Below, piece after piece: positions 1-64,000 of a stretch of 64,000 nt of DNA. How positions within the stretch are numbered: position 1 is the first letter of the stretch; each line of letters begins with the position of its first letter. The DNA is from Clostridioides difficile ATCC 9689 = DSM 1296 (lineage in GTDB: Bacteria; Bacillota; Clostridia; Peptostreptococcales; Peptostreptococcaceae). Both the position numbers and the translations under genes were made by a program. Location: positions 3,844,001-3,908,000 of the forward strand of contig NZ_CP011968.1 of assembly GCF_001077535.1 (NCBI RefSeq), read 5' to 3'. The notes beneath the pieces are model-generated. The model saw only the letters and a list, made by a program, of their open reading frames with translations, did not search any database and had not been told where the DNA came from.

Positions 1-1004
1 CATTCTGCATAAATAGGTATATTATTGTTATGTGCTTCTAATATGGAAGTTCTCATTGACTCATTTGCTTCTAATTCTTTTCCAAATATTTCTGGAAAAC
101 CTCCTCCAATATAAATATAATCTGCATTTGGCACTGATACATCTTCAAGAGGGCTAAAATAGTTTATTTCTAAACCAAGTTCCTCTAAAAGCTCTATATT
201 TTCTCTATAATAAAAATTGAATGCTTTATCATATGCTATAGCTATTGATTTATTATTAACATGTTCTTTTATTTTATTATTTTCTATTAAAGTTTGAAAA
301 TCAAAATCACTCTCAAATTCATCGCTTTCTGATATTTCAATTATTCTGTCAATATCTATATAGTGTTCAATTTCATCTGCTAAGGTATAAAATTTTTCCC
401 TTAGTGATTTCATTTCTACACTAGGAACTAATCCTAGATGTCGAGATTCCAAAGAGAATTTGTTATTTGGAGGAAAATACCCCAATACTTCAACATTACA
501 ATATTTTTCTATAGAACTCTTAATTATTTGATAATGGCTATTAGTCTTTACATTATTTACTATAACACCCTTTATATTTACATCTTTATCTAGTTCCTTA
601 TATCCAAGTACCATAGCAGCACTAGATGCTGCCATAGATTTACCATTTATAACTAATATAACAGGTGACTTTAATACCTTTGAAGTATGTGAACTTGTAC
701 AATTATCTAAATCTATTCCAAAGCCATCATATAAGCCCATAACACCTTCTATTACTGAAATATCTGCATCTTTTGAGGACTTATTTACTATATACTTTAT
801 TTTTTCATCATCTAACATATAAGAATCTAAATTTCTAGAATGTCTTCCAGTTATAAAAGTGTGATATGAAGGGTCTATATAGTCTGGCCCTACTTTATAT
901 GGCTGTACTTTCATATTTCTCTTAACCAAAGCTTGCATTATTCCTAATGATATTGTTGTTTTACCTACTCCACTATTAGTACCCGCAATTAAAATTTTTT
1001 TCAT
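1..1004 (-). CDS. cbiA: Cobyrinate a,c-diamide synthase, 3' part cut by window edge
   Basis: This enzyme amidates the a and c side chains of cobyrinate with glutamine and ATP in cobalamin synthesis. The N-terminus reads MKKILIAGTNSGVGKTT, a P-loop of the dethiobiotin-synthetase type. About 330 codons are visible, ending IYAE just where the Cys of the class I glutamine amidotransferase site would follow. The ATG at 1002-1004 has a clear AGGAGG-type site upstream. It lies 38 bases downstream of cbiP on the same strand, so it should share that gene's riboswitch. The rest of the gene lies beyond the left edge. Confidence 0.93.
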   Translation of the reverse strand, partial: MKKILIAGTNSGVGKTTISLGIMQALVKRNMKVQPYKVGPDYIDPSYHTFITGRHSRNLDSYMLDDEKIKYIVNKSSKDADISVIEGVMGLYDGFGIDLDNCTSSHTSKVLKSPVILVINGKSMAASSAAMVLGYKELDKDVNIKGVIVNNVKTNSHYQIIKSSIEKYCNVEVLGYFPPNNKFSLESRHLGLVPSVEMKSLREKFYTLADEIEHYIDIDRIIEISESDEFESDFDFQTLIENNKIKEHVNNKSIAIAYDKAFNFYYRENIELLEELGLEINYFSPLEDVSVPNADYIYIGGGFPEIFGKELEANESMRTSILEAHNNNIPIYAE

Positions 1005-1042
1005 AATACACCTCCTACTTAAATTATAAATAAAGGTCATCA

Positions 1043-2557
1043 TTATTTCATAATCTCATATATTTTCTCTATATCTAAATGTTCTCTTAAAAAATCAGCC
1101 AACTTATCATACTCTTTATCCTTAAATTCATTAAAAGAGTTTACTTTGCTTTCTAATTCTCCTAAACCTTTTTTCTTTCTTATATTGTTTAAAATTGCTC
1201 TTGTAAAGCTTATTTCATCAAATATTCCATGAAGATAAGTCCCAATTACATTCCCCTCTTTATTTACACTTCCCTCAGTATAATTCACTTCTTTATCAAG
1301 TTTTTTAGTTATTAAATCTAAACTTCTTACATCATTACCTCGCTTTGTAATTCCCATATGAATTTCATAACCTTTTACTTTTTTTCCCTTAAGGTTATTC
1401 ATGTATTCACTGATACATTCAACAATAGTAGCTTCTACTTGTGTTGTAGTCTTTTCTTTCTCAAACGTTGTTTCTGTATCTAAAAGACCTATTCCATCAA
1501 CTTCTTCAATTTCACTTTCAACATGATAAGGGTCTTTTAATTTTTTACCTAACATTTGGTATCCACCACATATCCCAAATATCAATTTACCTTGACTATG
1601 TAAATTTTTGATTTGCGATTCAAGACCACTTTTTCTTATATATGTTAAATCGTCTATAGTACTTTTAGTTCCAGGTATTATTAATATATCTGGATTTCCT
1701 AAAGATTCTCCATAGTCTACATATCTAATACTTACATCTTCTTGTGTCTCAAATATATTAAAATCTGTAAAATTTGACATATGTGGGGTTCTAATTATTT
1801 CTATGTGTATATCACTTTTATTCATTTTTTTCTTAAATCTCGTAGTTACACTGTCTTCATCTTCTATTTTTATATCTGTATAAGGTACTACTCCTATAAC
1901 AGGTACTTTTATGATGTCTTCTAGCATCTTTACACCATCTTGTAAAAGCTCTTTTTTTCCTCTGAATTTATTGATTATTACACCTTTTACTCTTCTTTTC
2001 TCATCTTCATTTAATAAAAGCATTGTTCCTGCTAATGAGGCAAATACGCCTCCTCTATCAATATCTCCGACTATTATTACAGGTGCATCAGCTATTTCTG
2101 CCATACCCATATTAGAGATATCTCTATCTTTTAAGTTTATCTCTGCATTACTTCCTGCCCCTTCCATAACTACAATATCATACCTTGAATTTAAGCTATT
2201 AAATGTTTCCTTCAACACATCTACTAACTCCAATTTATAATCATGATACTTAGAAGAAGGCATTTCTCCTACAACTTTACCTCTTACAATAACTTGACTT
2301 TTATTATTTCCAGAAGGTTTTAATAAAACTGGATTCATATCAGCTATTGGCTCTATTTTCGCAGCCTCTGCTTGAAATACTTGTGCTCTTCCCATTTCTA
2401 ATCCTTCTTTAGTTATAAAAGAATTTAAAGCCATATTTTGTGACTTAAAAGGAGCAACAGTATAACCATCTTGCTTAAATATTCTACACAAACCTGCTAC
2501 TAAGACACTTTTACCTACATTTGAAGCTGTTCCTTGTAGCATTATTTTTTTCCCCAC
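1043..2557 (-). CDS. cbiP: Cobyric acid synthase
   Basis: CbiP/CobQ performs four amidations (b, d, e, g) on adenosylcobyrinate a,c-diamide. The 504-residue length is usual. A P-loop (GTASNVGKS) starts near residue 9. The glutamine amidotransferase domain in the C-terminal half has the nucleophile motif FGICGGYQ near residue 330 and a catalytic His in GTYLHGIFD near residue 445. It is the first gene after the B12 riboswitch at 2690-2840 and its terminator at 2600-2633, so cobalamin should repress it. cbiA follows. Confidence 0.96.
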
Positions 2558-2599
2558 TTTCCATCCCTCCTTGTTAAAATTTACTAAAAAACAAATTAA

Positions 2600-2633
2600 A
2601 AAAAGTCCTAATACTTCTAAAGATAGGACTTTT
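2600..2633 (-). terminator. Expression-platform terminator of the B12 riboswitch
   Basis: AAAGTCCTA pairs with TAGGACTTT around a short loop. On the minus strand the stem is followed by seven T residues. It lies between the riboswitch and the cbiP start, where a transcription-attenuation platform is expected. Confidence 0.8.
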
Positions 2634-2689
2634 ATATATATTAATTAAAAATCTTTCACCCCGAAGACCTCTTGTTTTAAATTAAATTA

Positions 2690-2840
2690 GGCAGGTATCC
2701 TGGCTTAACTTCATCCTACTTCTATAACCTTCCCATCAAACTGACAGTGGTATTTATAGTTTCGTTGGTTTCACAGTAGCGGGGGCTGCAAAGGCATCTA
2801 ACCTTTTTCCCTTTTAACATCTAATTAAGAACCTAATTTT
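2690..2840 (-). promoter_or_regulatory. Cobalamin (AdoCbl) riboswitch
   Basis: On the minus strand the conserved core GCAGCCCCCGCTACTGTGA is followed about 90 bases later by the B12 box AAGCCAGGATACCTGCC, whose complement starts at 2690. These are the two signature blocks of the cobalamin riboswitch family. The 5' boundary near 2840 is approximate. It should terminate transcription upstream of cbiP-cbiA when B12 is plentiful. Confidence 0.95.
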
Positions 2841-2917
2841 AATCTAATATTCTATTTTCATTGCTAATTTTACAGATATATTACAAACACAGATTGTAAT
2901 GTTTGGTTTTGATTAAA

Positions 2918-3532
2918 TTATATGAAGTCTGTAAAATTCATTTTATCTATTACAGCAAATCCACCATCAATTTCTAAAACTGTAATAGATGCATTATCAA
3001 TTTTAAAGTTCCAGTGATACTTATAACTACCAGAAATCAAATGTGTTATTATATTTCTTATTGTTCCTGCATGAGAACATATAAGTATTGTCTTTGTATC
3101 TAAATTACTATCATTTTCTAAAATTATATTATCAATTTCTTTTGCCACTCTTTTATAAGAGTCTATCAAACTTTCTCCATTTGGATATCTATAGTTGTTA
3201 CCTTCTTTTATCATTTTTTCAAACTCATTTGGATATTTGATTTTAATTTCTTCAAAAGTTCTTCCTTCAAAGTCTCCAAAACTAATTTCTCTTAAAGCTT
3301 CTTTTTCTTCTATTTCTAATAATTTCAATTTTGATATTTTTTCTACTGTATCTTTAGTACGTGTAGATGGTGTTGTATAAACCTTATCTATGTTTTCATT
3401 ACTCAGATATCTGGTAATTTTATTTATTTGTAGTTTGCCCTCTTCACTAATACAACTATTTATATGGCCTGATAATCTTCCTTTTTTATTATCATTTGTC
3501 AGTGCATGTCTTATTAATATTAATCTTATCAT
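2918..3532 (-). CDS. cobC: Alpha-ribazole phosphatase, histidine phosphatase family
   Basis: This predicted phosphatase removes phosphate from alpha-ribazole-5'-phosphate or adenosylcobalamin phosphate late in cobalamin assembly. The N-terminal catalytic motif is LIRHALTN, an RHA variant of the RHG triad. The second catalytic His is in CSHAGTIRN near residue 153. Its 204 residues suit the family. The specific role is inferred from its place at the end of cobT-cobU-cobS; general phosphoglycerate-mutase-like phosphatases share these motifs. Confidence 0.85.
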   Translation of the reverse strand: MIRLILIRHALTNDNKKGRLSGHINSCISEEGKLQINKITRYLSNENIDKVYTTPSTRTKDTVEKISKLKLLEIEEKEALREISFGDFEGRTFEEIKIKYPNEFEKMIKEGNNYRYPNGESLIDSYKRVAKEIDNIILENDSNLDTKTILICSHAGTIRNIITHLISGSYKYHWNFKIDNASITVLEIDGGFAVIDKMNFTDFI

Positions 3533-3551
3533 ATTATCACCACTTTTTACT

Positions 3552-4325
3552 TTAAAAAAACATAAAAATTAACAAATATATGTAAATTAAATATACAAGC
3601 TCTGAAAGTTCTATTCCACAGCCTAATATATCTCCTGTTACTCCATCAATTTTTTTATAAATATGTTTTTTGAATAATATTATAAATACAAAAACCACTA
3701 TAATCGAACCTAATACTTTAATCAACACTATATTAGGTAATAAAAATATAAATTTAGTAATAAGAGCAACTATCAATAATGTGTATATTATAGCAGTTAT
3801 TAACATACTTGTAGTTAATTTTCCTATAAATAAATTTCCCATTCCTTTTTCTCTTGGTGTCACAGTTTTATATGTCAATAACATTACTCCTAACCTTGCA
3901 ATCATTGGCATAAAAATTATAACCCACAATGAATTATTACTTATTATATCGTAAACGAATCCAACCTTTAATAAAAGTACAAACATAATTGCTAGAAGTG
4001 AATTTGTACCTAATCTTGAATCTTTCATTATTTCAAGCATTTTTTCTTTATCTCTATAACTATATATTGCATCAAATGTATCTCCTAATCCATCTATATG
4101 AAGTCCTCCAGTAATTAAGACACCAGCTAGAGTTATTATTATAGAAGCTATAAATGGTTCAAATAAAAGCATAGAAATCCATCCTATTAAATAGGATAAT
4201 ATACCTATGACAAAACCTACAAGTGGAAAATATACTATTGACTTATAAAATTCATCATCAAATCCTACATTTAATTTTATAGGTATCCTTGTCAAAAACT
4301 GTAGTATTAAAATAAATCTTTTCAT
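3552..4325 (-). CDS. cobS: Adenosylcobinamide-GDP ribazoletransferase (cobalamin synthase)
   Basis: CobS is an integral membrane enzyme joining adenosylcobinamide-GDP to alpha-ribazole. The signature GGLHIDGLGDTFDAIYS, followed by RDKEKMLEIMKDSRLGT, provides the acidic metal-binding residues. The rest is mostly hydrophobic helices, with 257 residues in all, normal for the family. It lies 19 bases upstream of cobC and 9 bases after cobU, in one operon. Confidence 0.95.
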   Translation of the reverse strand: MKRFILILQFLTRIPIKLNVGFDDEFYKSIVYFPLVGFVIGILSYLIGWISMLLFEPFIASIIITLAGVLITGGLHIDGLGDTFDAIYSYRDKEKMLEIMKDSRLGTNSLLAIMFVLLLKVGFVYDIISNNSLWVIIFMPMIARLGVMLLTYKTVTPREKGMGNLFIGKLTTSMLITAIIYTLLIVALITKFIFLLPNIVLIKVLGSIIVVFVFIILFKKHIYKKIDGVTGDILGCGIELSELVYLIYIYLLIFMFF

Positions 4326-4334
4326 AATTGCATA

Positions 4335-4895
4335 CTACTCCTTTATCTTCATAGCTATGCCACTAACTACAAAATAAACTTCATTACTTTTCGAAGCTAT
4401 ATATTGATTTATACGACCTACAATATCAGCATAAATTCTACTAAGTTTATTCCCAGGAACAATTCCCATACCTAACTCATTCGTTACAAATACAAAGTAT
4501 AGATTTGTTTTTTCTATTTCTTCAATAAGTTTGACAACTTGTTCTTTTATGTATTGTTCTAATTTGTTTATTTCTTCTTGACTAGATTCTTCTATATTTA
4601 AATTGTGTTCAAACATTAGATTATTTACTAATAATGTTACACAATCTAGTATAACAGTTTCATGTTCTTTATATATCTCCTTAATTATGGAATATATATC
4701 TTCATATATTTCATAAGTATTCCAGTTTCTAGGTCTATTCTCTTGATGTTTTTTTACTCTATCTTTCATTTCATCATCAAATGGAATAGAGGTTGCTATA
4801 TAAGCTGTATTATTATTTCTGTCAAAACATAGTTTTTCTGCAAAGTTACTCTTCCCTGACCTAGCTCCTCCTGTTACTAGAATAATTTTACTCAT
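4335..4895 (-). CDS. cobU: Adenosylcobinamide kinase / guanylyltransferase
   Basis: This bifunctional enzyme phosphorylates adenosylcobinamide and transfers GMP to it. The Walker A motif GGARSGKS lies near the N-terminus. The longest ORF begins at 4952 inside cobT, but the ATG at 4893-4895 (MSKIILVTGG) has its own GTAGGAGTG site and matches family N-termini. The product is then 186 residues. It is the second gene of cobT-cobU-cobS-cobC. Confidence 0.94.
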   Translation of the reverse strand: MSKIILVTGGARSGKSNFAEKLCFDRNNNTAYIATSIPFDDEMKDRVKKHQENRPRNWNTYEIYEDIYSIIKEIYKEHETVILDCVTLLVNNLMFEHNLNIEESSQEEINKLEQYIKEQVVKLIEEIEKTNLYFVFVTNELGMGIVPGNKLSRIYADIVGRINQYIASKSNEVYFVVSGIAMKIKE

Positions 4896-4926
4896 CAAAA
4901 CACTCCTACATATTAAATTTTTATAT

Positions 4927-5973
4927 TTATCTTCCCATGTCAATTTCATCAAAAGTTGCCATATTTTTATAAGTATAGTTTGAAGCTTCTATTATATCAA
5001 ATGCTAAAGCAGCTCCACTTCCCTCACCTAATCTCATATCCATATTTAATAGAGGGTCTAATTTTAATATGTCTAATGCTCTTTTAGTTCCTGATTCTGC
5101 TGATAAATGAGATGCTATCATATATTCTCTAGTTTTTGGATTTATCTTATATGCAATTAATGCTGCTGCATAAGAAATAAACCCATCAATTACTACTGGA
5201 ATCCTATTAGCACTACAACCTAATATAACACCTGCCATTGAGCCTATTTCAAATCCTCCTACTTTAGATAAAATATCTACTCCATCAGTTGGATTTGGAT
5301 TATTAATTTCAATAGCCTTTCTAATTACTTCAGCCTTATGCTTTAGTCTTTCTTTCTTAAGACCTGCACCTATACCAGTAACTTCTAACGGGTCACACCC
5401 TGAAATTACAGATATTATTGCTGTACTTGGAGTAGTATTTGCTATACCCATCTCCCCAATACCAATAACCTTATAATCTTTTTCTATACACTGCTCTGCT
5501 ATTTCAATACCTATCTCTAAACATCTAATTGCTTCTTGTTTACTCATAGCTGGACCTTTTGCCATATTTGATGTCCCTTTTCTTATCTTGTAGTCTAATA
5601 CCCCATCCAGTTTTTCATCACAGTTTATTCCTACATCTACAGCTACAACATCTGCCCCTACAAATTTACTTATTACTCCAACTCCACATAGACCTTTCGA
5701 AAAATTTGGAAACTGTAATTTTGTTATATTTTGAGGGTCAGGTGCTACGCCTTCTTCATATACACCATGGTCTCCCGCAAAAGCAATTATAACCTTTTTA
5801 CTTGTGTCAAAATTTTCATTGCCAAATATTCCTGCTAATTGCATGCAAATATCTTCTATCTTTCCTAAGCTTCCAGTTGGATGTATAAGCCTATCCAATC
5901 TCTGCTTTGTTTTTTCAATAGAAGAGTTATCTAGGGAATATATGTTTTTTGATATACTTTCTAATAAACTCAT
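4927..5973 (-). CDS. cobT: Nicotinate-nucleotide--dimethylbenzimidazole phosphoribosyltransferase
   Basis: CobT makes alpha-ribazole-5'-phosphate, the lower-ligand nucleotide of cobalamin. The 348 residues carry the family block FAGDHGVYEEGV near residue 66 and RLGEGSGAALAF near the C-terminus, which holds the catalytic Glu. A GGGAGG site precedes the ATG. It is the promoter-proximal gene of the minus-strand unit. I saw no riboswitch in the 219 bases between it and the next gene upstream. Confidence 0.95.
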   Translation of the reverse strand: MSLLESISKNIYSLDNSSIEKTKQRLDRLIHPTGSLGKIEDICMQLAGIFGNENFDTSKKVIIAFAGDHGVYEEGVAPDPQNITKLQFPNFSKGLCGVGVISKFVGADVVAVDVGINCDEKLDGVLDYKIRKGTSNMAKGPAMSKQEAIRCLEIGIEIAEQCIEKDYKVIGIGEMGIANTTPSTAIISVISGCDPLEVTGIGAGLKKERLKHKAEVIRKAIEINNPNPTDGVDILSKVGGFEIGSMAGVILGCSANRIPVVIDGFISYAAALIAYKINPKTREYMIASHLSAESGTKRALDILKLDPLLNMDMRLGEGSGAALAFDIIEASNYTYKNMATFDEIDMGR

Positions 5974-6192
5974 TTTTTATCCTCCCAACATTTTTTTATT
6001 TTTTAAACTCTCTTTTTAGATAAAAAATACTCTTATTTTCTAAAAATTTCAACTTTTTCTTTTTATTTTTACATACATATAAAAATTATTCTACATTTTA
6101 TGTTCATTTCCTTTATTTTACATTGTCAATTTGCATACAATTAGATGCTTTTTGTAAAAATATATTTAAAAGAACTTTAAGGAGATGATATT

Positions 6193-6384
6193 GTGGATGA
6201 TTTTTCTAAATTAAAAAGTTTGTATGAAGATGGATATAGATGTATTTATCATGATTGTGTTGATAATAATTATACTATCTATCTTAAGAATTTTTATACG
6301 GAAGGTTCAGAAACCATAGAATTAAGTAGTGAATCAGATTTCTCACAATTCAAAGATTATATAGATGGACTTAGAATGTCTTAA
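6193..6384 (+). CDS. Small protein of unknown function, 63 aa
   Basis: I do not recognise this protein. It starts at GTG, with AAGGAG eight bases upstream, and is acidic and Tyr-rich with two Cys (RCIYHDC). No signal peptide or membrane segment is visible. It is isolated, oriented opposite to cobT, and ends at a bidirectional terminator at 6402-6431. The good ribosome binding site and matched terminator support a real gene. Confidence 0.6.
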   Translation: MDDFSKLKSLYEDGYRCIYHDCVDNNYTIYLKNFYTEGSETIELSSESDFSQFKDYIDGLRMS

Positions 6385-6401
6385 TTATTATGAAACCCAT
6401 T

Positions 6402-6431
6402 AAAATAGGGAGTTTAACAACTCCCTATTTT
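6402..6431. terminator. Bidirectional terminator between two small convergent ORFs
   Basis: AAAATAGGGAGT pairs perfectly with ACTCCCTATTTT around a TTAACA loop. It ends the 63-aa ORF on the plus strand. On the minus strand it contains the TAG stop of the 39-aa ORF. Confidence 0.8.
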
Positions 6432-6544
6432 GAAGTCACAATTTTTTTTATAAGCTTTAAAAGTTCGTCTCTATTTACTTCTCTTTGGTTTTTTCTGTCT
6501 TTATACTCTTGAAAGTTAACAACTTTTGTATTTGGTTTTTCCAT
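6425..6544 (-). CDS. Small charged protein, 39 aa
   Basis: I read this ORF directly. It starts MEKPNTKVVNF at the ATG of 6542-6544, with GGGAAG about eight bases upstream, and ends KKIVTSK with TAG at 6425-6427. It is hydrophilic with alternating Lys/Arg and Glu/Asp, probably helical. The stop codon lies within the terminator stem, a tight arrangement that supports expression. Function is unknown. Confidence 0.5.
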   Translation of the reverse strand: MEKPNTKVVNFQEYKDRKNQREVNRDELLKLIKKIVTSK

Positions 6545-6777
6545 AAACTCACTTCCCATTTAACATTATTAACTTATCTTAATATATTTTATTCTATACA
6601 ATTTATCTATTTCCTTCTATTTATAATACAAAATTTCTTAAATAATCCCAAATTTTCAAAACAAAATTTTCAAAATATACTAAAATCTACCTTTCAAATA
6701 TAATATCAAATAAAATTTAATAATCTTTATACTTTATAGTATAATATACTCATAAAATATAATAAAGGAGATTTTAA

Positions 6778-7650
6778 ATGAATATATTACAAAATGAAAA
6801 TTTAATTATCGAATCAAGCAGTTTTGGTGCTGAACTAACTAAAATATTTTCTAAAAAATACGACAAAAACGTTCTTTGGGATGGTAATAAAAAATATTGG
6901 GGTAGACAATCACCTATATTGTTCCCTATAGTAGGTAAACTTTTTGATAATGAAACAATAATAGAAGAAAATTTATATAGCATGACTCAACATGGGTTTG
7001 CTAGAGATATGGACTTTGAGATTGTAGATAAAGGAGATACATTTGTAACTTATAAATTAACAGATAATGAATCTACTTTAAAGAAGTATCCATATTCTTT
7101 TGAGCTAATCATAAACTATACATTAAATGATAATAGTATTGAGGTAGAATGGATTGTAAAAAATACTGATTCTAAAGATATATTCTTTTCTATAGGTGGA
7201 CATCCTGCATTCAACCTTCCTTTTTACGAACAAAATGATTTTTCTAAACACTACCTTGAGTTTAAAAGTAAAAATGATGTAGAAAAAATCAATTTAAATG
7301 GTTCTTTTACAGATGATATAATACCTATTGGAAAATTAAAAAACTTACAGTTAAATCCAGAAGTATTCAAGAATGATGCTTTGATATACACCAACATAGA
7401 TGAAGTGTCTATATGTAATAATGATGGTAGTAAATATGTAACTATATCTATGGAAGATTTCCCTCTAGTTGGTATTTGGACTCCTTATTATAGTGAAACT
7501 AATTCTACTGCTCCTTTTTTATGTATAGAACCTTGGTATGGTCTTGCTGATAGTATAAATTCTAACAAAATTTATAAAGATAAGAAGTTTATTAATAAAC
7601 TTAGTAAAGGAAAAGTTTTTACTGCTTCTTACAATATAAATATACACTAG
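6778..7650 (+). CDS. Aldose 1-epimerase family protein, LacX type
   Basis: This 290-residue protein resembles the LacX branch of mutarotase-like proteins, which interconvert sugar anomers. Visible features are the N-terminal GAELTKIFSK, the block RQSPILFPIVGKL near residue 42, GGHPAFNLP near residue 140 carrying the conserved His, and a C-terminal CIEPWYGLAD block with the likely catalytic Glu. A ribosome binding site AAAGGAG precedes the ATG. It stands alone and ends at a terminator shared with the convergent gene at 7847. The substrate is unknown. Confidence 0.85.
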   Translation: MNILQNENLIIESSSFGAELTKIFSKKYDKNVLWDGNKKYWGRQSPILFPIVGKLFDNETIIEENLYSMTQHGFARDMDFEIVDKGDTFVTYKLTDNESTLKKYPYSFELIINYTLNDNSIEVEWIVKNTDSKDIFFSIGGHPAFNLPFYEQNDFSKHYLEFKSKNDVEKINLNGSFTDDIIPIGKLKNLQLNPEVFKNDALIYTNIDEVSICNNDGSKYVTISMEDFPLVGIWTPYYSETNSTAPFLCIEPWYGLADSINSNKIYKDKKFINKLSKGKVFTASYNINIH

Positions 7651-7760
7651 ATAAAGGTTAGCTAACCCGTTCCCAAAATAATAAAATATTTTTATATAAG
7701 TTAATATAAGGGTATGAAATAATATTATTTAATATTCCTCAATAATATTCCTTAATCAAA

Positions 7761-7795
7761 AAATATTACTGGAATACAAAATTCCAGTAATATTT
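7761..7795. terminator. Bidirectional terminator
   Basis: AAATATTACTGGAAT pairs perfectly with ATTCCAGTAATATTT around ACAAA, between the convergent genes ending at 7650 and 7847. Confidence 0.8.
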
Positions 7796-7846
7796 GATAA
7801 CTAAATAATGTGTTTTTATATAAACCATAGATACTTTTTTTATGAT

Positions 7847-9034
7847 TTAACAATACATACTTATATACGTTTTTTTGATTCTATTTAGAGCCTCATTTAA
7901 TGTTTCTCTAGGACACCCCACATTAATACGAATAAATCCATCTCCATCTTTCACAAAATAACTTCCAACTACCATAGTTAAGTTTGCATGTCTAAAAAAT
8001 TCTTTAGATTCTTCTTCATTTCTAAATACTTCTCTTACATCTATCCAGGCTAAAAAAGAAGAGTCTGACTTCATCACTTTAGCTTTTGGTATATTAGTTT
8101 CAAAGAAATCATAAACTATTTCAAAATTCTCCTCTACATAACTAGTCATAGCATCTAGCCATTCTTCGCTTTCATTATATGCTGCAACTATTGCTGGTAT
8201 TGCAAATACATTTGGAGAAGTTATTGAATTACTTTTTAGCCTTTCTAATAAAGTCTCCCTAATTTTTACATCTCTTATTAATACATATGATGTTTTTAAT
8301 CCACCTAAGTTGAAGCCTTTATTAGGAGATACACAGATTATACTATTTTTATAAATTTCTGGATGAGCATTCCACAAAGATACAAATCTATAATCTTTAA
8401 ATATTATATCTCTATGAATTTCATCACTTACCAAAATTACATTATACTTTAAACATAACTCTGACACTTGATATAGTTCTTCTTTTGTCCATATACGACC
8501 TGATGGATTTTGTGGACTACAGAATATAAGCAATCTTATATTCTCGTATTTCATTTGATTTTCCATATCCTCTAAATCTAAATAATATCTATTGTTATCT
8601 AATTTTAATGAGCTACAACACAACTTTCTATTATTATTTACTACAGCCTCTGCAAAAGGGTCATAAGCAGGTGTATTTATCAATACACCCTCTCCTTCTT
8701 TAGTATATGCTTGGACTATATAATGAAGGGTTGAAACAGTACCAAAAGTTAATTTTATCCAATCCTTTTCTATATATACATCAAATCTTCTTTTATTCCA
8801 ATTTATAATAGCATCATAGAAGTCATCTCCTATAAAAGTATAACTATAATCTCCTACTGATGCTCTTTTTAAGATAGATTCTTTTATAGCAGGAGCACAC
8901 TCAAAATCGATATCAGCTAAATCCATAGGAATTGCATCTTCATTTAAGCCAAATTTTTCTTTAATCACATGGTTGCTCCATTTTCTACAATTTCCTTCTT
9001 TACGATTTAATACTTTATTAAAATTATATTTCAT
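7847..9034 (-). CDS. PLP-dependent aminotransferase class I/II, PatB/MalY C-S lyase type
   Basis: The 395 residues are of the MalY/PatB group, which are cystathionine or cysteine-conjugate beta-lyases. The family N-terminus RKEGNCRKWSNHVIKEKFG and the block MDLADIDFECAP are present. FCSPQNPSGRIW lies near residue 170 and the PLP lysine sits in SPNKGFNLGGLK near residue 235. It is the last gene of the PTS-peptidase operon, only four bases after the M24 peptidase gene. Substrate is not given by the sequence; beta-elimination of a cysteine S-conjugate is the family expectation. Confidence 0.85.
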   Translation of the reverse strand: MKYNFNKVLNRKEGNCRKWSNHVIKEKFGLNEDAIPMDLADIDFECAPAIKESILKRASVGDYSYTFIGDDFYDAIINWNKRRFDVYIEKDWIKLTFGTVSTLHYIVQAYTKEGEGVLINTPAYDPFAEAVVNNNRKLCCSSLKLDNNRYYLDLEDMENQMKYENIRLLIFCSPQNPSGRIWTKEELYQVSELCLKYNVILVSDEIHRDIIFKDYRFVSLWNAHPEIYKNSIICVSPNKGFNLGGLKTSYVLIRDVKIRETLLERLKSNSITSPNVFAIPAIVAAYNESEEWLDAMTSYVEENFEIVYDFFETNIPKAKVMKSDSSFLAWIDVREVFRNEEESKEFFRHANLTMVVGSYFVKDGDGFIRINVGCPRETLNEALNRIKKTYISMYC

Positions 9035-9038
9035 AATT

Positions 9039-10109
9039 TTACTCTCCTAATATTATAAACTCTTTGGATGTCTTATTGAGTGGAACACCTTTTCCATCTA
9101 TTATAACAATATCATCTTCTATTCTAACTCCCCCTACATTTGGAATATAAATACCTGGCTCACAAGACATTACCATTCCTTCCACTAATATATCTTCACT
9201 ATTTGGATTTAAAGTGGGAACTTCACCATCTCCAAGACCTATACCATGACCCAGTCCATGATTAAAATATTCGCCAAATCCATGTTTATCTATAATTTTT
9301 CTAGCCACTTTGTCAACATCACTTGCCCTAGTTCCTTCCTTTATTGACTCTATTGCAGATAATTGTGCTTCCAATACTACATCATATATCTCTTTAATAA
9401 TTTTAGGAGGTTTACCTATAGATATTGTACGAGTCATGTCTGATTGATACCCTTGATAAACAACACCAAAATCTATTGTTATAGCTTCATTCACTTTCAA
9501 TTTTTTGTTTGTAGGTCTTCCATGTGGCATTGCACCTCTTTCTCCTGATACCACTATTGTTTCAAAAGACATTCCACTTGCACCTTTTTTTAATGCATGA
9601 TACTGAATTAGAGCTGATACTTCTAGCTCAGTCATATCTTTTTTAATTTCAGAAATAACCTCATCAAATACTTCATCTGTAATTTCACAAGCCTTTTTAA
9701 TAAGTTCAATTTCTTCTTTAGATTTTATAGCCCTTAGCTTCCATAATTCATTTGTTATTAAATTGATTTCAAAACCTTCATTTTTTAGTGAAAGATACTC
9801 TTGTATACTCATAGCTTGGTTTTCTATTGCTAACTTTTTTATATTTAATTCTTTTAATAACTCAATTATAGTTGGTATATAAGAACCTTGAGATACAATC
9901 CTTTTTATGAAACCAGTCGTTTTTTTATCTGCTTCATCAATATATCTGCCATCTAGAATTTGATAATTTTTATCCTTAGTAACAAGCACATATACACCAC
10001 TACCTGATAAAGCTCCTATATATCTTTTAGTATTTTTTGCTTTAATCAAAAGAGCGTCAACACCTCTTTTATAGATTAAGGATACTAATCTCTCCATTGT
10101 ATTATTCAT
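9039..10109 (-). CDS. M24 family Xaa-Pro aminopeptidase
   Basis: This 356-residue metallopeptidase has an N-terminal creatinase-like domain and a C-terminal pita-bread domain. Metal ligands are visible in ITIDFGVVYQGYQSDMTRT, in NHGLGHGIGLG and in MSCEPGIYIP and VRIEDDIVI. It should release an N-terminal residue preceding proline. No strong ribosome site is seen before the first Met; the Met four codons later (MERLVSL) is an alternative start. It lies within the PTS operon. Confidence 0.9.
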   Translation of the reverse strand: MNNTMERLVSLIYKRGVDALLIKAKNTKRYIGALSGSGVYVLVTKDKNYQILDGRYIDEADKKTTGFIKRIVSQGSYIPTIIELLKELNIKKLAIENQAMSIQEYLSLKNEGFEINLITNELWKLRAIKSKEEIELIKKACEITDEVFDEVISEIKKDMTELEVSALIQYHALKKGASGMSFETIVVSGERGAMPHGRPTNKKLKVNEAITIDFGVVYQGYQSDMTRTISIGKPPKIIKEIYDVVLEAQLSAIESIKEGTRASDVDKVARKIIDKHGFGEYFNHGLGHGIGLGDGEVPTLNPNSEDILVEGMVMSCEPGIYIPNVGGVRIEDDIVIIDGKGVPLNKTSKEFIILGE

Positions 10110-10118
10110 AACAAAATA

Positions 10119-11441
10119 TTAGAAATCCAATCCTAAATCATCCAATAAGTCTTCTTCTTCTTTAGAGAATATATTCTTAGTTTCTTCTTTTTGTTTTTTA
10201 TTATTTTGTTGACGTTCCATTATTTTAAAGAATGGCCAATATAATAAAACTGCTAATACTAATTGCAATGCATTTGCTAATATAGAATGCCAATCTCCAT
10301 TAGTTAAAAATCCTTCTAAGAATACCCCTACATATGGAGGGTCAAATACTGGCTTTGCTAACCATCCCCAGTGCATAAAAAACATTGGTAGTGTACCTAT
10401 TATAGCTCCACCAAATACATGTGGTATAAACATTATTGGATTTAATATTATCGGTGCTCCAAATAATATTGGTTCATTTATCCCAAATAATGCAGGGAAT
10501 AATGATACACGTCCAATCTTCTTATAGGAAGCATTTTTTGATAACATACATGCAATTACACAACCTATACTAATTCCACATCCTGTAAATCCAAAGAATG
10601 CACTTGAAGCTCCTGCTGTAAAGAAATGAGGTATTGTTTCTCCAGCTTGCATAGCTGCTATGTTTTCAGCTATAAATGTAATCATTATAGGTCTAGTTAT
10701 AGGACTAAATACTGATGAATGTATTCCAAAAAAGAATATAGTACATATAGCAAAGTTAAGTGCAAGAACTGACCATGGGTTATCCATACTTCCTACTAAT
10801 GGAGATAAAAATTGAGTAAGTATCTGTGGAGGTAATTCTCCAAATACTTTTAATGAAATAAAACGAGCAACTATAAAAGTTCCACAAACTATTATAGTAG
10901 TAGGTATTAATTCAAAAGACCTAGATACAAAATCAGGTACATTTTCTGGCATTTTTATTGTGATATTCTTCTTATTACAAAAATTATATAACTCCACAGA
11001 ACCAAGCCCTGCTATCATACCTGTAAATAGCCCTTTAGCTCCTAAATTTCCTATTTCTAAAGCTCCATCTGGTGTAAATGAGGCTACTAGGAATAAAAAG
11101 GAAAAAGTTGATAGTGCAACACAACCTGGTATATATAATTTATAGTAGTTCCCCAGATTAAAAGCAATACACATACAAGCATATAATCCTATTAAACCTA
11201 TGGAAAGACTTACTGGTAAATCCAATATTGCTGAATTGTTAAGTATGAATTTGCTTATTGGATTATTTTCTCCAAGCATATTTGGAAGTGCTGGAAGTAT
11301 TGCAAATATACTTCCTAATATTGTGAATGGTGTCATAGCAACCATACCAGCCTTTATAGAACCAAGGTGACGTTGATTGTCAACCTTATGAGCTAAAGGC
11401 ATAAATACTCTATTCATAAATGCTTCAAATTTTGAAAACAT
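10119..11441 (-). CDS. PTS lactose/cellobiose-type IIC permease
   Basis: This 440-residue protein has about ten hydrophobic segments and matches the Lac/Cel (diacetylchitobiose) IIC family. The ALFGINEPILFGAPIILNP block near residue 313 contains the conserved substrate-binding Glu. It would move a beta-glycoside or amino-sugar disaccharide with phosphorylation by the IIB at 11473 and IIA at 11905. The C-terminus is charged and cytoplasmic. Neighbouring peptidases are unusual partners and leave the substrate open. Confidence 0.93.
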   Translation of the reverse strand: MFSKFEAFMNRVFMPLAHKVDNQRHLGSIKAGMVAMTPFTILGSIFAILPALPNMLGENNPISKFILNNSAILDLPVSLSIGLIGLYACMCIAFNLGNYYKLYIPGCVALSTFSFLFLVASFTPDGALEIGNLGAKGLFTGMIAGLGSVELYNFCNKKNITIKMPENVPDFVSRSFELIPTTIIVCGTFIVARFISLKVFGELPPQILTQFLSPLVGSMDNPWSVLALNFAICTIFFFGIHSSVFSPITRPIMITFIAENIAAMQAGETIPHFFTAGASSAFFGFTGCGISIGCVIACMLSKNASYKKIGRVSLFPALFGINEPILFGAPIILNPIMFIPHVFGGAIIGTLPMFFMHWGWLAKPVFDPPYVGVFLEGFLTNGDWHSILANALQLVLAVLLYWPFFKIMERQQNNKKQKEETKNIFSKEEEDLLDDLGLDF

Positions 11442-11472
11442 ATCTAATCTCCCTTTTCCCTCATTATTTTTA

Positions 11473-11808
11473 TTATCCTTGAGCTAATTGATGTTTCTTA
11501 TAAGTTATTAATGCCAACTTCATAACTGTAGCTCCATCCATTTTTCCATATACATCTTTATCTATTACTGCAAAAGGCTTATTTTTTGGCTCTAATATTC
11601 CTTTTAAGAAGTCTATTTTGTGAGCTATTTGAGGACCTATAAGTACTATATCCCAATCATCAACTTCACTTTCTATTGAATCTGCTGGTATAGCTGTAAA
11701 CTCAAAATCTTTTTCATTGAGTTTAGCACTCTCTTTTACCACCTTTTTCATATTTTGCATTAACATATTAGTAGAAAATCCACCTGCACAACATAATAAT
11801 ATTTTCAT
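11473..11808 (-). CDS. PTS lactose/cellobiose-type IIB component
   Basis: The 111-residue cytoplasmic IIB domain carries the phosphocysteine in MKILLCCAGGFSTN, most likely C7. It relays phosphate from IIA to the incoming sugar. An AGGAGG site precedes the ATG. It lies between separate IIA and IIC genes on one transcript. Confidence 0.93.
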   Translation of the reverse strand: MKILLCCAGGFSTNMLMQNMKKVVKESAKLNEKDFEFTAIPADSIESEVDDWDIVLIGPQIAHKIDFLKGILEPKNKPFAVIDKDVYGKMDGATVMKLALITYKKHQLAQG

Positions 11809-11904
11809 AATAATTCCTCCTAAAGTTTGTATTTTTATTATCTCTTAAAAGCATCTAAACTTTTAAAAGAATTTTTACATAAATAATCTATTTCTACATT
11901 ACAA

Positions 11905-12210
11905 TTACTTATCGAGACAATATATCAAAGCCTCTATCAAGTCTTTTGCTAGCTGAGAAGTCATATAGTGGTCTTGAGCATGTACCATTAAAAGACTCAT
12001 TGCTGGACTTTCAACATCTTCATTTAAATCTTGAGTTATTAATTCTGTTTGTATCCTGTGAGCTTCAATATCTATTTTACGAGCTTCCTCTATTAACAAT
12101 TTTGCTCCTTTAAAATCTTTTGACTTCACTTTTTTTAAAGCCTCAAAAGCTTTCGATTTACTCTCTCCTGCAGTTGATATAAGTTCCATTATTTGTACTT
12201 CTGTTGACAT
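11905..12210 (-). CDS. PTS lactose/cellobiose-type IIA component
   Basis: The 101-residue all-helical IIA of the Lac family has the active His at about H77 in LLMVHAQDHYM. It takes phosphate from HPr and passes it to IIB. An AAAGGAG site lies upstream. It lies 14 bases after the M42 peptidase gene. Confidence 0.93.
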   Translation of the reverse strand: MSTEVQIMELISTAGESKSKAFEALKKVKSKDFKGAKLLIEEARKIDIEAHRIQTELITQDLNEDVESPAMSLLMVHAQDHYMTSQLAKDLIEALIYCLDK

Positions 12211-12224
12211 TTTCTTATTCTCCT

Positions 12225-13268
12225 TTAGATAAAATTTCTTATATGTTTATATTGTTCTTCATCAAAATTTAAAATTAACTGTGTATACAATCTTATAATG
12301 TTCTCCAAATCTTTATTACTTACTATTGAAAATGCACAATGACCATATCTAACTGGTACACAAGTTACTACACAAGGTTTCCCTTCATTTACGAGATGTG
12401 CTTCTCCTCCATCAGTCCCACCTGATTCAAACATATCATGTTGAAGTGGTATATTATTTTTATCAGCAATTTCCATTACATAATCTATCATTTTTCTACT
12501 AGGGACTAGAGTCCTATCTCTATGCATTAGCATTACACCTTTATCAATTTGTTTCTGATTTGTATAGTCTCTCACAAACTCATTTTTAGCACATGCTACA
12601 TCTATTACAAATACTATATCTGGATTTATTAGCTGTGTTGATGTCTTTGCTCCCCTTATTCCAACCTCTTCACTACTTGTAGCCGCAAAGTGAATATTAC
12701 AATTTAGATTTTCTTTCCTAAGTTCTTTTAAAACTTCTCCCATCACAAAACATCCTATCCTATCATCAAAAGCCTTTCCCACTAATCGGTCTGGTAAAGT
12801 AAATTCCTCAAAGCTTGTTGTATATGTTACCATATCCCCAACATTAATCCCTAGGTTATATACATCTTCTTCTGTATATGCTCCAATATCTGCATATATA
12901 TTTTCAGCCTTACCATTATTATATGTAGCATTTATGACAGCGGGGATTTTCTTCCCTTCTTTTGTTGTAATTCTAACTTTTTGTACAAACTGTGCAAGAG
13001 GTTTTACTCCTCCTATTGTTATTAAGTGAATCATACCAAGTTTGTCTATACTTCTCACCATAAATCCAACTTCATCCATATGAGCACAAATCATTACGTT
13101 TGGTGCACTCTCATCTTTTATTTTAGAAAAGATGATACTCCCTAGCCCATCACAGATAATTTTATCACTATAAGCTTTTAGTTCTTCCAATAAAACATGT
13201 CTAACCTCTTCTTCATTAGATGCTATACCATCTGCTTCTGACAACCTCTTAAAAAACTCTATATTCAT
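12225..13268 (-). CDS. M42 family metallopeptidase (glutamyl aminopeptidase / endoglucanase-like)
   Basis: These 347 residues belong to the M42 co-catalytic metallopeptidases. Ligand motifs include ICAHMDEVGFM near residue 70, GKAFDDRIGCFV near residue 170, TSSEEVGIRGA near residue 205 and FVIDVA. It should be a cytoplasmic aminopeptidase acting on small peptides. It starts two bases after the regulator gene ends, with its GGGAGG site inside that gene, implying translational coupling. Confidence 0.92.
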   Translation of the reverse strand: MNIEFFKRLSEADGIASNEEEVRHVLLEELKAYSDKIICDGLGSIIFSKIKDESAPNVMICAHMDEVGFMVRSIDKLGMIHLITIGGVKPLAQFVQKVRITTKEGKKIPAVINATYNNGKAENIYADIGAYTEEDVYNLGINVGDMVTYTTSFEEFTLPDRLVGKAFDDRIGCFVMGEVLKELRKENLNCNIHFAATSSEEVGIRGAKTSTQLINPDIVFVIDVACAKNEFVRDYTNQKQIDKGVMLMHRDRTLVPSRKMIDYVMEIADKNNIPLQHDMFESGGTDGGEAHLVNEGKPCVVTCVPVRYGHCAFSIVSNKDLENIIRLYTQLILNFDEEQYKHIRNFI

Positions 13269-13270
13269 GT

Positions 13271-15172
13271 CTAACCTCCCAGATAGATTTTTAACTTATA
13301 CATAAACTCTTCATAAGATTGTGACTTATTTAGCATGTCTACCATATCCTTATTTGCCATAATCTTACTTAAATATTTAGATATTTGCTTATGAAGTTCT
13401 AAATTTCCCTTTATTAATGAAATCATGAAAATAATTTTAGGCACCCTATTTTCATAAATAATATCAGTTTGTATCAAAGCTACTGATATTATATTTTTGT
13501 TTCCTGTCATCTCGATTGGATGAGGTATAGCCACCCCATTTGTATAAATAGTACTCAAATAGCTTTCTCTTTCCCATACATCTTTGGGATAGGTTGGAGA
13601 ACAAGCTCCCTCGTCAACTATACATTTTGACATACTATCAAGGATATCCTTATACTTAGCTTTATCTTTTATACACCTAAAGTGATTCTTATCAAATAGA
13701 CCTAATATATATTGTTTTGGGCTTGATATATTTCCTATATGGTCTGCAAATCTAACACTTTCTTTAATATCTAAATAATCCAATTCGTCTAAAATTTCAT
13801 TTATAAGTATAACTGGAGCATTTATTTCAAATAAAAGATTTGTTATTGAAAAAATCAAATCTGGTGCAAATTCTATTACAGCTTTTTCTTCTAGTAATGA
13901 AAAATTTCTTATCTCAGCATTTGGAAAAATTTCTTTAAGTCTTAAATTTATCAAAAATGCACTACCTCCACCAGAAGAGCATATTATTGCTATTTTATAT
14001 TTTTTATTAAAATTAGCTTCTTCTCTCTTTTCAAAAGGAACAGCAATGTGAGTAGCTATAAACCCTATTTCATCTTGACTTATTTTTATATGATACTCAT
14101 TTTCTATGATTTTTGAAAATTGAATAGATAAGTTAAAAACAGTTGGATACTGTTGACTTATTTTAACTGAAAAAGGATTTATTATCTTGTGGTTCTTCTT
14201 TATACGTTCTATTAAACATGCAATATGTAAGTAAAATAAGTTAAAAAACTCTTTATCTTCTAAAAAATTAGAGTTATATTTTTTATCTATCTCTCTAAAA
14301 AATTCGAACATAATATCTTGAAGTTTATTCTTATCAATATTCTTTATAGTGGCTTTCTTATCTTTAGTCTTTAGTTTTATAAGCTCCTTTAAATAATACT
14401 TTTCATCATAATTAAGGTTATATTTTTTATCTCTAAAAATTTTATCTAATAATTTATCTATAATTAAATCTTCTGTATATAATTTTAAATCGCTAGCATT
14501 TCCCACTACTCTCATACTAACTCTTATATACAATATAATAATTTGTGCTAATATTTCCTCAAGTTCTGTTAAATTTGCTTCTAAATCATGTTCATTAAGT
14601 ACATTTTTTATTGTACTTCTAATATTAGCTAATTTTAAATTATCTATAAACTTATTCCTGTACTCTGTTATATTTCTATTCCCTCTAAAATAACTATCCA
14701 CCAATATACTTTGAATTTCTTTTATAGAACCTTCTATTTTAATTCCATAATGAGCCTTTCGCTCTAGTTTTAATTCTGTATCCTTTATCTTTTCATCTAT
14801 CTTTTTTAAATCATTTTTTATTTGGGATGAACTTACTAGAAATTTTTTACTTAACTGTTCTATAGTTTTATAACCTTCATTTACTAAAAGCTCTACTATT
14901 ATAGACTCCAACCGTTGTTCTGGATTTTCAACTAAATCTGAGGGTAAGTTTCTTAGATAATGCTCGAATTTATCTTGGTCTTTAATATTTAGAATATATC
15001 CTAATTTAGACTTATATTCTAATTTAAAACCATTACATTCTTTTATAGTTTCTATCTTTTTTATTTCATTTCTGATAGTTCGAGTAGATACCCCCAACTT
15101 ATCTGCAAAATAATCTATGTTTAGATAACCACTACTATTTTTTAATGTTTCAAGAATAATGCGTTCTCTCAT
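13271..15172 (-). CDS. BglG/LicR-type PRD transcriptional activator with PTS domains
   Basis: The 633 residues contain an N-terminal HTH domain (about 1-60), a second HTH-like segment, and PRD modules with conserved His in LFYLHIACLIERI and GFIATHIAVPF. A IIB-like domain starts at KIAIICSSGGGSAF, and a C-terminal IIA Fru/Mtl-like domain has its His in GVAIPHPIE. It should sense PTS flux and activate the operon it heads. The start has a strong GGGAGGTGG site. Confidence 0.9.
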   Translation of the reverse strand: MRERIILETLKNSSGYLNIDYFADKLGVSTRTIRNEIKKIETIKECNGFKLEYKSKLGYILNIKDQDKFEHYLRNLPSDLVENPEQRLESIIVELLVNEGYKTIEQLSKKFLVSSSQIKNDLKKIDEKIKDTELKLERKAHYGIKIEGSIKEIQSILVDSYFRGNRNITEYRNKFIDNLKLANIRSTIKNVLNEHDLEANLTELEEILAQIIILYIRVSMRVVGNASDLKLYTEDLIIDKLLDKIFRDKKYNLNYDEKYYLKELIKLKTKDKKATIKNIDKNKLQDIMFEFFREIDKKYNSNFLEDKEFFNLFYLHIACLIERIKKNHKIINPFSVKISQQYPTVFNLSIQFSKIIENEYHIKISQDEIGFIATHIAVPFEKREEANFNKKYKIAIICSSGGGSAFLINLRLKEIFPNAEIRNFSLLEEKAVIEFAPDLIFSITNLLFEINAPVILINEILDELDYLDIKESVRFADHIGNISSPKQYILGLFDKNHFRCIKDKAKYKDILDSMSKCIVDEGACSPTYPKDVWERESYLSTIYTNGVAIPHPIEMTGNKNIISVALIQTDIIYENRVPKIIFMISLIKGNLELHKQISKYLSKIMANKDMVDMLNKSQSYEEFMYKLKIYLGG

Positions 15173-15497
15173 ATCCCCACCTCCCTCAGTGTTATTATTG
15201 TGTTTTTTAAAGTGGTATAAAAAATATTTTTTATAAAAACAATCTTTTCTTTTTATTTAAGAATTTTATATCCTAGTATATTTTAATTCCACAATTTAAT
15301 ATAAATATTTTATAATAATAAAATATATAGTTCAATTTTTAGTATATTTTAATTATATATGTAATACTTTACCAATAAAAGCTGATATTTTTCATCAATT
15401 AAATGAAAAAAATACACCATTTACATATAATTAATATAAATTTTTCATATAACAAATATCCTAAACTTATCTAAAATAAATTTAGGATATTTTATTT
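15173..15497. other. Intergenic region upstream of the PRD regulator
   Basis: This 325-base AT-rich stretch must hold the promoter of the regulator-PTS operon. I could not fix a convincing -35/-10 pair and saw no -24/-12 element. A hairpin near 15454-15493 ends the aldolase transcript. Confidence 0.5.
15454..15493 (-). terminator. Terminator of agaS-aldolase operon
   Basis: AAATATCCTAAA pairs with TTTAGGATATTT across a 15-base loop, directly after the aldolase stop codon. The following T-tract is weak. Confidence 0.55.
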
Positions 15498-16349
15498 TTA
15501 TACTCTATTTACAGACCCACACACTTTAATCTTTTCTTTCACAAAATCCTTTACTGATTGAAGCCCTGCTAATCCATACTTTTTAGGGTCTATAACCTCA
15601 GAATCTTCATCTAAAACTTTTTTAACCCCTTTACTATATGCAATTCTTAATTCAGTTGCATAGTTAACTTTTGCAATACCTCTTTTTATAGCTTCTTTTA
15701 TAATATCATCATGTATTCCTGAACCTCCATGCAATACTAAAGGTATTGAAACTACATTTTTAATTTCTGATAACCTATCTAAATCTATTTTAGGTTCACC
15801 CTTATACAATCCATGTGCAGTACCTATAGCAATAGCCAATGAAGATATTCCTGTTCTATCGACAAACTCTTTTGCCTCTTTTGGATTTGTATAATCATTA
15901 CTATTCCCGCCATCTAAATCATCTTCTTTTCCACCAACTTTCCCAAGTTCTGCTTCCACTGGTATAAGAGAAGGACTACATGCTTTTACTACTGATTTAG
16001 ATATAGATATATTATTTTCAAAGCTTTCATGAGAACCATCTATCATTATTGATGTATATCCACTTCTTAAAGCTTTCATTGCAAGGTCAAAACTTGAACC
16101 ATGGTCCAGATGCATTGCTACAGGTATATTTACTCTTTCTGCAGCAACCTTTGCATTTGCTAGATAATAATCAAGACCTGCATATTTTACAGTAGATGGA
16201 GTAGTTTGTAATATTACTGGAGAATTTAACTCCTCAGCAGCTTCTATAACAGCAATTACCATTTCCATATTTTCTACATTAAATGCTCCTACTGCATACC
16301 CTTCATCTTGTGCCTTTTTAAGCATTGATGTTGTTGTTACTAATGCCAC
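15498..16349 (-). CDS. Class II ketose-bisphosphate aldolase, KbaY/GatY/Fba type
   Basis: This 283-residue zinc aldolase cleaves tagatose-1,6- or fructose-1,6-bisphosphate. Zinc ligands and catalytic residues are seen in AMHLDHGSSFD near residue 80, in PVEAELGKVGG near residue 133, in GTAHGLYKG near residue 175 and in LHGGSGI near residue 205. Translation starts at GTG, seven bases after GGGAGGG. With AgaS, a PfkB kinase and NagA nearby, tagatose-bisphosphate is the likelier substrate, but the sequence does not exclude fructose-bisphosphate. Confidence 0.88.
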   Translation of the reverse strand: MALVTTTSMLKKAQDEGYAVGAFNVENMEMVIAVIEAAEELNSPVILQTTPSTVKYAGLDYYLANAKVAAERVNIPVAMHLDHGSSFDLAMKALRSGYTSIMIDGSHESFENNISISKSVVKACSPSLIPVEAELGKVGGKEDDLDGGNSNDYTNPKEAKEFVDRTGISSLAIAIGTAHGLYKGEPKIDLDRLSEIKNVVSIPLVLHGGSGIHDDIIKEAIKRGIAKVNYATELRIAYSKGVKKVLDEDSEVIDPKKYGLAGLQSVKDFVKEKIKVCGSVNRV

Positions 16350-16397
16350 ATTGATACCCTCCCAAATTATTTAGTTATAATATTTTAATCTTATCTT

Positions 16398-17561
16398 TTA
16401 ATATTCATATATTGTTACACCTTTTACTACTCGATTTACTGTTCCTGTAGCTGATGGAGTATCTGGCTTATTTCCAACCTTTACCGATACAAACAATGCT
16501 ATAGTTTGTGCAAACAATATGTATGGCATTGCAAGATACACATCTGGTAATTTATTATACTTTTCTTTAAACTCAAACTTTGTTCCTGAGAAGTTATTTT
16601 CATTTTCTACTGACACTGCACAAGTGAATTTAGCAATTTTATCCCTTTTTATCTCCTCTAAAACATCTAAATCATATTTTCTTGTATATAAACAGTTAGA
16701 TACAAATTCAAATACAAGTGTATTTTCATCAATAAATGATTTTGGTCCGTGTCTAAACCCCATAGGAGAATCATACACTGTAGATATTTTTCCGGCTGTA
16801 AGTTCTAAAAGTTTTAGTTGTGCTTCTTGTGTCAAACCACCTAATCCTCCTGAACCTAAATATACAACTCTATCAAAATCTTTATTTATTAACTCATGTA
16901 TTTCATCTTTTCTATCTATAACATTTCTTCCCATTTCAATTATTGCATTTATATATGACTTTTCTACATCATCTTCTAAACTATCGAATATTAACATAGC
17001 AGATAACATCATACACGAAAAACTTCCTGTCATGGCAAAGCCTTCATCATTTGATTTTGATGGCATTAATAACAAGTAATTATTTTCGTCGTTTTTAGTC
17101 ATCTTAGCCAGTTCTCCTTCTGGATTACAAGTTATAGCTAAATGATAAAAATTATCTACAATCTTATTCCCTAAATTTAAAGCAGCCAAACTTTCAGGAC
17201 TATTTCCACTTCTTGCAAATGAAATTAATAATGTTGGTATATCTTTTTTTAAGTAATCATATGGGTTTGAAACTATATCCGTAGTAGGTATTGCTTCAAA
17301 TATGTATTTTCTTATGTCATTTTTATTTTTAAGGTAAGGAAGTATTGAATTTCCTATGTAAGCTGAAGTTCCAGCACCTGTAAATATAACTCTAAACTGC
17401 CCATGATTATTACTTATTGTATCTATGAATCTACTTAATTTTTCTTTGTTAGATTTATATATTTCATAAGTTTCTAACCATAATTCAGGCTGTTGTTTTA
17501 TTTCATTAGTTGTTATTATTGCACCTAAATCTTTTAGTTTTTGTTCTTCTAATTTAAACAT
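16398..17561 (-). CDS. agaS: AgaS-type SIS sugar isomerase/deaminase
   Basis: The protein (387 residues from the chosen start) has two SIS domains. The first runs from FTGAGTSAYIGNS, with SFARSGNSPES near residue 125; the second starts near VYLGSGGLGG. AgaS enzymes convert galactosamine-6-phosphate to tagatose-6-phosphate with loss of ammonia. The ATG at 17561 is preferred to the one six bases upstream because AAGGAG lies too close to the latter. It is first in an operon with the aldolase, behind a GntR-type promoter at 17827-17855 and two operators. Confidence 0.86.
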   Translation of the reverse strand: MFKLEEQKLKDLGAIITTNEIKQQPELWLETYEIYKSNKEKLSRFIDTISNNHGQFRVIFTGAGTSAYIGNSILPYLKNKNDIRKYIFEAIPTTDIVSNPYDYLKKDIPTLLISFARSGNSPESLAALNLGNKIVDNFYHLAITCNPEGELAKMTKNDENNYLLLMPSKSNDEGFAMTGSFSCMMLSAMLIFDSLEDDVEKSYINAIIEMGRNVIDRKDEIHELINKDFDRVVYLGSGGLGGLTQEAQLKLLELTAGKISTVYDSPMGFRHGPKSFIDENTLVFEFVSNCLYTRKYDLDVLEEIKRDKIAKFTCAVSVENENNFSGTKFEFKEKYNKLPDVYLAMPYILFAQTIALFVSVKVGNKPDTPSATGTVNRVVKGVTIYEY

Positions 17562-17602
17562 TTTCATTCTCCTTTCATACTTGTAACGTTTACATTTGGT
17601 AA

Positions 17603-17618
17603 TGAGGTTATAACCACT
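17603..17618 (-). promoter_or_regulatory. GntR-type operator, agaS proximal
   Basis: TGAGGTTATAACCACT is a near-palindrome matching the consensus of the three other sites in the cluster, with one weaker half. It lies about 42 bases before the agaS start, 202 bases centre to centre from the site at 17805. Two sites on one leader would allow looping or roadblock repression. Confidence 0.6.
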
Positions 17619-17804
17619 TTAAACTATAAAAAAATATACTCTTTTATAATTTTTTGCTTAGATTTTTTAGTACTACTTAAACTCACTATAAAATATACAC
17701 TATAGATTTTAATTAATTTTATAGTTTATCTTTAAAAATTTAATAAAATCATACTCTATATACTTTAGTATTTTTATTTTACGATAAAAACTTGTTCAGA
17801 CCAA

Positions 17805-17820
17805 AGTGGTAATTACCACT
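17805..17820 (-). promoter_or_regulatory. GntR-type operator, agaS promoter
   Basis: AGTGGTAATTACCACT is a perfect 16-bp palindrome resembling the TGGT-N4-ACCA sites of NagR/DasR regulators. It begins six bases after the -10 box of the agaS promoter, covering the likely transcription start. Confidence 0.8.
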
Positions 17821-17826
17821 AATCCA

Positions 17827-17855
17827 AATATAAATTAATTTGAATTTTTTGTCAA
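17827..17855 (-). promoter_or_regulatory. SigA-type promoter for agaS-aldolase
   Basis: On the minus strand TTGACA (complement 17850-17855) and TATATT (complement 17827-17832) are spaced by exactly 17 bases. The GntR operator follows at once, as at the kinase and gntR promoters. Confidence 0.75.
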
Positions 17856-17971
17856 TACATAAAATATTTATATCAATCAATTTTATGGATATCCTACAAA
17901 ATTACTTTATCAATATTTCTTATTTCGCTAATTTACTTATATAAGCTTTAAATTTATTTTTTAATACAAAG

Positions 17972-18000
17972 TTTACAAATTTATGTGTCTGAATTATAAT
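17972..18000 (+). promoter_or_regulatory. Promoter for the Gfo/Idh oxidoreductase gene
   Basis: TTTACA at 17972-17977 and TATAAT at 17995-18000 are separated by 17 bases. No GntR-type palindrome follows, so this gene may not share the neighbours' control. Confidence 0.6.
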
Positions 18001-18037
18001 CAATTCTGTAAATATAAAAACCTTAGGAGAAAGTATT

Positions 18038-18955
18038 ATGAAAAATATAAAAATGGGAATGATAGGTCTTGGCTCCATAGCTCAAAAGGCATATTTACCT
18101 ATATTAACTAAGTCTGAGAGATTTGAGTTTGTAGGAGCTTTTACTCCAAATAAAGTTAAAAGGGAAAAAGTCTGTAGTGATTATAGAATCATGCCATTCG
18201 ATTCTATTGAATCCCTAGCTAAAAAATGTGATTGTATTTTTCTACATAGCTCTACAGAAACACACTACGAAATTATAAAAATATTATTAAATTTAGGTGT
18301 TCATGTATATGTAGACAAACCTCTTGCTTCAACAGTAAGTCAAGGAGAAGAACTTATCGAATTAAGTACGAAAAAAAACTTAAATTTAATGGTTGGATTC
18401 AACCGTAGATTCTGTCCTATGTACAAAGAAATTAAAAATAATGCTACAGAAATTGTATCTATCAATATATGTAAACATGGATTAAATTCCTTAAGAAATG
18501 TTAAATTCGACAGTACTCTTATAGATGACTATATACATGTTATTGACACTGCTTTATGGTTAGCAAATGAAGATGTTGAAATTAGTGGAGAGGATTTATT
18601 TTTAACAGACAATAAGAATCTTATATTTGTAAGTCATAAACTTAAAGGTAAAAATTTCTCTATAAACACCTCTATGCATAGAGATTCTGGAACAAAGTTA
18701 GAACAAGTTGAAATTCTTTCAAAGGGTAATATTCAAAGAGTTAAGAATCTTAATGTACTGGAAATAGAAGAAGGTGGAAACCTAACTTTAAAGCAAAGTG
18801 GTGCATGGGTAAACATATTAAAACAAAAGGGTTTTGAGGATATATCAAATCATTTTATTGATTGTATAGAAAATAATATAAAACCAGCTATTAATGGAGA
18901 AGAGTGTATCAAGGCTCAAAGATTACTAGAGAAAATTATAAATTCAGTAAAATAG
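18038..18955 (+). CDS. Gfo/Idh/MocA family oxidoreductase
   Basis: The 305 residues begin with a Rossmann motif GMIGLGSIAQKAYLP and carry VYVDKPLA near residue 90, the family Lys motif. The C-terminal half would form the alpha/beta substrate domain, including DDYIHVIDTALW with the likely catalytic His. These NAD(P) enzymes act on sugars or related polyols. It sits inside the amino-sugar cluster but is divergent from agaS and has its own promoter, so its role there is only inferred. The substrate is unknown. Confidence 0.85.
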   Translation: MKNIKMGMIGLGSIAQKAYLPILTKSERFEFVGAFTPNKVKREKVCSDYRIMPFDSIESLAKKCDCIFLHSSTETHYEIIKILLNLGVHVYVDKPLASTVSQGEELIELSTKKNLNLMVGFNRRFCPMYKEIKNNATEIVSINICKHGLNSLRNVKFDSTLIDDYIHVIDTALWLANEDVEISGEDLFLTDNKNLIFVSHKLKGKNFSINTSMHRDSGTKLEQVEILSKGNIQRVKNLNVLEIEEGGNLTLKQSGAWVNILKQKGFEDISNHFIDCIENNIKPAINGEECIKAQRLLEKIINSVK

Positions 18956-18966
18956 ATATTTATTAT

Positions 18967-19004
18967 AAAAATAGGTTAAAAATGAATTTTTCTAACCTAT
19001 TTTT
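18967..19004. terminator. Bidirectional terminator
   Basis: AAAAATAGGTTA pairs with TAACCTATTTTT, with further A-T pairing inside the loop, between the convergent oxidoreductase and kinase genes. Confidence 0.8.
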
Positions 19005-19083
19005 ATATAAGACTATATCTTTTATATTAAAATTAAAATCTATTACAACAACATTAAATTTATTATATTCCCATTAAATGTAT

Positions 19084-20013
19084 TTAACTTAACTTTTTTA
19101 CTTCAACTAAATCTTGATATTTATCAATTTCTACCAAATCTACAAATCCAGTTTCCATATTTAAAGCATTACTTATACCACAAGCATTTGCAAATTTAAG
19201 TAAATTTTCTATTTTATAACCCCTTAAAATACCTACACTAAATCCAGCCACTGTGCTATCTCCACTACCTACAGTATTTATACACTTTACAACTGGTACT
19301 TTTACATCATATACATTATCTTCGTTTAAATACACCATACCATCTTTTCCTAAAGATATACATACATTCTCTGCACCCATTTCAATAAGTTTTTTTCCTG
19401 ACAAGATAATTTCTTCTCTTGATTCTATATTCATTCCTAATAAATGTCTTATTTCATCTATATTTGGCTTTATTAAATATGGTTTTGATTTTAAAGCTAT
19501 TTTTAATGCTTCTCCTGATGTATCTAATATAAACTTTATATTATTTGCTCTACATATATTTCCTATCTTTTCATAATAGTCTATCGGCATATTCTCACAA
19601 TAACTACCAGAAGCTACCAGTATTTTAGTATTTTTTAGTACTTCCTCTATATCATTTTCAAATCTCTCTAAATCGCTTTTTTCTACTATTGGTCCTTTTT
19701 CTAAAAATTCTGTACTAACTTTATTGTCCTCAATTATGTTTAAGCAATTTCTAGTTTCCTGCTCTATTTTTGTAAATTTATTTTGTATATCTAGTTTTCT
19801 AAGTTCATTTTTTATAAATTCTCCATTAAATCCGCCTAGAAATCCCATAGCTAAAGGATTTTCTTTTAAAATTTTACATACCTTAGCTACGTTTAATCCT
19901 TTACCTCCAGCAGTTGCATTCTTACTTACTACCCTTTGCACCTCACCTATGTTTATATTATTCACTCTATACATTCTATCTATAGATGGGTTGAATGTTA
20001 TTACTGTAATCAT
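19084..20013 (-). CDS. PfkB-type sugar-phosphate kinase (1-phosphofructokinase / tagatose-6-phosphate kinase family)
   Basis: The 309 residues match the LacC/FruK branch of the ribokinase superfamily. The N-terminus is TFNPSIDRMYRV, GGKGLNVAKV lies near residue 38, and the anion hole with catalytic Asp is TVGSGDSTVAGF near residue 250. Context suggests tagatose-6-phosphate to tagatose-1,6-bisphosphate, feeding the aldolase at 15498. It has its own GntR-controlled promoter at 20119-20147. Confidence 0.87.
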   Translation of the reverse strand: MITVITFNPSIDRMYRVNNINIGEVQRVVSKNATAGGKGLNVAKVCKILKENPLAMGFLGGFNGEFIKNELRKLDIQNKFTKIEQETRNCLNIIEDNKVSTEFLEKGPIVEKSDLERFENDIEEVLKNTKILVASGSYCENMPIDYYEKIGNICRANNIKFILDTSGEALKIALKSKPYLIKPNIDEIRHLLGMNIESREEIILSGKKLIEMGAENVCISLGKDGMVYLNEDNVYDVKVPVVKCINTVGSGDSTVAGFSVGILRGYKIENLLKFANACGISNALNMETGFVDLVEIDKYQDLVEVKKLS

Positions 20014-20099
20014 ACTAGATTCTCCTCATTATTAATTTTTACTTTTCTAAACAATAAATTAATCTGTAAAATAAAAAATACCTCATATAATATATCCAA

Positions 20100-20115
20100 A
20101 GTGGTTATTACCAAT
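20100..20115 (-). promoter_or_regulatory. GntR-type operator, kinase promoter
   Basis: AGTGGTTATTACCAAT shares the TGGT-N4-ACCA core of the other sites and follows the -10 box of the kinase promoter by a few bases. Confidence 0.75.
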
Positions 20116-20118
20116 TTG

Positions 20119-20147
20119 AATATAAATTATTTTACTTGTTTTGTCAA
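20119..20147 (-). promoter_or_regulatory. SigA-type promoter for the PfkB kinase gene
   Basis: On the minus strand TTGACA (complement 20142-20147) and TATATT (complement 20119-20124) are 17 bases apart, with an operator directly downstream. Confidence 0.75.
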
Positions 20148-20210
20148 TGTACCATAATTTTATAATAAATTAATAGCCTTACTTATTGAATTTTGATTAA
20201 ACTTTATTCA

Positions 20211-20239
20211 TTGACATAAATAATTCTATATTCTATAAT
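20211..20239 (+). promoter_or_regulatory. SigA-type promoter for gntR-nagA
   Basis: A perfect TTGACA at 20211-20216 and perfect TATAAT at 20234-20239 are separated by 17 bases. The operator at 20245-20260 overlaps the expected start point. Confidence 0.85.
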
Positions 20240-20244
20240 CAAAT

Positions 20245-20260
20245 TGTGGTAATAACCACT
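20245..20260 (+). promoter_or_regulatory. GntR-type operator, autoregulatory site
   Basis: TGTGGTAATAACCACT is palindromic apart from its outermost and central bases. It lies five bases after the -10 box and 20 bases before the gntR start codon, which predicts autorepression. Confidence 0.8.
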
Positions 20261-20279
20261 TAGAAAGGACTATATTTTT

Positions 20280-21005
20280 ATGATAAAAAGAAATGATAAA
20301 AGACCAATATATGACCAGCTTGTTGAGATATTAAGAACTAAGATTGAAAATGAGATGGAACCAAACGATAGAATGCTTTCCGAAAGAAAAATTTGTGATG
20401 AATATGGAGTAAGTAGAACCACAGTTAGACTAGCTATGGCTGAGTTAGAGCATATGGGATATATATACAAAAGACATGGAAAAGGAACTTTTGTTGCTGC
20501 ACTAAGTCAAAATTCTCAAAACTTAATGGAAAGTTATAGCTTTACAGATTATATGAGAACACAAGGAAAAAAGCCAGGTACAAAGGTATTATCATTTGAG
20601 GTAGTAGAAAGTACAAAGTATTTCTCTGAAAAATTAGGTATAACTCCTGGTGAAAAAATGATAAAAATAATGCGTTTAAGACTTGCTGATGACCTTCCTA
20701 TGATGCTTGAAAGAACATATCTTCCTATGAAAGAATTTATAGGATTGACAAAAGAAAAAATCGAACAAAAACCTTTATATGAAATATTTAGAGAAGATTA
20801 TGGCGAGATTATTAAAGTTGCTGATGAAGAATTTTCAGCTGGAATAATCTCTGATAAGGAAGCTAAGTTATTGGAAGTACCAGGAGATTCACCTTGTCTG
20901 AAATTACTTCGTACCACATATAATGATGACAATATAGTTATTGAATTTACTTTGAGTGTCGCTAGAAGCGATAAATTTGTATATAGAGTAAGACATGTAA
21001 GATAG
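20280..21005 (+). CDS. GntR/HutC family transcriptional repressor (NagR/AgaR-like)
   Basis: The 241 residues start with a winged-helix GntR domain: RPIYDQLVEILRTKIE, then MLSERKICDEYGVSRTTVR. A UTRA ligand domain follows from about residue 95, with the block MMLERTYLPM near residue 142. HutC-type members bind phosphorylated amino sugars. It lies in the middle of the cluster, beside four matching palindromes, and just upstream of nagA. It should repress all three promoters until the amino-sugar phosphate accumulates. Confidence 0.9.
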   Translation: MIKRNDKRPIYDQLVEILRTKIENEMEPNDRMLSERKICDEYGVSRTTVRLAMAELEHMGYIYKRHGKGTFVAALSQNSQNLMESYSFTDYMRTQGKKPGTKVLSFEVVESTKYFSEKLGITPGEKMIKIMRLRLADDLPMMLERTYLPMKEFIGLTKEKIEQKPLYEIFREDYGEIIKVADEEFSAGIISDKEAKLLEVPGDSPCLKLLRTTYNDDNIVIEFTLSVARSDKFVYRVRHVR

Positions 21006-21087
21006 TAAGTTAAATAACTTTCAAGAAAACAGAATGATATTATAAGCGTCAATGCCACAATGATAGTATAATTATAAGGAGGTTATT

Positions 21088-22242
21088 TTGAAAAGTTTTA
21101 TTTATGCAGATAAATTTTTTATGAAACATGGAATCAAAGAAAAAGGTTACCTTAGTATAATTAATGGCAAATTCGGTGAATTTCAACAAGAAAGACCTAA
21201 TGTTACTGATAATGTTATAGATTTTTCAGGTAAATATATTGCTCCTGGCTTAGTTGATACTCACATTCACGGTCTTTTAGGTGCAGATGTCATGGACAAT
21301 ACATTTGAAGCAATAAACACAATTTCAAAAGGCTTATTAAAATATGGAGTAACATCTTTCCTACCTACAACTTTAACTGATTCTGTAGATACACTAAGTG
21401 ATTCTGTAGAAAATATAAGCAATAGCTTCAATCGAGTTGAGGGTGCAAAAATACAAGGGATTTATTTAGAAGGTCCATTTTTTACAGAAAAATATAAGGG
21501 CGCTCAAAATGAAAAATATTTTAAAAACCCTGACATCAATATATTAAAATTATGGCAAAAAAAATCGAAAAATTTAATAAGAAAAATAGCAATTGCTCCA
21601 GAACGTAAAGGTTCAATAGAATTAACAAGATATGCAACTAAAAATAATATATCAGTTTCTCTTGGTCATAGTTCAGCTACATTTGAGCAAGTTAAACAAG
21701 TCGTTAATTCAGGTGCTAAAGTGTTTGTACATACATATAATGGGATGAGTCCTTTAAATCATAGAGAACCTGGAATGGTTGGGGCTGCTATGGTACTAAA
21801 AGATACTTATGCTGAATTAATTTGTGATGGTCATCATGTAAGCCCAATAGCTGTTAAAATAATGATGGATGCTAAGTCTAGTAATAACATAGCTTTAATT
21901 ACAGATTGTATGAGAGCTGGTGCTATGGAGGATGGAAAATATACTCTTGGTAAGTTTAATGTAAATGTAAAAAATAGTGTTGCAAGATTAAATAGTGGGA
22001 GTTTAGCTGGAAGTGTATTAACTATGGACAAGGCTGTGAGAAATATAGTTGATTGGAACATAGCCACTTTAGAAGATGCAATAAAAATGGCTACATATAT
22101 CCCTGCTTTAAGTTGTAATATTGATAATGTTTGTGGCTCCATACATCAAGGTATGGAGGCAGATTTTATAGTAACAGATAAGGACTTTAATATATACGAA
22201 ACTTATATAAGTGGTATATGTATGTACAAAGTTAATAAATAG
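21088..22242 (+). CDS. nagA: N-acetylhexosamine-6-phosphate deacetylase
   Basis: NagA/AgaA removes acetate from GlcNAc-6-P or GalNAc-6-P. The 384 residues contain the metal motif GLVDTHIHGLLGADV near residue 55, YLEGPFF with a ligand Glu near residue 127, GHSSAT near residue 193, HTYNGMSPL near residue 212 and the catalytic Asp in ALITDCM near residue 270. Translation starts at TTG after AAGGAGG. It is cotranscribed with gntR. With AgaS downstream in the pathway, GalNAc-6-P is a plausible substrate. Confidence 0.92.
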   Translation: MKSFIYADKFFMKHGIKEKGYLSIINGKFGEFQQERPNVTDNVIDFSGKYIAPGLVDTHIHGLLGADVMDNTFEAINTISKGLLKYGVTSFLPTTLTDSVDTLSDSVENISNSFNRVEGAKIQGIYLEGPFFTEKYKGAQNEKYFKNPDINILKLWQKKSKNLIRKIAIAPERKGSIELTRYATKNNISVSLGHSSATFEQVKQVVNSGAKVFVHTYNGMSPLNHREPGMVGAAMVLKDTYAELICDGHHVSPIAVKIMMDAKSSNNIALITDCMRAGAMEDGKYTLGKFNVNVKNSVARLNSGSLAGSVLTMDKAVRNIVDWNIATLEDAIKMATYIPALSCNIDNVCGSIHQGMEADFIVTDKDFNIYETYISGICMYKVNK

Positions 22243-22259
22243 ATTCAATATAAAGTTAT

Positions 22260-22294
22260 AGAGGCTTCCTAAAAATAGAGATAAGCCTCTTTTT
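22260..22294 (+). terminator. Terminator of gntR-nagA
   Basis: AGAGGCTT pairs with AAGCCTCT across a 15-base loop and is followed by TTTT. Confidence 0.8.
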
Positions 22295-22336
22295 CATTGT
22301 TAAAATGATGAAAATACATTTGATTTCATACAAAAA

Positions 22337-22444
22337 GAGTGCCTCATAAACTAAAAGTAGGAACCTTCCTTTATATAGTGATATTTAATATTTCAATTAT
22401 CACTACTTTTTAGAAGAATACACACTTTATTTTAAAGACTCCAT
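22337..22444. mobile_element. MITE-like IS256-derived remnant (left copy)
   Basis: GAGTGCCTCATAAAC at the left resembles the inverted end GAGTGTCTCAAAA of the remnant near 26950, in opposite orientation. It is followed by the 77-bp segment that precedes the transposase start in the right copy. No coding part remains. I read it as a deletion derivative of the same element. Confidence 0.55.
22363..22439 (+). repeat. 77-bp direct repeat, left copy
   Basis: This segment, starting ACCTTCCTTTATATAGTG and ending TTTTAAAGAC, is identical base for base to 26848-26924 and in the same orientation. The pair bounds the dehydrogenase/IclR islet. Confidence 0.93.
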
Positions 22445-22829
22445 AAATAATATAAAATAGGGCTTGTAATATTAGAATTACCAACCCTATATCTTCTACT
22501 TATGTATATTTTTAATATAATTCACATATTTTATCTTTATAAATTTAATTTTTAACAAATTCAATTAGATATCCAGGTTGGCTATATAATGCTTTACATA
22601 ATGATAGTTTGAAAATCACAAAAATAAATAGAATATTCAATATAACTATTTGAAGTGATGACTTCAAAATTTCTTTAAATAAGAAATTAAATAAATATTA
22701 AAAAATTAACAATATATTTTAGCAAACTCCCTTATACAAAAGATATTTCAAGGAATGTTCATCAATCTAAATTATGAAAAGAAAGACTATTAAAGAATAA
22801 TCATTCAAGCACTTTAAAACCTTTAAATC
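22445..22829. other. Gene-free flank of the accessory islet
   Basis: About 385 AT-rich bases. A GGGCTTG/CAACCCT imperfect hairpin lies near 22459-22490. An open minus-strand frame of some 50 codons ending in PGYLIEFVKN stops at 22545; it could be a gene fragment, but I cannot assign it. Confidence 0.4.
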
Positions 22830-24161
22830 TTATAGAATAAGCTTTGTAAATATAATTACAAATGGTAGGGCGATAATAGTTCTTTGTAAAAATATAATAA
22901 TAATATCTTTAAAACTTTTTACAACTTTACATGACTGAAGTAATGTTGCGATTTCTGACATAAAGATAAGCTGTAGGATGCTCATCATAGTAATGATTGT
23001 TTTGCTTTCAATGGATTCTAATCCTTTGCCCAAGATAACTGGTAAATAGTTATCCGCAAATCCTGACATAATTGCGCTAGCAGTAATTGCTGGTTCAGAG
23101 ATATTTGCTAACTTCAATACTAATTCTATTGGATAAGATACCCAAGTTAATAGAGGAGTATACAATGAAACAATAAGTGCTAATGCCCCCCAGAAAATAA
23201 TAATAGGTGTTAGCCATAAAACATAGAAGCTCATATTATCAATCTTACTTGTAAAATTTTTTAAAGTAACTTGGTTTGCACGCATACTTGATTGTATAAT
23301 AGCACGTTGCAGTCGTGTCCCTTGTGTGCTAGAGACAATTTTAGAAGTTGTTGAACCATCAACATAAGTATCAGGATAATTAGAAATAGGTGGGATTCTT
23401 ACATTTATGAAAGCTAAGATTATACCTATCAGAGTTATTCCTAAGAATATTAAAGCAAAATGATCCATTGTGTCTAAAACTTAACAAACCAGTACAACCC
23501 AACCAATACTTGAGATGGAAAACTGACTTCCGATAACAGCGGATTCCTTTACTGTAAAGTATCCCTTTTCAAAAAGTTCTTTAGTACCAATAATTGCAGC
23601 ATTACCAGGACCAACCCAGGCACTGATTATATTCACAGCACAAATTTCTGAAAGTTTAAATAATGGTTTTGCAATAAACCCTATCAATTGTCCTAAAAAC
23701 TCCATAGCACCAAACTCTAAAATAAGTGTTTGAAATAGTAGCATCAATGGTACAAGTACAGAAAGTTGTGTTCCTAAATCAAGCATTGCGCCACCAGTAT
23801 CGATTGAAATGATGAATTTAGGACCTATTTGTAAATAACAAAGCATAGCAATAATTACACCCATGATTCTATTAAATACATAGAAAGGTGTCGTTGAGAA
23901 CAGTTTCTTAAGTAATCTTTGTTTACGTAAAATCGTATTTGGTAACAATTGATCTATAAGAGATAAGGTTGCACTAAGACAAACCAACAAGACTACAATT
24001 GTTTGAATAACAGCATGATTTTCTGAAATAAATAATTTTAGATAGTGAAATAATATTGTATCCATGCCATTTTCGAACCGAAATGGAATCAATAAAAATA
24101 CAATACCTAGTAAAGTTAAGATAAGGAACTTAAAGAAACCCTTTGTTTGACTAATATTCAT
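22830..24161 (-). pseudogene. YjiH-type nucleoside-recognition (Gate) membrane transporter, interrupted by an in-frame stop
   Basis: The reading frame from the ATG at 24161 is open for 226 codons, meets a TAA at 23481-23483, then continues open in the same frame to 22830. Together it would be about 443 residues with some ten membrane segments, including a Gate-like AWVGPGNAAIIG block and RIPPISNYPDTY after the stop. That matches YjiH-like carriers. One base substitution explains the break. Separate expression of the second half would need the ATG at 23468. It lies 18 bases downstream of the dehydrogenase gene, suggesting it served that enzyme's substrate. Confidence 0.72.
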
Positions 24162-24179
24162 GAAATCCTTCTCCCTTAA

Positions 24180-25097
24180 TTAAATTTCAATTTGTTTAAC
24201 AATATCTTGCAATGATTGATAAGACGTATCAAATGCATTTAACTCTTGAGTATCATAAGATAAGATAACTCTTCTTTGTACACCATCACGTCCAATTATA
24301 TGAGGCTGGCTGATATACATTTCTGAATCAGCTGGCTGACTAACTGGTAAAATTGCATGCTCATTACGAGCGATTGCTTTAATTACACGCTCAATTGCCA
24401 AGGCAACACAGTAACAATTTGGTCCTTTCATATCCCATACATCAAACGCAGTATCTTTAACTTCTTGAGCCAAATTATTACAGTAATCTTCTTGTAACGA
24501 GATGTTATTAGATTTAACATAATCCAAGAAAGGTGTTCCTTTAACACTTGTTTGACTCCAAGCAACAACTTGAGAGTCACCATGTTCACCAATTACTAAA
24601 CCTTGAATATCAGTTTGTGAAATTTTTAAATCACGAGCGATTAAATAATTTAAACGAGCGGAATCAAGGGTTGTACCTAAACCAATAACACGTTTTGCTT
24701 CCCACCCTGAAATTTTTTGAGAAAAGTAACTTATGATGTCGACTGGGTTACTTACAACCAATAATAATCCGTTAGGACTCGTACTTGTGATCTTTGGTAT
24801 AATATCCTGAAGTATCTTTACATTTTTTTGTAATGGAACCAAACGTGATTCGCCAACTTTTTCAGGTACTCCTACAGTAATTACAATAACATCAGAGTTA
24901 ATTGCACAATCATAATCACCTGAAACAATTCTTGTTTCATGCATTAAAGATAATCCATGAAGAATATCTAATGCATTTCCTTTTGCACGGTTTTGATCAA
25001 TATCAACAATTGCAATTTCATCTACAAAACTTGTTTTAGCAAGTGTAAAAGCAGTTGTAGCACCTACAGCACCTGCACCAATAATACTAACTTTCAT
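24180..25097 (-). CDS. LDH/MDH superfamily L-2-hydroxyacid dehydrogenase
   Basis: The 305 residues have the NAD fold (IIGAGAVGATTAF, then acidic IVDID). The catalytic His is in GEHGDSQ near residue 178, the substrate Arg in GESRL near residue 84, and TLDSARLNYL near residue 150. The LDH discriminator Gln (Q102 of the family) is replaced by Glu in VPEKVGESR, and the family Thr246 position appears to be Asn (KGPNCY). The substrate is therefore uncertain and may not be pyruvate. It heads an operon with the broken transporter, behind an IclR-type operator. Arg codons of CGN type are frequent here, unlike the flanks. Confidence 0.85.
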   Translation of the reverse strand: MKVSIIGAGAVGATTAFTLAKTSFVDEIAIVDIDQNRAKGNALDILHGLSLMHETRIVSGDYDCAINSDVIVITVGVPEKVGESRLVPLQKNVKILQDIIPKITSTSPNGLLLVVSNPVDIISYFSQKISGWEAKRVIGLGTTLDSARLNYLIARDLKISQTDIQGLVIGEHGDSQVVAWSQTSVKGTPFLDYVKSNNISLQEDYCNNLAQEVKDTAFDVWDMKGPNCYCVALAIERVIKAIARNEHAILPVSQPADSEMYISQPHIIGRDGVQRRVILSYDTQELNAFDTSYQSLQDIVKQIEI

Positions 25098-25117
25098 TTT
25101 ATTACCCCCTTTTATAA

Positions 25118-25137
25118 TTTCGGAACACGTTCCAAAA
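25118..25137 (-). promoter_or_regulatory. IclR-type operator
   Basis: GGAACACGTTCC at 25122-25133, extended by TTT and AAA on either side, is an inverted repeat of the size IclR regulators bind. It lies directly after the -10 box of the dehydrogenase promoter. Confidence 0.65.
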
Positions 25138-25139
25138 TT

Positions 25140-25168
25140 ATAATACTATTATAAAATCATATAGTCAA
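25140..25168 (-). promoter_or_regulatory. Promoter for the dehydrogenase operon
   Basis: On the minus strand TTGACT (complement 25163-25168) and TATTAT (complement 25140-25145) are spaced by 17 bases, with the palindromic operator just downstream. Confidence 0.65.
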
Positions 25169-25346
25169 TACCTTTAATAATAAATAACAAAGTTTTTTTG
25201 TTTTTATCTCTTTTTTATAAAGAAACAACTAAAATTAGTGAAAAAATACTAATAATTAGTGAGCTTTACATATATGAAGTTTGAAAATACGTCTTGCCAT
25301 TTTAACTAATTAGACTTAGAATTTAAAAGAAAGGTGGTGGGCAATT

Positions 25347-26099
25347 ATGGAGAAGAAGAGTCCTATTATCAAGAACATAGTTGATAGTTTTAGAATAATT
25401 GATGTTATTAATGAAAAAGGAAGTATAGGTATTGCTAAAATTTCAGAAATATTATCTATTCCTAAGACTAATGTCTTTCGTATAGTTAAAACACTTGAAG
25501 AGATTCATGTTATAAAGCAATTAGAAAACAGCGACTATACTCTTGATTATCGTTTATTATCTTATGCGAAGGGAACAAGCCAAGAAAATAAATTAATTTC
25601 TGTAGCAGAACCCTATTTGCAAAAAATCAGCAAAGAAACTGGAGAATCCGTAAATCTAGGTATCCGTTATCAAAATGAAGTTATTATTGTAAAATCAATA
25701 GAAGGAGAGTTTTATCAATTACAAACAACCCTTATACCTGTTAGTCCTTTGTATTGTTCAGGAATGGGGAAATTATTCCTAAGTCAAGAATCCGAAGAAT
25801 TTCTTCAAGATTACTTTAATAACTTAGAAAAGCGTACTGTAAATACAATCACAGAGTATAACGAGTTTCTGTTAGCTAAAAAAAGAATACTGGAACTAAA
25901 TTTATCAATAGACAATGAAGAGTATGAATATGGATTGTCTTGTTATGCAGTTCCTATTTTTGATTGCAATAATGATTTAATATGTGCTATTAGTATTACT
26001 GGTCCTAGCAATCGATTAATGCACAAAGGAGAAGAATATTTAATTAAAGTCCTTAAAGAACAAGCCAATAACTTGCAAACTGAATTTAGTAAATTATAG
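25347..26099 (+). CDS. IclR family transcriptional regulator
   Basis: The 250 residues have an N-terminal winged helix (IVDSFRIIDVINEKGSIGIA, then IPKTNVFRIVKTLE) and a C-terminal ligand domain with SPLYCSGMGKLFLS near residue 130 and YGLSCYAVPIFD near residue 192. It is divergent from the dehydrogenase operon and the palindrome at 25118-25137 lies between them. It probably controls that operon in response to its hydroxy- or oxo-acid substrate. Confidence 0.9.
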   Translation: MEKKSPIIKNIVDSFRIIDVINEKGSIGIAKISEILSIPKTNVFRIVKTLEEIHVIKQLENSDYTLDYRLLSYAKGTSQENKLISVAEPYLQKISKETGESVNLGIRYQNEVIIVKSIEGEFYQLQTTLIPVSPLYCSGMGKLFLSQESEEFLQDYFNNLEKRTVNTITEYNEFLLAKKRILELNLSIDNEEYEYGLSCYAVPIFDCNNDLICAISITGPSNRLMHKGEEYLIKVLKEQANNLQTEFSKL

Positions 26100-26450
26100 A
26101 AAGTACTTTAGACTAATGTTAAGAATAATACAACAATATAATATACGATAAAGTAAGAAAAGGATTCGGTGAAATAACTTCCTATACAACTATGGTGGTA
26201 CCCATGATATAGATATTGCGTGACTCTAAATAAATTAAAGCAAAAACCTGCTGTATACATGTTAATAGAATCTACGGAGTTTTCACTACAAATAAAAATT
26301 TATTCTTTAAGTAATAATTAAACATCAAAGTAAGGCTATGCCTTTAAAAATCATAGCCTTACTTTGATGTTTTTTTATTTTTGCAAAAATTATTACTCCT
26401 TTAAGAAAATTTCTTAATTTTTTTGAAATATTTCTTTATTAACTTAGATT
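26100..26450. other. Gene-free region after iclR
   Basis: No complete ORF is seen. The string YNYGGTHDIDIA can be read near 26185-26220 before a stop, perhaps a gene scrap. A perfect long hairpin lies at 26320-26372. Confidence 0.4.
26320..26379 (+). terminator. Perfect 21-bp stem terminator
   Basis: AAACATCAAAGTAAGGCTATG at 26320-26340 is matched exactly by its complement at 26352-26372 across 11 bases, then a T-rich tract. It is the only terminator seen after iclR, though 220 bases away. Confidence 0.7.
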
Positions 26451-26836
26451 TTAAATTTTTTCTTCAAAATAAATACTTAAATGAGCTAAAGGTATAACTC
26501 TATCAGTAATTTTATCTATTAGAGAATGAGATATATCATTTTCATAATTTCTAATTACCTTTAATTCAAAATCTCCATTTCGGTCTCTTGGAATATTTAA
26601 AGTTATTTCTCCAAAATCTGATTTAATATTTTTATTTCTATATCCCTTTCTAGAGTTTTTAGTATTTTTATTCTTATTGTCATATCTATCATAACCTAAA
26701 TGGTCATCAAGCTATACTTCTAACATTTGATGAATTGTACTTGCAAATAAATCTTTTCGCATATCTTGAATATCTGTAGTTGTTTTAACATCATATTCTT
26801 CAATAAGTTTTTTAATATTTTGTTTTTATTAAGCAT
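26451..26836 (-). pseudogene. IS256-family (mutator) transposase remnant
   Basis: On the minus strand the frame reads IKKLIEEYDVKTTTDIQDM, then LFASTIHQMLEV, an in-frame TAG, LDDHLGYDRYD, GYRNKNIKSDFGEI and NIPRDRNGDFE. This is the N-terminal third of an IS256-type transposase. It then joins abruptly to PLAHLSIYFEEKI and a stop, which resembles the extreme C-terminus of the family. The catalytic core is deleted. The apparent ATG at 26834-26836 is also one frame off. The gene is dead. Confidence 0.8.
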
Positions 26837-26847
26837 AAAAAGTGTGC

Positions 26848-26924
26848 ACCTTCCTTTATATAGTGATATTTAATATTTCAATTATCACTACTTTTTAGAA
26901 GAATACACACTTTATTTTAAAGAC
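26848..26924 (+). repeat. 77-bp direct repeat, right copy
   Basis: Identical to 22363-22439 in sequence and orientation. It lies just upstream of the transposase remnant on the minus strand. Confidence 0.93.
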
Positions 26925-27000
26925 CCTAAAAAGTTAATTTTGAGACACTCCTTTTATTAAGGTTCTTTATTTTACAATATAAATTTATAAAAATTAAATT

Positions 27001-28149
27001 TTATTTATCAATCTGTTCTCTAAGCCACTTAGTTGCTACATCTAACTGTTTATTTTCATCTTTCTCTTCAATAGTAGGCTTTATACCTTTTTCATTGATA
27101 TAATCCCCATTAGGTGTAAAATATTGAGCAGTAGTTAGCTTGTATCCTGTTCCATCCTTCAATCTTACAACTGATTGTACCAACCCTTTACCAAAAGTTG
27201 TAGTCCCTACAGAAATACCTTCTTTATTATCAACGATTGCAGCTGTTAATATTTCAGCAGCAGAAGCACTTTCTCCATTAGTTAACACTACTATTGGAAG
27301 TCCCAATTTTTCTTTATCAGATTTCAAGTACTCAGTATTTCCCTTATTATCTTTTGTATATACTATAGTTCCTTCACCAATTAACTCATCAGCAACTTCT
27401 TTACATATATCTAGCATTCCACCAGGATTATTTCTAAGGTCTATTACTAATCCCTTGATATTTTTTGCTTTTAATTCTTTTAAAGCTTTATCAAAGTCAG
27501 TATATGTACTTGATATAAATTGGGTAATTTCTATATATCCTAAATCATTATCAATTACTTTACTTTCTATACTCTTCTCAATTATCTGGTCTGTTTTTAC
27601 TTTAAAGTTCAATTGTTTATCTTCTCTTAATATAGTCAGTTCAACTATTTTCCCTTTTTTACCCTTCATCATACGAACAGCTTCATCTGAATTTTTATAT
27701 GAGACAGATTTTCCATTGACTTTTACTAATTTATCCCCTGATTTTACACCTGCTTTCTCTGCTGGAGAATCTTTCATGGGAACTACTACTAAGCCACCAT
27801 CTTTTGATGCCCCTATATACATACCTACACCAACATAAGAACCTTCACTATCATTAATTAGATTCTCCATTTCATCTTTAGTATAATAACCAGAATACTT
27901 ATCATTTGTTCCTAGAAATAGACCTTTTGATGCTCCATTTACCAAATCAGTATCTGATACTTTTTTATAAAAATCTTGTTTTATGATAGATTCTAGTCCT
28001 AACAACTTATCATATTTTTTATAGTCTTCATAGAGTTCTTTCGATATTACAACTTTATTCCCCAATGTCAACTGAAATGCTGATGTAACCATAGCTGTTA
28101 TAATTACTAAAATCACCCCTAAAAAAATAGCTTTCTTCTTTGAAATCAC
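27001..28149 (-). CDS. C-terminal processing peptidase, S41 family, with PDZ domain
   Basis: The protein has an N-terminal membrane anchor (about residues 5-25), a PDZ domain from about 95 to 175 (DSPAEKAGVKSGDKLVKVNG) and the S41 protease domain. The catalytic Ser is in NGESASAAEIL and Lys in TTFGKGLVQS. It acts outside the membrane. The longest ORF starts at an ATG overlapping the GGAG site, so the GTG at 28149 is preferred, giving about 382 residues. It is monocistronic. Confidence 0.9.
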   Translation of the reverse strand: MISKKKAIFLGVILVIITAMVTSAFQLTLGNKVVISKELYEDYKKYDKLLGLESIIKQDFYKKVSDTDLVNGASKGLFLGTNDKYSGYYTKDEMENLINDSEGSYVGVGMYIGASKDGGLVVVPMKDSPAEKAGVKSGDKLVKVNGKSVSYKNSDEAVRMMKGKKGKIVELTILREDKQLNFKVKTDQIIEKSIESKVIDNDLGYIEITQFISSTYTDFDKALKELKAKNIKGLVIDLRNNPGGMLDICKEVADELIGEGTIVYTKDNKGNTEYLKSDKEKLGLPIVVLTNGESASAAEILTAAIVDNKEGISVGTTTFGKGLVQSVVRLKDGTGYKLTTAQYFTPNGDYINEKGIKPTIEEKDENKQLDVATKWLREQIDK

Positions 28150-28311
28150 AAGATACATCTCCTTTTACATAAACTATTATTATTATATGACTAGCTGTTA
28201 TTTTTATTACATTTACCCAAATATATTGCTTTATTACAATAAATTATACTAAAATTTATATTAAATACAATTGCTGTACACATTATAACATATTAAGGGA
28301 GGAATTATTTT

Positions 28312-28881
28312 ATGAAAAAAGAATTTAGAAAAAAAGTTATTGAATCAAGAAAAAATAAGAGTGCAAACTTTGTACTTAGTAATTCAAATTTAATAACTGA
28401 AAAATTACTTCAAATGGAAGATATAAGAAATGCAACTAATATAATGCTTTATCTAAATTTTAACAATGAAGTTCAAACAGATAATTTAATCAAAAAACTT
28501 TTGTCTCTAAAGAAAATAGTATCAAGTCCCATCACAATAAAAGAAAATCATACATTAATCCCTACTCAAATAACAGATTTAAAAGAGGGATTGAGAATTG
28601 GAGCATATGGAATAAGAGAACCTAACGAAAAATCACCTACAATTGATATTAAGGCCTTAGATGTTGTAATTGTACCAGCTGTAGCATATGATATACATTG
28701 CTATAGATTAGGATATGGTGGAGGATTTTATGATAGATTTTTAGAAAACTTAAGAAAAGATGCTATAACTATCGGCATAGCATTTGACTTCCAGATATTC
28801 GATTCTATTCCAAAAGAAACTCATGATGCACAATTAGACTACATAGTTACTGAAACTAGAATTATCACTCCAAATAGTTAG
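28312..28881 (+). CDS. 5-formyltetrahydrofolate cyclo-ligase
   Basis: This enzyme converts 5-formyl-THF to 5,10-methenyl-THF with ATP. The 189 residues have the N-terminal basic RKKVIESRKNKS and the signature YRLGYGGGFYDRFL near residue 140, with VVIVPAVAYD just before it. A GGGAGG site precedes the ATG. It is divergent from the peptidase gene and stands alone. Confidence 0.94.
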   Translation: MKKEFRKKVIESRKNKSANFVLSNSNLITEKLLQMEDIRNATNIMLYLNFNNEVQTDNLIKKLLSLKKIVSSPITIKENHTLIPTQITDLKEGLRIGAYGIREPNEKSPTIDIKALDVVIVPAVAYDIHCYRLGYGGGFYDRFLENLRKDAITIGIAFDFQIFDSIPKETHDAQLDYIVTETRIITPNS

Positions 28882-29062
28882 AATATTAAGTATTTCCAGA
28901 CCCCATTTAATGTAGTAATAAATACTACTGTTAATATCTTACTTTATAAGCATTTTAAGTCATGGCTTTTACAACAATAAGAACCATACACAATTTACTT
29001 ACATTAATAAAAACCATGACTTTATTGTACAATATGCAGTTATTTAATTATAAAATACCTTC

Positions 29063-29479
29063 TTATTTCGTCGCATTTAATTCTATTCTATCTGGAAGTT
29101 CACTCATATTTGTTTCAACAACTATGTATGGAAAAGAATCTTCCTTATCTTTATACTTTATCTTGACTCTCAAAACATCCTTTCCTTCCTCAACCACACT
29201 TTCTATTTTGTCCATTTCTATACCATATTTATTATTTCCTCTAGTCACTATAATGTATATTTTGTTATCGATTTTAGCCGCTAATGCTCTTTCTTCATTT
29301 GTATACTTATCCATCACATCTAATATCTTTTCTGGTATTGAATTTCTTTGTAATACTGTATAATCTATGGGTTTAGATTTCTCTACAAACATACTTGGTA
29401 TGAATATAAATCCCCCTATAACGAATACAAGAGCTATAACTCCATAAATTATACCTTTAATATTAAACTTTACATTCAA
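29063..29479 (-). CDS. Membrane-anchored protein of unknown function, PrcB-like tail
   Basis: An ATG 18 bases upstream lies within GGGAGG, so the TTG at 29479 is the likelier start, giving 138 residues. One hydrophobic segment (IIYGVIALVFVIGGFIFI) follows a short basic N-terminus. The extracytoplasmic part contains KIYIIVTRGNNKYGIEMDKI, reminiscent of PrcB-type domains found near proteases. That resemblance is weak. It is monocistronic and I cannot assign a function. Confidence 0.6.
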   Translation of the reverse strand: MNVKFNIKGIIYGVIALVFVIGGFIFIPSMFVEKSKPIDYTVLQRNSIPEKILDVMDKYTNEERALAAKIDNKIYIIVTRGNNKYGIEMDKIESVVEEGKDVLRVKIKYKDKEDSFPYIVVETNMSELPDRIELNATK

Positions 29480-29638
29480 TCTTATCACTCCTCCCATATA
29501 TTCTAAATATATGATTTATAAACTTATCTTAGACTCTAAATTATTGATTAGTATATATTTATACATAATTATAAATATATGTAATGTAACTAAAAAACAT
29601 GTTTTTTCTATTTCATAATAAACGAGCTAAAAAATAAA

Positions 29639-29681
29639 AAGAGCTATATGAAAACATTTTCATTGTTTTCATATAGCTCTT
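29639..29681. terminator. Strong terminator after the YkvI gene
   Basis: AAGAGCTATATGAAAACA pairs perfectly over 18 bp with its complement across a 7-base loop. It serves the minus-strand gene at 29705. Confidence 0.85.
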
Positions 29682-29704
29682 GAGTTTACAATATTAAAAA
29701 ATAC

Positions 29705-30799
29705 TTATTTGTCACTGATTCCTTCTTGATATCCAGATGTTTTTGTAATCTGTCTATAAAGAACACAAACCAGTATTATGACGCCCATATATCCAGTATA
29801 TGGATATAAAATACCAACCAGCTTATCAAATGGTAGGAAGCCACCTATAAGACCTAATATAGCTGCTATTAAAGTTATTAATTTAAACTTAGGATGTTTA
29901 TCATCTACAAATCTATTAGTTACTGACCATAATAAAGGTACAGCTGTTGTATATATACCTAATATAAGAATTATTGAGAATAAAACTCCAATTACTGGTG
30001 AAATCTTATCTGCTAAGAATAATGATGGTATTGCTTTTGAATATAAGTTTCCTATATCAGAAAGAATAGCTAAGTGCATCATTATAGCTGCAGCCATAAG
30101 TGCTACTCCACCTAATATACCACCACAAATAGCTTCTTTTTTGTTAGCAGCACTTGCTCCTAATCCAGTTAAGAATGCCATAACAACAATTGTGTTATAA
30201 GTAGTATATATTACACCAGATAGATAGGCATTTGGAACTGGTTTAGCTATCTTTACAGTGCTAAGAACTTGTGCAGCTTCTCCTATATTACCTATGTTTT
30301 TAGCTAAACTTATACCACCAACTAAAAGTGTAAAGATTATTATTATAGGCCCTATTCCACCTAGTATCTTTGATAATTTATCAAGACCTAGTGAAACAGT
30401 TAATAATGCTACTACTGCCATACCTACTCTACCTACAAATGGATTTAATCCATAGTATTCAGTTAAAGTTGCTCCTGCTCCTGAAATCATTACTACGAAA
30501 ACACCAAATAAGAATAAAGGTCCAAACCATTCAAAGAATATTCCTAAATACTTACCACAATAAACACGATAAATTTTGATAGGTTCTTTAAGTTGAAGCT
30601 CTTTACCTTTTGACATAACTGAAGCACCCATCCATGAGAATAATACCATTGAAATTATCCCACCAATAATACCTGCAAAACCATAAAAAGAGAAGAATTG
30701 CATTATTTCCTGTCCTGTTGCAAATCCAGAACCGATTACTGTTGCTACATACGCACCTGCGAAACTGATGACTGTTTTAACATTTACTTTTTCTGACAT
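29705..30799 (-). CDS. YkvI-family membrane transporter
   Basis: The 364 residues form about ten membrane segments. The N-terminus (FAGAYVATVIGSGFATGQEIMQ) has the unwound first-helix pattern of LeuT-fold transporters, and the family matches YkvI-like proteins of the APC superfamily. The substrate is unknown. A GGGGAGG site precedes the ATG. It is monocistronic. Confidence 0.85.
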   Translation of the reverse strand: MSEKVNVKTVISFAGAYVATVIGSGFATGQEIMQFFSFYGFAGIIGGIISMVLFSWMGASVMSKGKELQLKEPIKIYRVYCGKYLGIFFEWFGPLFLFGVFVVMISGAGATLTEYYGLNPFVGRVGMAVVALLTVSLGLDKLSKILGGIGPIIIIFTLLVGGISLAKNIGNIGEAAQVLSTVKIAKPVPNAYLSGVIYTTYNTIVVMAFLTGLGASAANKKEAICGGILGGVALMAAAIMMHLAILSDIGNLYSKAIPSLFLADKISPVIGVLFSIILILGIYTTAVPLLWSVTNRFVDDKHPKFKLITLIAAILGLIGGFLPFDKLVGILYPYTGYMGVIILVCVLYRQITKTSGYQEGISDK

Positions 30800-31131
30800 A
30801 TCTCAGTTACCTCCCCATGTGAAATTTTTTCTTCTGATTAAACAATTCGATAAACTACCTACAATTTCCTTTAACATAAAATACATGATAACTGTTTTAT
30901 AGCTTTTTAGTATAATAACTTAAAACTTATAATCTGATTTTATACCCTACTCCTCCTCTCATAATTTTTTTAGATTCTTTTATCTAAGTAGTCATTATAT
31001 ATAAAATTAGTTTCTCTATAAATTATATATTAGTCATATTTTTCTGAATAGTCAATATATATTTGAATATTTTCTCTATTTTTGTAAAAATTTGAATATT
31101 TTATTACATTTTTGATATATTGATATCATAT
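30800..31131. other. Upstream region of the YkvI gene
   Basis: About 330 very AT-rich bases with no ORF. The promoter of the minus-strand transporter must be here, but I could not fix it, and I recognised no riboswitch. Confidence 0.4.
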
Positions 31132-31179
31132 AAAAAAAAGAGAGATATAAATTAATATAACACTTTATACCTCTCTTTT
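31132..31179 (-). terminator. Terminator of the transketolase operon
   Basis: On the minus strand AAAAGAGAGGTATAAA pairs with TTTATATCTCTCTTTT across 12 bases and runs into a T tract. Confidence 0.85.
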
Positions 31180-31221
31180 AAATATATTATATTATTAACA
31201 AACATGAATAATTTATATCTC

Positions 31222-32163
31222 TTACATTCTTTTTGCAATAATAGCTTCTTTAACAGTCTTTACTATGTCATCACAAGTTAATTCATATTTTTTTAACAAT
31301 TCATTTGGAGTACCAGATTCTCCAAATGTATCTTTAATTCCAACTTTCTTTACAATGGTTGGACAAGACTCTCCTACTACCTCACTTACAGCAGAACCTA
31401 ATCCCCCAATTATGCTATGTTCTTCTACAGTTACAATAGCATTCGTTTCTTTTGCTGATTCTAATATTAAATCTTTGTCTATAGGTTTTATCGAGGACAT
31501 GTTTATAACTCTAGCACTTATACCTTCTTCTTGCAACTTTTCTTGTGCTAATAGAGCTTCATTTACCATAATTCCACAAGCTATAATTGATACATCCTTT
31601 CCTTCTCTTAAGACTGTACCTTTTCCTATTTCAAATTTATAATCTTCATCAAATAAAACTGGTACTGAACTTCTCCCTAATCTAACATAAACAGGTCCAT
31701 TATACTTAGCTATTTCAAAAATAATTTTTTCTGTTTCAACTCCATCAGCTGGAACAAGAACTGTCATATTTGGTATAGCTCTCATTATAGCAATATCTTC
31801 CACACTTTCATGAGATGCTCCATCCTCTCCAACAGTAAGACCTGCATGAGTAGCACATATTTTTACATTTAGCTTTGGATAACAAACTGAATTTCTTATA
31901 ATCTCAAAAGCCCTTCCCGTAGCAAACATAGCAAAAGTACTTGCAAAAGGTATTTTACCAGCAGTTGATAATCCACAAGCAGCGCCTATTAAATTTTGTT
32001 CAGCTATACCCATATTAAAAAATCTATCTGGAAATGACTTGTAAAAATCATGTGTTTTTGTAGACTTTGATAAATCTGCATCTAATACTACAACATTGTC
32101 ATTTATTTGACCTAATTTTACTAATGCTTTACCATATGCTTCTCTCGTCGCCATTTTACTCAT
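31222..32163 (-). CDS. Transketolase, C-terminal subunit
   Basis: This subunit supplies the pyrimidine-binding domain and C-terminal domain. [15 protein letters not shown] near residue 60 contains the Glu that activates thiamine diphosphate. The start at 32163 ([11 protein letters not shown]) is chosen because AGGAGG lies eight bases upstream, giving 313 residues. It overlaps the N-subunit gene by eight bases, implying coupled translation. Confidence 0.93.
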
Positions 32164-32983
32164 TGTCAGCACCTCCTAATTCAAGCAAGGCTTTTTCTAG
32201 CTCCTCATCACTTGGAGCTGTCCCATGCCATCCTGCTTGATTTTCCATAAAAGATATTCCTTTGCCTTTTATAGTTTTTGCAACTATCATTGTAGGTTTT
32301 TTAACTGTTGATTTAGCTATATCAAGAGCCGCAAATATTTGGTCAAAATCATGTCCATCTATCTCAATTACATTCCAACCAAAAGCTTTAAATTTATCAA
32401 CTATTGAACCTAAACTCATTACGCTTTCTATATCTCCATCTATTTGAAGTCCATTATTATCTAAAAAAGCAATTAAATTATCAAGTTTATAATGTGCAGC
32501 ACTCATAGCAGCTTCCCAAACAATTCCTTCTTGAACCTCACCATCACCAAGCAAAGTATACACATTCCACGGAGCATTATCCAACTTTGATGCCATAGCC
32601 ATACCACATGCAACTGAAAAACCTTGACCTAAAGAACCCGTAGATATTTCCACACCTGGCGTGCCTTTCATGTCTGGATGACCTTGTAACATCCTTCCTA
32701 TCTTCCTTAATCCATTCAGTTCTTCCTTATCAAAATAGCCTTTTTCAGCCAATGTAGCATATAATGCTGGTGCAGCATGTCCTTTTGATAATACAAATCT
32801 ATCTCTATCCTCCATTTTAGGATTTGAAGAATCCACATTCATTTCATCAAAGTATAACGCAGTAAGTATTTCAACTACTGATAATGACCCTCCTGGATGT
32901 CCAGATTTGGCTCTATGTATCATTGAAACTATATCTCTTCTTATGATACGCGCAATCTCATTTAATCCTTTATGGTCTCTCAT
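32156..32983 (-). CDS. Transketolase, N-terminal subunit
   Basis: The 275 residues form the diphosphate-binding half, with [13 protein letters not shown] near residue 69, the TPP/Mg motif [15 protein letters not shown] near residue 144 and [10 protein letters not shown]. Together with the next gene it forms a split transketolase of the non-oxidative pentose phosphate pathway, a common arrangement in clostridia and archaea. GGGAGG precedes the ATG. Confidence 0.94.
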
Positions 32984-33120
32984 GCAATTACCTCCCTTGA
33001 GTTCGTAATTTTATATCAATTCCATATTATTATATCACTTTTATGCTATTTTTTTGCGTTATTTTTAATTTTATTAACATAGTACATTAAAATTAAACCT
33101 TAAGAGATATTTAAAAGAAA

Positions 33121-33152
33121 AAAGGGATTGTCTAATAAAAGACAAATCCCTC
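33121..33152 (-). terminator. Terminator of the alr-mazEF unit
   Basis: On the minus strand GGGATTTGTC pairs with GACAATCCC (one bulge) and is followed by six T residues, right after the mazF stop codon. Confidence 0.85.
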
Positions 33153-33153
33153 T

Positions 33154-33516
33154 TTAAAAAGTAAACAATCCTAAACTTATTTGAAGTCCATCATCTACTT
33201 TTATCATCATATTTTCATCTAGACAACCAATTTTTTCCCTCAGTCTCTTTTTATCGATAGTTCTAATTTGCTCTAAAAGAATTACTGAGTCTTTATTAAG
33301 CCCATATTCATTGGAACTTATCTCTACATGAGTAGGTAATTTGGCTTTATTAATCTGAGATGTTATAGCTGATACTATAACTGTAGGACTATATTTATTA
33401 CCTACATCATTTTGTATTATCAGAACAGGTCTAACGCCTCCCTGCTCTGAACCAACAACTGGACTTAAATCAGCGTAATATAAATCACCACGCTTTATTT
33501 CACAATTAGTACTCAC
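33154..33516 (-). CDS. mazF: MazF/NdoA endoribonuclease toxin
   Basis: MazF cleaves mRNA at short specific sequences. The signature is [20 protein letters not shown] with [16 protein letters not shown], very close to EndoA of bacilli. I place the start at GTG 33516, just inside the antitoxin gene and about ten bases after GGGAAG, giving 120 residues; the longer ORF starts at 33564. It overlaps mazE by 11 bases, as expected for a coupled toxin-antitoxin pair. Confidence 0.92.
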
Positions 33517-33793
33517 CTTGGGCAATCTTCCCTTCATTTTTATCATCAGAAGATACTTCTTCAACTGTCATACCTAATTCAGCTAGTGACAGATTAATTT
33601 GACCCATTTCTCTATAACCCGTTTTCATAGATTCTTTAATATGAATTTTCTTTTTCTGAGTTATATAGAACTGAAAAGCAGCTTTTGCAAAATCTTCTCT
33701 GTTACTGTTCTCCATCTGAACTATACTATCAACTTCAGAAATCAGAGAGTCAGGTAAAGTAACTTCTATTTTTTCTTTACTCTTATCGTACAC
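33506..33793 (-). CDS. mazE: MazE/NdoAI ribbon-helix-helix antitoxin
   Basis: The 95 residues begin with a ribbon-helix-helix DNA-binding fold ([17 protein letters not shown]) and end in an acidic tail that would bind MazF. Translation starts at GTG, seven bases after GGGAGG. It follows alr closely on the same strand, matching the alr-ndoAI-ndoA order of other Firmicutes. Confidence 0.9.
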
Positions 33794-33825
33794 AAAATCG
33801 CCTCCCAGATTATAATATCATGGTT

Positions 33826-34983
33826 TTATTTTAGCAAATAACTGTTTATTTGTACAAGCTCATTATTTTCCATATAAACACGGTCAACTCTTCTTGATAT
33901 CATACATAACACTTCATAGTTTATAGTTCCTAAGTCTTTAGCTATACGCTCAGCTGTAACTTCGCCTTCTCCAAATAGTATAACCTCATCTCCAACTTTT
34001 ATGTCTATATCTTTGTCAATTCTAACCATTATTTGATCCATACATATTCTACCAACTACATCAAACACTTCTCCCTTAATAAGAACCTTTGGATTTTTTT
34101 GGATTCTAGTAAATCCATCTGCGTATCCTATTGGAACTGTAGCTATTGTTTCTTTACCTGTAGTTGTGTATTTTAGTCCATAACTTATTCCTACACCTGG
34201 TTCAACTTGTTTTATATGTCCGATTTTTGATTTTAATTTCATGGCTGGTCTTAATTCTAATCTATCTTTAAATACATCATCAGATGGATAATGACCATAT
34301 AATATTATTCCTGCTCTTACCATATTTAATCTTAAATCAGGGCAATCCATAATAGCTGCACTGTTTGATACATGTTTTATAGCTATTTTTACACCAGCCT
34401 CATCTAATTTATCAGACATAAATTTATAATTATTAGCTTGTTTATAAGTGTACTCTTTACTTACTTCATCAGCTGTAGCAAAATGAGTAAACATACCTTC
34501 TAAATCTATATATTCTAATTTATTTAATTCTATTATTTCCTGTACTGACTCCTCATTAGGTTGGAAACCTATTCTAGTCATCCCTGAGTCTATTTTAACA
34601 TGAACACAGGCTTTTTCTCCTAAAGATTTTGCAATTTCATTTATCTTTTGTGCTGTTTCTAAAGAATAAACTGTCATAGTTATTTTATTTTTTATAGAAT
34701 CTTCAAAAGCTTCGTCTGGAGTATATCCCAAGTTCAAAATAGGAAGTGTTATGCCATTTTGTCTAAGTTCAATTCCTTCAGCAGTTCTTGCTACTGCTAA
34801 GTAATCTACTTTTTCTTTTTCTAGCAATTTTGCAACTTCTACTGCACCATGTCCATATGCATCAGCTTTTATTACTCCACAAATCTTAATATCTTCTTCT
34901 AATAAATTTTTAATATTATTTAAGTTAAATCTTAAGTTATCTAGATTTATCTCTGCCCATGTAGGCACTGTTATTTTTTGCAT
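33826..34983 (-). CDS. alr2: Alanine racemase Alr2
   Basis: This PLP enzyme interconverts L- and D-alanine. K39 in CGVIKADAYGHG is the PLP lysine, and the opposing Tyr is in GVGISYGLKY in the C-terminal domain. The 385 residues are full length. It lies 14 bases downstream of gerS. In C. difficile this gene is known to be co-transcribed with gerS in sporulating cells and lets spores use L-alanine as co-germinant after conversion to D-alanine. Confidence 0.93.
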   Translation of the reverse strand: MQKITVPTWAEINLDNLRFNLNNIKNLLEEDIKICGVIKADAYGHGAVEVAKLLEKEKVDYLAVARTAEGIELRQNGITLPILNLGYTPDEAFEDSIKNKITMTVYSLETAQKINEIAKSLGEKACVHVKIDSGMTRIGFQPNEESVQEIIELNKLEYIDLEGMFTHFATADEVSKEYTYKQANNYKFMSDKLDEAGVKIAIKHVSNSAAIMDCPDLRLNMVRAGIILYGHYPSDDVFKDRLELRPAMKLKSKIGHIKQVEPGVGISYGLKYTTTGKETIATVPIGYADGFTRIQKNPKVLIKGEVFDVVGRICMDQIMVRIDKDIDIKVGDEVILFGEGEVTAERIAKDLGTINYEVLCMISRRVDRVYMENNELVQINSYLLK

Positions 34984-34997
34984 GTCTTTAGTCCCCC

Positions 34998-35588
34998 TTA
35001 GTTTCTGTATTCAAAATCTTTGTATTTTACTGTAAATCTTGGCACTCCCTCTTTATCTAACACTTCCATTTTTTCAGGATTTTTTGTGTCAGCATTTACA
35101 TATAATACTTGCTTGTTAAAATATTTATTATCCCCAGGAATAAAAGTCTCTAAAACCAAATGTCCTTTCGATAACTTTACTTTCATCTCCTCATTTTGAA
35201 GATAGTTTTTTATAAAGTCTCCTACAAAAAGATATTGATTATTTTTTCCTGTATTAGGTAACTCCACTACATCACTAATCTTTGGATTTTTAACTAATAT
35301 TTTATCACCTTGATATTCTATACTTTTCCCTTTTAAATGTTTTGGGGAAATTACTTCTAATTTATAGTTATCGGTTTTTTTATAAGTATGAATTAAAACA
35401 TAATTGTGTGGACTTTTATTTCCAACTACTTCTACTTCAGCTTTACAACTGTAATAATTCATATCAGAAATCTGCTTTTGAAAATCTTTGTATACTTCTT
35501 CTTTTGTGGACTGTCGTTTTTGGCATCCTATTACAATTATAACCAGTGCCAAGAACATAATACATACTATGGTCCACTTTTTTCTCAC
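34998..35588 (-). CDS. gerS: Germination lipoprotein GerS
   Basis: The 196 residues start with a signal sequence and lipobox VIGC (lipidated C22), followed by a LolA/RseB-like beta fold. It matches by position and character the C. difficile GerS protein. GerS is known to partner with the amidase CwlD to make muramic-delta-lactam in spore cortex, which germination needs. The identification rests on the lipoprotein fold and the adjacent alr2. Only 20 bases separate it from the CBS gene, so any sporulation promoter would lie within that gene. Confidence 0.87.
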   Translation of the reverse strand: MRKKWTIVCIMFLALVIIVIGCQKRQSTKEEVYKDFQKQISDMNYYSCKAEVEVVGNKSPHNYVLIHTYKKTDNYKLEVISPKHLKGKSIEYQGDKILVKNPKISDVVELPNTGKNNQYLFVGDFIKNYLQNEEMKVKLSKGHLVLETFIPGDNKYFNKQVLYVNADTKNPEKMEVLDKEGVPRFTVKYKDFEYRN

Positions 35589-35608
35589 ATCACACCTCCT
35601 ACTTCAGT

Positions 35609-36070
35609 TTATTCATTGTATAAAGCTTTTATTATATCATATCTACAAATTATACCTTTAAGTTTGTTGTCATCATCTACTACAGGAACTCTGTTTATTG
35701 ATTTTTTAATCATTACATTAGCTACATCATCAAACTTATCATCTTCATGAACCTTTATTATATCTTTAGACATAAGTTCTCCAACCTTATAAGCAGCTAC
35801 TTGTTTTATATCTTTTTCAACTTTTTTTAAGTCATCTAAGAAAATCAATCCTTGTAATAGATTTATATAGAGAGGTGCTTCTATATATTTTTCTTTTTTA
35901 AGAATATCTGTTTCAGAAATTATTCCAACAACTCTATTCTCTGAATCTACAACTGGCAGACCTCCTATTTTTTCTGCAATTAGCATATTAGCTACATCTG
36001 CTATACTATCATCTTGTTTTGCTACTATTACATCTGTTGTCATTATTTCTTTTGCTGTTTTATCCATCAT
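35609..36070 (-). CDS. CBS-domain pair protein
   Basis: The 153 residues are two CBS motifs in tandem (MTTDVIVAKQDDSIADVANML and MSKDIIKVHEDDKFDDVANVM), forming one Bateman module with no attached enzyme. Such modules bind adenine nucleotides. It lies between acpS and gerS on the same strand. Its target is unknown. Confidence 0.9.
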   Translation of the reverse strand: MMDKTAKEIMTTDVIVAKQDDSIADVANMLIAEKIGGLPVVDSENRVVGIISETDILKKEKYIEAPLYINLLQGLIFLDDLKKVEKDIKQVAAYKVGELMSKDIIKVHEDDKFDDVANVMIKKSINRVPVVDDDNKLKGIICRYDIIKALYNE

Positions 36071-36084
36071 AATGTAATCACTCC

Positions 36085-36465
36085 TTAGTCCTTAATTATG
36101 GTTATCGCATTTGCTATAGCATAATCTTTTGAATGTGATATTGAAACTTTTATTTCTAAAACATTATAATCTATGCACATTTTTGCTAGATTATTATAAG
36201 TTTTTACTATTGGTTTTCCCATTTCATTTCTGAGAACTTCTATATCTTTAAAATTAAACACTCTAATTCCTGTACCTATAGATTTACTTATAGCTTCCTT
36301 GGCTGCGAAATTACCTGCTATACTTTCTGCTTTAAAATTCTTAGAATTAAAATACTCTATTTCTCTATCTGTAAATATCTTCTCCAAAAACCTATTATTT
36401 TTGTCTACAGCCTTTCTTATTCTATCAATTTCAATTATATCTACGCCAATATCAAATATATTCAT
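36085..36465 (-). CDS. acpS: Holo-[acyl-carrier-protein] synthase
   Basis: AcpS transfers 4'-phosphopantetheine from CoA to acyl carrier protein. The 126 residues have the Mg-binding GVDIIEIDRI at the N-terminus and FAAKEAISKSIGTG near residue 55. GGAGG precedes the ATG. It heads a minus-strand run acpS-CBS-gerS-alr2-mazEF with short gaps. Confidence 0.95.
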   Translation of the reverse strand: MNIFDIGVDIIEIDRIRKAVDKNNRFLEKIFTDREIEYFNSKNFKAESIAGNFAAKEAISKSIGTGIRVFNFKDIEVLRNEMGKPIVKTYNNLAKMCIDYNVLEIKVSISHSKDYAIANAITIIKD

Positions 36466-36861
36466 TGTTCCTCCAGAAAATTTATAATACTTCTTTCAAT
36501 AATTAATAATGAATTTATAAATTTACTATCGATAATACACATTATTATTTAGTTTATGTTACTTATCTTAATTTAATAATCATTATAATAAAACTGTAAC
36601 TTTTAAAATTATTTGTAATGAATATTATATACAAATCTATTATATTATTTATTATACTACACAACTAAGCAAATTTTTTAAATTTTATAAAAATTTTATA
36701 TGTATTTCTTATATGAAGACTTTTTCACTTACATAAAAGCTATCTAAATCTTCTTTATCTTATTAATTACAACATAATTTGGCAGTAAATTTAAACATTT
36801 TGTGAATTTATTATCACTAAAAACTTACAATTTTATCGTTATTTTATTAACACCAAAACGC
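36466..36861. other. Intergenic region between acpS and the atp operon
   Basis: About 400 AT-rich bases without a credible ORF. The acpS promoter should be here but I could not place it with confidence. Confidence 0.4.
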
Positions 36862-36909
36862 AAAAAAGCCATTTTACCCAAAAGTTTTTTTTGGTCAAAA
36901 TGACTTTTT
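36862..36909 (-). terminator. Terminator of the ATP synthase operon
   Basis: AAAAAGCCATTTTACC pairs with GGTCAAAATGACTTTTT allowing G-U and one bulge. It lies 18 bases after atpC. Confidence 0.8.
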
Positions 36910-36927
36910 ATACTCTAAATTAATTTA

Positions 36928-37188
36928 TTAAATCCACTCAGCAGATTCTGTCAATATGACAGTTTTATCTTGAGTTACATTAATGAATCCTTCTGCTATT
37001 TTCGCCTCTTTAAAACTTCCCTCTTTTTTTATCTTTAAAGTTCCTACAGGTATACCTGAAACAAATGGTATATGACCTTTCAACACCCCTTTGTCTCCTT
37101 TTGTAGTTCTAACTACTATCATTTCAACATCTCCATCATAAAAAGTATTACTTGGAGTTACAACTTTCAATGAAAATTCACTGGCCAT
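36928..37188 (-). CDS. atpC: ATP synthase F1 epsilon subunit, lacking the helical C-terminal domain
   Basis: The 86 residues cover the N-terminal beta-sandwich (FSLKVVTPSNTFYDGDVEM through GFINVTQDKTVILTESAEW) that contacts gamma and the c ring. Most bacterial epsilon subunits continue for about 50 more residues as two helices that can inhibit ATP hydrolysis. Here two TAA codons follow at once, then the operon terminator. It starts two bases after atpD ends. Confidence 0.95.
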   Translation of the reverse strand: MASEFSLKVVTPSNTFYDGDVEMIVVRTTKGDKGVLKGHIPFVSGIPVGTLKIKKEGSFKEAKIAEGFINVTQDKTVILTESAEWI

Positions 37189-37190
37189 GA

Positions 37191-38588
<1,398 letters not shown>

Positions 38589-38597
38589 CTAACCTCC

Positions 38598-39476
38598 CTA
38601 TTTTAGAGCTTCAACTCCACCAACTATCTCTGTTATTTCTTGAGTTACAGCTGACTGTCTTGCTCTGTTATAACTTAACTCTAAATTAGATAGCATTTCA
38701 TTCGCATTGTCTGTGGCTGATTCCATTGCAGTTCTTCTAGCACCTTGCTCTGATGCAAAAGATTCCAAAATTCCACCATATACTGTACCTGATATAAACT
38801 GAGGTACAATATAACTTAAAACTGCTTCTGCTGATGGTATATATTGTACTTTTGATCTATTTTGTTTTTCTTCTTTTACTGCCATTCCTTGTTCGTCTGT
38901 ATCTTTTTCAAAGACTAATGGAAGCAATTTCAAAATTTCAACTTCTTGTGATAAAGCAGATTTAAATTTTGTATAAGCAATATAAACTTCATCTACTTCA
39001 CCTTTTTTATACAGGTCAATAATAGTTTGTGAAATTTCTGTCGCATCTTCATATCCACAAGCTTCAACACTATTTATATCTTTTGCTATATTGTAGTTTC
39101 TTTTAGAAAAAAATTCATGTGCTTTCTTTCCAACAGTAATCACTGTTTCCTTTTTACCTTTCATATGAGAGACAGATTCCTTTAATACATTAGAATTGTA
39201 TCCACCTGCAAGTCCTCTGTCTCCAGCTACTACTACATAGCATTTATTTTTTACTTCTCTTTCTTTTAAAAATTCATTTCTAATTCCACGTGTTGTTTGG
39301 GCAATATCTTTTACTGTATTGTATAAAGTATTAAAATATTCTCTTGAATCTTCAGCCTTTTCTTTTGCTTTTCTAAGCTTAGAAGATGCAACTAATTCCA
39401 TTGCTTTAGTTATTTGCTTTGTACTTTCAACAGTTCCCATACGTGTTTTGATTGCTTTGATTCCAGCTCCTGCCAA
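38598..39476 (-). CDS. atpG: ATP synthase F1 gamma subunit
   Basis: Gamma is the rotor shaft. The 292 residues start with the usual coiled helix (GIKAIKTRMGTVESTKQITKAME) and end with ESATDNANEMLSNLELSYNRARQSAVTQE-type sequence (helical, conserved). It is flanked by atpA and atpD in the usual order. Confidence 0.97.
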   Translation of the reverse strand: MAGAGIKAIKTRMGTVESTKQITKAMELVASSKLRKAKEKAEDSREYFNTLYNTVKDIAQTTRGIRNEFLKEREVKNKCYVVVAGDRGLAGGYNSNVLKESVSHMKGKKETVITVGKKAHEFFSKRNYNIAKDINSVEACGYEDATEISQTIIDLYKKGEVDEVYIAYTKFKSALSQEVEILKLLPLVFEKDTDEQGMAVKEEKQNRSKVQYIPSAEAVLSYIVPQFISGTVYGGILESFASEQGARRTAMESATDNANEMLSNLELSYNRARQSAVTQEITEIVGGVEALK

Positions 39477-39503
39477 TTAATTTACCTCCTTTTTTAAAAA
39501 GGA

Positions 39504-41006
39504 TTATACTTCAACAACAAACTTTTCTTTAAATTCATTTATTGCATCTGTTAAATCATGAGTGAAGTCTTCTCCACCTAATATTTTTCTTGATATTTCC
39601 GGATAATTATTATCTACAAATGCATACAATTCTGATTCAAATCTAGCTATATTATCTATCGGAATATCCTCTAAATGATTATTTATAACAGCATATATTA
39701 TCATAACTTGATTTTCAACTTTTATTGGTTGATGCTCACCTTGTTTTAATATCTCAACGATTCTTTCACCTTGAGCAAGTCTCTTTTTAGTATCTTCATC
39801 TAAGTCAGAACCAAACTGTGAGAATGCTGCAAGTTCTCTATATTGTGAATATGCAAGTTTTAATGTTCCTGCAACTTTTTTCATTGCTTTAATTTGCGCA
39901 GAACCACCAACCCTTGATACTGATATACCAGGGTCAACTGCTGGTCTTACACCTGAATAGAATAACTCTGGTTGTAAGTATATTTGACCATCTGTTATAG
40001 ATATAACATTTGTTGGTATATATGCAGAAACGTCACCAGCTTGAGTTTCTATTATAGGCAAGGCAGTCATTGAACCTCCACCCAATTCATCAGATAACTT
40101 AGCTGCTCTTTCAAGTAATCTTGAATGTAAATAGAATACATCTCCAGGATATGCCTCACGTCCTGGTGGTCTTCTAAGTAACAATGACATTTCTCTATAT
40201 GCAACAGCTTGTTTACTTAAATCATCATACACTATAAGTACATGTTTCCCATTGTACATAAATTCTTCACCCATAGCTGCTCCAGCATATGGTGCTATAT
40301 ATTGAAGTGGTGCTGATTCAGATGCTGTTGCTGAAACTACTATTGTATAATCCAAAGCTCCACCTTTTTCTAAAGAGCTAACTAATTGAGCTATAGTAGA
40401 ACGTTTTTGTCCAATTGCTACATATATACAGATAACATCTTTTCCTTTTTGATTTAGTATAGTGTCAATAACTATAGATGTTTTACCAGTTTGTCTGTCA
40501 CCTATTATTAACTCTCTTTGACCTCTACCAATTGGTATCATTGAATCTATTGATTTGATTCCTGTTTGTAATGGTTCATAAACAGACCTTCTATCTATTA
40601 TACCAGGTGCCTCAGATTCAACTGGTCTAGTTTTTGTGTACGCTATAGGTCCTTTTCCATCTATTGGCTGACCTAGTGAGTTTACAACTCTACCTATTAA
40701 AGCTTCTCCAACTGGAACTTCAACTATTCTTCCAGTTCTCTTAACTATATCGCCTTCTTTTATTTCACTGTCATCTCCAAGGATAACAGCTCCAACTACT
40801 TCTTCTTCCAAGTTAAGTGCCATACCATATATTTCACCTGGGAACTCTAGCAACTCACCAGACATAGCTTTTTCTAATCCATATACACTCGCTATACCAT
40901 CCCCAACTGTTAAAACACTACCTGTATCTGTCAACTCAACTTTATTCTCATAATTTTTTATTTGCTGTTTAATTATAGAACTTATTTCTTCAGGTTTTAA
41001 GTTCAT
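39504..41006 (-). CDS. atpA: ATP synthase F1 alpha subunit
   Basis: The non-catalytic nucleotide-binding subunit, 500 residues, has the P-loop [10 protein letters not shown] near residue 169 and the alpha/beta signature [14 protein letters not shown] near residue 350. It matches family length. Confidence 0.98.
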
Positions 41007-41022
41007 GGGTTCACCGCCATTC

Positions 41023-41568
41023 TTAAGATATTACTTCAGATAGCTTTTCTTTCATCTTATCAAGACGAGTTTTCACAGTGCCATCTATTTGTTCATTTCC
41101 AATTCTAACTAGAACTCCCCCTAGTATAGTCTTGTCAACAACATTTTCTATAGTAACATTTTTGTTGTATTTATTTGAAAGTTTGACTTCAAGTTCTTTA
41201 ATATCTGTTTCACTCATTGGAATAGCACTTATTGCTACTCCATCAATTACATTGTTTTTCTTATTTAATAATTCTTTATAAGCTAATTCGATATCTTCTA
41301 AATATGATATTCTATCTTTATCTACTAAAACTTTTAAAAAGTTTTTTATGTTAGAACTTACTTCTTTACTAAAAATAATTTCTACCAAGTTTTTCTTTTC
41401 TGATTTTGAAACTAATGGTGATTTTAAAACTTTGTAGAAATCTTTACTAACTTTAGTCATCATATCTACTACTTTTTCTAGTTCTTTGAATAAGACATCA
41501 GTTGAATTTTCTTCTTCTCCTAATTGAAATAGGGCTTCTGCATATCTATTTGCTATTACATTTATCAT
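41023..41568 (-). CDS. atpH: ATP synthase F1 delta subunit (OSCP)
   Basis: Delta joins the peripheral stalk to F1. The 181 residues have the N-terminal helical motif [11 protein letters not shown] and the C-terminal [21 protein letters not shown]. It overlaps atpF by four bases (ATGA), so translation is coupled. Confidence 0.95.
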
Positions 41569-42062
41569 TTAGCTTCCCCTACCTCTTTTATAAAGTTTTC
41601 TATCAATTCTTCATGTTTAGATTTATCTAAATCTTTTTCAATAACTTTAGATGCTGCAAGTAGTGCTATGTTAGATATATCATTTTTGATTTCATTTATA
41701 ACCTTTTGTCTTTCTTGTTCTATATCTTTGTTTGCTTTTTCTTTTATATCAAGAGCATCTTTCTTTGCAGTATTTACTATATCATCTGATTTCTGCTCTG
41801 CTCTTATAGTTGCTTGTTTTATGATTTCTTGACCTTCATCTTTGGCAAAATTGATTTTTGACTCATATTCTTTTTTCAGAGCTAAACCTTCATTTTTTGC
41901 TTTTTCGCCTTCTGCCAAATCACTTTTAATATCATTTTCTCTTGATTCAATTATATTTAATACTGGCTTGAATAAAAGCTTTCTCAGAAGTAAAAATATT
42001 ATAAAAGTATTAACAATTTGGAACACAAATTCCCACGTTATACCTACTAGTGCTTTTTCCAT
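41565..42062 (-). CDS. atpF: ATP synthase F0 b subunit
   Basis: The peripheral stalk protein has one N-terminal membrane segment (FQIVNTFIIFLLLRKLLF) and a long charged coiled coil. The ATG at 42062 (MEKALVGITWEF) has AAGGAGG directly upstream; the longest ORF starts 18 bases earlier at a poorer position. The product has 165 residues. Confidence 0.95.
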   Translation of the reverse strand: MEKALVGITWEFVFQIVNTFIIFLLLRKLLFKPVLNIIESRENDIKSDLAEGEKAKNEGLALKKEYESKINFAKDEGQEIIKQATIRAEQKSDDIVNTAKKDALDIKEKANKDIEQERQKVINEIKNDISNIALLAASKVIEKDLDKSKHEELIENFIKEVGEAK

Positions 42063-42184
42063 AATTATCCTCCTTTCCATAAATCATAACTACTTATAAT
42101 CACGAGATGATAAAGTTCATCTCATGATTATAAGTTTGAGATGATTTACCTATAAACCTATCTCAAAATATTTAAGGACTAAAT

Positions 42185-42445
42185 CTACATTCCTAAGTAT
42201 TTAAAGAATGGATTTACGAATAGAAGTATTATTGATATAACCAAACCATATATTGCTGAAGACTCTGCTATAGCAACTCCTAGTAATAAAGTTGATGTTA
42301 TATCACCTTTAGCTTCTGGCTGGTTTCCTACTGCTTCTGCAGCTTTAGCTGCTGCTATACCTTGACCTATACCTGCACCTATACCTGTTGCAACTGCTAT
42401 CCCTGCTCCTATTGCTGATGCTGCCGCTACTATTGCTGTTTCCAT
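42185..42445 (-). CDS. atpE: ATP synthase F0 c subunit, sodium-type residues
   Basis: The 86-residue hairpin proteolipid forms the rotor ring. Q28 in GAGIGQG, E61, S62 and S63 in [11 protein letters not shown], and Y66 correspond to the sodium-binding set (Q32, E65, S66, T67, Y70) described for Na+-translocating rings such as that of Ilyobacter. Thr at one position is Ser here. Sodium coupling is a prediction. Confidence 0.96.
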
Positions 42446-42513
42446 AATTATTTCCTCCTTAAAACTTTAATTTTTTAAATTATTTTATTTTTATCTTAAT
42501 ATAAGTTGATTTC

Positions 42514-43218
42514 TTAATCTAACTCTCCTGCACTTGATATAAATACCATTGTTAACATTATAAATATATATGCTTGTAACAATCCTGCAAATAAGTCAAA
42601 GTACAAGTGTAATGGGACTGGTATTAATATTTCTCCAATTGGTATTGATAATCCTGGTATTAAACTAGATATAAAACCTAAAAGTTGATAAAACAGACCC
42701 ATTATTATTGTTCCACCTAAAATATTCCCAAATGGACGGAAACTTAATGATATTGGTCTAGCTAACTCACCTATAATATTGATTGGTAACATTATGGCAA
42801 GTGGTTGAGCCAATTCTTTAAAGTATGATAACCCCTTAAATTTAACTCCTGCAAAATAAATCATAAAAAATGTAATCATTGCCCATGCAGCAGTTGTGTC
42901 TAAGTCGGTTGTTGGTGACCTTAATCCAAGTAATGGGCTTAAATTTGAACATGCGAAAAATAAAAACAAGCTTCCTATGTATGGTATCATATATGGCATT
43001 CTTTTTACTGTATTTTTACCCATAACATCTGTAACCATTTTAGCAAGACCACCTACTGCAAATTCTAAGAATATTTGAACTTTACTAGTTGGAACTTTTT
43101 TTAAGTTTCTAGTCAAAAAATAAGATGCTATCGCTAAAAAGGCCATTATTCCCCAACTTACTAGTATTGTTTCACTAATCTTAAAGTTTCCTATGAGATA
43201 ATAATGCGCTTGATTCAT
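42514..43218 (-). CDS. atpB: ATP synthase F0 a subunit
   Basis: The stator channel protein, 234 residues with about six membrane helices, has the conserved Arg in GELARPISLSFRPFGNILGG near residue 150. It works with the c ring in ion translocation. Confidence 0.96.
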   Translation of the reverse strand: MNQAHYYLIGNFKISETILVSWGIMAFLAIASYFLTRNLKKVPTSKVQIFLEFAVGGLAKMVTDVMGKNTVKRMPYMIPYIGSLFLFFACSNLSPLLGLRSPTTDLDTTAAWAMITFFMIYFAGVKFKGLSYFKELAQPLAIMLPINIIGELARPISLSFRPFGNILGGTIIMGLFYQLLGFISSLIPGLSIPIGEILIPVPLHLYFDLFAGLLQAYIFIMLTMVFISSAGELD

Positions 43219-43220
43219 AC

Positions 43221-43607
43221 TTATGCCTCCTTCCTCTTTAATTTATTTATAAAGTTTTTTGATAATATGACAAACTTTGTGCTCAATAATCCCAATGCTG
43301 TTCCGATTATATTTAAATGTGGTACTGTAGCTGATGCAATTAGAACAACTGCCATTATAAATAATCTAACAGCATATTGTGCTGATGCATAAGCTTGTGC
43401 CTTCCCAGCAGGAAATGTCACTGATTTTTCCAGTGATATCGCCAATAATCTAAAATTTAACATAGCTATTATAGAGCCAAATATAAGTCCTAATAATACT
43501 GGTTTACTTAATGTTGATGTTATCAACATTAGCACAATTAAAACTACATCAAATATTACTATACCTTTTGTTACTGACCTTACCTGGTTAAGTAATTTTA
43601 TATCCAA
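43221..43607 (-). CDS. atpI: ATP synthase subunit I (AtpI)
   Basis: The 128 residues have four hydrophobic segments with few motifs, as expected for the F0 assembly factor AtpI encoded ahead of atpB. It is two bases from atpB and four from the next gene. Assignment rests mainly on position and topology. Confidence 0.85.
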   Translation of the reverse strand: MDIKLLNQVRSVTKGIVIFDVVLIVLMLITSTLSKPVLLGLIFGSIIAMLNFRLLAISLEKSVTFPAGKAQAYASAQYAVRLFIMAVVLIASATVPHLNIIGTALGLLSTKFVILSKNFINKLKRKEA

Positions 43608-43611
43608 TATA

Positions 43612-43839
43612 TCACTTCCTTCGTGTATATACTATTAGAGTTTTATAAACACCACTAAAAGCACCTCCAACACCCAACAATAAAAATATTATTGTCAGAA
43701 CTGGAGTAGTATTCAATTTACTATCTAAAAATTTTCCTAAGAAAGTACATCCTAATATTGATATTACAATCATCAATCCTATTTGACTTATTAAACTAAA
43801 CAACTTTGCAATTTCTGTATGTGTATTTCTTTTACTCAT
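43612..43839 (-). CDS. AtpZ/AtpI-family small membrane protein
   Basis: The 75-residue protein has two membrane helices with the pattern GLMIVISILGCTFLGKFLD and GVGGAFSGVYKTL, typical of AtpZ, a partner of AtpI in F0 assembly and cation transport. It is the first gene of the atp operon. I could not define its promoter in the 180 bases upstream. Confidence 0.8.
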   Translation of the reverse strand: MSKRNTHTEIAKLFSLISQIGLMIVISILGCTFLGKFLDSKLNTTPVLTIIFLLLGVGGAFSGVYKTLIVYTRRK

Positions 43840-44023
43840 AAATAGTATCCCTCATTATTATAAAATAAATAACATGTAATTAATCTATCTCATAAATTTA
43901 TTTAATTATAAAATATATCTTACTACTAATCTGATGATTTTTCAAATACTTTCTTTTAATCATTTGATATCATTGTATTTCAGTGTCATAATTTGACATT
44001 TATTGTCTTATAAATTTTATCCA

Positions 44024-44461
44024 CTAAAATTTTATGAGTTCTATTCCTGCTTCTTTTAATAATTCTGTAGACATATCATCTGGATAATCACCTTCATAAA
44101 CAATTTTCAATATACCTGCATTTATGCACATTTTTGCACACAAAACACAAGGTCTTGTAGTAACATACAAAGTTGCCCCATCTACACTAATACCATTATG
44201 AGCAGCTTGTATTATCGCATTTTGTTCAGCATGTAATGCTCTGCATAATTCATGCCTTTCTCCTGAGGGAATATTTAATTCCTGCCTCTTACATCCAATA
44301 TTTTCACAGTGTTCAAGATTTCTCGGAGAACCATTATATCCAGTTGTTAATATTTGTTTGTCTCTTACAATTACAGCTCCTACTTGTCTTCTAATACAAG
44401 TTGAACGCTTTTTCACTACTTCTGCAATTTCCATGAAGTATTCATCCCATGATGGTCTCAT
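44024..44461 (-). CDS. Deoxycytidylate deaminase (ComEB-like)
   Basis: The 145 residues carry the zinc motifs [11 protein letters not shown] near residue 75 and [16 protein letters not shown] near residue 103. The N-terminal [18 protein letters not shown] is typical of dCMP deaminases. It should convert dCMP to dUMP for thymidylate synthesis. GAGGAG precedes the ATG. Confidence 0.92.
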
Positions 44462-44573
44462 AATTTACTTTTCTCCTCTTTGCTTATGTACTGGTATTAT
44501 ATATTTATTAGATTTCAACCTAAATAAATACTTATTTTTATATTATATACACATGTTAATTGAATGTCCAATA

Positions 44574-44625
44574 AAAAAAGAGCATTTTTACCATTTAAAT
44601 TTTAAATACCCGTCATATGCTCTCT
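44574..44625 (-). terminator. Likely terminator after yqeB
   Basis: AAAGAGCAT pairs with ATGCTCTTT (one extra CT) over a long AT-rich loop, with an A/T tract on the downstream side of the minus strand. Confidence 0.55.
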
Positions 44626-44686
44626 TTAATCTATTAAATTTATTATATCATCTTAATAAAATATTAATAGCTTTATCTAATATAAA

Positions 44687-45502
44687 TTAATTTTGGGGAT
44701 AAATCCCATTGTTTAGTATGGCTTCTAAAACCCCTCCAGCTATACATCTAGCTTTATCTGATATTGTAAAAGCATTCTTAACTTCTTCTTTTCTAGGGTC
44801 TATGTCTAGTATTTTTAAATTTTTGTTTACCTTTGCTCCATCCTTTAATAAACCTCTAAGGACTCCAGATATTGTTGCTCTAACTTCATGTTTTTTTTCA
44901 TAATTATTAATATAGCAAAGTAGGTCTCCCTTTTCAACTATATCACCTATCTTACATACATTTTCCATTATGCCATCATACTGTGAATGCATAACTCTCT
45001 CTTTAGAAAAACCTTTTATTGCTCCTGGTACTCCTGTATTTTTTTCTGCTCTACCATTAGTTATTATTCTTCCTAGATTATGACCTCTCATTGTCTCTAT
45101 AACAACATCTACATCTTCTCCTGCACAAAATCCAGGACCTAAAGCTATTGTAAATGGTGCCATATCTTTAGTTGTACCTAAGTTTTTCTTAGCGAGTATT
45201 CCATCAACCAAAACGATTGGATTTAATTTAGATAATTTTTCTCCTTTTGGGTCTATAATCAAGGCTACTTTATGTTGAGATAAAACTTCTTCTATTTCTT
45301 TTTCAGTATTGCAAAATATACATTCTACACCTTCAACAGTTACTTTTTTTTCATAAACAGCCTCACAAAAAGAAATTTGCCTTCTTATAGCTAATGGCTC
45401 TTCTATTTCTAACGCAACTACTTTAAAACCACTGTTGTGTAATTTATGAATAACTGCTGTTGCTAAATCTCCAGCCCCTCTTACTACTATACAATTCTTC
45501 AT
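44687..45502 (-). CDS. yqeB: YqeB/EF2563-type selenium-dependent molybdenum hydroxylase system protein
   Basis: The 271 residues include an N-terminal Rossmann-like GAGDLATAVIHKLH and the family block ALGPGFCAGEDVDVVIETMRGH near residue 115. Proteins of this family accompany selenium-dependent molybdenum hydroxylases such as xanthine dehydrogenase. Their biochemical step is unresolved. Here it stands alone between comEB-like and upp genes. Confidence 0.82.
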   Translation of the reverse strand: MKNCIVVRGAGDLATAVIHKLHNSGFKVVALEIEEPLAIRRQISFCEAVYEKKVTVEGVECIFCNTEKEIEEVLSQHKVALIIDPKGEKLSKLNPIVLVDGILAKKNLGTTKDMAPFTIALGPGFCAGEDVDVVIETMRGHNLGRIITNGRAEKNTGVPGAIKGFSKERVMHSQYDGIMENVCKIGDIVEKGDLLCYINNYEKKHEVRATISGVLRGLLKDGAKVNKNLKILDIDPRKEEVKNAFTISDKARCIAGGVLEAILNNGIYPQN

Positions 45503-45732
45503 GTATTACCACTCCCAATAATATTATTAATATTCAATTCTCAATTTAACTAATACACTTAATACCTATAATCTTAATCGTAAGCAACTAACATGCCACA
45601 TTAAAATAGACTACTATTCTATAAAACCTTGTAAAATAAGCAATCTTTTTTAATTGGTAAAAACTTTTTATTCTCAATTCGAGAAATTTATCAATTCAAT
45701 AATTCCTATTTTGAGAAAAAATATATAAAAAA
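45503..45732. other. Intergenic region upstream of yqeB
   Basis: About 230 AT-rich bases with no ORF or recognised RNA element, followed by the upp terminator. Confidence 0.4.
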
Positions 45733-45788
45733 GAACCTTCTTACATAAAATTATATACACTATATAAGAAAGTCCCTAATAAATATTT
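45733..45788 (-). terminator. Terminator of the upp operon
   Basis: On the minus strand GGACTTTCTTATATA pairs, with G-U pairs, with TATGTAAGAAGGTTCTT and runs into T residues. Confidence 0.65.
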
Positions 45789-45802
45789 ATAGTTATTTAT
45801 TT

Positions 45803-46432
45803 TTATTTAGTTCCAAACAATCTATCTCCAGCATCACCAAGACCAGGAATTATATATCCATGTTCATTTAATCTTTCGTCAACTGATGCAACATATATAT
45901 CAACATCATCATGATATTTTTGCACTTCTGCTATACCTTCTGGTGCAGCTACTAAATTAGCTAATTTTATACTTTTAGCTCCTTTAGACTTAAGTAAATC
46001 TATAGCTGCTACAGCAGAACCCCCTGTTGCAAGCATAGGGTCAACTACTATTATATCTCTTTCTCCTATGTCTTGAGGAAGCTTACAATAATATTCAACT
46101 GGTTTTAATGTTTCTGGGTCTCTATATAGTCCTACATGTCCAACTTTTGCTGCTGGCATTAAGCTCACTAATCCATCTACCATTCCAAGACCTGCTCTTA
46201 AAATTGGAATTATTGCTAATTTTTTACCTGCAACTACTTTAGATGATGTTTTTTGAATAGGAGTTTCTATTTCTACATCTTTTAATGGTATATCTTTTGT
46301 TATTTCATACCCCATTAACATTGCAATTTCAGTTAAAAGCTCTCTAAAGTCTTTAGAACCAGTATTTTTATCTCTCATTAAAGTTAATTTATGTTGTATT
46401 AATGGATGGTTTGTCTCTACCACTTTGCTCAT
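45803..46432 (-). CDS. upp: Uracil phosphoribosyltransferase
   Basis: Upp salvages uracil to UMP using PRPP. The 209 residues have [14 protein letters not shown] near residue 73, the PRPP loop [12 protein letters not shown] near residue 130 and the C-terminal uracil site [24 protein letters not shown] precedes the ATG. Confidence 0.98.
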
Positions 46433-46467
46433 TTTGATAATTCCTCCTGATAAAACTGTAATTTTTA

Positions 46468-46920
46468 TTATTTATTATGTTTTTCTTCTATTGATTTAAT
46501 CATGTTTACTCTTCTAGCATGTCTATCACCTTCAAAATCCGTATTAATCCATGCTTCAACTATCTCAAGTGCTAGACCTTTTCCTAAAACTCTTTCGCCT
46601 AATGATAACATATTTGCATCATTATGTGCTTTTGACATTTTTGCAGAAAATACATCTGATACAACTGCACATCTTATCCCAGGAACCTTATTAGCAGCTA
46701 AAGATATTCCTATCCCTGTACCACAACATAATATTCCATAATCTACTTCTTTATTTATAACTGAATTTGCAACTATTTCTCCATAAACAGGATAATCAAC
46801 AGAATCTGTAGCATTATTAGTTCCGTAATCTACACATTCTATACCTTTACTTTCTAAATAGCTTATTATTTCTTTTTTTAAATTATATCCTCCATGGTCA
46901 CAGCCTAATCCTATCTTCAT
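46468..46920 (-). CDS. rpiB: Ribose-5-phosphate isomerase B
   Basis: RpiB interconverts ribose-5-phosphate and ribulose-5-phosphate. The 150 residues begin [13 protein letters not shown] and contain the catalytic Cys in [13 protein letters not shown] near residue 67 and [11 protein letters not shown]. It lies 16 bases after the YwlE-like gene. Confidence 0.97.
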
Positions 46921-46936
46921 TTGTTTATCCTCCGTT

Positions 46937-47386
46937 TCATATTTTTTTTACTATTTCGTTGACAGAATACATTATTTCTCTCATAGTGCTTCTATAAATA
47001 TCCAAATTTCCACCAAATGGGTCAGATATATCTTCCTCATTTTTATTTGCAAACCCTTTAAAAGTATACACTTTTTCTTTGCATTTTGGAACTGCTTGTA
47101 CTAAAATTTCTTTATGAGATTTAGTCATTGTTAGTATTATATCTGATTCATCAATTAATTTTTTAGTAATTACTTTACTTCTATGATTTGATAAGTCTAT
47201 ACCGATTTCTTTTAGTACTTCTATAGAATTTTCAGAAGCACCCATTCCATTTGCTGTAGATATACCTGCTGATGATATAGAATATTCTTCAATACTTCTT
47301 CCAGATTCTTTAATTGCTTTCCTTAGTATAGCCTCAGCCATAGGACTTCTACAAGTATTACCTGTACACACAATAAGTATATTCAT
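46937..47386 (-). CDS. Low-molecular-weight phosphatase (YwlE/protein arginine phosphatase type)
   Basis: The active-site loop VCTGNTCRSPMAEAI is at the N-terminus, with the general acid in ISDPFGG near residue 120. The Thr within CTGNTCRS is the residue associated with phospho-arginine preference in YwlE. The gene order with YwlC and rpiB is the conserved ywl cluster. It has 149 residues. Confidence 0.9.
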   Translation of the reverse strand: MNILIVCTGNTCRSPMAEAILRKAIKESGRSIEEYSISSAGISTANGMGASENSIEVLKEIGIDLSNHRSKVITKKLIDESDIILTMTKSHKEILVQAVPKCKEKVYTFKGFANKNEEDISDPFGGNLDIYRSTMREIMYSVNEIVKKI

Positions 47387-47402
47387 ATTTTACAACTCCC
47401 TC

Positions 47403-48443
47403 TTAAGCCTTTATCACTTTGTATCCTGCTGACTTCAGTAGTCTATTCATAATTGCTTGTCCAACTCCAGTCTTAGGGAACTCTTCTGAATATATGACAT
47501 CAACACCCTTTTTGTCCATTTCTATAAGAGCATCAAACAGATTACTTGCAACTTCTTCAAGAGAGTTTCCTAAATCGATTACTTCTCCATCATAAAACTC
47601 TCGGTTTCTACTAATACACATTACACCTGTCTTTAGACCTTTGTCTCTATTAGATTTTATCATATCATTAATCTTTGTTGCTACATTTTCTCTTTTTCCA
47701 GATATTATATATACATCTGCATTTGGAGAATAATGTTTATATTTCATTCCAGGAGCTTTAGCTTTTTGATTATCTTCTTTTTTACTTAATGATGGGTCAA
47801 GCTTTACTTCTCCAAGAAGTTCCTCTAAAACTTCTTTAGTTATACTTCCTGGTCTCAGTATCATAGGAGTCTCTTCTGTTAAATCCAATACAGTTGACTC
47901 CAATCCAAAATTACTGTCTCCTCCTAAAACTATTCCATCCACTCTTCCATTCATCTCTTCATATACATGTTTTGCTTTTGTTGGAGATGGGCGACCTGAG
48001 ATATTTGCAGAAGGAGCTGCAATAGGTATACCAGCTTCTTTTATTATTGCCCTGGCAATAACATTAGAAGGCATCCTTATTGCAACTGTATCAAGCCCTC
48101 CACTAGTTTTGTATGGAATTATATCTTTTTTATTTAATATAATTGTTATAGGTCCTGGCCAAAGCTTTTCTATAACAAGTTTAGCTTTATCACTTATATC
48201 TTTGGCTAAGTCATATACTTCTTCTTTTTCATATATATGGACTATCAATGGATTGTCACTAGGTCTTCCTTTAGCTTCATAAATCTTCTTTACTGCATTT
48301 TCATCTAATGCATTTGCACCCAACCCATATACTGTCTCAGTTGGAAAAATAACTGTTTTACCTTCTCTAAGAAGTTTTGCTTGTATTTTTATTTCCTCAT
48401 AATCAATATTATTTATATCAATATTACTTATAATAGTTTTCAT
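47403..48443 (-). CDS. Threonylcarbamoyl-AMP synthase (YwlC/Sua5)
   Basis: This enzyme makes threonylcarbamoyl-AMP for tRNA t6A modification. The YrdC domain carries the block VIFPTETVYGLGANA and AKGRPSDNPLIVHI, then PSANISGRPSPT near residue 150. A C-terminal Sua5 domain follows after MKYKHYSPNA. The ATG at 48443 (MKTIISNID) has a weak AGCAGG site; the longest ORF starts at 48464 without one, so the start is uncertain. Confidence 0.92.
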   Translation of the reverse strand: MKTIISNIDINNIDYEEIKIQAKLLREGKTVIFPTETVYGLGANALDENAVKKIYEAKGRPSDNPLIVHIYEKEEVYDLAKDISDKAKLVIEKLWPGPITIILNKKDIIPYKTSGGLDTVAIRMPSNVIARAIIKEAGIPIAAPSANISGRPSPTKAKHVYEEMNGRVDGIVLGGDSNFGLESTVLDLTEETPMILRPGSITKEVLEELLGEVKLDPSLSKKEDNQKAKAPGMKYKHYSPNADVYIISGKRENVATKINDMIKSNRDKGLKTGVMCISRNREFYDGEVIDLGNSLEEVASNLFDALIEMDKKGVDVIYSEEFPKTGVGQAIMNRLLKSAGYKVIKA

Positions 48444-48471
48444 CTTTTGTATGCCTGCTTTCATTTTAATT

Positions 48472-49152
48472 TTATATATAATTTACAATCATTGTACCTA
48501 ACAAGAAACCAATTATACAATACACACTTTTTGAATGTGGAAAAATTTCTTCCAATACAACATACATCATAGTACCTCCTGCTGTAGCAAGAAATACTCC
48601 TATAAGAGAAGTAAATACTCCTCCAAAATAAACACCTAAAAAACTTCCTAGACCCATAGGTAATCCAGCTATTACAGTAAACAAAATAACTTTACTTAGT
48701 TTCATTTTATTGCAAACTAAGCCTAATGCCATAGCTAACCCTTCTGGTATATTATGTAGACCTATAACTATAGCAAGTGTAATACCTAAACTTTCAGTTG
48801 ACATAAAAGAAGAACCAATGGCTAGTCCTTCTGGTAAATTATGTAGTAATATACTTATGAATATAAGATATCCAGATGCCATATTTCCAGACACATCTAA
48901 TTTTGTTTTTATGTACATAGTTATGAGAGCTCCAACAAACGTAAATATAACTGTATTGATTATCCCCATTTTGTCCATGGATTCTTTCATTAAATCAAAC
49001 ACCACTACAGCCAACATTATTCCACCAGATAATCCCATAAAAAAACTTAGATATTTATCGACCTCTCTTTTAAAAATGGCTGATATTACTCCTCCTAATC
49101 CTGTCCCTATAACACCTGCCAAAAGCCCAATTATTGTTACTTTTAGTATCAT
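48472..49152 (-). CDS. ZIP family metal transporter
   Basis: The 226 residues form about eight membrane segments. The paired metal motifs are LLHNLPEGLAIG near residue 103 and IGLHNIPEGLAMA near residue 134, with a further GGTMMYVVLEEIFP near the C-terminus. This matches the GufA/ZupT-like ZIP branch that imports zinc or other divalent metals. GGAGGG precedes the ATG. Confidence 0.92.
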   Translation of the reverse strand: MILKVTIIGLLAGVIGTGLGGVISAIFKREVDKYLSFFMGLSGGIMLAVVVFDLMKESMDKMGIINTVIFTFVGALITMYIKTKLDVSGNMASGYLIFISILLHNLPEGLAIGSSFMSTESLGITLAIVIGLHNIPEGLAMALGLVCNKMKLSKVILFTVIAGLPMGLGSFLGVYFGGVFTSLIGVFLATAGGTMMYVVLEEIFPHSKSVYCIIGFLLGTMIVNYI

Positions 49153-49223
49153 ATAACCCTCCTATACTTGTATATAACAATTATATACAATAGAATATGA
49201 TAACATGACCTAAAATGCAAAAT

Positions 49224-49265
49224 AGCTGTTTCAAAATAGAAAATAATTTCTAGGAAGAAACAGCT
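49224..49265 (-). terminator. Terminator of the rho-prfA region operon
   Basis: AGCTGTTTC pairs perfectly with GAAACAGCT across 24 bases and is followed on the minus strand by ATTTT, 16 bases after prfA. Confidence 0.65.
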
Positions 49266-49280
49266 TCTTTAAAACATTAC

Positions 49281-50345
49281 TTATATTGCAGTCATTTTTT
49301 CTGTTTGGTCAACAGTAATTAAAGCATCTATCATTTCATCTATATCTCCATCTAAGAATGCATCTAACTTATATAAAGTTAAATTTATTCTATGGTCACT
49401 TATTCTACCTTGAGGGAAATTATATGTTCTTATTCTTTCTGACCTGTCTCCTGTTCCGACTTGGCTTTTTCTTTCTGCTGCTATATCTTTGTGTTGTTCT
49501 GCCAATGCTTTATCGTAAAGTCTAGCTTTTAATATTTTTAAAGCTTGCTCTTTATTTTTTAATTGTGATTTTCCATCTTGACAAGATACTACTTCACCTG
49601 TAGGTATATGTGTTACCCTAACAGCAGAGTCAGTAGTATTGACACTTTGTCCTCCATTACCTGAAGAACGGAAAACATCTATTCTTAAATCATTTGGATT
49701 TATTTCAACCTCTACATCTTCAACTTCTGGTAATACTGCAACAGTAGAAGTTGATGTGTGTATTCTTCCACCAGATTCAGTTGATGGTATTCTTTGAACT
49801 CTATGAACTCCAGATTCATACTTTAATCTTGAATAAGCACCTTTACCTTTTATCATAAAAGATACTTCTTTATATCCACCAACTCCAGTATCACTTGCAC
49901 TCAATAATTCTATTTTCCATCTTCTTCTTTCAGCATACCTTGAGTACATTCTAAATAAATCACCCGCAAATAGAGCTGCTTCATCTCCTCCAGCTCCACC
50001 TCTAATTTCAACTATAACGTTCTTATCATCATTAGGGTCTTTAGGCAATAATAGTATTTTTATTTCTTCCTCCAGAGGTGCTACTTTTTCTTCCATCTCA
50101 GCTAACTCCATTTTAGCTAATTCTCTTAATTCTTCATCTGACTCTTCTTGTAAAATTTCTTTTGATTCTTTTATACTATCTAAAACGCTTTTATACTCTC
50201 TGTATTTCATAACAATAGGTTCCAAGTCAGCATGTTCTTTTATATATTTCTGCCAAACTTTTTGATCATTTATTACATCCGGATCACCTATTTTTTCACT
50301 TAAGTCTTTATATGTATCTTCCAATACCTCTAATTTTTTTAACAT
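49281..50345 (-). CDS. prfA: Peptide chain release factor 1
   Basis: RF1 ends translation at UAA and UAG. The 354 residues carry the catalytic GGQ in [16 protein letters not shown] near residue 232 and the stop-codon recognition loop with its PxT element. It is adjacent to prmC, which methylates this Gln. Confidence 0.97.
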
Positions 50346-50388
50346 ACTTTCACCTCGATTAAATGTAACATATCAATTGTTGATTATA

Positions 50389-51237
50389 TCATATATTGTA
50401 ACCTATAACAACTCTATCAATGCCTTGAATATCCTTCTTTGTATATATTTTTTTATATCCATTACTTTTCATAATATTTATTACATCTTCAGCTTGATTA
50501 TGACCAACTTCATATGCTAATATTCCACACTTATTTAAATATTTCTTACCTTGTTCTGTTATTCTTCTATAAAAGTCTAATCCATCTTCTCCACCTTCAA
50601 GAGCATTATATGGTTCATAATCTTTAACTTGTTTGTGCAGAGTTTCTATATCTTGTTTTTTAATATATGGTGGATTTGAAACTATGATATCGAATTTTAT
50701 GTTACTATCACTTATTGCTGTAAATAAATCAGAATTAATATACTTTATTTTTTCACCAACTTCATTTATAATAGCATTTTTTTTAGCTATTTCTAATGCT
50801 GTCTCTGATATATCAAAAGACATGATTTTAGAATTTTCAATGTACTTTGCTAAACTTATTGTAATAGCTCCAGAACCAGTTCCTATATCTAATATACTTA
50901 CATCTTTTTTTTCTCTACATATTTCAATTATTTCTTCTACTAAAGTTTCTGTATCTGGTCTTGGAATCAATACGCCTTCCTTAACAAAAAAATCTAATCC
51001 CATAAACTCCCTATTTTCAACTATATATGCTATTGGTCTTCCATTTAATCTTTCTTCTGCAAAACCCATAAATTTTGTTTTTTGTTCTTCAGTTAGCTCT
51101 TTATTCAGATTTAAGTGAATATATAATCTATCAACACCCAATGTTTTTTGTAACAATAACTCTGTATCTAATCTTGGAGTATCACTTATATCTTTTAGTT
51201 TATCTGAATATTTAATAATTATATCTTTTATCGTCAT
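50389..51237 (-). CDS. prmC: Release factor glutamine methyltransferase
   Basis: PrmC methylates the GGQ glutamine of release factors. The 282 residues have the SAM motif ILDIGTGSGAI near residue 117 and the catalytic IVSNPPYIKK near residue 185. It lies 43 bases upstream of prfA, the functional partner. Confidence 0.96.
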   Translation of the reverse strand: MTIKDIIIKYSDKLKDISDTPRLDTELLLQKTLGVDRLYIHLNLNKELTEEQKTKFMGFAEERLNGRPIAYIVENREFMGLDFFVKEGVLIPRPDTETLVEEIIEICREKKDVSILDIGTGSGAITISLAKYIENSKIMSFDISETALEIAKKNAIINEVGEKIKYINSDLFTAISDSNIKFDIIVSNPPYIKKQDIETLHKQVKDYEPYNALEGGEDGLDFYRRITEQGKKYLNKCGILAYEVGHNQAEDVINIMKSNGYKKIYTKKDIQGIDRVVIGYNI

Positions 51238-51254
51238 AACAAATATCCTTTTCT

Positions 51255-52148
51255 CTAATCTACTACTGCTTTCAATGCTTCCAAAGCAACCTCTAATTGC
51301 TCATCATCAGGCTCTTTTGTTGTAAAATATTGCAACATCATTCCTGGATATGCAATAATTTTAGTAAATCCATTATCATATTTCCCAAGAACTCTAATTA
51401 CCTCATAAGATAAACCTGCTACTATAGGCACACATATAATTCTCATAAATATTCTAAGAATTGGATTTGGCCAACCAAAAAATGCAAACAATATTATTGA
51501 TACAGCCATAACTATAAATAGGAAATTTGTACCACATCTAGGATGTAATCTTTTAAATTTTCTAGCATTCTCTACTGTAAGTTCTAAATCATTTTCATAG
51601 CAATATATAGATTTATGTTCTGCTCCATGATATTGAAAGACTCTTTCTATATCCTTACTTCGTGAAATCAATACTATATATGCAAATAATATAGCTATCC
51701 TTATGATTCCTTCTATTAAATTAAGCATAAAATCATTAGGCATTACTTTAGAAAAAGCTCCTCCTACCAATGTAGGTATAAAAATGAATAATCCAGCAGA
51801 AAGTAACATTGCTATGACCAATGAAAATATTATAATTATATCATTTGCCTTATCTTTAAAAATTTTCTTTATAAATAAATCAAATTTATCCTCTTCAGCT
51901 TCTTCCATAAAAAACTCTGAAGAAAAGTTTAAACTTTTTATGCCTTGAATCATTGTATCTATCATAACAAAAGAACCTCTAACAAAAGGTATCTTATCTA
52001 TATTCTTATCTCTTACCCAACTTTTTATTCTATCTTCTTTTAGTGCTATTTCTCCGTCACTTTTTCTAACAGCTACCGCTCTTTTGTCTTTTGACTGCAT
52101 CATTACACCTTCAATAACAGCTTGCCCACCTACAGCTTGTTTTGCCAT
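51255..52148 (-). CDS. DUF1385 membrane protein, YqhQ-like
   Basis: The 297 residues open with the family signature GGQAVIEGVMMQS and include YHGAEHKSIYCYEN near residue 175 and HPRCGTNFLF near residue 200. Several membrane helices lie between. The His/Cys motifs suggest metal or cofactor binding, but the family's function is unknown to me. Its place between rpmE and prmC is conserved in clostridia. Confidence 0.88.
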   Translation of the reverse strand: MAKQAVGGQAVIEGVMMQSKDKRAVAVRKSDGEIALKEDRIKSWVRDKNIDKIPFVRGSFVMIDTMIQGIKSLNFSSEFFMEEAEEDKFDLFIKKIFKDKANDIIIIFSLVIAMLLSAGLFIFIPTLVGGAFSKVMPNDFMLNLIEGIIRIAILFAYIVLISRSKDIERVFQYHGAEHKSIYCYENDLELTVENARKFKRLHPRCGTNFLFIVMAVSIILFAFFGWPNPILRIFMRIICVPIVAGLSYEVIRVLGKYDNGFTKIIAYPGMMLQYFTTKEPDDEQLEVALEALKAVVD

Positions 52149-52257
52149 CCACTCACCTCATTTTATTGTATTTAGAATACTCAATTTTACATATTTATTA
52201 TTATAATACAAAAAGACAATTTAAAGTAGAATATGAATGTTTTTTTGTAATAAAATA

Positions 52258-52279
52258 GGAGTTGGCTTCCTCCAACTCC
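52258..52279 (-). terminator. Terminator after rpmE
   Basis: GGAGTTGG pairs perfectly with CCAACTCC around a six-base loop, with TATTTT after it on the minus strand. Confidence 0.75.
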
Positions 52280-52292
52280 ACTTTTATAAAAA

Positions 52293-52493
52293 TTAGTCCA
52301 TTTTGAATCTTTTCTTGAATTTGTCGATTCTTCCACCTTTTTCTATGTTCTTTTGTTTTCCTGTATAGAATGGATGGCACTCTGAACATATTTCAACTTT
52401 TATTTCGTCCTTAGTTGAACCAGCAACAAATGTGTTCCCACAAGCACAACGCACTTCAACTGGATTGTATTTTGGTTGTATTTCCTTTTGCAT
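52293..52493 (-). CDS. rpmE: 50S ribosomal protein L31, zinc type
   Basis: The 66 residues start [14 protein letters not shown] and contain the Cys pairs CACG and [10 protein letters not shown] of the zinc-binding L31. The ATG at 52493 has GAGGTG upstream; a GTG three codons earlier overlaps that site and is rejected. Confidence 0.97.
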
Positions 52494-52645
52494 TATAGTC
52501 ACCTCTTCTCTTTATTTAAAAAAATTAATTATATTAACTTTCTTTTTACATTATCAACTACATTATTATAGCACAACTTATTATGCCATTCAAGTGATTT
52601 TTCTATTAGTTTATATAATCCATATTTGCATTTGTATTATTGATT

Positions 52646-54235
52646 TTACAAATTCTTTATTGATTTTACAAACTCTTTATTGTCCTTAGTTCTCTTTATA
52701 AGTTCAATGACTTTATCTGTAATTTCCATTACTGAATTATTACTCATTTCTCTTCTTAATCTCCAAAGAGCAGTCTTTTCTTCATCATCAAGCAATAAAT
52801 CATCTCTTCTTGTACCAGACTTGTAAATATCTATTGCAGGGAATATTCTTTTTTCTGCTAATTTTCTATCTAAATGTAACTCCATATTTCCTGTACCTTT
52901 AAATTCCTCAAATATTACATCATCCATCCTAGAACCAGTTTCAACCAATGCTGTTCCTAATATTGTCAAAGAACCACCCTGTCTAATATTCCTTGCTGCA
53001 CCAAAGAACTTTTTAGGTCCATGAAGTGCACCAGGGTCAATACCTCCAGATAAAGTTCTACCTGTAGGAGATATTGTAAGGTTATATGCCCTTGCCAATC
53101 TAGTTATACTATCTAGTAAAATTACTACATCTTTACCATGTTCAACTAATCTTTGAGCTCTATTTAACACCATCTCTGCAACCTTGACATGATGACTTGA
53201 TACTTGGTCAAAAGTGGAATATATAACGTCTCCTTCAATAGATTCTTTCATATCAGTAACTTCCTCTGGTCTTTCATCTATAAGGAGTACTATAAGTTCA
53301 ACATTTGGATGATTTTTAGCTATGCTATTTGCAACGCTTTTTAAAAGAACTGTTTTCCCAGCTTTTGGAGGTGCTACTATCAATCCTCTTTGTCCTTTTC
53401 CTATAGGTGAAATTAAATCTATAATTCTTGTAGCTATTTCATTTCTATTAGTTTCCAGTGTAAGTCGTTCTTCTGGAAATATTGGTGTTAATGTCTCAAA
53501 CGCATTTCTTTGTATAGCTGTGTCAGGGTTTTCATCATTTATTTTTTGAACATATAAAAGTGCTCTAAATTTCTCTCCACTTTTTGGATGTCTAGTTATT
53601 CCCTTAATCTTGTCTCCTGTTTTCATATTAAATCTTCTTATTTGAGATGGTGAAACGTAAACATCTCCTTCAGTAGACAAATAATTTGAACCTCTTAAAA
53701 AACCAAATCCATCTGGCAGAATTTCAAGTACACCTACTACTTCATCCTCTTTTGATGTGTTAAATTCATCTACTATCTTAGATTCATCAACTTGTTTAGG
53801 CATATAATAGTTTTTATTATTATTTCTGACCATTCTATTAGATATATTTGATGACTTATTGCTATCATTTACACTCGTTGTCTTATTATAGTCATTTCTT
53901 TGATTTCTATGTTCTTGGTTTTGGGAAATATTTTGGGTATCTATTTCTTTCTTGTTGTATGATTTGGTAGGGCTCTTATATTCAACTTCTTTTTCTATAC
54001 TTTCACGCTCTATATTTTCTTTTCTATTCTTTATGTCTTCTTTAATATCTTCATTTTTTTCTTTAGTCTCTTCGTTTACTTTTTCCTCATTTTTACTTTT
54101 GGAATTTATAATCTCAATTAACTCATTTTTCTTATATGTAGTAATTGATTTTATTTTTAATTCTTTAGCTATCTCTCGTAGCTCAACTAAGGTCTTACTA
54201 CCTAATCCTTCTAATACTTTATCATCTAAAATCAA
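52646..54235 (-). CDS. rho: Transcription termination factor Rho with Asn-rich insertion
   Basis: Rho is the RNA-dependent ATPase that ends transcription. The N-terminal helix domain (about 1-45) is followed by a disordered charged then Asn/Gln/Ser-rich insertion (about 47-160). Next come the RNA-binding cold-shock fold ([14 protein letters not shown]), the P-loop [10 protein letters not shown], and [15 protein letters not shown]. The start is taken as TTG at 54235, because AGGAGG lies five to seven bases upstream and would be inside the longer ORF. The product has 529 residues. Confidence 0.95.
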
Positions 54236-54521
54236 AAAAATCCTCCTCATCTATATATTCATTTATATACATACTTATTTTGGAAATTGAAGGCATGAAA
54301 AAGAAAAGTTTTATTTAAACAGTTAAGTCTAATAATATCATTATTTATATATTATGGTCAATAAATAAAATTTAAAACATTATTACCTACTATATTACTG
54401 TATTTCAAGTCCAATCTTAGCACGTTTTTATAAATTTATCACTATATTTATATCTTATAATAATATTTTCCTTTAAAATATGCAACTATTATAAAAATTT
54501 TTTTTTACATTTATAAATTCT
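54236..54521. other. Upstream region of rho
   Basis: About 285 AT-rich bases with no ORF. It carries the probable rho promoter at 54332-54361. Confidence 0.5.
54332..54361 (-). promoter_or_regulatory. Probable rho promoter
   Basis: On the minus strand TTGACC (complement 54356-54361) and TATTAT (complement 54332-54337) are 18 bases apart, about 95 bases before the TTG start. Confidence 0.5.
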
Positions 54522-54583
54522 AAAAACCATATATAACTAAAATATTGTAAGTTTTTGACTACATCAAGTTATATATGGTTTTT
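54522..54583 (-). terminator. Terminator of galU and the small membrane ORF
   Basis: AAAAACCATATATAACT pairs perfectly over 17 bp with its complement across 28 bases, giving a T tract on the minus strand. Confidence 0.75.
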
Positions 54584-54618
54584 ATATTTATGTATATCAA
54601 CTGCTGTCATTTATCTTA

Positions 54619-54732
54619 TTACATAGTTGCAATCATACTCAAAACAGCTGTTATACTCGTTATTACGAGGATTCCCACAATCCCAACAGCTATTATTCTA
54701 TTAATTCTTTTCTGACTTGATTTTGCCACCAT
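54619..54732 (-). CDS. Small single-pass membrane protein, 37 aa
   Basis: Read directly: MVAKSSQKRINRII, then a hydrophobic stretch AVGIVGILVITSITAVL, then SMIATM and TAA at 54619-54621. AAAGGTGATG precedes the ATG at 54732. The basic N-terminus and single helix suggest an N-in membrane peptide, similar in style to the DUF4044 group. It lies 17 bases after galU on the same strand and before a strong terminator, so it is probably the last gene of that operon. Function unknown. Confidence 0.6.
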   Translation of the reverse strand: MVAKSSQKRINRIIAVGIVGILVITSITAVLSMIATM

Positions 54733-54749
54733 ACATCACCTTTCATTAA

Positions 54750-55715
54750 TTATTTTTGAATTTCAAGTTCTCTAGATTCATTGACTTCAATTAAATCTAT
54801 TTTTTCATCTGTATTATTGTATAACACATTGTTATTTTTATCAAATTCACTACATACATGTTTCAAATATTTTATAAAATCTTCCTTAAGGTCTTCTTTC
54901 TTTAGAGCAAAGTCAACAGTAGCTTCTAAAAATCCTAGCTTGTCCCCAACATCATATCTCTTGCCTTCAAAATTGTATGCATACATAGCTTCTTTCTTAG
55001 ATAATATTTTTAAAGCATCTGTAAGTTGTACCTCTCCACCTTTACCTGGTGGTAAATCCTTAAGAATATCAAAGATTTCAGGAGTTATTATATATCTACC
55101 TAAAATAGCAATATTTGAAGGAGCTTTTCCTGACTCTGGCTTTTCTACCATGTCTTTTACCTTGTAAACTCTACCTTCTATATTTTTTGCTTCTATTATC
55201 CCATATTTATTAGTATCTTCTTGATTTACCTTTTGAACACCCAATATTGTAGTTCTATATTCCTCATATGCATCTGTTAGTTGTTTTAGACAAGGTACAT
55301 CATTATCTACAATATCATCCCCTAACATTACTGCAAACGGCTCATCACCTATAAAATGCCTCGCACAATAAATTGCATCTCCCAACCCTTTTGGCTCTTT
55401 TTGTCTTATATAATGTATGTTAATCATGTTAGATATGTTTTGTACTACCTCCAACAATTCTTTCTTACCTTTTTTCTCTAAATCAAGTTCCAATTCTACA
55501 GATTTATCAAAGTGGTCTTCAATAGATTTTTTATTTCTACCTGTTATTATTAGTATTTCCTCTATTCCTGAGGCCACAGCTTCTTCTATTATGTATTGTA
55601 GAGTTGGCTTATCAACTATTGGTAACATCTCTTTTGGTTGTGCCTTTGTAGCTGGCAAAAATCTAGTTCCTAAACCTGCTGCTGGTATTACAGCCTTTTT
55701 AACTTTAACTTGCAT
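54750..55715 (-). CDS. galU: UTP--glucose-1-phosphate uridylyltransferase
   Basis: GalU makes UDP-glucose. From the ATG at 55715 (MQVKVKKAVIPAAGLGTRF) the product has 321 residues. That Met has GGGAGAT upstream, whereas the longer ORF from 55730 includes the site. Further motifs are TKAQPKEMLPIVDKP, VMLGDDIVD and VEKP. The last 30 residues are an acidic extension. Confidence 0.95.
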   Translation of the reverse strand: MQVKVKKAVIPAAGLGTRFLPATKAQPKEMLPIVDKPTLQYIIEEAVASGIEEILIITGRNKKSIEDHFDKSVELELDLEKKGKKELLEVVQNISNMINIHYIRQKEPKGLGDAIYCARHFIGDEPFAVMLGDDIVDNDVPCLKQLTDAYEEYRTTILGVQKVNQEDTNKYGIIEAKNIEGRVYKVKDMVEKPESGKAPSNIAILGRYIITPEIFDILKDLPPGKGGEVQLTDALKILSKKEAMYAYNFEGKRYDVGDKLGFLEATVDFALKKEDLKEDFIKYLKHVCSEFDKNNNVLYNNTDEKIDLIEVNESRELEIQK

Positions 55716-55744
55716 AGAATCATCTCCCACTAATTAATAAATAA

Positions 55745-55768
55745 AAAGTCCTATCTTGATAGGACTTT
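55745..55768 (-). terminator. Terminator of the M3 peptidase gene
   Basis: AAAGTCCTATC pairs perfectly with GATAGGACTTT around TT, with more T residues on the minus-strand side. Confidence 0.85.
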
Positions 55769-55828
55769 AAACTTTTAGTATATTTTATCATTAATTCGAT
55801 ATATTTACCATGTGGATTACAATAATGT

Positions 55829-57721
55829 TTATAATAGCTTTTCAAGTTCTGCTACTAAACTATCAAATTTTTTGATTGTATTTTCTATGGGTTTTGTATT
55901 AGTTAAATTTATGCCACTTGATTTTAACAAGTTTATTGGATAATCTGAACTTCCCTTTTTAAGAAAGCTCATATAGTTATCTGAACCATTCTTTAGGATG
56001 TCTTGGGCAAAACTTACTCCTGCACTACAACCTGTAGCATATTTATAGACATAGAAACTATTATAAAAATGTGGGATTCTAGCCCATCCGACCTTAGATA
56101 ATTGGTCTAATTCATAGCTTTGTCCATAATATTTTTTAAGAAGTTGTCCCCAAACATCATTTAATACTAATGCGTTTACACTTTTTCCTTTTTCTACTAA
56201 CTCGTGTATAGTTTTTTCAAATTCAGCATACATAGTTTGTGTATAAAGAGTATCTTTTATCAAGTCTAAATACTGTGTTATATAATAAGCTTTTTCATCA
56301 TTGCCTTTAGCTTCTTTTATAAGCATCTCGTAAAGTAATGCTTCATTCGTTGTAGATGCAACTTCGTGAGTAAATATAGACGGATTTGAATTAAAATAAT
56401 TCTGATTCTTAGAACTTAAATATTCATATACAGCATGTCCAAGCTCATGTGATAAGGTCGAAACTGAACCTAATGAATTATTATAATTTAAAAGTATATA
56501 TGGATGATTTTCATAAACAGATAAGCAGTATCCACCACTTACTTTATTTTCATGTGAATAAACATCTATCCATTTTTCATTGAAAGCTTTATATACTACA
56601 TCATTGTATTCTTTTCCTAAAGGTGACAACGCTGAATATACTATACTTTGTGCCTTTTCATAATTAATATTATTGTCAACAGCCTTAACCATAGGCACAA
56701 ACATATCATATGAATGAACCTTATCTAATTTTAATACTTTTTTTCTTAAATCTATATATTTGTGTAGACTGTCCATATTACTATTTACAGTCCTTATCAA
56801 ATTATTGTATACTTTTTCATCTACATTATCAGATTCCAGGTACATTTCTAAAGAAGACTCATAACCTCTTTCCTGAGAATAAAAAATATTCTTTTTAACT
56901 TGACCAGTAATTAAACCTGCAATTGTATTTATATTATCATTGTAAGTTATAAGTTCATCTTGATAAGCTTTTTTTCTATTTTCTCTATCTGATGACTCTA
57001 ATTCACTCGCATATTGAGCTGGTGTCAAATTAGTTTTTCTATCCATATTTCTAAATAATTCATATACTTGGCTTGGAAGACTACTTATTGAAGATACTTT
57101 GCTTAGAATATCTTCTGATTTATCATCCAAATAATGTACTTTATTCCTTCTTATATCTCTTAAATATGCACCATATTTCCTATTTATATTTTTATTTGAA
57201 ATAATTTTCTTGTAATCTTTGTTTGATAATTTTAGTATTTCTAACTCTAAATCTGAACAAATCCCCATATAATTCCCATAGGATTTACTCATACTATCAT
57301 TCATATCTAAGTACTTATACGAATTTTTATTAGTATCTTGTTTTAATTTTACATAGGCAGAAAGTTTATTTAGTCTTATATCAAGTTTTTCTTTAATGTT
57401 CAAGGCAAAAGACAAATGTGTTGGCGATTTTGTTACTTTACCTATGTAATTTTTCAACTCTTTAGTATCTTTATCAAAACTCTTAAGTTCTTTTTTCCAT
57501 TGGTCATCACTTTTAAACAAAGATTGCAAATTCCAACATGTTTTTTCATAGTCTATTTCTTGTTTTTTTTCAGCATCATCTTCAGTATCATTATTATTCA
57601 TGACAGTAATTGCTCTGTCATTATTCTTTTGATATCCTTGGTCAGCTTTTATACTTATTATTAACATGCAAAAAATAGAAATAAATAAAGGTATTATTGC
57701 TTTGCACAATTTTCTATTCAT
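55829..57721 (-). CDS. Secreted or membrane-anchored M3 oligoendopeptidase F-like protein
   Basis: The 630 residues (from ATG 57721) begin with a hydrophobic signal segment (KAIIPLFISIFCMLIISI), unusual for PepF enzymes, which are mostly cytoplasmic. The zinc motif is TLSHELGHAVYEYLS near residue 430, with the third ligand Glu about 28 residues on in ASTTNEALL. It should cut medium-sized peptides outside the cell. Its ribosome binding site GAAAGGATGG lies within the hairpin at 57722-57771. I saw no true lipobox. Confidence 0.88.
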   Translation of the reverse strand: MNRKLCKAIIPLFISIFCMLIISIKADQGYQKNNDRAITVMNNNDTEDDAEKKQEIDYEKTCWNLQSLFKSDDQWKKELKSFDKDTKELKNYIGKVTKSPTHLSFALNIKEKLDIRLNKLSAYVKLKQDTNKNSYKYLDMNDSMSKSYGNYMGICSDLELEILKLSNKDYKKIISNKNINRKYGAYLRDIRRNKVHYLDDKSEDILSKVSSISSLPSQVYELFRNMDRKTNLTPAQYASELESSDRENRKKAYQDELITYNDNINTIAGLITGQVKKNIFYSQERGYESSLEMYLESDNVDEKVYNNLIRTVNSNMDSLHKYIDLRKKVLKLDKVHSYDMFVPMVKAVDNNINYEKAQSIVYSALSPLGKEYNDVVYKAFNEKWIDVYSHENKVSGGYCLSVYENHPYILLNYNNSLGSVSTLSHELGHAVYEYLSSKNQNYFNSNPSIFTHEVASTTNEALLYEMLIKEAKGNDEKAYYITQYLDLIKDTLYTQTMYAEFEKTIHELVEKGKSVNALVLNDVWGQLLKKYYGQSYELDQLSKVGWARIPHFYNSFYVYKYATGCSAGVSFAQDILKNGSDNYMSFLKKGSSDYPINLLKSSGINLTNTKPIENTIKKFDSLVAELEKLL

Positions 57722-57771
57722 AAAAAGCCATCCTTTCAATAAGTTTACTTAATAATAGGATGGCTTTTTTT
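57722..57771 (-). terminator. Hairpin with U-tract overlapping the peptidase ribosome site
   Basis: On the minus strand AAAAAAGCCATCC pairs with GGATGGCTTTTT, whose T tract ends at the ATG. The 3' arm contains the Shine-Dalgarno GGATGG. It may end transcripts from spoIIE and also hide the site when read through. Confidence 0.7.
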
Positions 57772-57822
57772 AGATATATTATTCAATTATTCATACTATA
57801 TAAATAAATATCGAATTAATAG

Positions 57823-58057
57823 TTATCCACATAATAATCAACATATTCACAGGTTTTCTTTACTTAGAAATTTAGTTATTTCAACATGAATCTCTTTTGA
57901 TAATAGCTTTTGTTTTTTCTTTTTTTACATTTTATTAACATTTCTGCCATACTTATCAACAAATTTTGTTGATTTATATGTTATTTTTGTTAATAACTAT
58001 ACTTTTTTCAAAAGTCTATTAACATATTATACACAAGTTATCCACATCTTATACACA
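57823..58057 (+). promoter_or_regulatory. DnaA-box cluster in the spoIIE-peptidase gap
   Basis: Exact TTATNCACA boxes are at 57823-57831 (TTATCCACA), 58027-58035 (TTATACACA), 58038-58046 (TTATCCACA) and 58049-58057 (TTATACACA). The last three repeat every 11 bp in one orientation. One-mismatch TTATCAACA lies at 57953-57961, and looser variants at 57835, 57843, 57932 and 57988 (reverse). The intervening DNA is extremely AT-rich. This resembles a DnaA-binding cluster. Confidence 0.75.
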
Positions 58058-58071
58058 TAATCTTGTAAACC

Positions 58072-60444
58072 TTATTTTGTACATATTTTCGTAACTAAAA
58101 CAGTCATGTCATCTTCGATTTGTAACGCTTGTAACTCTAATGCTCTATCCAATATTAAATTTGAAATTTCCTTTGGATTTGTAGTCTCTATATTCTTTAA
58201 GAAGTATATTAACCAATTGTCTCCTAAATTGTTATTTCTTCCTGCATCTACAATTCCATCAGAAACCATTATAACATAGTCTCCTTCCTTAACTTTTACA
58301 TTTTTTCTATCAATTTTTACATCTGATAATATACCCACAGGTAATGATGATGATGATATTAAGTCAACTTCTCCATCCTCTCTTTTTATATAAGTAGAAC
58401 ACGCTCCCATCTTTATAGTTTCTAAACAACCTCGTTTTAAATCTAAAATTCCCAAATCCAGAGTTGAAAACATCTCTTCTGAAGATTTTAACAACAACAT
58501 ATTGTTTATAGTATCAATGACTATCTCATCTTTAATTTTTGCATCTATCATTTTTTCCAGTATATCAATAGTGGCAGAAGATTCTTCATATGCTTTTTTA
58601 CCCTTTCCCATACCATCACTTATAGCCATCATGTATTTACCATCATTTATCTCCATGTATGTGTAATTGTCTCCACAAAGGATATGCCCATCCCTTGACA
58701 TTGCTGAAACTTCTGTAACAGCCTTATATTTTTGAGATTTAACGAATGTTGCCTTGCATTTACCTCCTAAACAGTGACATCCTATTTTTCTAACAGACAT
58801 ATTTTCACCTACTAGGTCTGAAATTATATTTACAATTTTATCTTCACACATACATCCATCATGGCAAGTTTTCTTTTCTATTGATATTTCAAACTCACTG
58901 TTACTTTTTGTTAAGTAACTTACTTTATCAACTGTTATATCATATCTTTCTAACTGTTCATATATATTTTTTTCCTTTTCTATATCTAGCATTATGTCGC
59001 CTTCTAAATCTTGAGATAAGGATTTAATGGATTTTGAAATACTTCTTATCTGATTTGCTATTAACTTTCTACTTTCTGAAAACTTCACACTCCAATCATA
59101 ATCTAATACAAACATTTTGTAATAGTGATTTGATATTTTCACTATTGACTCTGGTTTCATACATTCCTTTCTAAAATTTTTAGGTATATCGTTTAGACTT
59201 AACTCCCCTTTCTCCTCAATTTTTTCAAGAATGTTATATATCATAGTGTATGTATGATTAAATCTTGACTCCCAGCACATTCTTCTCATACTACAACTTT
59301 TACATTCATCATTATGAATCATATCTATTACATTAGCTATGTCTCTTTGGTCTAGCACTTTGTCTTTTTCTCTTATCTTATCAAATGTATCTGCAAGGTC
59401 ATCATAAGTTTTATAAATACTGTTCAATCTGCTATTAGTTAGGTTTTTGCTTCTCATAATATAATCGTATACGATTTCATTTGAAGCCACATTACTTTTT
59501 ATTAATTTTTCAATCTTATTAAATAATCGCTCTGGCAATACTAGTACTATCAAACAACCTAATAGTATATCTCTTAATTGCATCATATTAGAAGTAATAC
59601 CAGAAGTATATAGGTATATTATTGTCCAACTTAGAATATATCCTAGTATACAGAAATATTTATTTATTTTATTAAATGCTCCACTTATTAATCCTGAAAA
59701 AGAATATATCCCCATATAAACAGCTGATGTCATATTATTTAAAATGGATGCTACACCAATAATTACACCACTAGATGCTCCCATGGTAGCTCCACCTACT
59801 ATTGAGGTCAGCAATATCAATACGGTCGATAAAATGGTCCTTATTGATATTCCAAACAGAGATATATCTCCTATTCCCATTATGCTAAAGGTTAGCAGTA
59901 AACTTATTGATATGGCTTCTTCTGTCCGTACAGACATCCTATTGTTGACATTGGCCATTAAACCTATCCCATAAGAAAACACATATATAGATATAAACAT
60001 TATTATTGCTTCTACTCCTGCTATAAGAAGACCATATACATACCTATTTGAAAAGAAAGCTTGTCCCATGGAGATTGGAAGTAGTATTATTGCACCTATA
60101 AATGCAACCTTAGCAATTGAATCTGATAATTTTAATTTTTTATTCATAGCCATAAATATTGTAAGGCACACAGCATATTTTGCTACATTTCCAAAATCAT
60201 TAGATGATAACAATATTCCTAATAATGTTGATATGAATACAGGTATCTTGTACTTATCAATCTTTGATGCACATATAAAAAAGGCAATTCCTAAAGGAGC
60301 TACAGAGTCTACTATAATAGACCTACTAAGTAAAAATCCCATCACAGCGAATGCCGCCGTAGTAAAATCAATATATCCGCTTATTAATTTTATGACATTT
60401 GGTTTTACAGTCTTATTCTTCACAACTGCTACACTTCTTTGCAT
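58072..60444 (-). CDS. spoIIE: Stage II sporulation protein E, phosphatase
   Basis: SpoIIE dephosphorylates SpoIIAA, freeing sigma F in the forespore, and takes part in polar division. The 790 residues comprise about ten N-terminal membrane helices (to about 310), a middle region with Cys-rich CKSCSMRRMC and CHDGCMC segments, and a C-terminal PP2C phosphatase domain with metal Asp in MAISDGMGKGKKA near residue 605 and VMVSDGIVDAG near 730. Its GAGGAGG site is the 3' arm of a hairpin at 60452-60493. Confidence 0.97.
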   Translation of the reverse strand: MQRSVAVVKNKTVKPNVIKLISGYIDFTTAAFAVMGFLLSRSIIVDSVAPLGIAFFICASKIDKYKIPVFISTLLGILLSSNDFGNVAKYAVCLTIFMAMNKKLKLSDSIAKVAFIGAIILLPISMGQAFFSNRYVYGLLIAGVEAIIMFISIYVFSYGIGLMANVNNRMSVRTEEAISISLLLTFSIMGIGDISLFGISIRTILSTVLILLTSIVGGATMGASSGVIIGVASILNNMTSAVYMGIYSFSGLISGAFNKINKYFCILGYILSWTIIYLYTSGITSNMMQLRDILLGCLIVLVLPERLFNKIEKLIKSNVASNEIVYDYIMRSKNLTNSRLNSIYKTYDDLADTFDKIREKDKVLDQRDIANVIDMIHNDECKSCSMRRMCWESRFNHTYTMIYNILEKIEEKGELSLNDIPKNFRKECMKPESIVKISNHYYKMFVLDYDWSVKFSESRKLIANQIRSISKSIKSLSQDLEGDIMLDIEKEKNIYEQLERYDITVDKVSYLTKSNSEFEISIEKKTCHDGCMCEDKIVNIISDLVGENMSVRKIGCHCLGGKCKATFVKSQKYKAVTEVSAMSRDGHILCGDNYTYMEINDGKYMMAISDGMGKGKKAYEESSATIDILEKMIDAKIKDEIVIDTINNMLLLKSSEEMFSTLDLGILDLKRGCLETIKMGACSTYIKREDGEVDLISSSSLPVGILSDVKIDRKNVKVKEGDYVIMVSDGIVDAGRNNNLGDNWLIYFLKNIETTNPKEISNLILDRALELQALQIEDDMTVLVTKICTK

Positions 60445-60451
60445 AAAAAAA

Positions 60452-60493
60452 CCTCCTCTTTTGTTTATATTAAGAATTGTAACAAAGAGGAGT
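60452..60493 (-). terminator. Hairpin with U-tract overlapping the spoIIE ribosome site
   Basis: On the minus strand CTCCTCTTTGTT pairs with AACAAAAGAGGAG (one bulge), followed by G and seven T residues that run into the ATG. The 3' arm is the Shine-Dalgarno sequence of spoIIE. It could terminate gppA transcripts. Confidence 0.7.
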
Positions 60494-60533
60494 AATTTTT
60501 TTTGTCATAATCGGTTTTAAAAATCAAAAAATA

Positions 60534-61454
60534 TTAATACATTTTTTTTGACTTTTGACATATTAAGCCTTCCAAATTATCGTATTCACTTACGGTTATT
60601 TCTTCTATTTCTAATTTTTCCATTATTATATTCAATATTTTTACACCAGCAGTTATAATATCCGCACGTTTTTCTTGTAGCCCTTTTAAGTTCTTTTTAT
60701 CACTTAATGTCATCTTTATTAATTTTTGTAGAATTTCTTCTATTTCTTTTTTGTGTATTTTACTATTATGTATTTTTTCCATAGAGTAAATCTCTAATTC
60801 TTGATTCATTGCTGATAATGATGTAATCGTACCTCCTATACCTATAAGAGTTTTTAATCCTCTGTCTTTTATATGATTTAACGTTTTATCAATCTCACCA
60901 TATATAAATGAACTCATAGCTTCAAACTCTTCATCTTCAATAATATCGTGCTTCAAAAACCTCTCTGTCATCCTAAGAGCACCTACATTCTCACTTTTAT
61001 TAAATATAATTCCTTCTGAATCACCTACAATAAATTCTGTTGAACCTCCTCCAATATCTATAACAATAATAGTATCATCACCTTGTATTCCTTCTAAAAC
61101 ACCCTTAAAGCCCAAATTTGATTCTTCTATTCCCGTAACTATATCAACATCTATTCCAGTTTCTTCTTTAGCTAATTTAACAAAGTAATCTCCATTTTTA
61201 CTGTCTCTAAGAGCAGATGTCCCCATACAATAAATTTTTTCACACTTTTCATCATTACACTTATCAGAAAATTCTTTTAATGCTTTTATATTTCTTTTGA
61301 TAGCATCTTCTTTTATATATCCTTTACTATCCACACCATAACCAATTCTAGTTGTATTAACAAATTTTTTTCTGTTTATAAAATTCCCATCTCTATAATC
61401 TGCTATCAATAATCTCATTGAGTTTGTCCCAATATCTATAGCTCCTACTTTCAT
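60534..61454 (-). CDS. Ppx/GppA family phosphatase
   Basis: The 306 residues have the actin-like fold with phosphate loops AIDIGTNSMRLLIADY at the N-terminus and IVIDIGGGSTEFIVG near residue 135. These enzymes hydrolyse polyphosphate or pppGpp. The short length (no C-terminal HD domain) fits small exopolyphosphatase-like members. Substrate preference is not decided by sequence. It precedes spoIIE. Confidence 0.9.
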   Translation of the reverse strand: MKVGAIDIGTNSMRLLIADYRDGNFINRKKFVNTTRIGYGVDSKGYIKEDAIKRNIKALKEFSDKCNDEKCEKIYCMGTSALRDSKNGDYFVKLAKEETGIDVDIVTGIEESNLGFKGVLEGIQGDDTIIVIDIGGGSTEFIVGDSEGIIFNKSENVGALRMTERFLKHDIIEDEEFEAMSSFIYGEIDKTLNHIKDRGLKTLIGIGGTITSLSAMNQELEIYSMEKIHNSKIHKKEIEEILQKLIKMTLSDKKNLKGLQEKRADIITAGVKILNIIMEKLEIEEITVSEYDNLEGLICQKSKKMY

Positions 61455-61480
61455 TATGAAATTCCCTCCTCAATAAAAAC

Positions 61481-61511
61481 AAAAAGCCATCCTTAACTGA
61501 ATGACTTTTTT
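61481..61511 (-). terminator. Terminator after divIC
   Basis: AAAAAGCCATCC pairs with GAATGACTTTTT using G-U pairs, with a T tract on both sides, between divIC and the Ppx/GppA gene. Confidence 0.6.
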
Positions 61512-61566
61512 ATTAAATCTTAAATTTTAAAATCAATACATCTGTAAACTTATTAGCAAGTTTTAA

Positions 61567-61851
61567 TCAACGATTTATGTCTACATAAACTGTTTCATTT
61601 GGTTTTACCATATTCAATCTTTTTCTTGCTATATCCTCTAAGTCTCCTTCATATGATTTTTCATCTTTCTTTAAGCTGTTTATTTGTATTTCAGTCTTTT
61701 TTAATTGTTTATTTAGACTTGCTATTTCTTTTTTATATTCCTTAGCTTTTGTATACTCAAATACAAATCCTGTCATCATACTAAAAATTGATATTCCTAA
61801 AAATAAACTGATAACAATAATCTGTCCTGAAAATTTTTTTCTTAAGTTCAT
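61567..61851 (-). CDS. divIC: Septum formation initiator DivIC/FtsB
   Basis: The 94-residue bitopic division protein has a basic N-terminus, one membrane helix (about 12-32), a coiled coil (YKKEIASLNKQLKKTEIQINSL in part) and the C-terminal ARKRLNMVKPNETVYV that fits FtsB/DivIC. It lies five bases after yabQ in the conserved yabP-yabQ-divIC order. Confidence 0.92.
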   Translation of the reverse strand: MNLRKKFSGQIIVISLFLGISIFSMMTGFVFEYTKAKEYKKEIASLNKQLKKTEIQINSLKKDEKSYEGDLEDIARKRLNMVKPNETVYVDINR

Positions 61852-61856
61852 TTTTC

Positions 61857-62390
61857 CTACACCCTTTTTTTAGTTTTATTTTTTTTCTTCTTAGGTTTTG
61901 ATTTTTTCTTGTTCTTTAATTTTTTATTTGATTTTCTTTTTATACTTTTTCTTGTTGCTATAAATATGTTTGGTATATAAAATATAATATCAAATAGTAG
62001 GTGTAGTGAATAGATTATAACGTAATACAAATTATTTAAAAAACTGACTATGTAATGTGTAACTTTTTTAAAAGAATTTCTCACAAAACGAATTATTTTA
62101 TTGATAATTGATAAAACAATTTTACTTATGGTGTTATAGTATAAAATAAAACCAATAAACAAAGCCACAAAATGATAATATCTTAAATCAAAAAATTCTG
62201 TAAGGTTTATTGTTACGAATATTATAACCGTAGCTAGAAACCAAAACAATACATCAAAGATTATAGCAAAATAATTGATGAATTTAAAATTCCCTCTTAG
62301 CCCTCTATAAAAATCAAACAACACCCCTATGAGTATTCCACCATAAATAGTAGCATAAAAAATGCTTACATCTTGAGTAAAAGGTATCAT
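61857..62390 (-). CDS. yabQ: Spore cortex biosynthesis protein YabQ
   Basis: YabQ is a membrane protein needed for cortex formation. The 177 residues start with the family pattern FYATIYGGILIGVLFDFYRG and have about four to five hydrophobic segments. The last 30 residues are almost wholly Lys/Arg, an unusual polybasic tail. Its start abuts the yabP stop. Confidence 0.88.
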   Translation of the reverse strand: MIPFTQDVSIFYATIYGGILIGVLFDFYRGLRGNFKFINYFAIIFDVLFWFLATVIIFVTINLTEFFDLRYYHFVALFIGFILYYNTISKIVLSIINKIIRFVRNSFKKVTHYIVSFLNNLYYVIIYSLHLLFDIIFYIPNIFIATRKSIKRKSNKKLKNKKKSKPKKKKNKTKKRV

Positions 62391-62645
62391 CTATCTAAAT
62401 ACCTTTTTCAAGAAACTCTCTTGTGGCTTTTTAGGCTTTGCATATACCATAGAATTTATAGTTCCATCTATGCTAATTATATTTTCGTCTATACTTAGCT
62501 TGCTCATATCTAGGTTTTCGCCTTCAATTACCATCTCGCCTACAGAAGTTTTGAGCTCTACTCTTTTGTCATTAAAAGAGTATATGTGCTCGACTCCCGA
62601 AATAACCAGCTTTGATCTATCTTTCAAAGTTATGTTCTGTTCCAT
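62391..62645 (-). CDS. yabP: Sporulation protein YabP
   Basis: The 84 residues match YabP, a small mother-cell protein needed for sporulation, by the block LVISGVEHIYSFNDKRVEL and EGENLDMSKLSID. It directly precedes yabQ without a gap. The 60-base space upstream may hold its own sporulation promoter, which I could not verify. Confidence 0.92.
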   Translation of the reverse strand: MEQNITLKDRSKLVISGVEHIYSFNDKRVELKTSVGEMVIEGENLDMSKLSIDENIISIDGTINSMVYAKPKKPQESFLKKVFR

Positions 62646-62706
62646 AATATCCCCCCAGTAAATATTTCAATAATACTACTATTAATATACTAGAGGACTA
62701 TTAATT

Positions 62707-62949
62707 TTATTCTAAAATTTCGTACATTTCTTTTGCATCATTTTTTAATACATGCTCTTTTACTTCATTTATCTTAAACTTCATCTTCTTCTCTCCAAAT
62801 TGTATTTCTAATGTATCTCCAATATTCACCTCTGAAGAAGATTTAGCAACTTTTCCATTTATAGTGACAATCCCTTTATCACATGCATCTTTAGCAACAG
62901 TTCTTCTTTTTATAATCCTAGATACTTTTAAAAATTTATCTAATCTCAT
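62707..62949 (-). CDS. S4-domain RNA-binding protein RqcP/YabO
   Basis: The 80 residues are a single S4 domain (RLDKFLKVSRIIKRRTVAKD, then GIVTINGKVAKSS). RqcP binds stalled 50S subunits and aids RqcH in alanine tailing. The ATG at 62949 has GGAAGG eight bases upstream; the GTG three codons earlier falls in that spacer and is less likely. Confidence 0.92.
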   Translation of the reverse strand: MRLDKFLKVSRIIKRRTVAKDACDKGIVTINGKVAKSSSEVNIGDTLEIQFGEKKMKFKINEVKEHVLKNDAKEMYEILE

Positions 62950-62974
62950 AATTATCACCTTCCTTGGTTCTATA

Positions 62975-63007
62975 GAAAAAGTGTGGCAAATTTATCCACA
63001 CTTTTTC
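62975..63007 (-). terminator. Terminator of the HU gene
   Basis: GAAAAAGTGTGG pairs perfectly over 12 bp with CCACACTTTTTC around nine bases, 14 bases after the HU stop codon. Confidence 0.85.
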
Positions 63008-63020
63008 ACAAGATTTCTAA

Positions 63021-63299
63021 TTATCCATTTATTATATCCTTTAATCCTTTTCCAGCTTTGAAAACTGGTGCTTTAGAAGCTGGTATATCTATAACTTGCT
63101 CTGGATCTCTTGGATTTCTTCCTTGTCTAGCAGCTCTTTCTCTTGTCTCAAATGTTCCAAATCCAACTAATTGAACTTTTTCATTATTTACTAGTGCATC
63201 TTGAACAGAACTCATAAATGCGTTTAACGCAGCTTCTGCTTCCTTCTTTGTTAATCCACTTTTTTCTGCCATCTTTGATACTAATTCAGCTTTATTCAC
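63021..63299 (-). CDS. hupA: HU family DNA-binding protein
   Basis: The 92-residue nucleoid protein begins MNKAELVSKMAEKSGLTKKE and has the beta-arm GRNPRDPEQVIDIPAS that bends DNA. AGGAGG lies upstream. It sits between the MazG gene and the S4 protein gene, an order common in Firmicutes. Confidence 0.97.
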   Translation of the reverse strand: MNKAELVSKMAEKSGLTKKEAEAALNAFMSSVQDALVNNEKVQLVGFGTFETRERAARQGRNPRDPEQVIDIPASKAPVFKAGKGLKDIING

Positions 63300-63387
63300 G
63301 ATATTTACCTCCTAAAAATGTTTATAATATAGACTTCTATCTTTGTGATAAAAGTTCTAGATTTTTGACAAATTTCCTTCCACAATT

Positions 63388-64000
63388 TTATTGTTTTTTA
63401 GCCTGATTCCAAAACTCATCCATCTCTTCAAGTGTCATGTCTTCTAATTTTTTATTCAAGTTCATTGCACTTTTTTCTATAAAGTCAAATCTATTTATGA
63501 ATTTTTCTGTAGTACAGTTCAAGGCTTCTCCTGAGTCTATGTCTAAAAATCTAGCTAGATTTACTATCGAAAATAATAAATCGCCTAGCTCTTCCTTTAT
63601 GTATTTTATATTCCCGACCCTGTGTTCGTCAAGTAATTCCTGATATTCTTCTTCAATTTTTTTAAATACATCTTCTACATTGTCCCAATCAAAGCCGACA
63701 AGTGCTGCTTTATGTTGAACTTTACTAGCCTTCATAAGAGCTGGTAAATGTTTTGGTATCCTTCTAAGGCCATCTGTTATAGTACTTTCGCCTTTCTCTT
63801 CTTTCTTTAATTCTTCCCAAGTTTTCTCAAACTTAGACATATCTAATTTTGCACCACTAAATATATGAGGATGTCTATGAATTAATTTTTTACATATGCC
63901 ATTTACTACTTCTTTTAAATCAAAGTAGCCCTCCTCATTTCCTATCTGACAATGGAATATAACCTGTAAAAGAACATCACCTAACTCTTCTACCATTTCA
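63388..64000 (-). CDS. mazG: Nucleoside triphosphate pyrophosphohydrolase MazG, 5' part beyond the window
   Basis: About 204 C-terminal codons are visible, running off the right edge without a start. Two MazG folds can be seen: EELGDVLLQVIFH with IHRHPHIF, and KEELGDLLFSIVNLARF with a Glu/Asp metal site. MazG hydrolyses NTPs to NMPs and pyrophosphate, clearing abnormal nucleotides. A YabN-type N-terminal methyltransferase domain may lie outside the window. Confidence 0.93.
   Translation of the reverse strand, partial: EMVEELGDVLLQVIFHCQIGNEEGYFDLKEVVNGICKKLIHRHPHIFSGAKLDMSKFEKTWEELKKEEKGESTITDGLRRIPKHLPALMKASKVQHKAALVGFDWDNVEDVFKKIEEEYQELLDEHRVGNIKYIKEELGDLLFSIVNLARFLDIDSGEALNCTTEKFINRFDFIEKSAMNLNKKLEDMTLEEMDEFWNQAKKQ

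Follow-up and report, generated by a model that had tools for sequence, protein, structure and literature searches.

Analysis of a 64-kb stretch of the Clostridioides difficile chromosome (C1:3844001-3908000 of a 4.15-Mb genome, hereafter the window) revealed an array of predicted DnaA boxes directly 3' of the sporulation gene spoIIE that, judging by comparison of related genomes, is kept by selection. We consider it rather probable that this array represents an oriC-proximal DnaA-box cluster, ancestral to the Peptostreptococcaceae, with the role of a DnaA sink. The box array, its selection, its family-wide distribution and its proximity to oriC are read directly from the sequence comparisons; DnaA binding, titration and timing at the site are what we infer.

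The array occupies the 350-nt gap at 57722..58071 of the window, located 3' of spoIIE (58072..60444, stop codon 58072-58074, Pfam PF19732 and PF07228) and upstream of an M3 peptidase gene (55829..57721, ATG at 57721), both of which are encoded on the minus strand. The Pfam assignments agree with the flanking genes named in the first-pass annotation, and the SpoIIE protein shares 98-99% identity with its counterparts in four C. difficile records. A motif scan of the gap returned four perfect TTATNCACA boxes at 57823, 58027, 58038 and 58049, all on the plus strand and the last three at exact 11-bp steps, just as the annotation had described. An 11-bp step corresponds to a 9-bp box plus 2 bp, a spacing that E. 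coli oriC arrays may share. The scan also recovered five single-mismatch boxes, where the annotation had noted at least one, at 57787, 57843, 57932 and 57953 on the plus strand and at 57988 on the minus strand.

Alignment of 16 gaps resolved three modules, termed D, M and P, all of which are present in the C. difficile gap. Module P adjoins the spoIIE stop and holds the predicted DnaA boxes P1 (TTATACACA, 58027..58035), P2 (TTATCCACA, 58038..58046) and P3 (TTATACACA, 58049..58057), all on the plus strand and invariant in eight Clostridioides genomes, with P3 the third of the 11-bp array and 14 nt from the spoIIE stop. Module M combines TTATTAACA with TTATCAACA, which in most rows comes 21 bp later, and with TTATYAACA in inverted orientation. 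In the window these are the one-mismatch boxes at 57932..57940 (plus strand, TTATTAACA), 57953..57961 (plus strand, TTATCAACA, 21 bp from the next box) and 57988..57996 (minus strand, TTATTAACA in the opposite orientation), the last of which appears as TGTTRATAA in 11 of the 16 aligned rows by hand count. Module D combines TTATCCACA, another box 12 bp on and a third overlapping TATTCACA. Its anchor in the window is the predicted box D1 (TTATCCACA, 57823..57831), followed by a degenerate second box that reads TAATCAACA (57835..57843), and TTATACACA in several other genera, and by the one-mismatch box ATATTCACA (57843..57851), all on the plus strand. The one-mismatch TTATTCATA at 57787..57795 (plus strand) is absent at that position in the other aligned genera and is probably a chance match.

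Box number alone was unremarkable in the window, as 8 boxes were found compared to 5.4 expected and 18 out of 100 shuffles reached 8; the striking feature is the clustering. General enrichment of boxes was not observed genome-wide either (258 boxes compared to 303 for the reversed control motif). Within the gap, dinucleotide shuffles yielded a mean of 0.06 perfect boxes compared to the 4 observed, and none of 300 shuffles reached 4. Perfect same-strand pairs with 0-30 nt between boxes occurred at three places in the genome (control 0), namely the spoIIE gap and the DNA upstream of a 16S rRNA gene (C1:146629) and of hpf (C1:193663), and the spoIIE gap is the only place in this Clostridioides genome with a perfect 11-bp pair. 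A 31-bp triple with up to three mismatches was matched at two places, the spoIIE gap and C1:2764245 (control 0). The occurrence of similarly phased boxes in many AT-rich gaps, which the first-pass annotation had held out as evidence against its own reading, was thus not found in the genome-wide scans.

The distribution of the element among relatives was evaluated in two sets of loci, which are not independent because many genomes are common to both. Out of 30 loci in the first set, 25 gaps could be delimited (L028-L032 gave no spoIIE-peptidase gap) and 24 of these contained at least one perfect box, the exception being L027, with an 88-nt gap and none. The second set comprised 80 named loci, of which 40 (L063-L102) were assigned to the Peptostreptococcaceae by SpoIIE identity and record names; DNA downstream of spoIIE was available for 39 family loci (excluding L090) and 39 loci of other families (excluding L120). 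Within 500 nt downstream of spoIIE, 36 of the 39 family loci had one perfect box or more and 28 had at least two, in line with the conservation within the family that had been raised as a check. These 98 perfect boxes were antisense to spoIIE in 89 cases and sense in 9, and a reversed-motif control gave 7. The density of 2.51 boxes per 500 nt directly after spoIIE (39 loci) compares to 0.06 within the body of spoIIE itself, 0.03 and 0.08 in the two 500-nt intervals that follow downstream (39 and 38 loci) and 0.00 in each of two intervals upstream (37 and 36 loci), such that neighbouring intervals held 0-3 perfect boxes in total each, compared to 98. These flanking intervals are a better control than the other-family loci since the latter are on average less AT-rich. 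A widespread feature of spoIIE loci was rejected, as a single box was found in 2 of 39 other-family loci, two boxes in none, and a perfect box after spoIIE in none of 10 loci with downstream DNA from other families of the order (L048 being without such DNA). The distribution suggests that the spoIIE-3' cluster is probably ancestral to the Peptostreptococcaceae.

Gap length was the same, 350 nt, in the eight Clostridioides genomes, and varying columns numbered 0 out of 81 in boxes compared to 24 out of 219 elsewhere (Fisher p 3.6e-4), a comparison that leaves aside the 50-nt hairpin leader, in which 2 of 50 columns vary. Both bases of the P2-P3 spacer vary in these genomes and neither base of the P1-P2 spacer does. 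Across the alignments it is the N position of the box that varies (A, C, T and G were all found) with the rest kept, which is the pattern expected for DnaA. Perfect 11-bp triples in module P were found in Clostridioides and in L019. A relaxed pattern allowing at most one mismatch gave 7 matches in 18 family genomes, of which 6 lay after spoIIE, compared to 0 for the control; four of these 6 were from Clostridioides and 3 out of 13 genera were represented. Other genera have steps of 9, 12 or 21 bp, and the 11-bp phasing is therefore one solution and no rule: the exact phasing that was claimed holds for Clostridioides and a few relatives and does not extend to the others. Nor is the full array essential, as 3 of the 39 family loci lack a perfect box, and in some genera (Intestinibacter, Asaccharospora) module D holds the only one.

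The chromosomal position of the element was evaluated in 11 genomes, four of them Clostridioides, whose dnaA and spoIIE share a contig. The 3' end of spoIIE was located 158.6-207.6 kb from dnaA, on either side, with the cluster in the window being intergenic and 207.6 kb away. In two genomes of other families spoIIE was located at roughly 93-95 and 260 kb, without boxes. Direct box pairs in the 11 genomes numbered 44 compared to 2 for the control and merged into 34 loci. Of these, 26 lay no more than 250 kb from dnaA (15% expected); when oriC itself is left aside, the figure is 24 out of 32. The p value of this test overstates independence as the genomes are related, and without the four Clostridioides genomes 14 out of 17 paired loci were within 250 kb (hand count). 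The pair 3' of spoIIE was present in 8 of the 11 genomes and a second pair, upstream of hpf, in 8 of the 9 genomes in which hpf was mapped. In the genome of the window the hpf cluster (L038 1052-1107, G000:C1:193651-193706) lies about 200 nt ahead of the gene and consists of two perfect boxes at a 9-bp step. One or more perfect boxes were found in the 500 nt upstream of hpf in 16 of the 18 best hpf loci, and none in the roughly 3.5 kb of each of the hpf paralog loci L162 and L163. In all 9 genomes spoIIE and hpf were on opposite arms; this is suggestive only, because inversions around oriC would preserve such placement, and the equal distances on the two arms could likewise come from such inversions. 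Conservation, orientation, absence from the flanks and oriC proximity all bear out the cluster outside oriC proposed in the first-pass annotation, and its further suggestion that DnaA may be titrated there is a well-supported possibility.

Other clusters of boxes were observed in the course of these scans. At C1:146629 (L037 930-1013, G000:C1:146629-146712) TTATCCACA occurs three times on the same strand, in DNA that follows a radical-SAM gene and precedes the 16S rRNA gene by 227-310 nt, and a pair identical in sequence was found 142-148 kb from dnaA in all 4 Clostridioides genomes searched. Two Clostridioides genomes contain four perfect same-strand boxes within roughly 84 nt (G001:C1:3968598-3968681 and G005:C1:3712271-3712354), about 700-730 kb from dnaA, and no such pair was listed in the genome of the window. 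At C1:2764245 (L165 1446-1499), on the 3' side of a penicillinase-repressor-type gene, TTWTNCACA / TTTTNCACA variants occur at 11-bp steps, and a similar tract about 600 kb away (L164 1148-1201) has boxes 22-23 bp apart. These two tracts could be sites of another protein.

DnaA might instead act at the element as a transcription factor, repressing or activating the peptidase gene or stopping read-through from spoIIE, which we regard as unlikely. Module D lies roughly 100-130 nt ahead of the start of the peptidase gene, next to two conserved features, a TTATTCAA tract and a leader hairpin, and DnaA is known to regulate genes elsewhere (PMC4447404). Module P is however some 300 nt from the peptidase start, and promoter-like matches in 57650-58150 numbered 4 compared to 5.1 in shuffles. 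Furthermore, the peptidase gene follows the element in 25 out of 30 first-set loci and does not in the Alkalithermobacter and Tepidibacter loci. In L095 and L096 (Alkalithermobacter) and L099 and L100 (Tepidibacter) the next gene is convergent and not a peptidase gene, with two box groups following spoIIE, the second of which appears by eye to correspond to module D. In L094 (Tepidibacter thalassicus) a same-strand 107-aa ORF follows the boxes. The four loci with boxes between convergent genes speak against an ancestral role in promoter control; the boxes were not found to be tied to a neighbour-gene promoter, and a promoter-only role was rejected. An additional promoter role may exist where the peptidase gene is present.

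The leader of the peptidase gene (57722-57771, minus strand) could form a 13-bp hairpin with the core GCCATCCT/AGGATGGC, which encloses the likely ribosome binding site before the ATG. The hairpin is kept in 15 of the 16 aligned rows with few mismatches; L024 carries a compensatory change of a C-G to a U-A pair, and L027 the same change along with three broken pairs. It may hide the ribosome binding site or work as a terminator. As for spoIIE, its expression has been tied to CamA methylation in the spoIIE promoter, at the other end of the gene, with DnaA unmentioned in the available part of that report (PMC13395437).

That the element alters the nucleotide state of DnaA in the manner of DARS or datA, beyond mere binding, is less probable still. 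E. coli datA needs IHF and promotes DnaA-ATP hydrolysis, and the ordered geometry, mixed orientations and central one-mismatch boxes of the element are reminiscent of the ordered boxes of DARS and datA. Against this, no regulator of the DnaA nucleotide state is known in B. subtilis according to the part of the literature consulted (PMC5295017).

A secondary or cryptic replication origin is highly improbable and was rejected. The cluster is situated in 79% AT DNA and shares box types with C. difficile oriC1 and oriC2, including TTATTAACA and TTATCAACA; in oriC2 such M-type TTATYAACA boxes, TTATCAACA among them, lie directly beside the DnaA-trio after dnaA, which supports the reading of the M boxes as DnaA sites. 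Whereas oriC2 has a DnaA-trio (within C1:1301-1650), a mapped unwinding region and dnaA and dnaN as neighbours (PMC7561715), no DnaA-trio was found next to a DnaA box in the spoIIE gap of the same genome, making a second origin unlikely. In addition, GC skew was negative over 26-64 kb of the window, on both sides of the site, with no switch. Chance or a low-complexity artefact of AT-rich DNA, for which the AT-richness of the boxes and their lack of genome-wide enrichment might speak, has next to no probability and was rejected on the gap shuffles, the genome-wide pair and triple scans, the flanking intervals, the conservation in the family and the invariant box columns.

The link between replication and sporulation that the first-pass annotation had drawn from the position of the cluster found no footing in the C. 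difficile gap, and indirect support came from relatives. The gap contains neither TTTGTCGAA at up to one mismatch nor a perfect TGTCGAA, on which grounds Spo0A control in Clostridioides was rejected; two one-mismatch 7-mers (TATCGAA and TGTTGAA) and three two-mismatch 9-mers are present. A perfect TTTGTCGAA was found within the element in 11 of the 39 family loci; in the rows that were aligned it falls between modules M and P. Inverted copies were searched for in 35 of the 39 family loci (excluding L078, L088, L089 and L097), and in 7 of these (L070 and L072-L077), from Romboutsia-like genomes, the 500 nt after spoIIE contain two inverted Spo0A-box-like copies that are separated by a fixed 193-194 nt and bracket the centre of the element. 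The first copy is perfect in six and has one mismatch in L076; all seven carry one mismatch in the second. In L076 and L077 this second copy is TTTGTAGAA, changed at core position C4, a contact base; a C4-type change lowered binding of C. difficile Spo0A, whose core is TGTCGAA, roughly tenfold (PMC3485338). Such matches make the annotation's proposed link reasonable for part of the family, and Spo0A could modulate the spoIIE-3' element during sporulation in Romboutsia-like genera, with the sporulation link appearing weak in C. difficile itself. Among the matches listed in a literature search, the scope of which took in few subscription journals, none linked "DnaA box" or "DnaA-box cluster" with spoIIE.

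In order to work as a DnaA sink, the element would have DnaA nucleate on the perfect boxes of P and D and spread from there over the 11-bp-phased and one-mismatch boxes. As the site is located about 159-208 kb from dnaA, it would be doubled early after initiation, and the spoIIE-3' and hpf clusters on the two arms would then withdraw free (ATP-)DnaA from oriC and delay re-initiation. Homologs of YabA, Rok or Hda have not been identified in C. difficile, whose control of DnaA has been stated to be unknown (PMC7561715), a gap that a DNA-encoded brake would fill. Placement after spoIIE may merely reflect an oriC-near intergenic site. In B. subtilis, joint deletion of six DnaA-box clusters outside oriC resulted in early initiation (PMC5295017, PMC13220808). 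Roughly tenfold overproduction of DnaA in otherwise wild-type B. subtilis did not cause over-initiation (PMC13220808), which argues against simple titration, and most of 269 regions that bind DnaA in vitro were not bound in vivo (PMC4447404), meaning that good boxes need not be occupied. In a wider scheme, which we put forward tentatively and hold to be doubtful, the spoIIE-3' and hpf-5' clusters of Peptostreptococcaceae would be matched DnaA sinks on opposite arms, approximately 105-208 kb from dnaA and replicated soon after initiation, that form the main brake on DnaA without YabA or Hda; binding of Spo0A to the two inverted boxes 193-194 nt apart in Romboutsia-like genera would then let sporulation entry alter DnaA availability directly.

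The conserved and precisely located DnaA-box element offers a concrete cis-acting candidate for the control of DnaA in C. difficile. It is also a likely replication-control element that a family has retained at the 3' end of a sporulation gene, and in some genera it contains Spo0A-box matches.

Three features of the DnaA-box clusters of B. subtilis were found here as well: boxes clustered above chance outside oriC, intergenic and oriC-proximal, and under selection. Strong DnaA regions in B. subtilis are sda, ywlC, ywcI/vpr, yydA, trmE/jag and gcp/ydiF (PMC4447404), which we read as its six clusters. Like the spoIIE-3' element these regions have several boxes each, are intergenic and lie mostly within about 0.65 Mb of oriC, and the gcp/ydiF region is situated between convergent 3' ends (PMC4447404). 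The neighbouring genes differ, as spoIIE and yvyD are absent from the main text of that report (PMC4447404). The spoIIE-3' cluster was, among the loci examined here, confined to the Peptostreptococcaceae. In the datA locus of E. coli, high-affinity boxes are likewise clustered in non-coding DNA away from oriC, and the locus acts negatively on initiation (PMC5295017). Spo0A and DnaA boxes overlap in B. subtilis oriC (PMC7561715, PMC5295017), and adjacent matches to the two were likewise found in the elements of Romboutsia, Faecalimicrobium and Paraclostridium; in contrast to that overlap the element is not at oriC, and no Spo0A match was found in the Clostridioides loci L003 and L063-L066. By this comparison the spoIIE-3' array would be another DnaA-box cluster outside oriC, with an unusually fixed address and Spo0A-box matches in sister genera.
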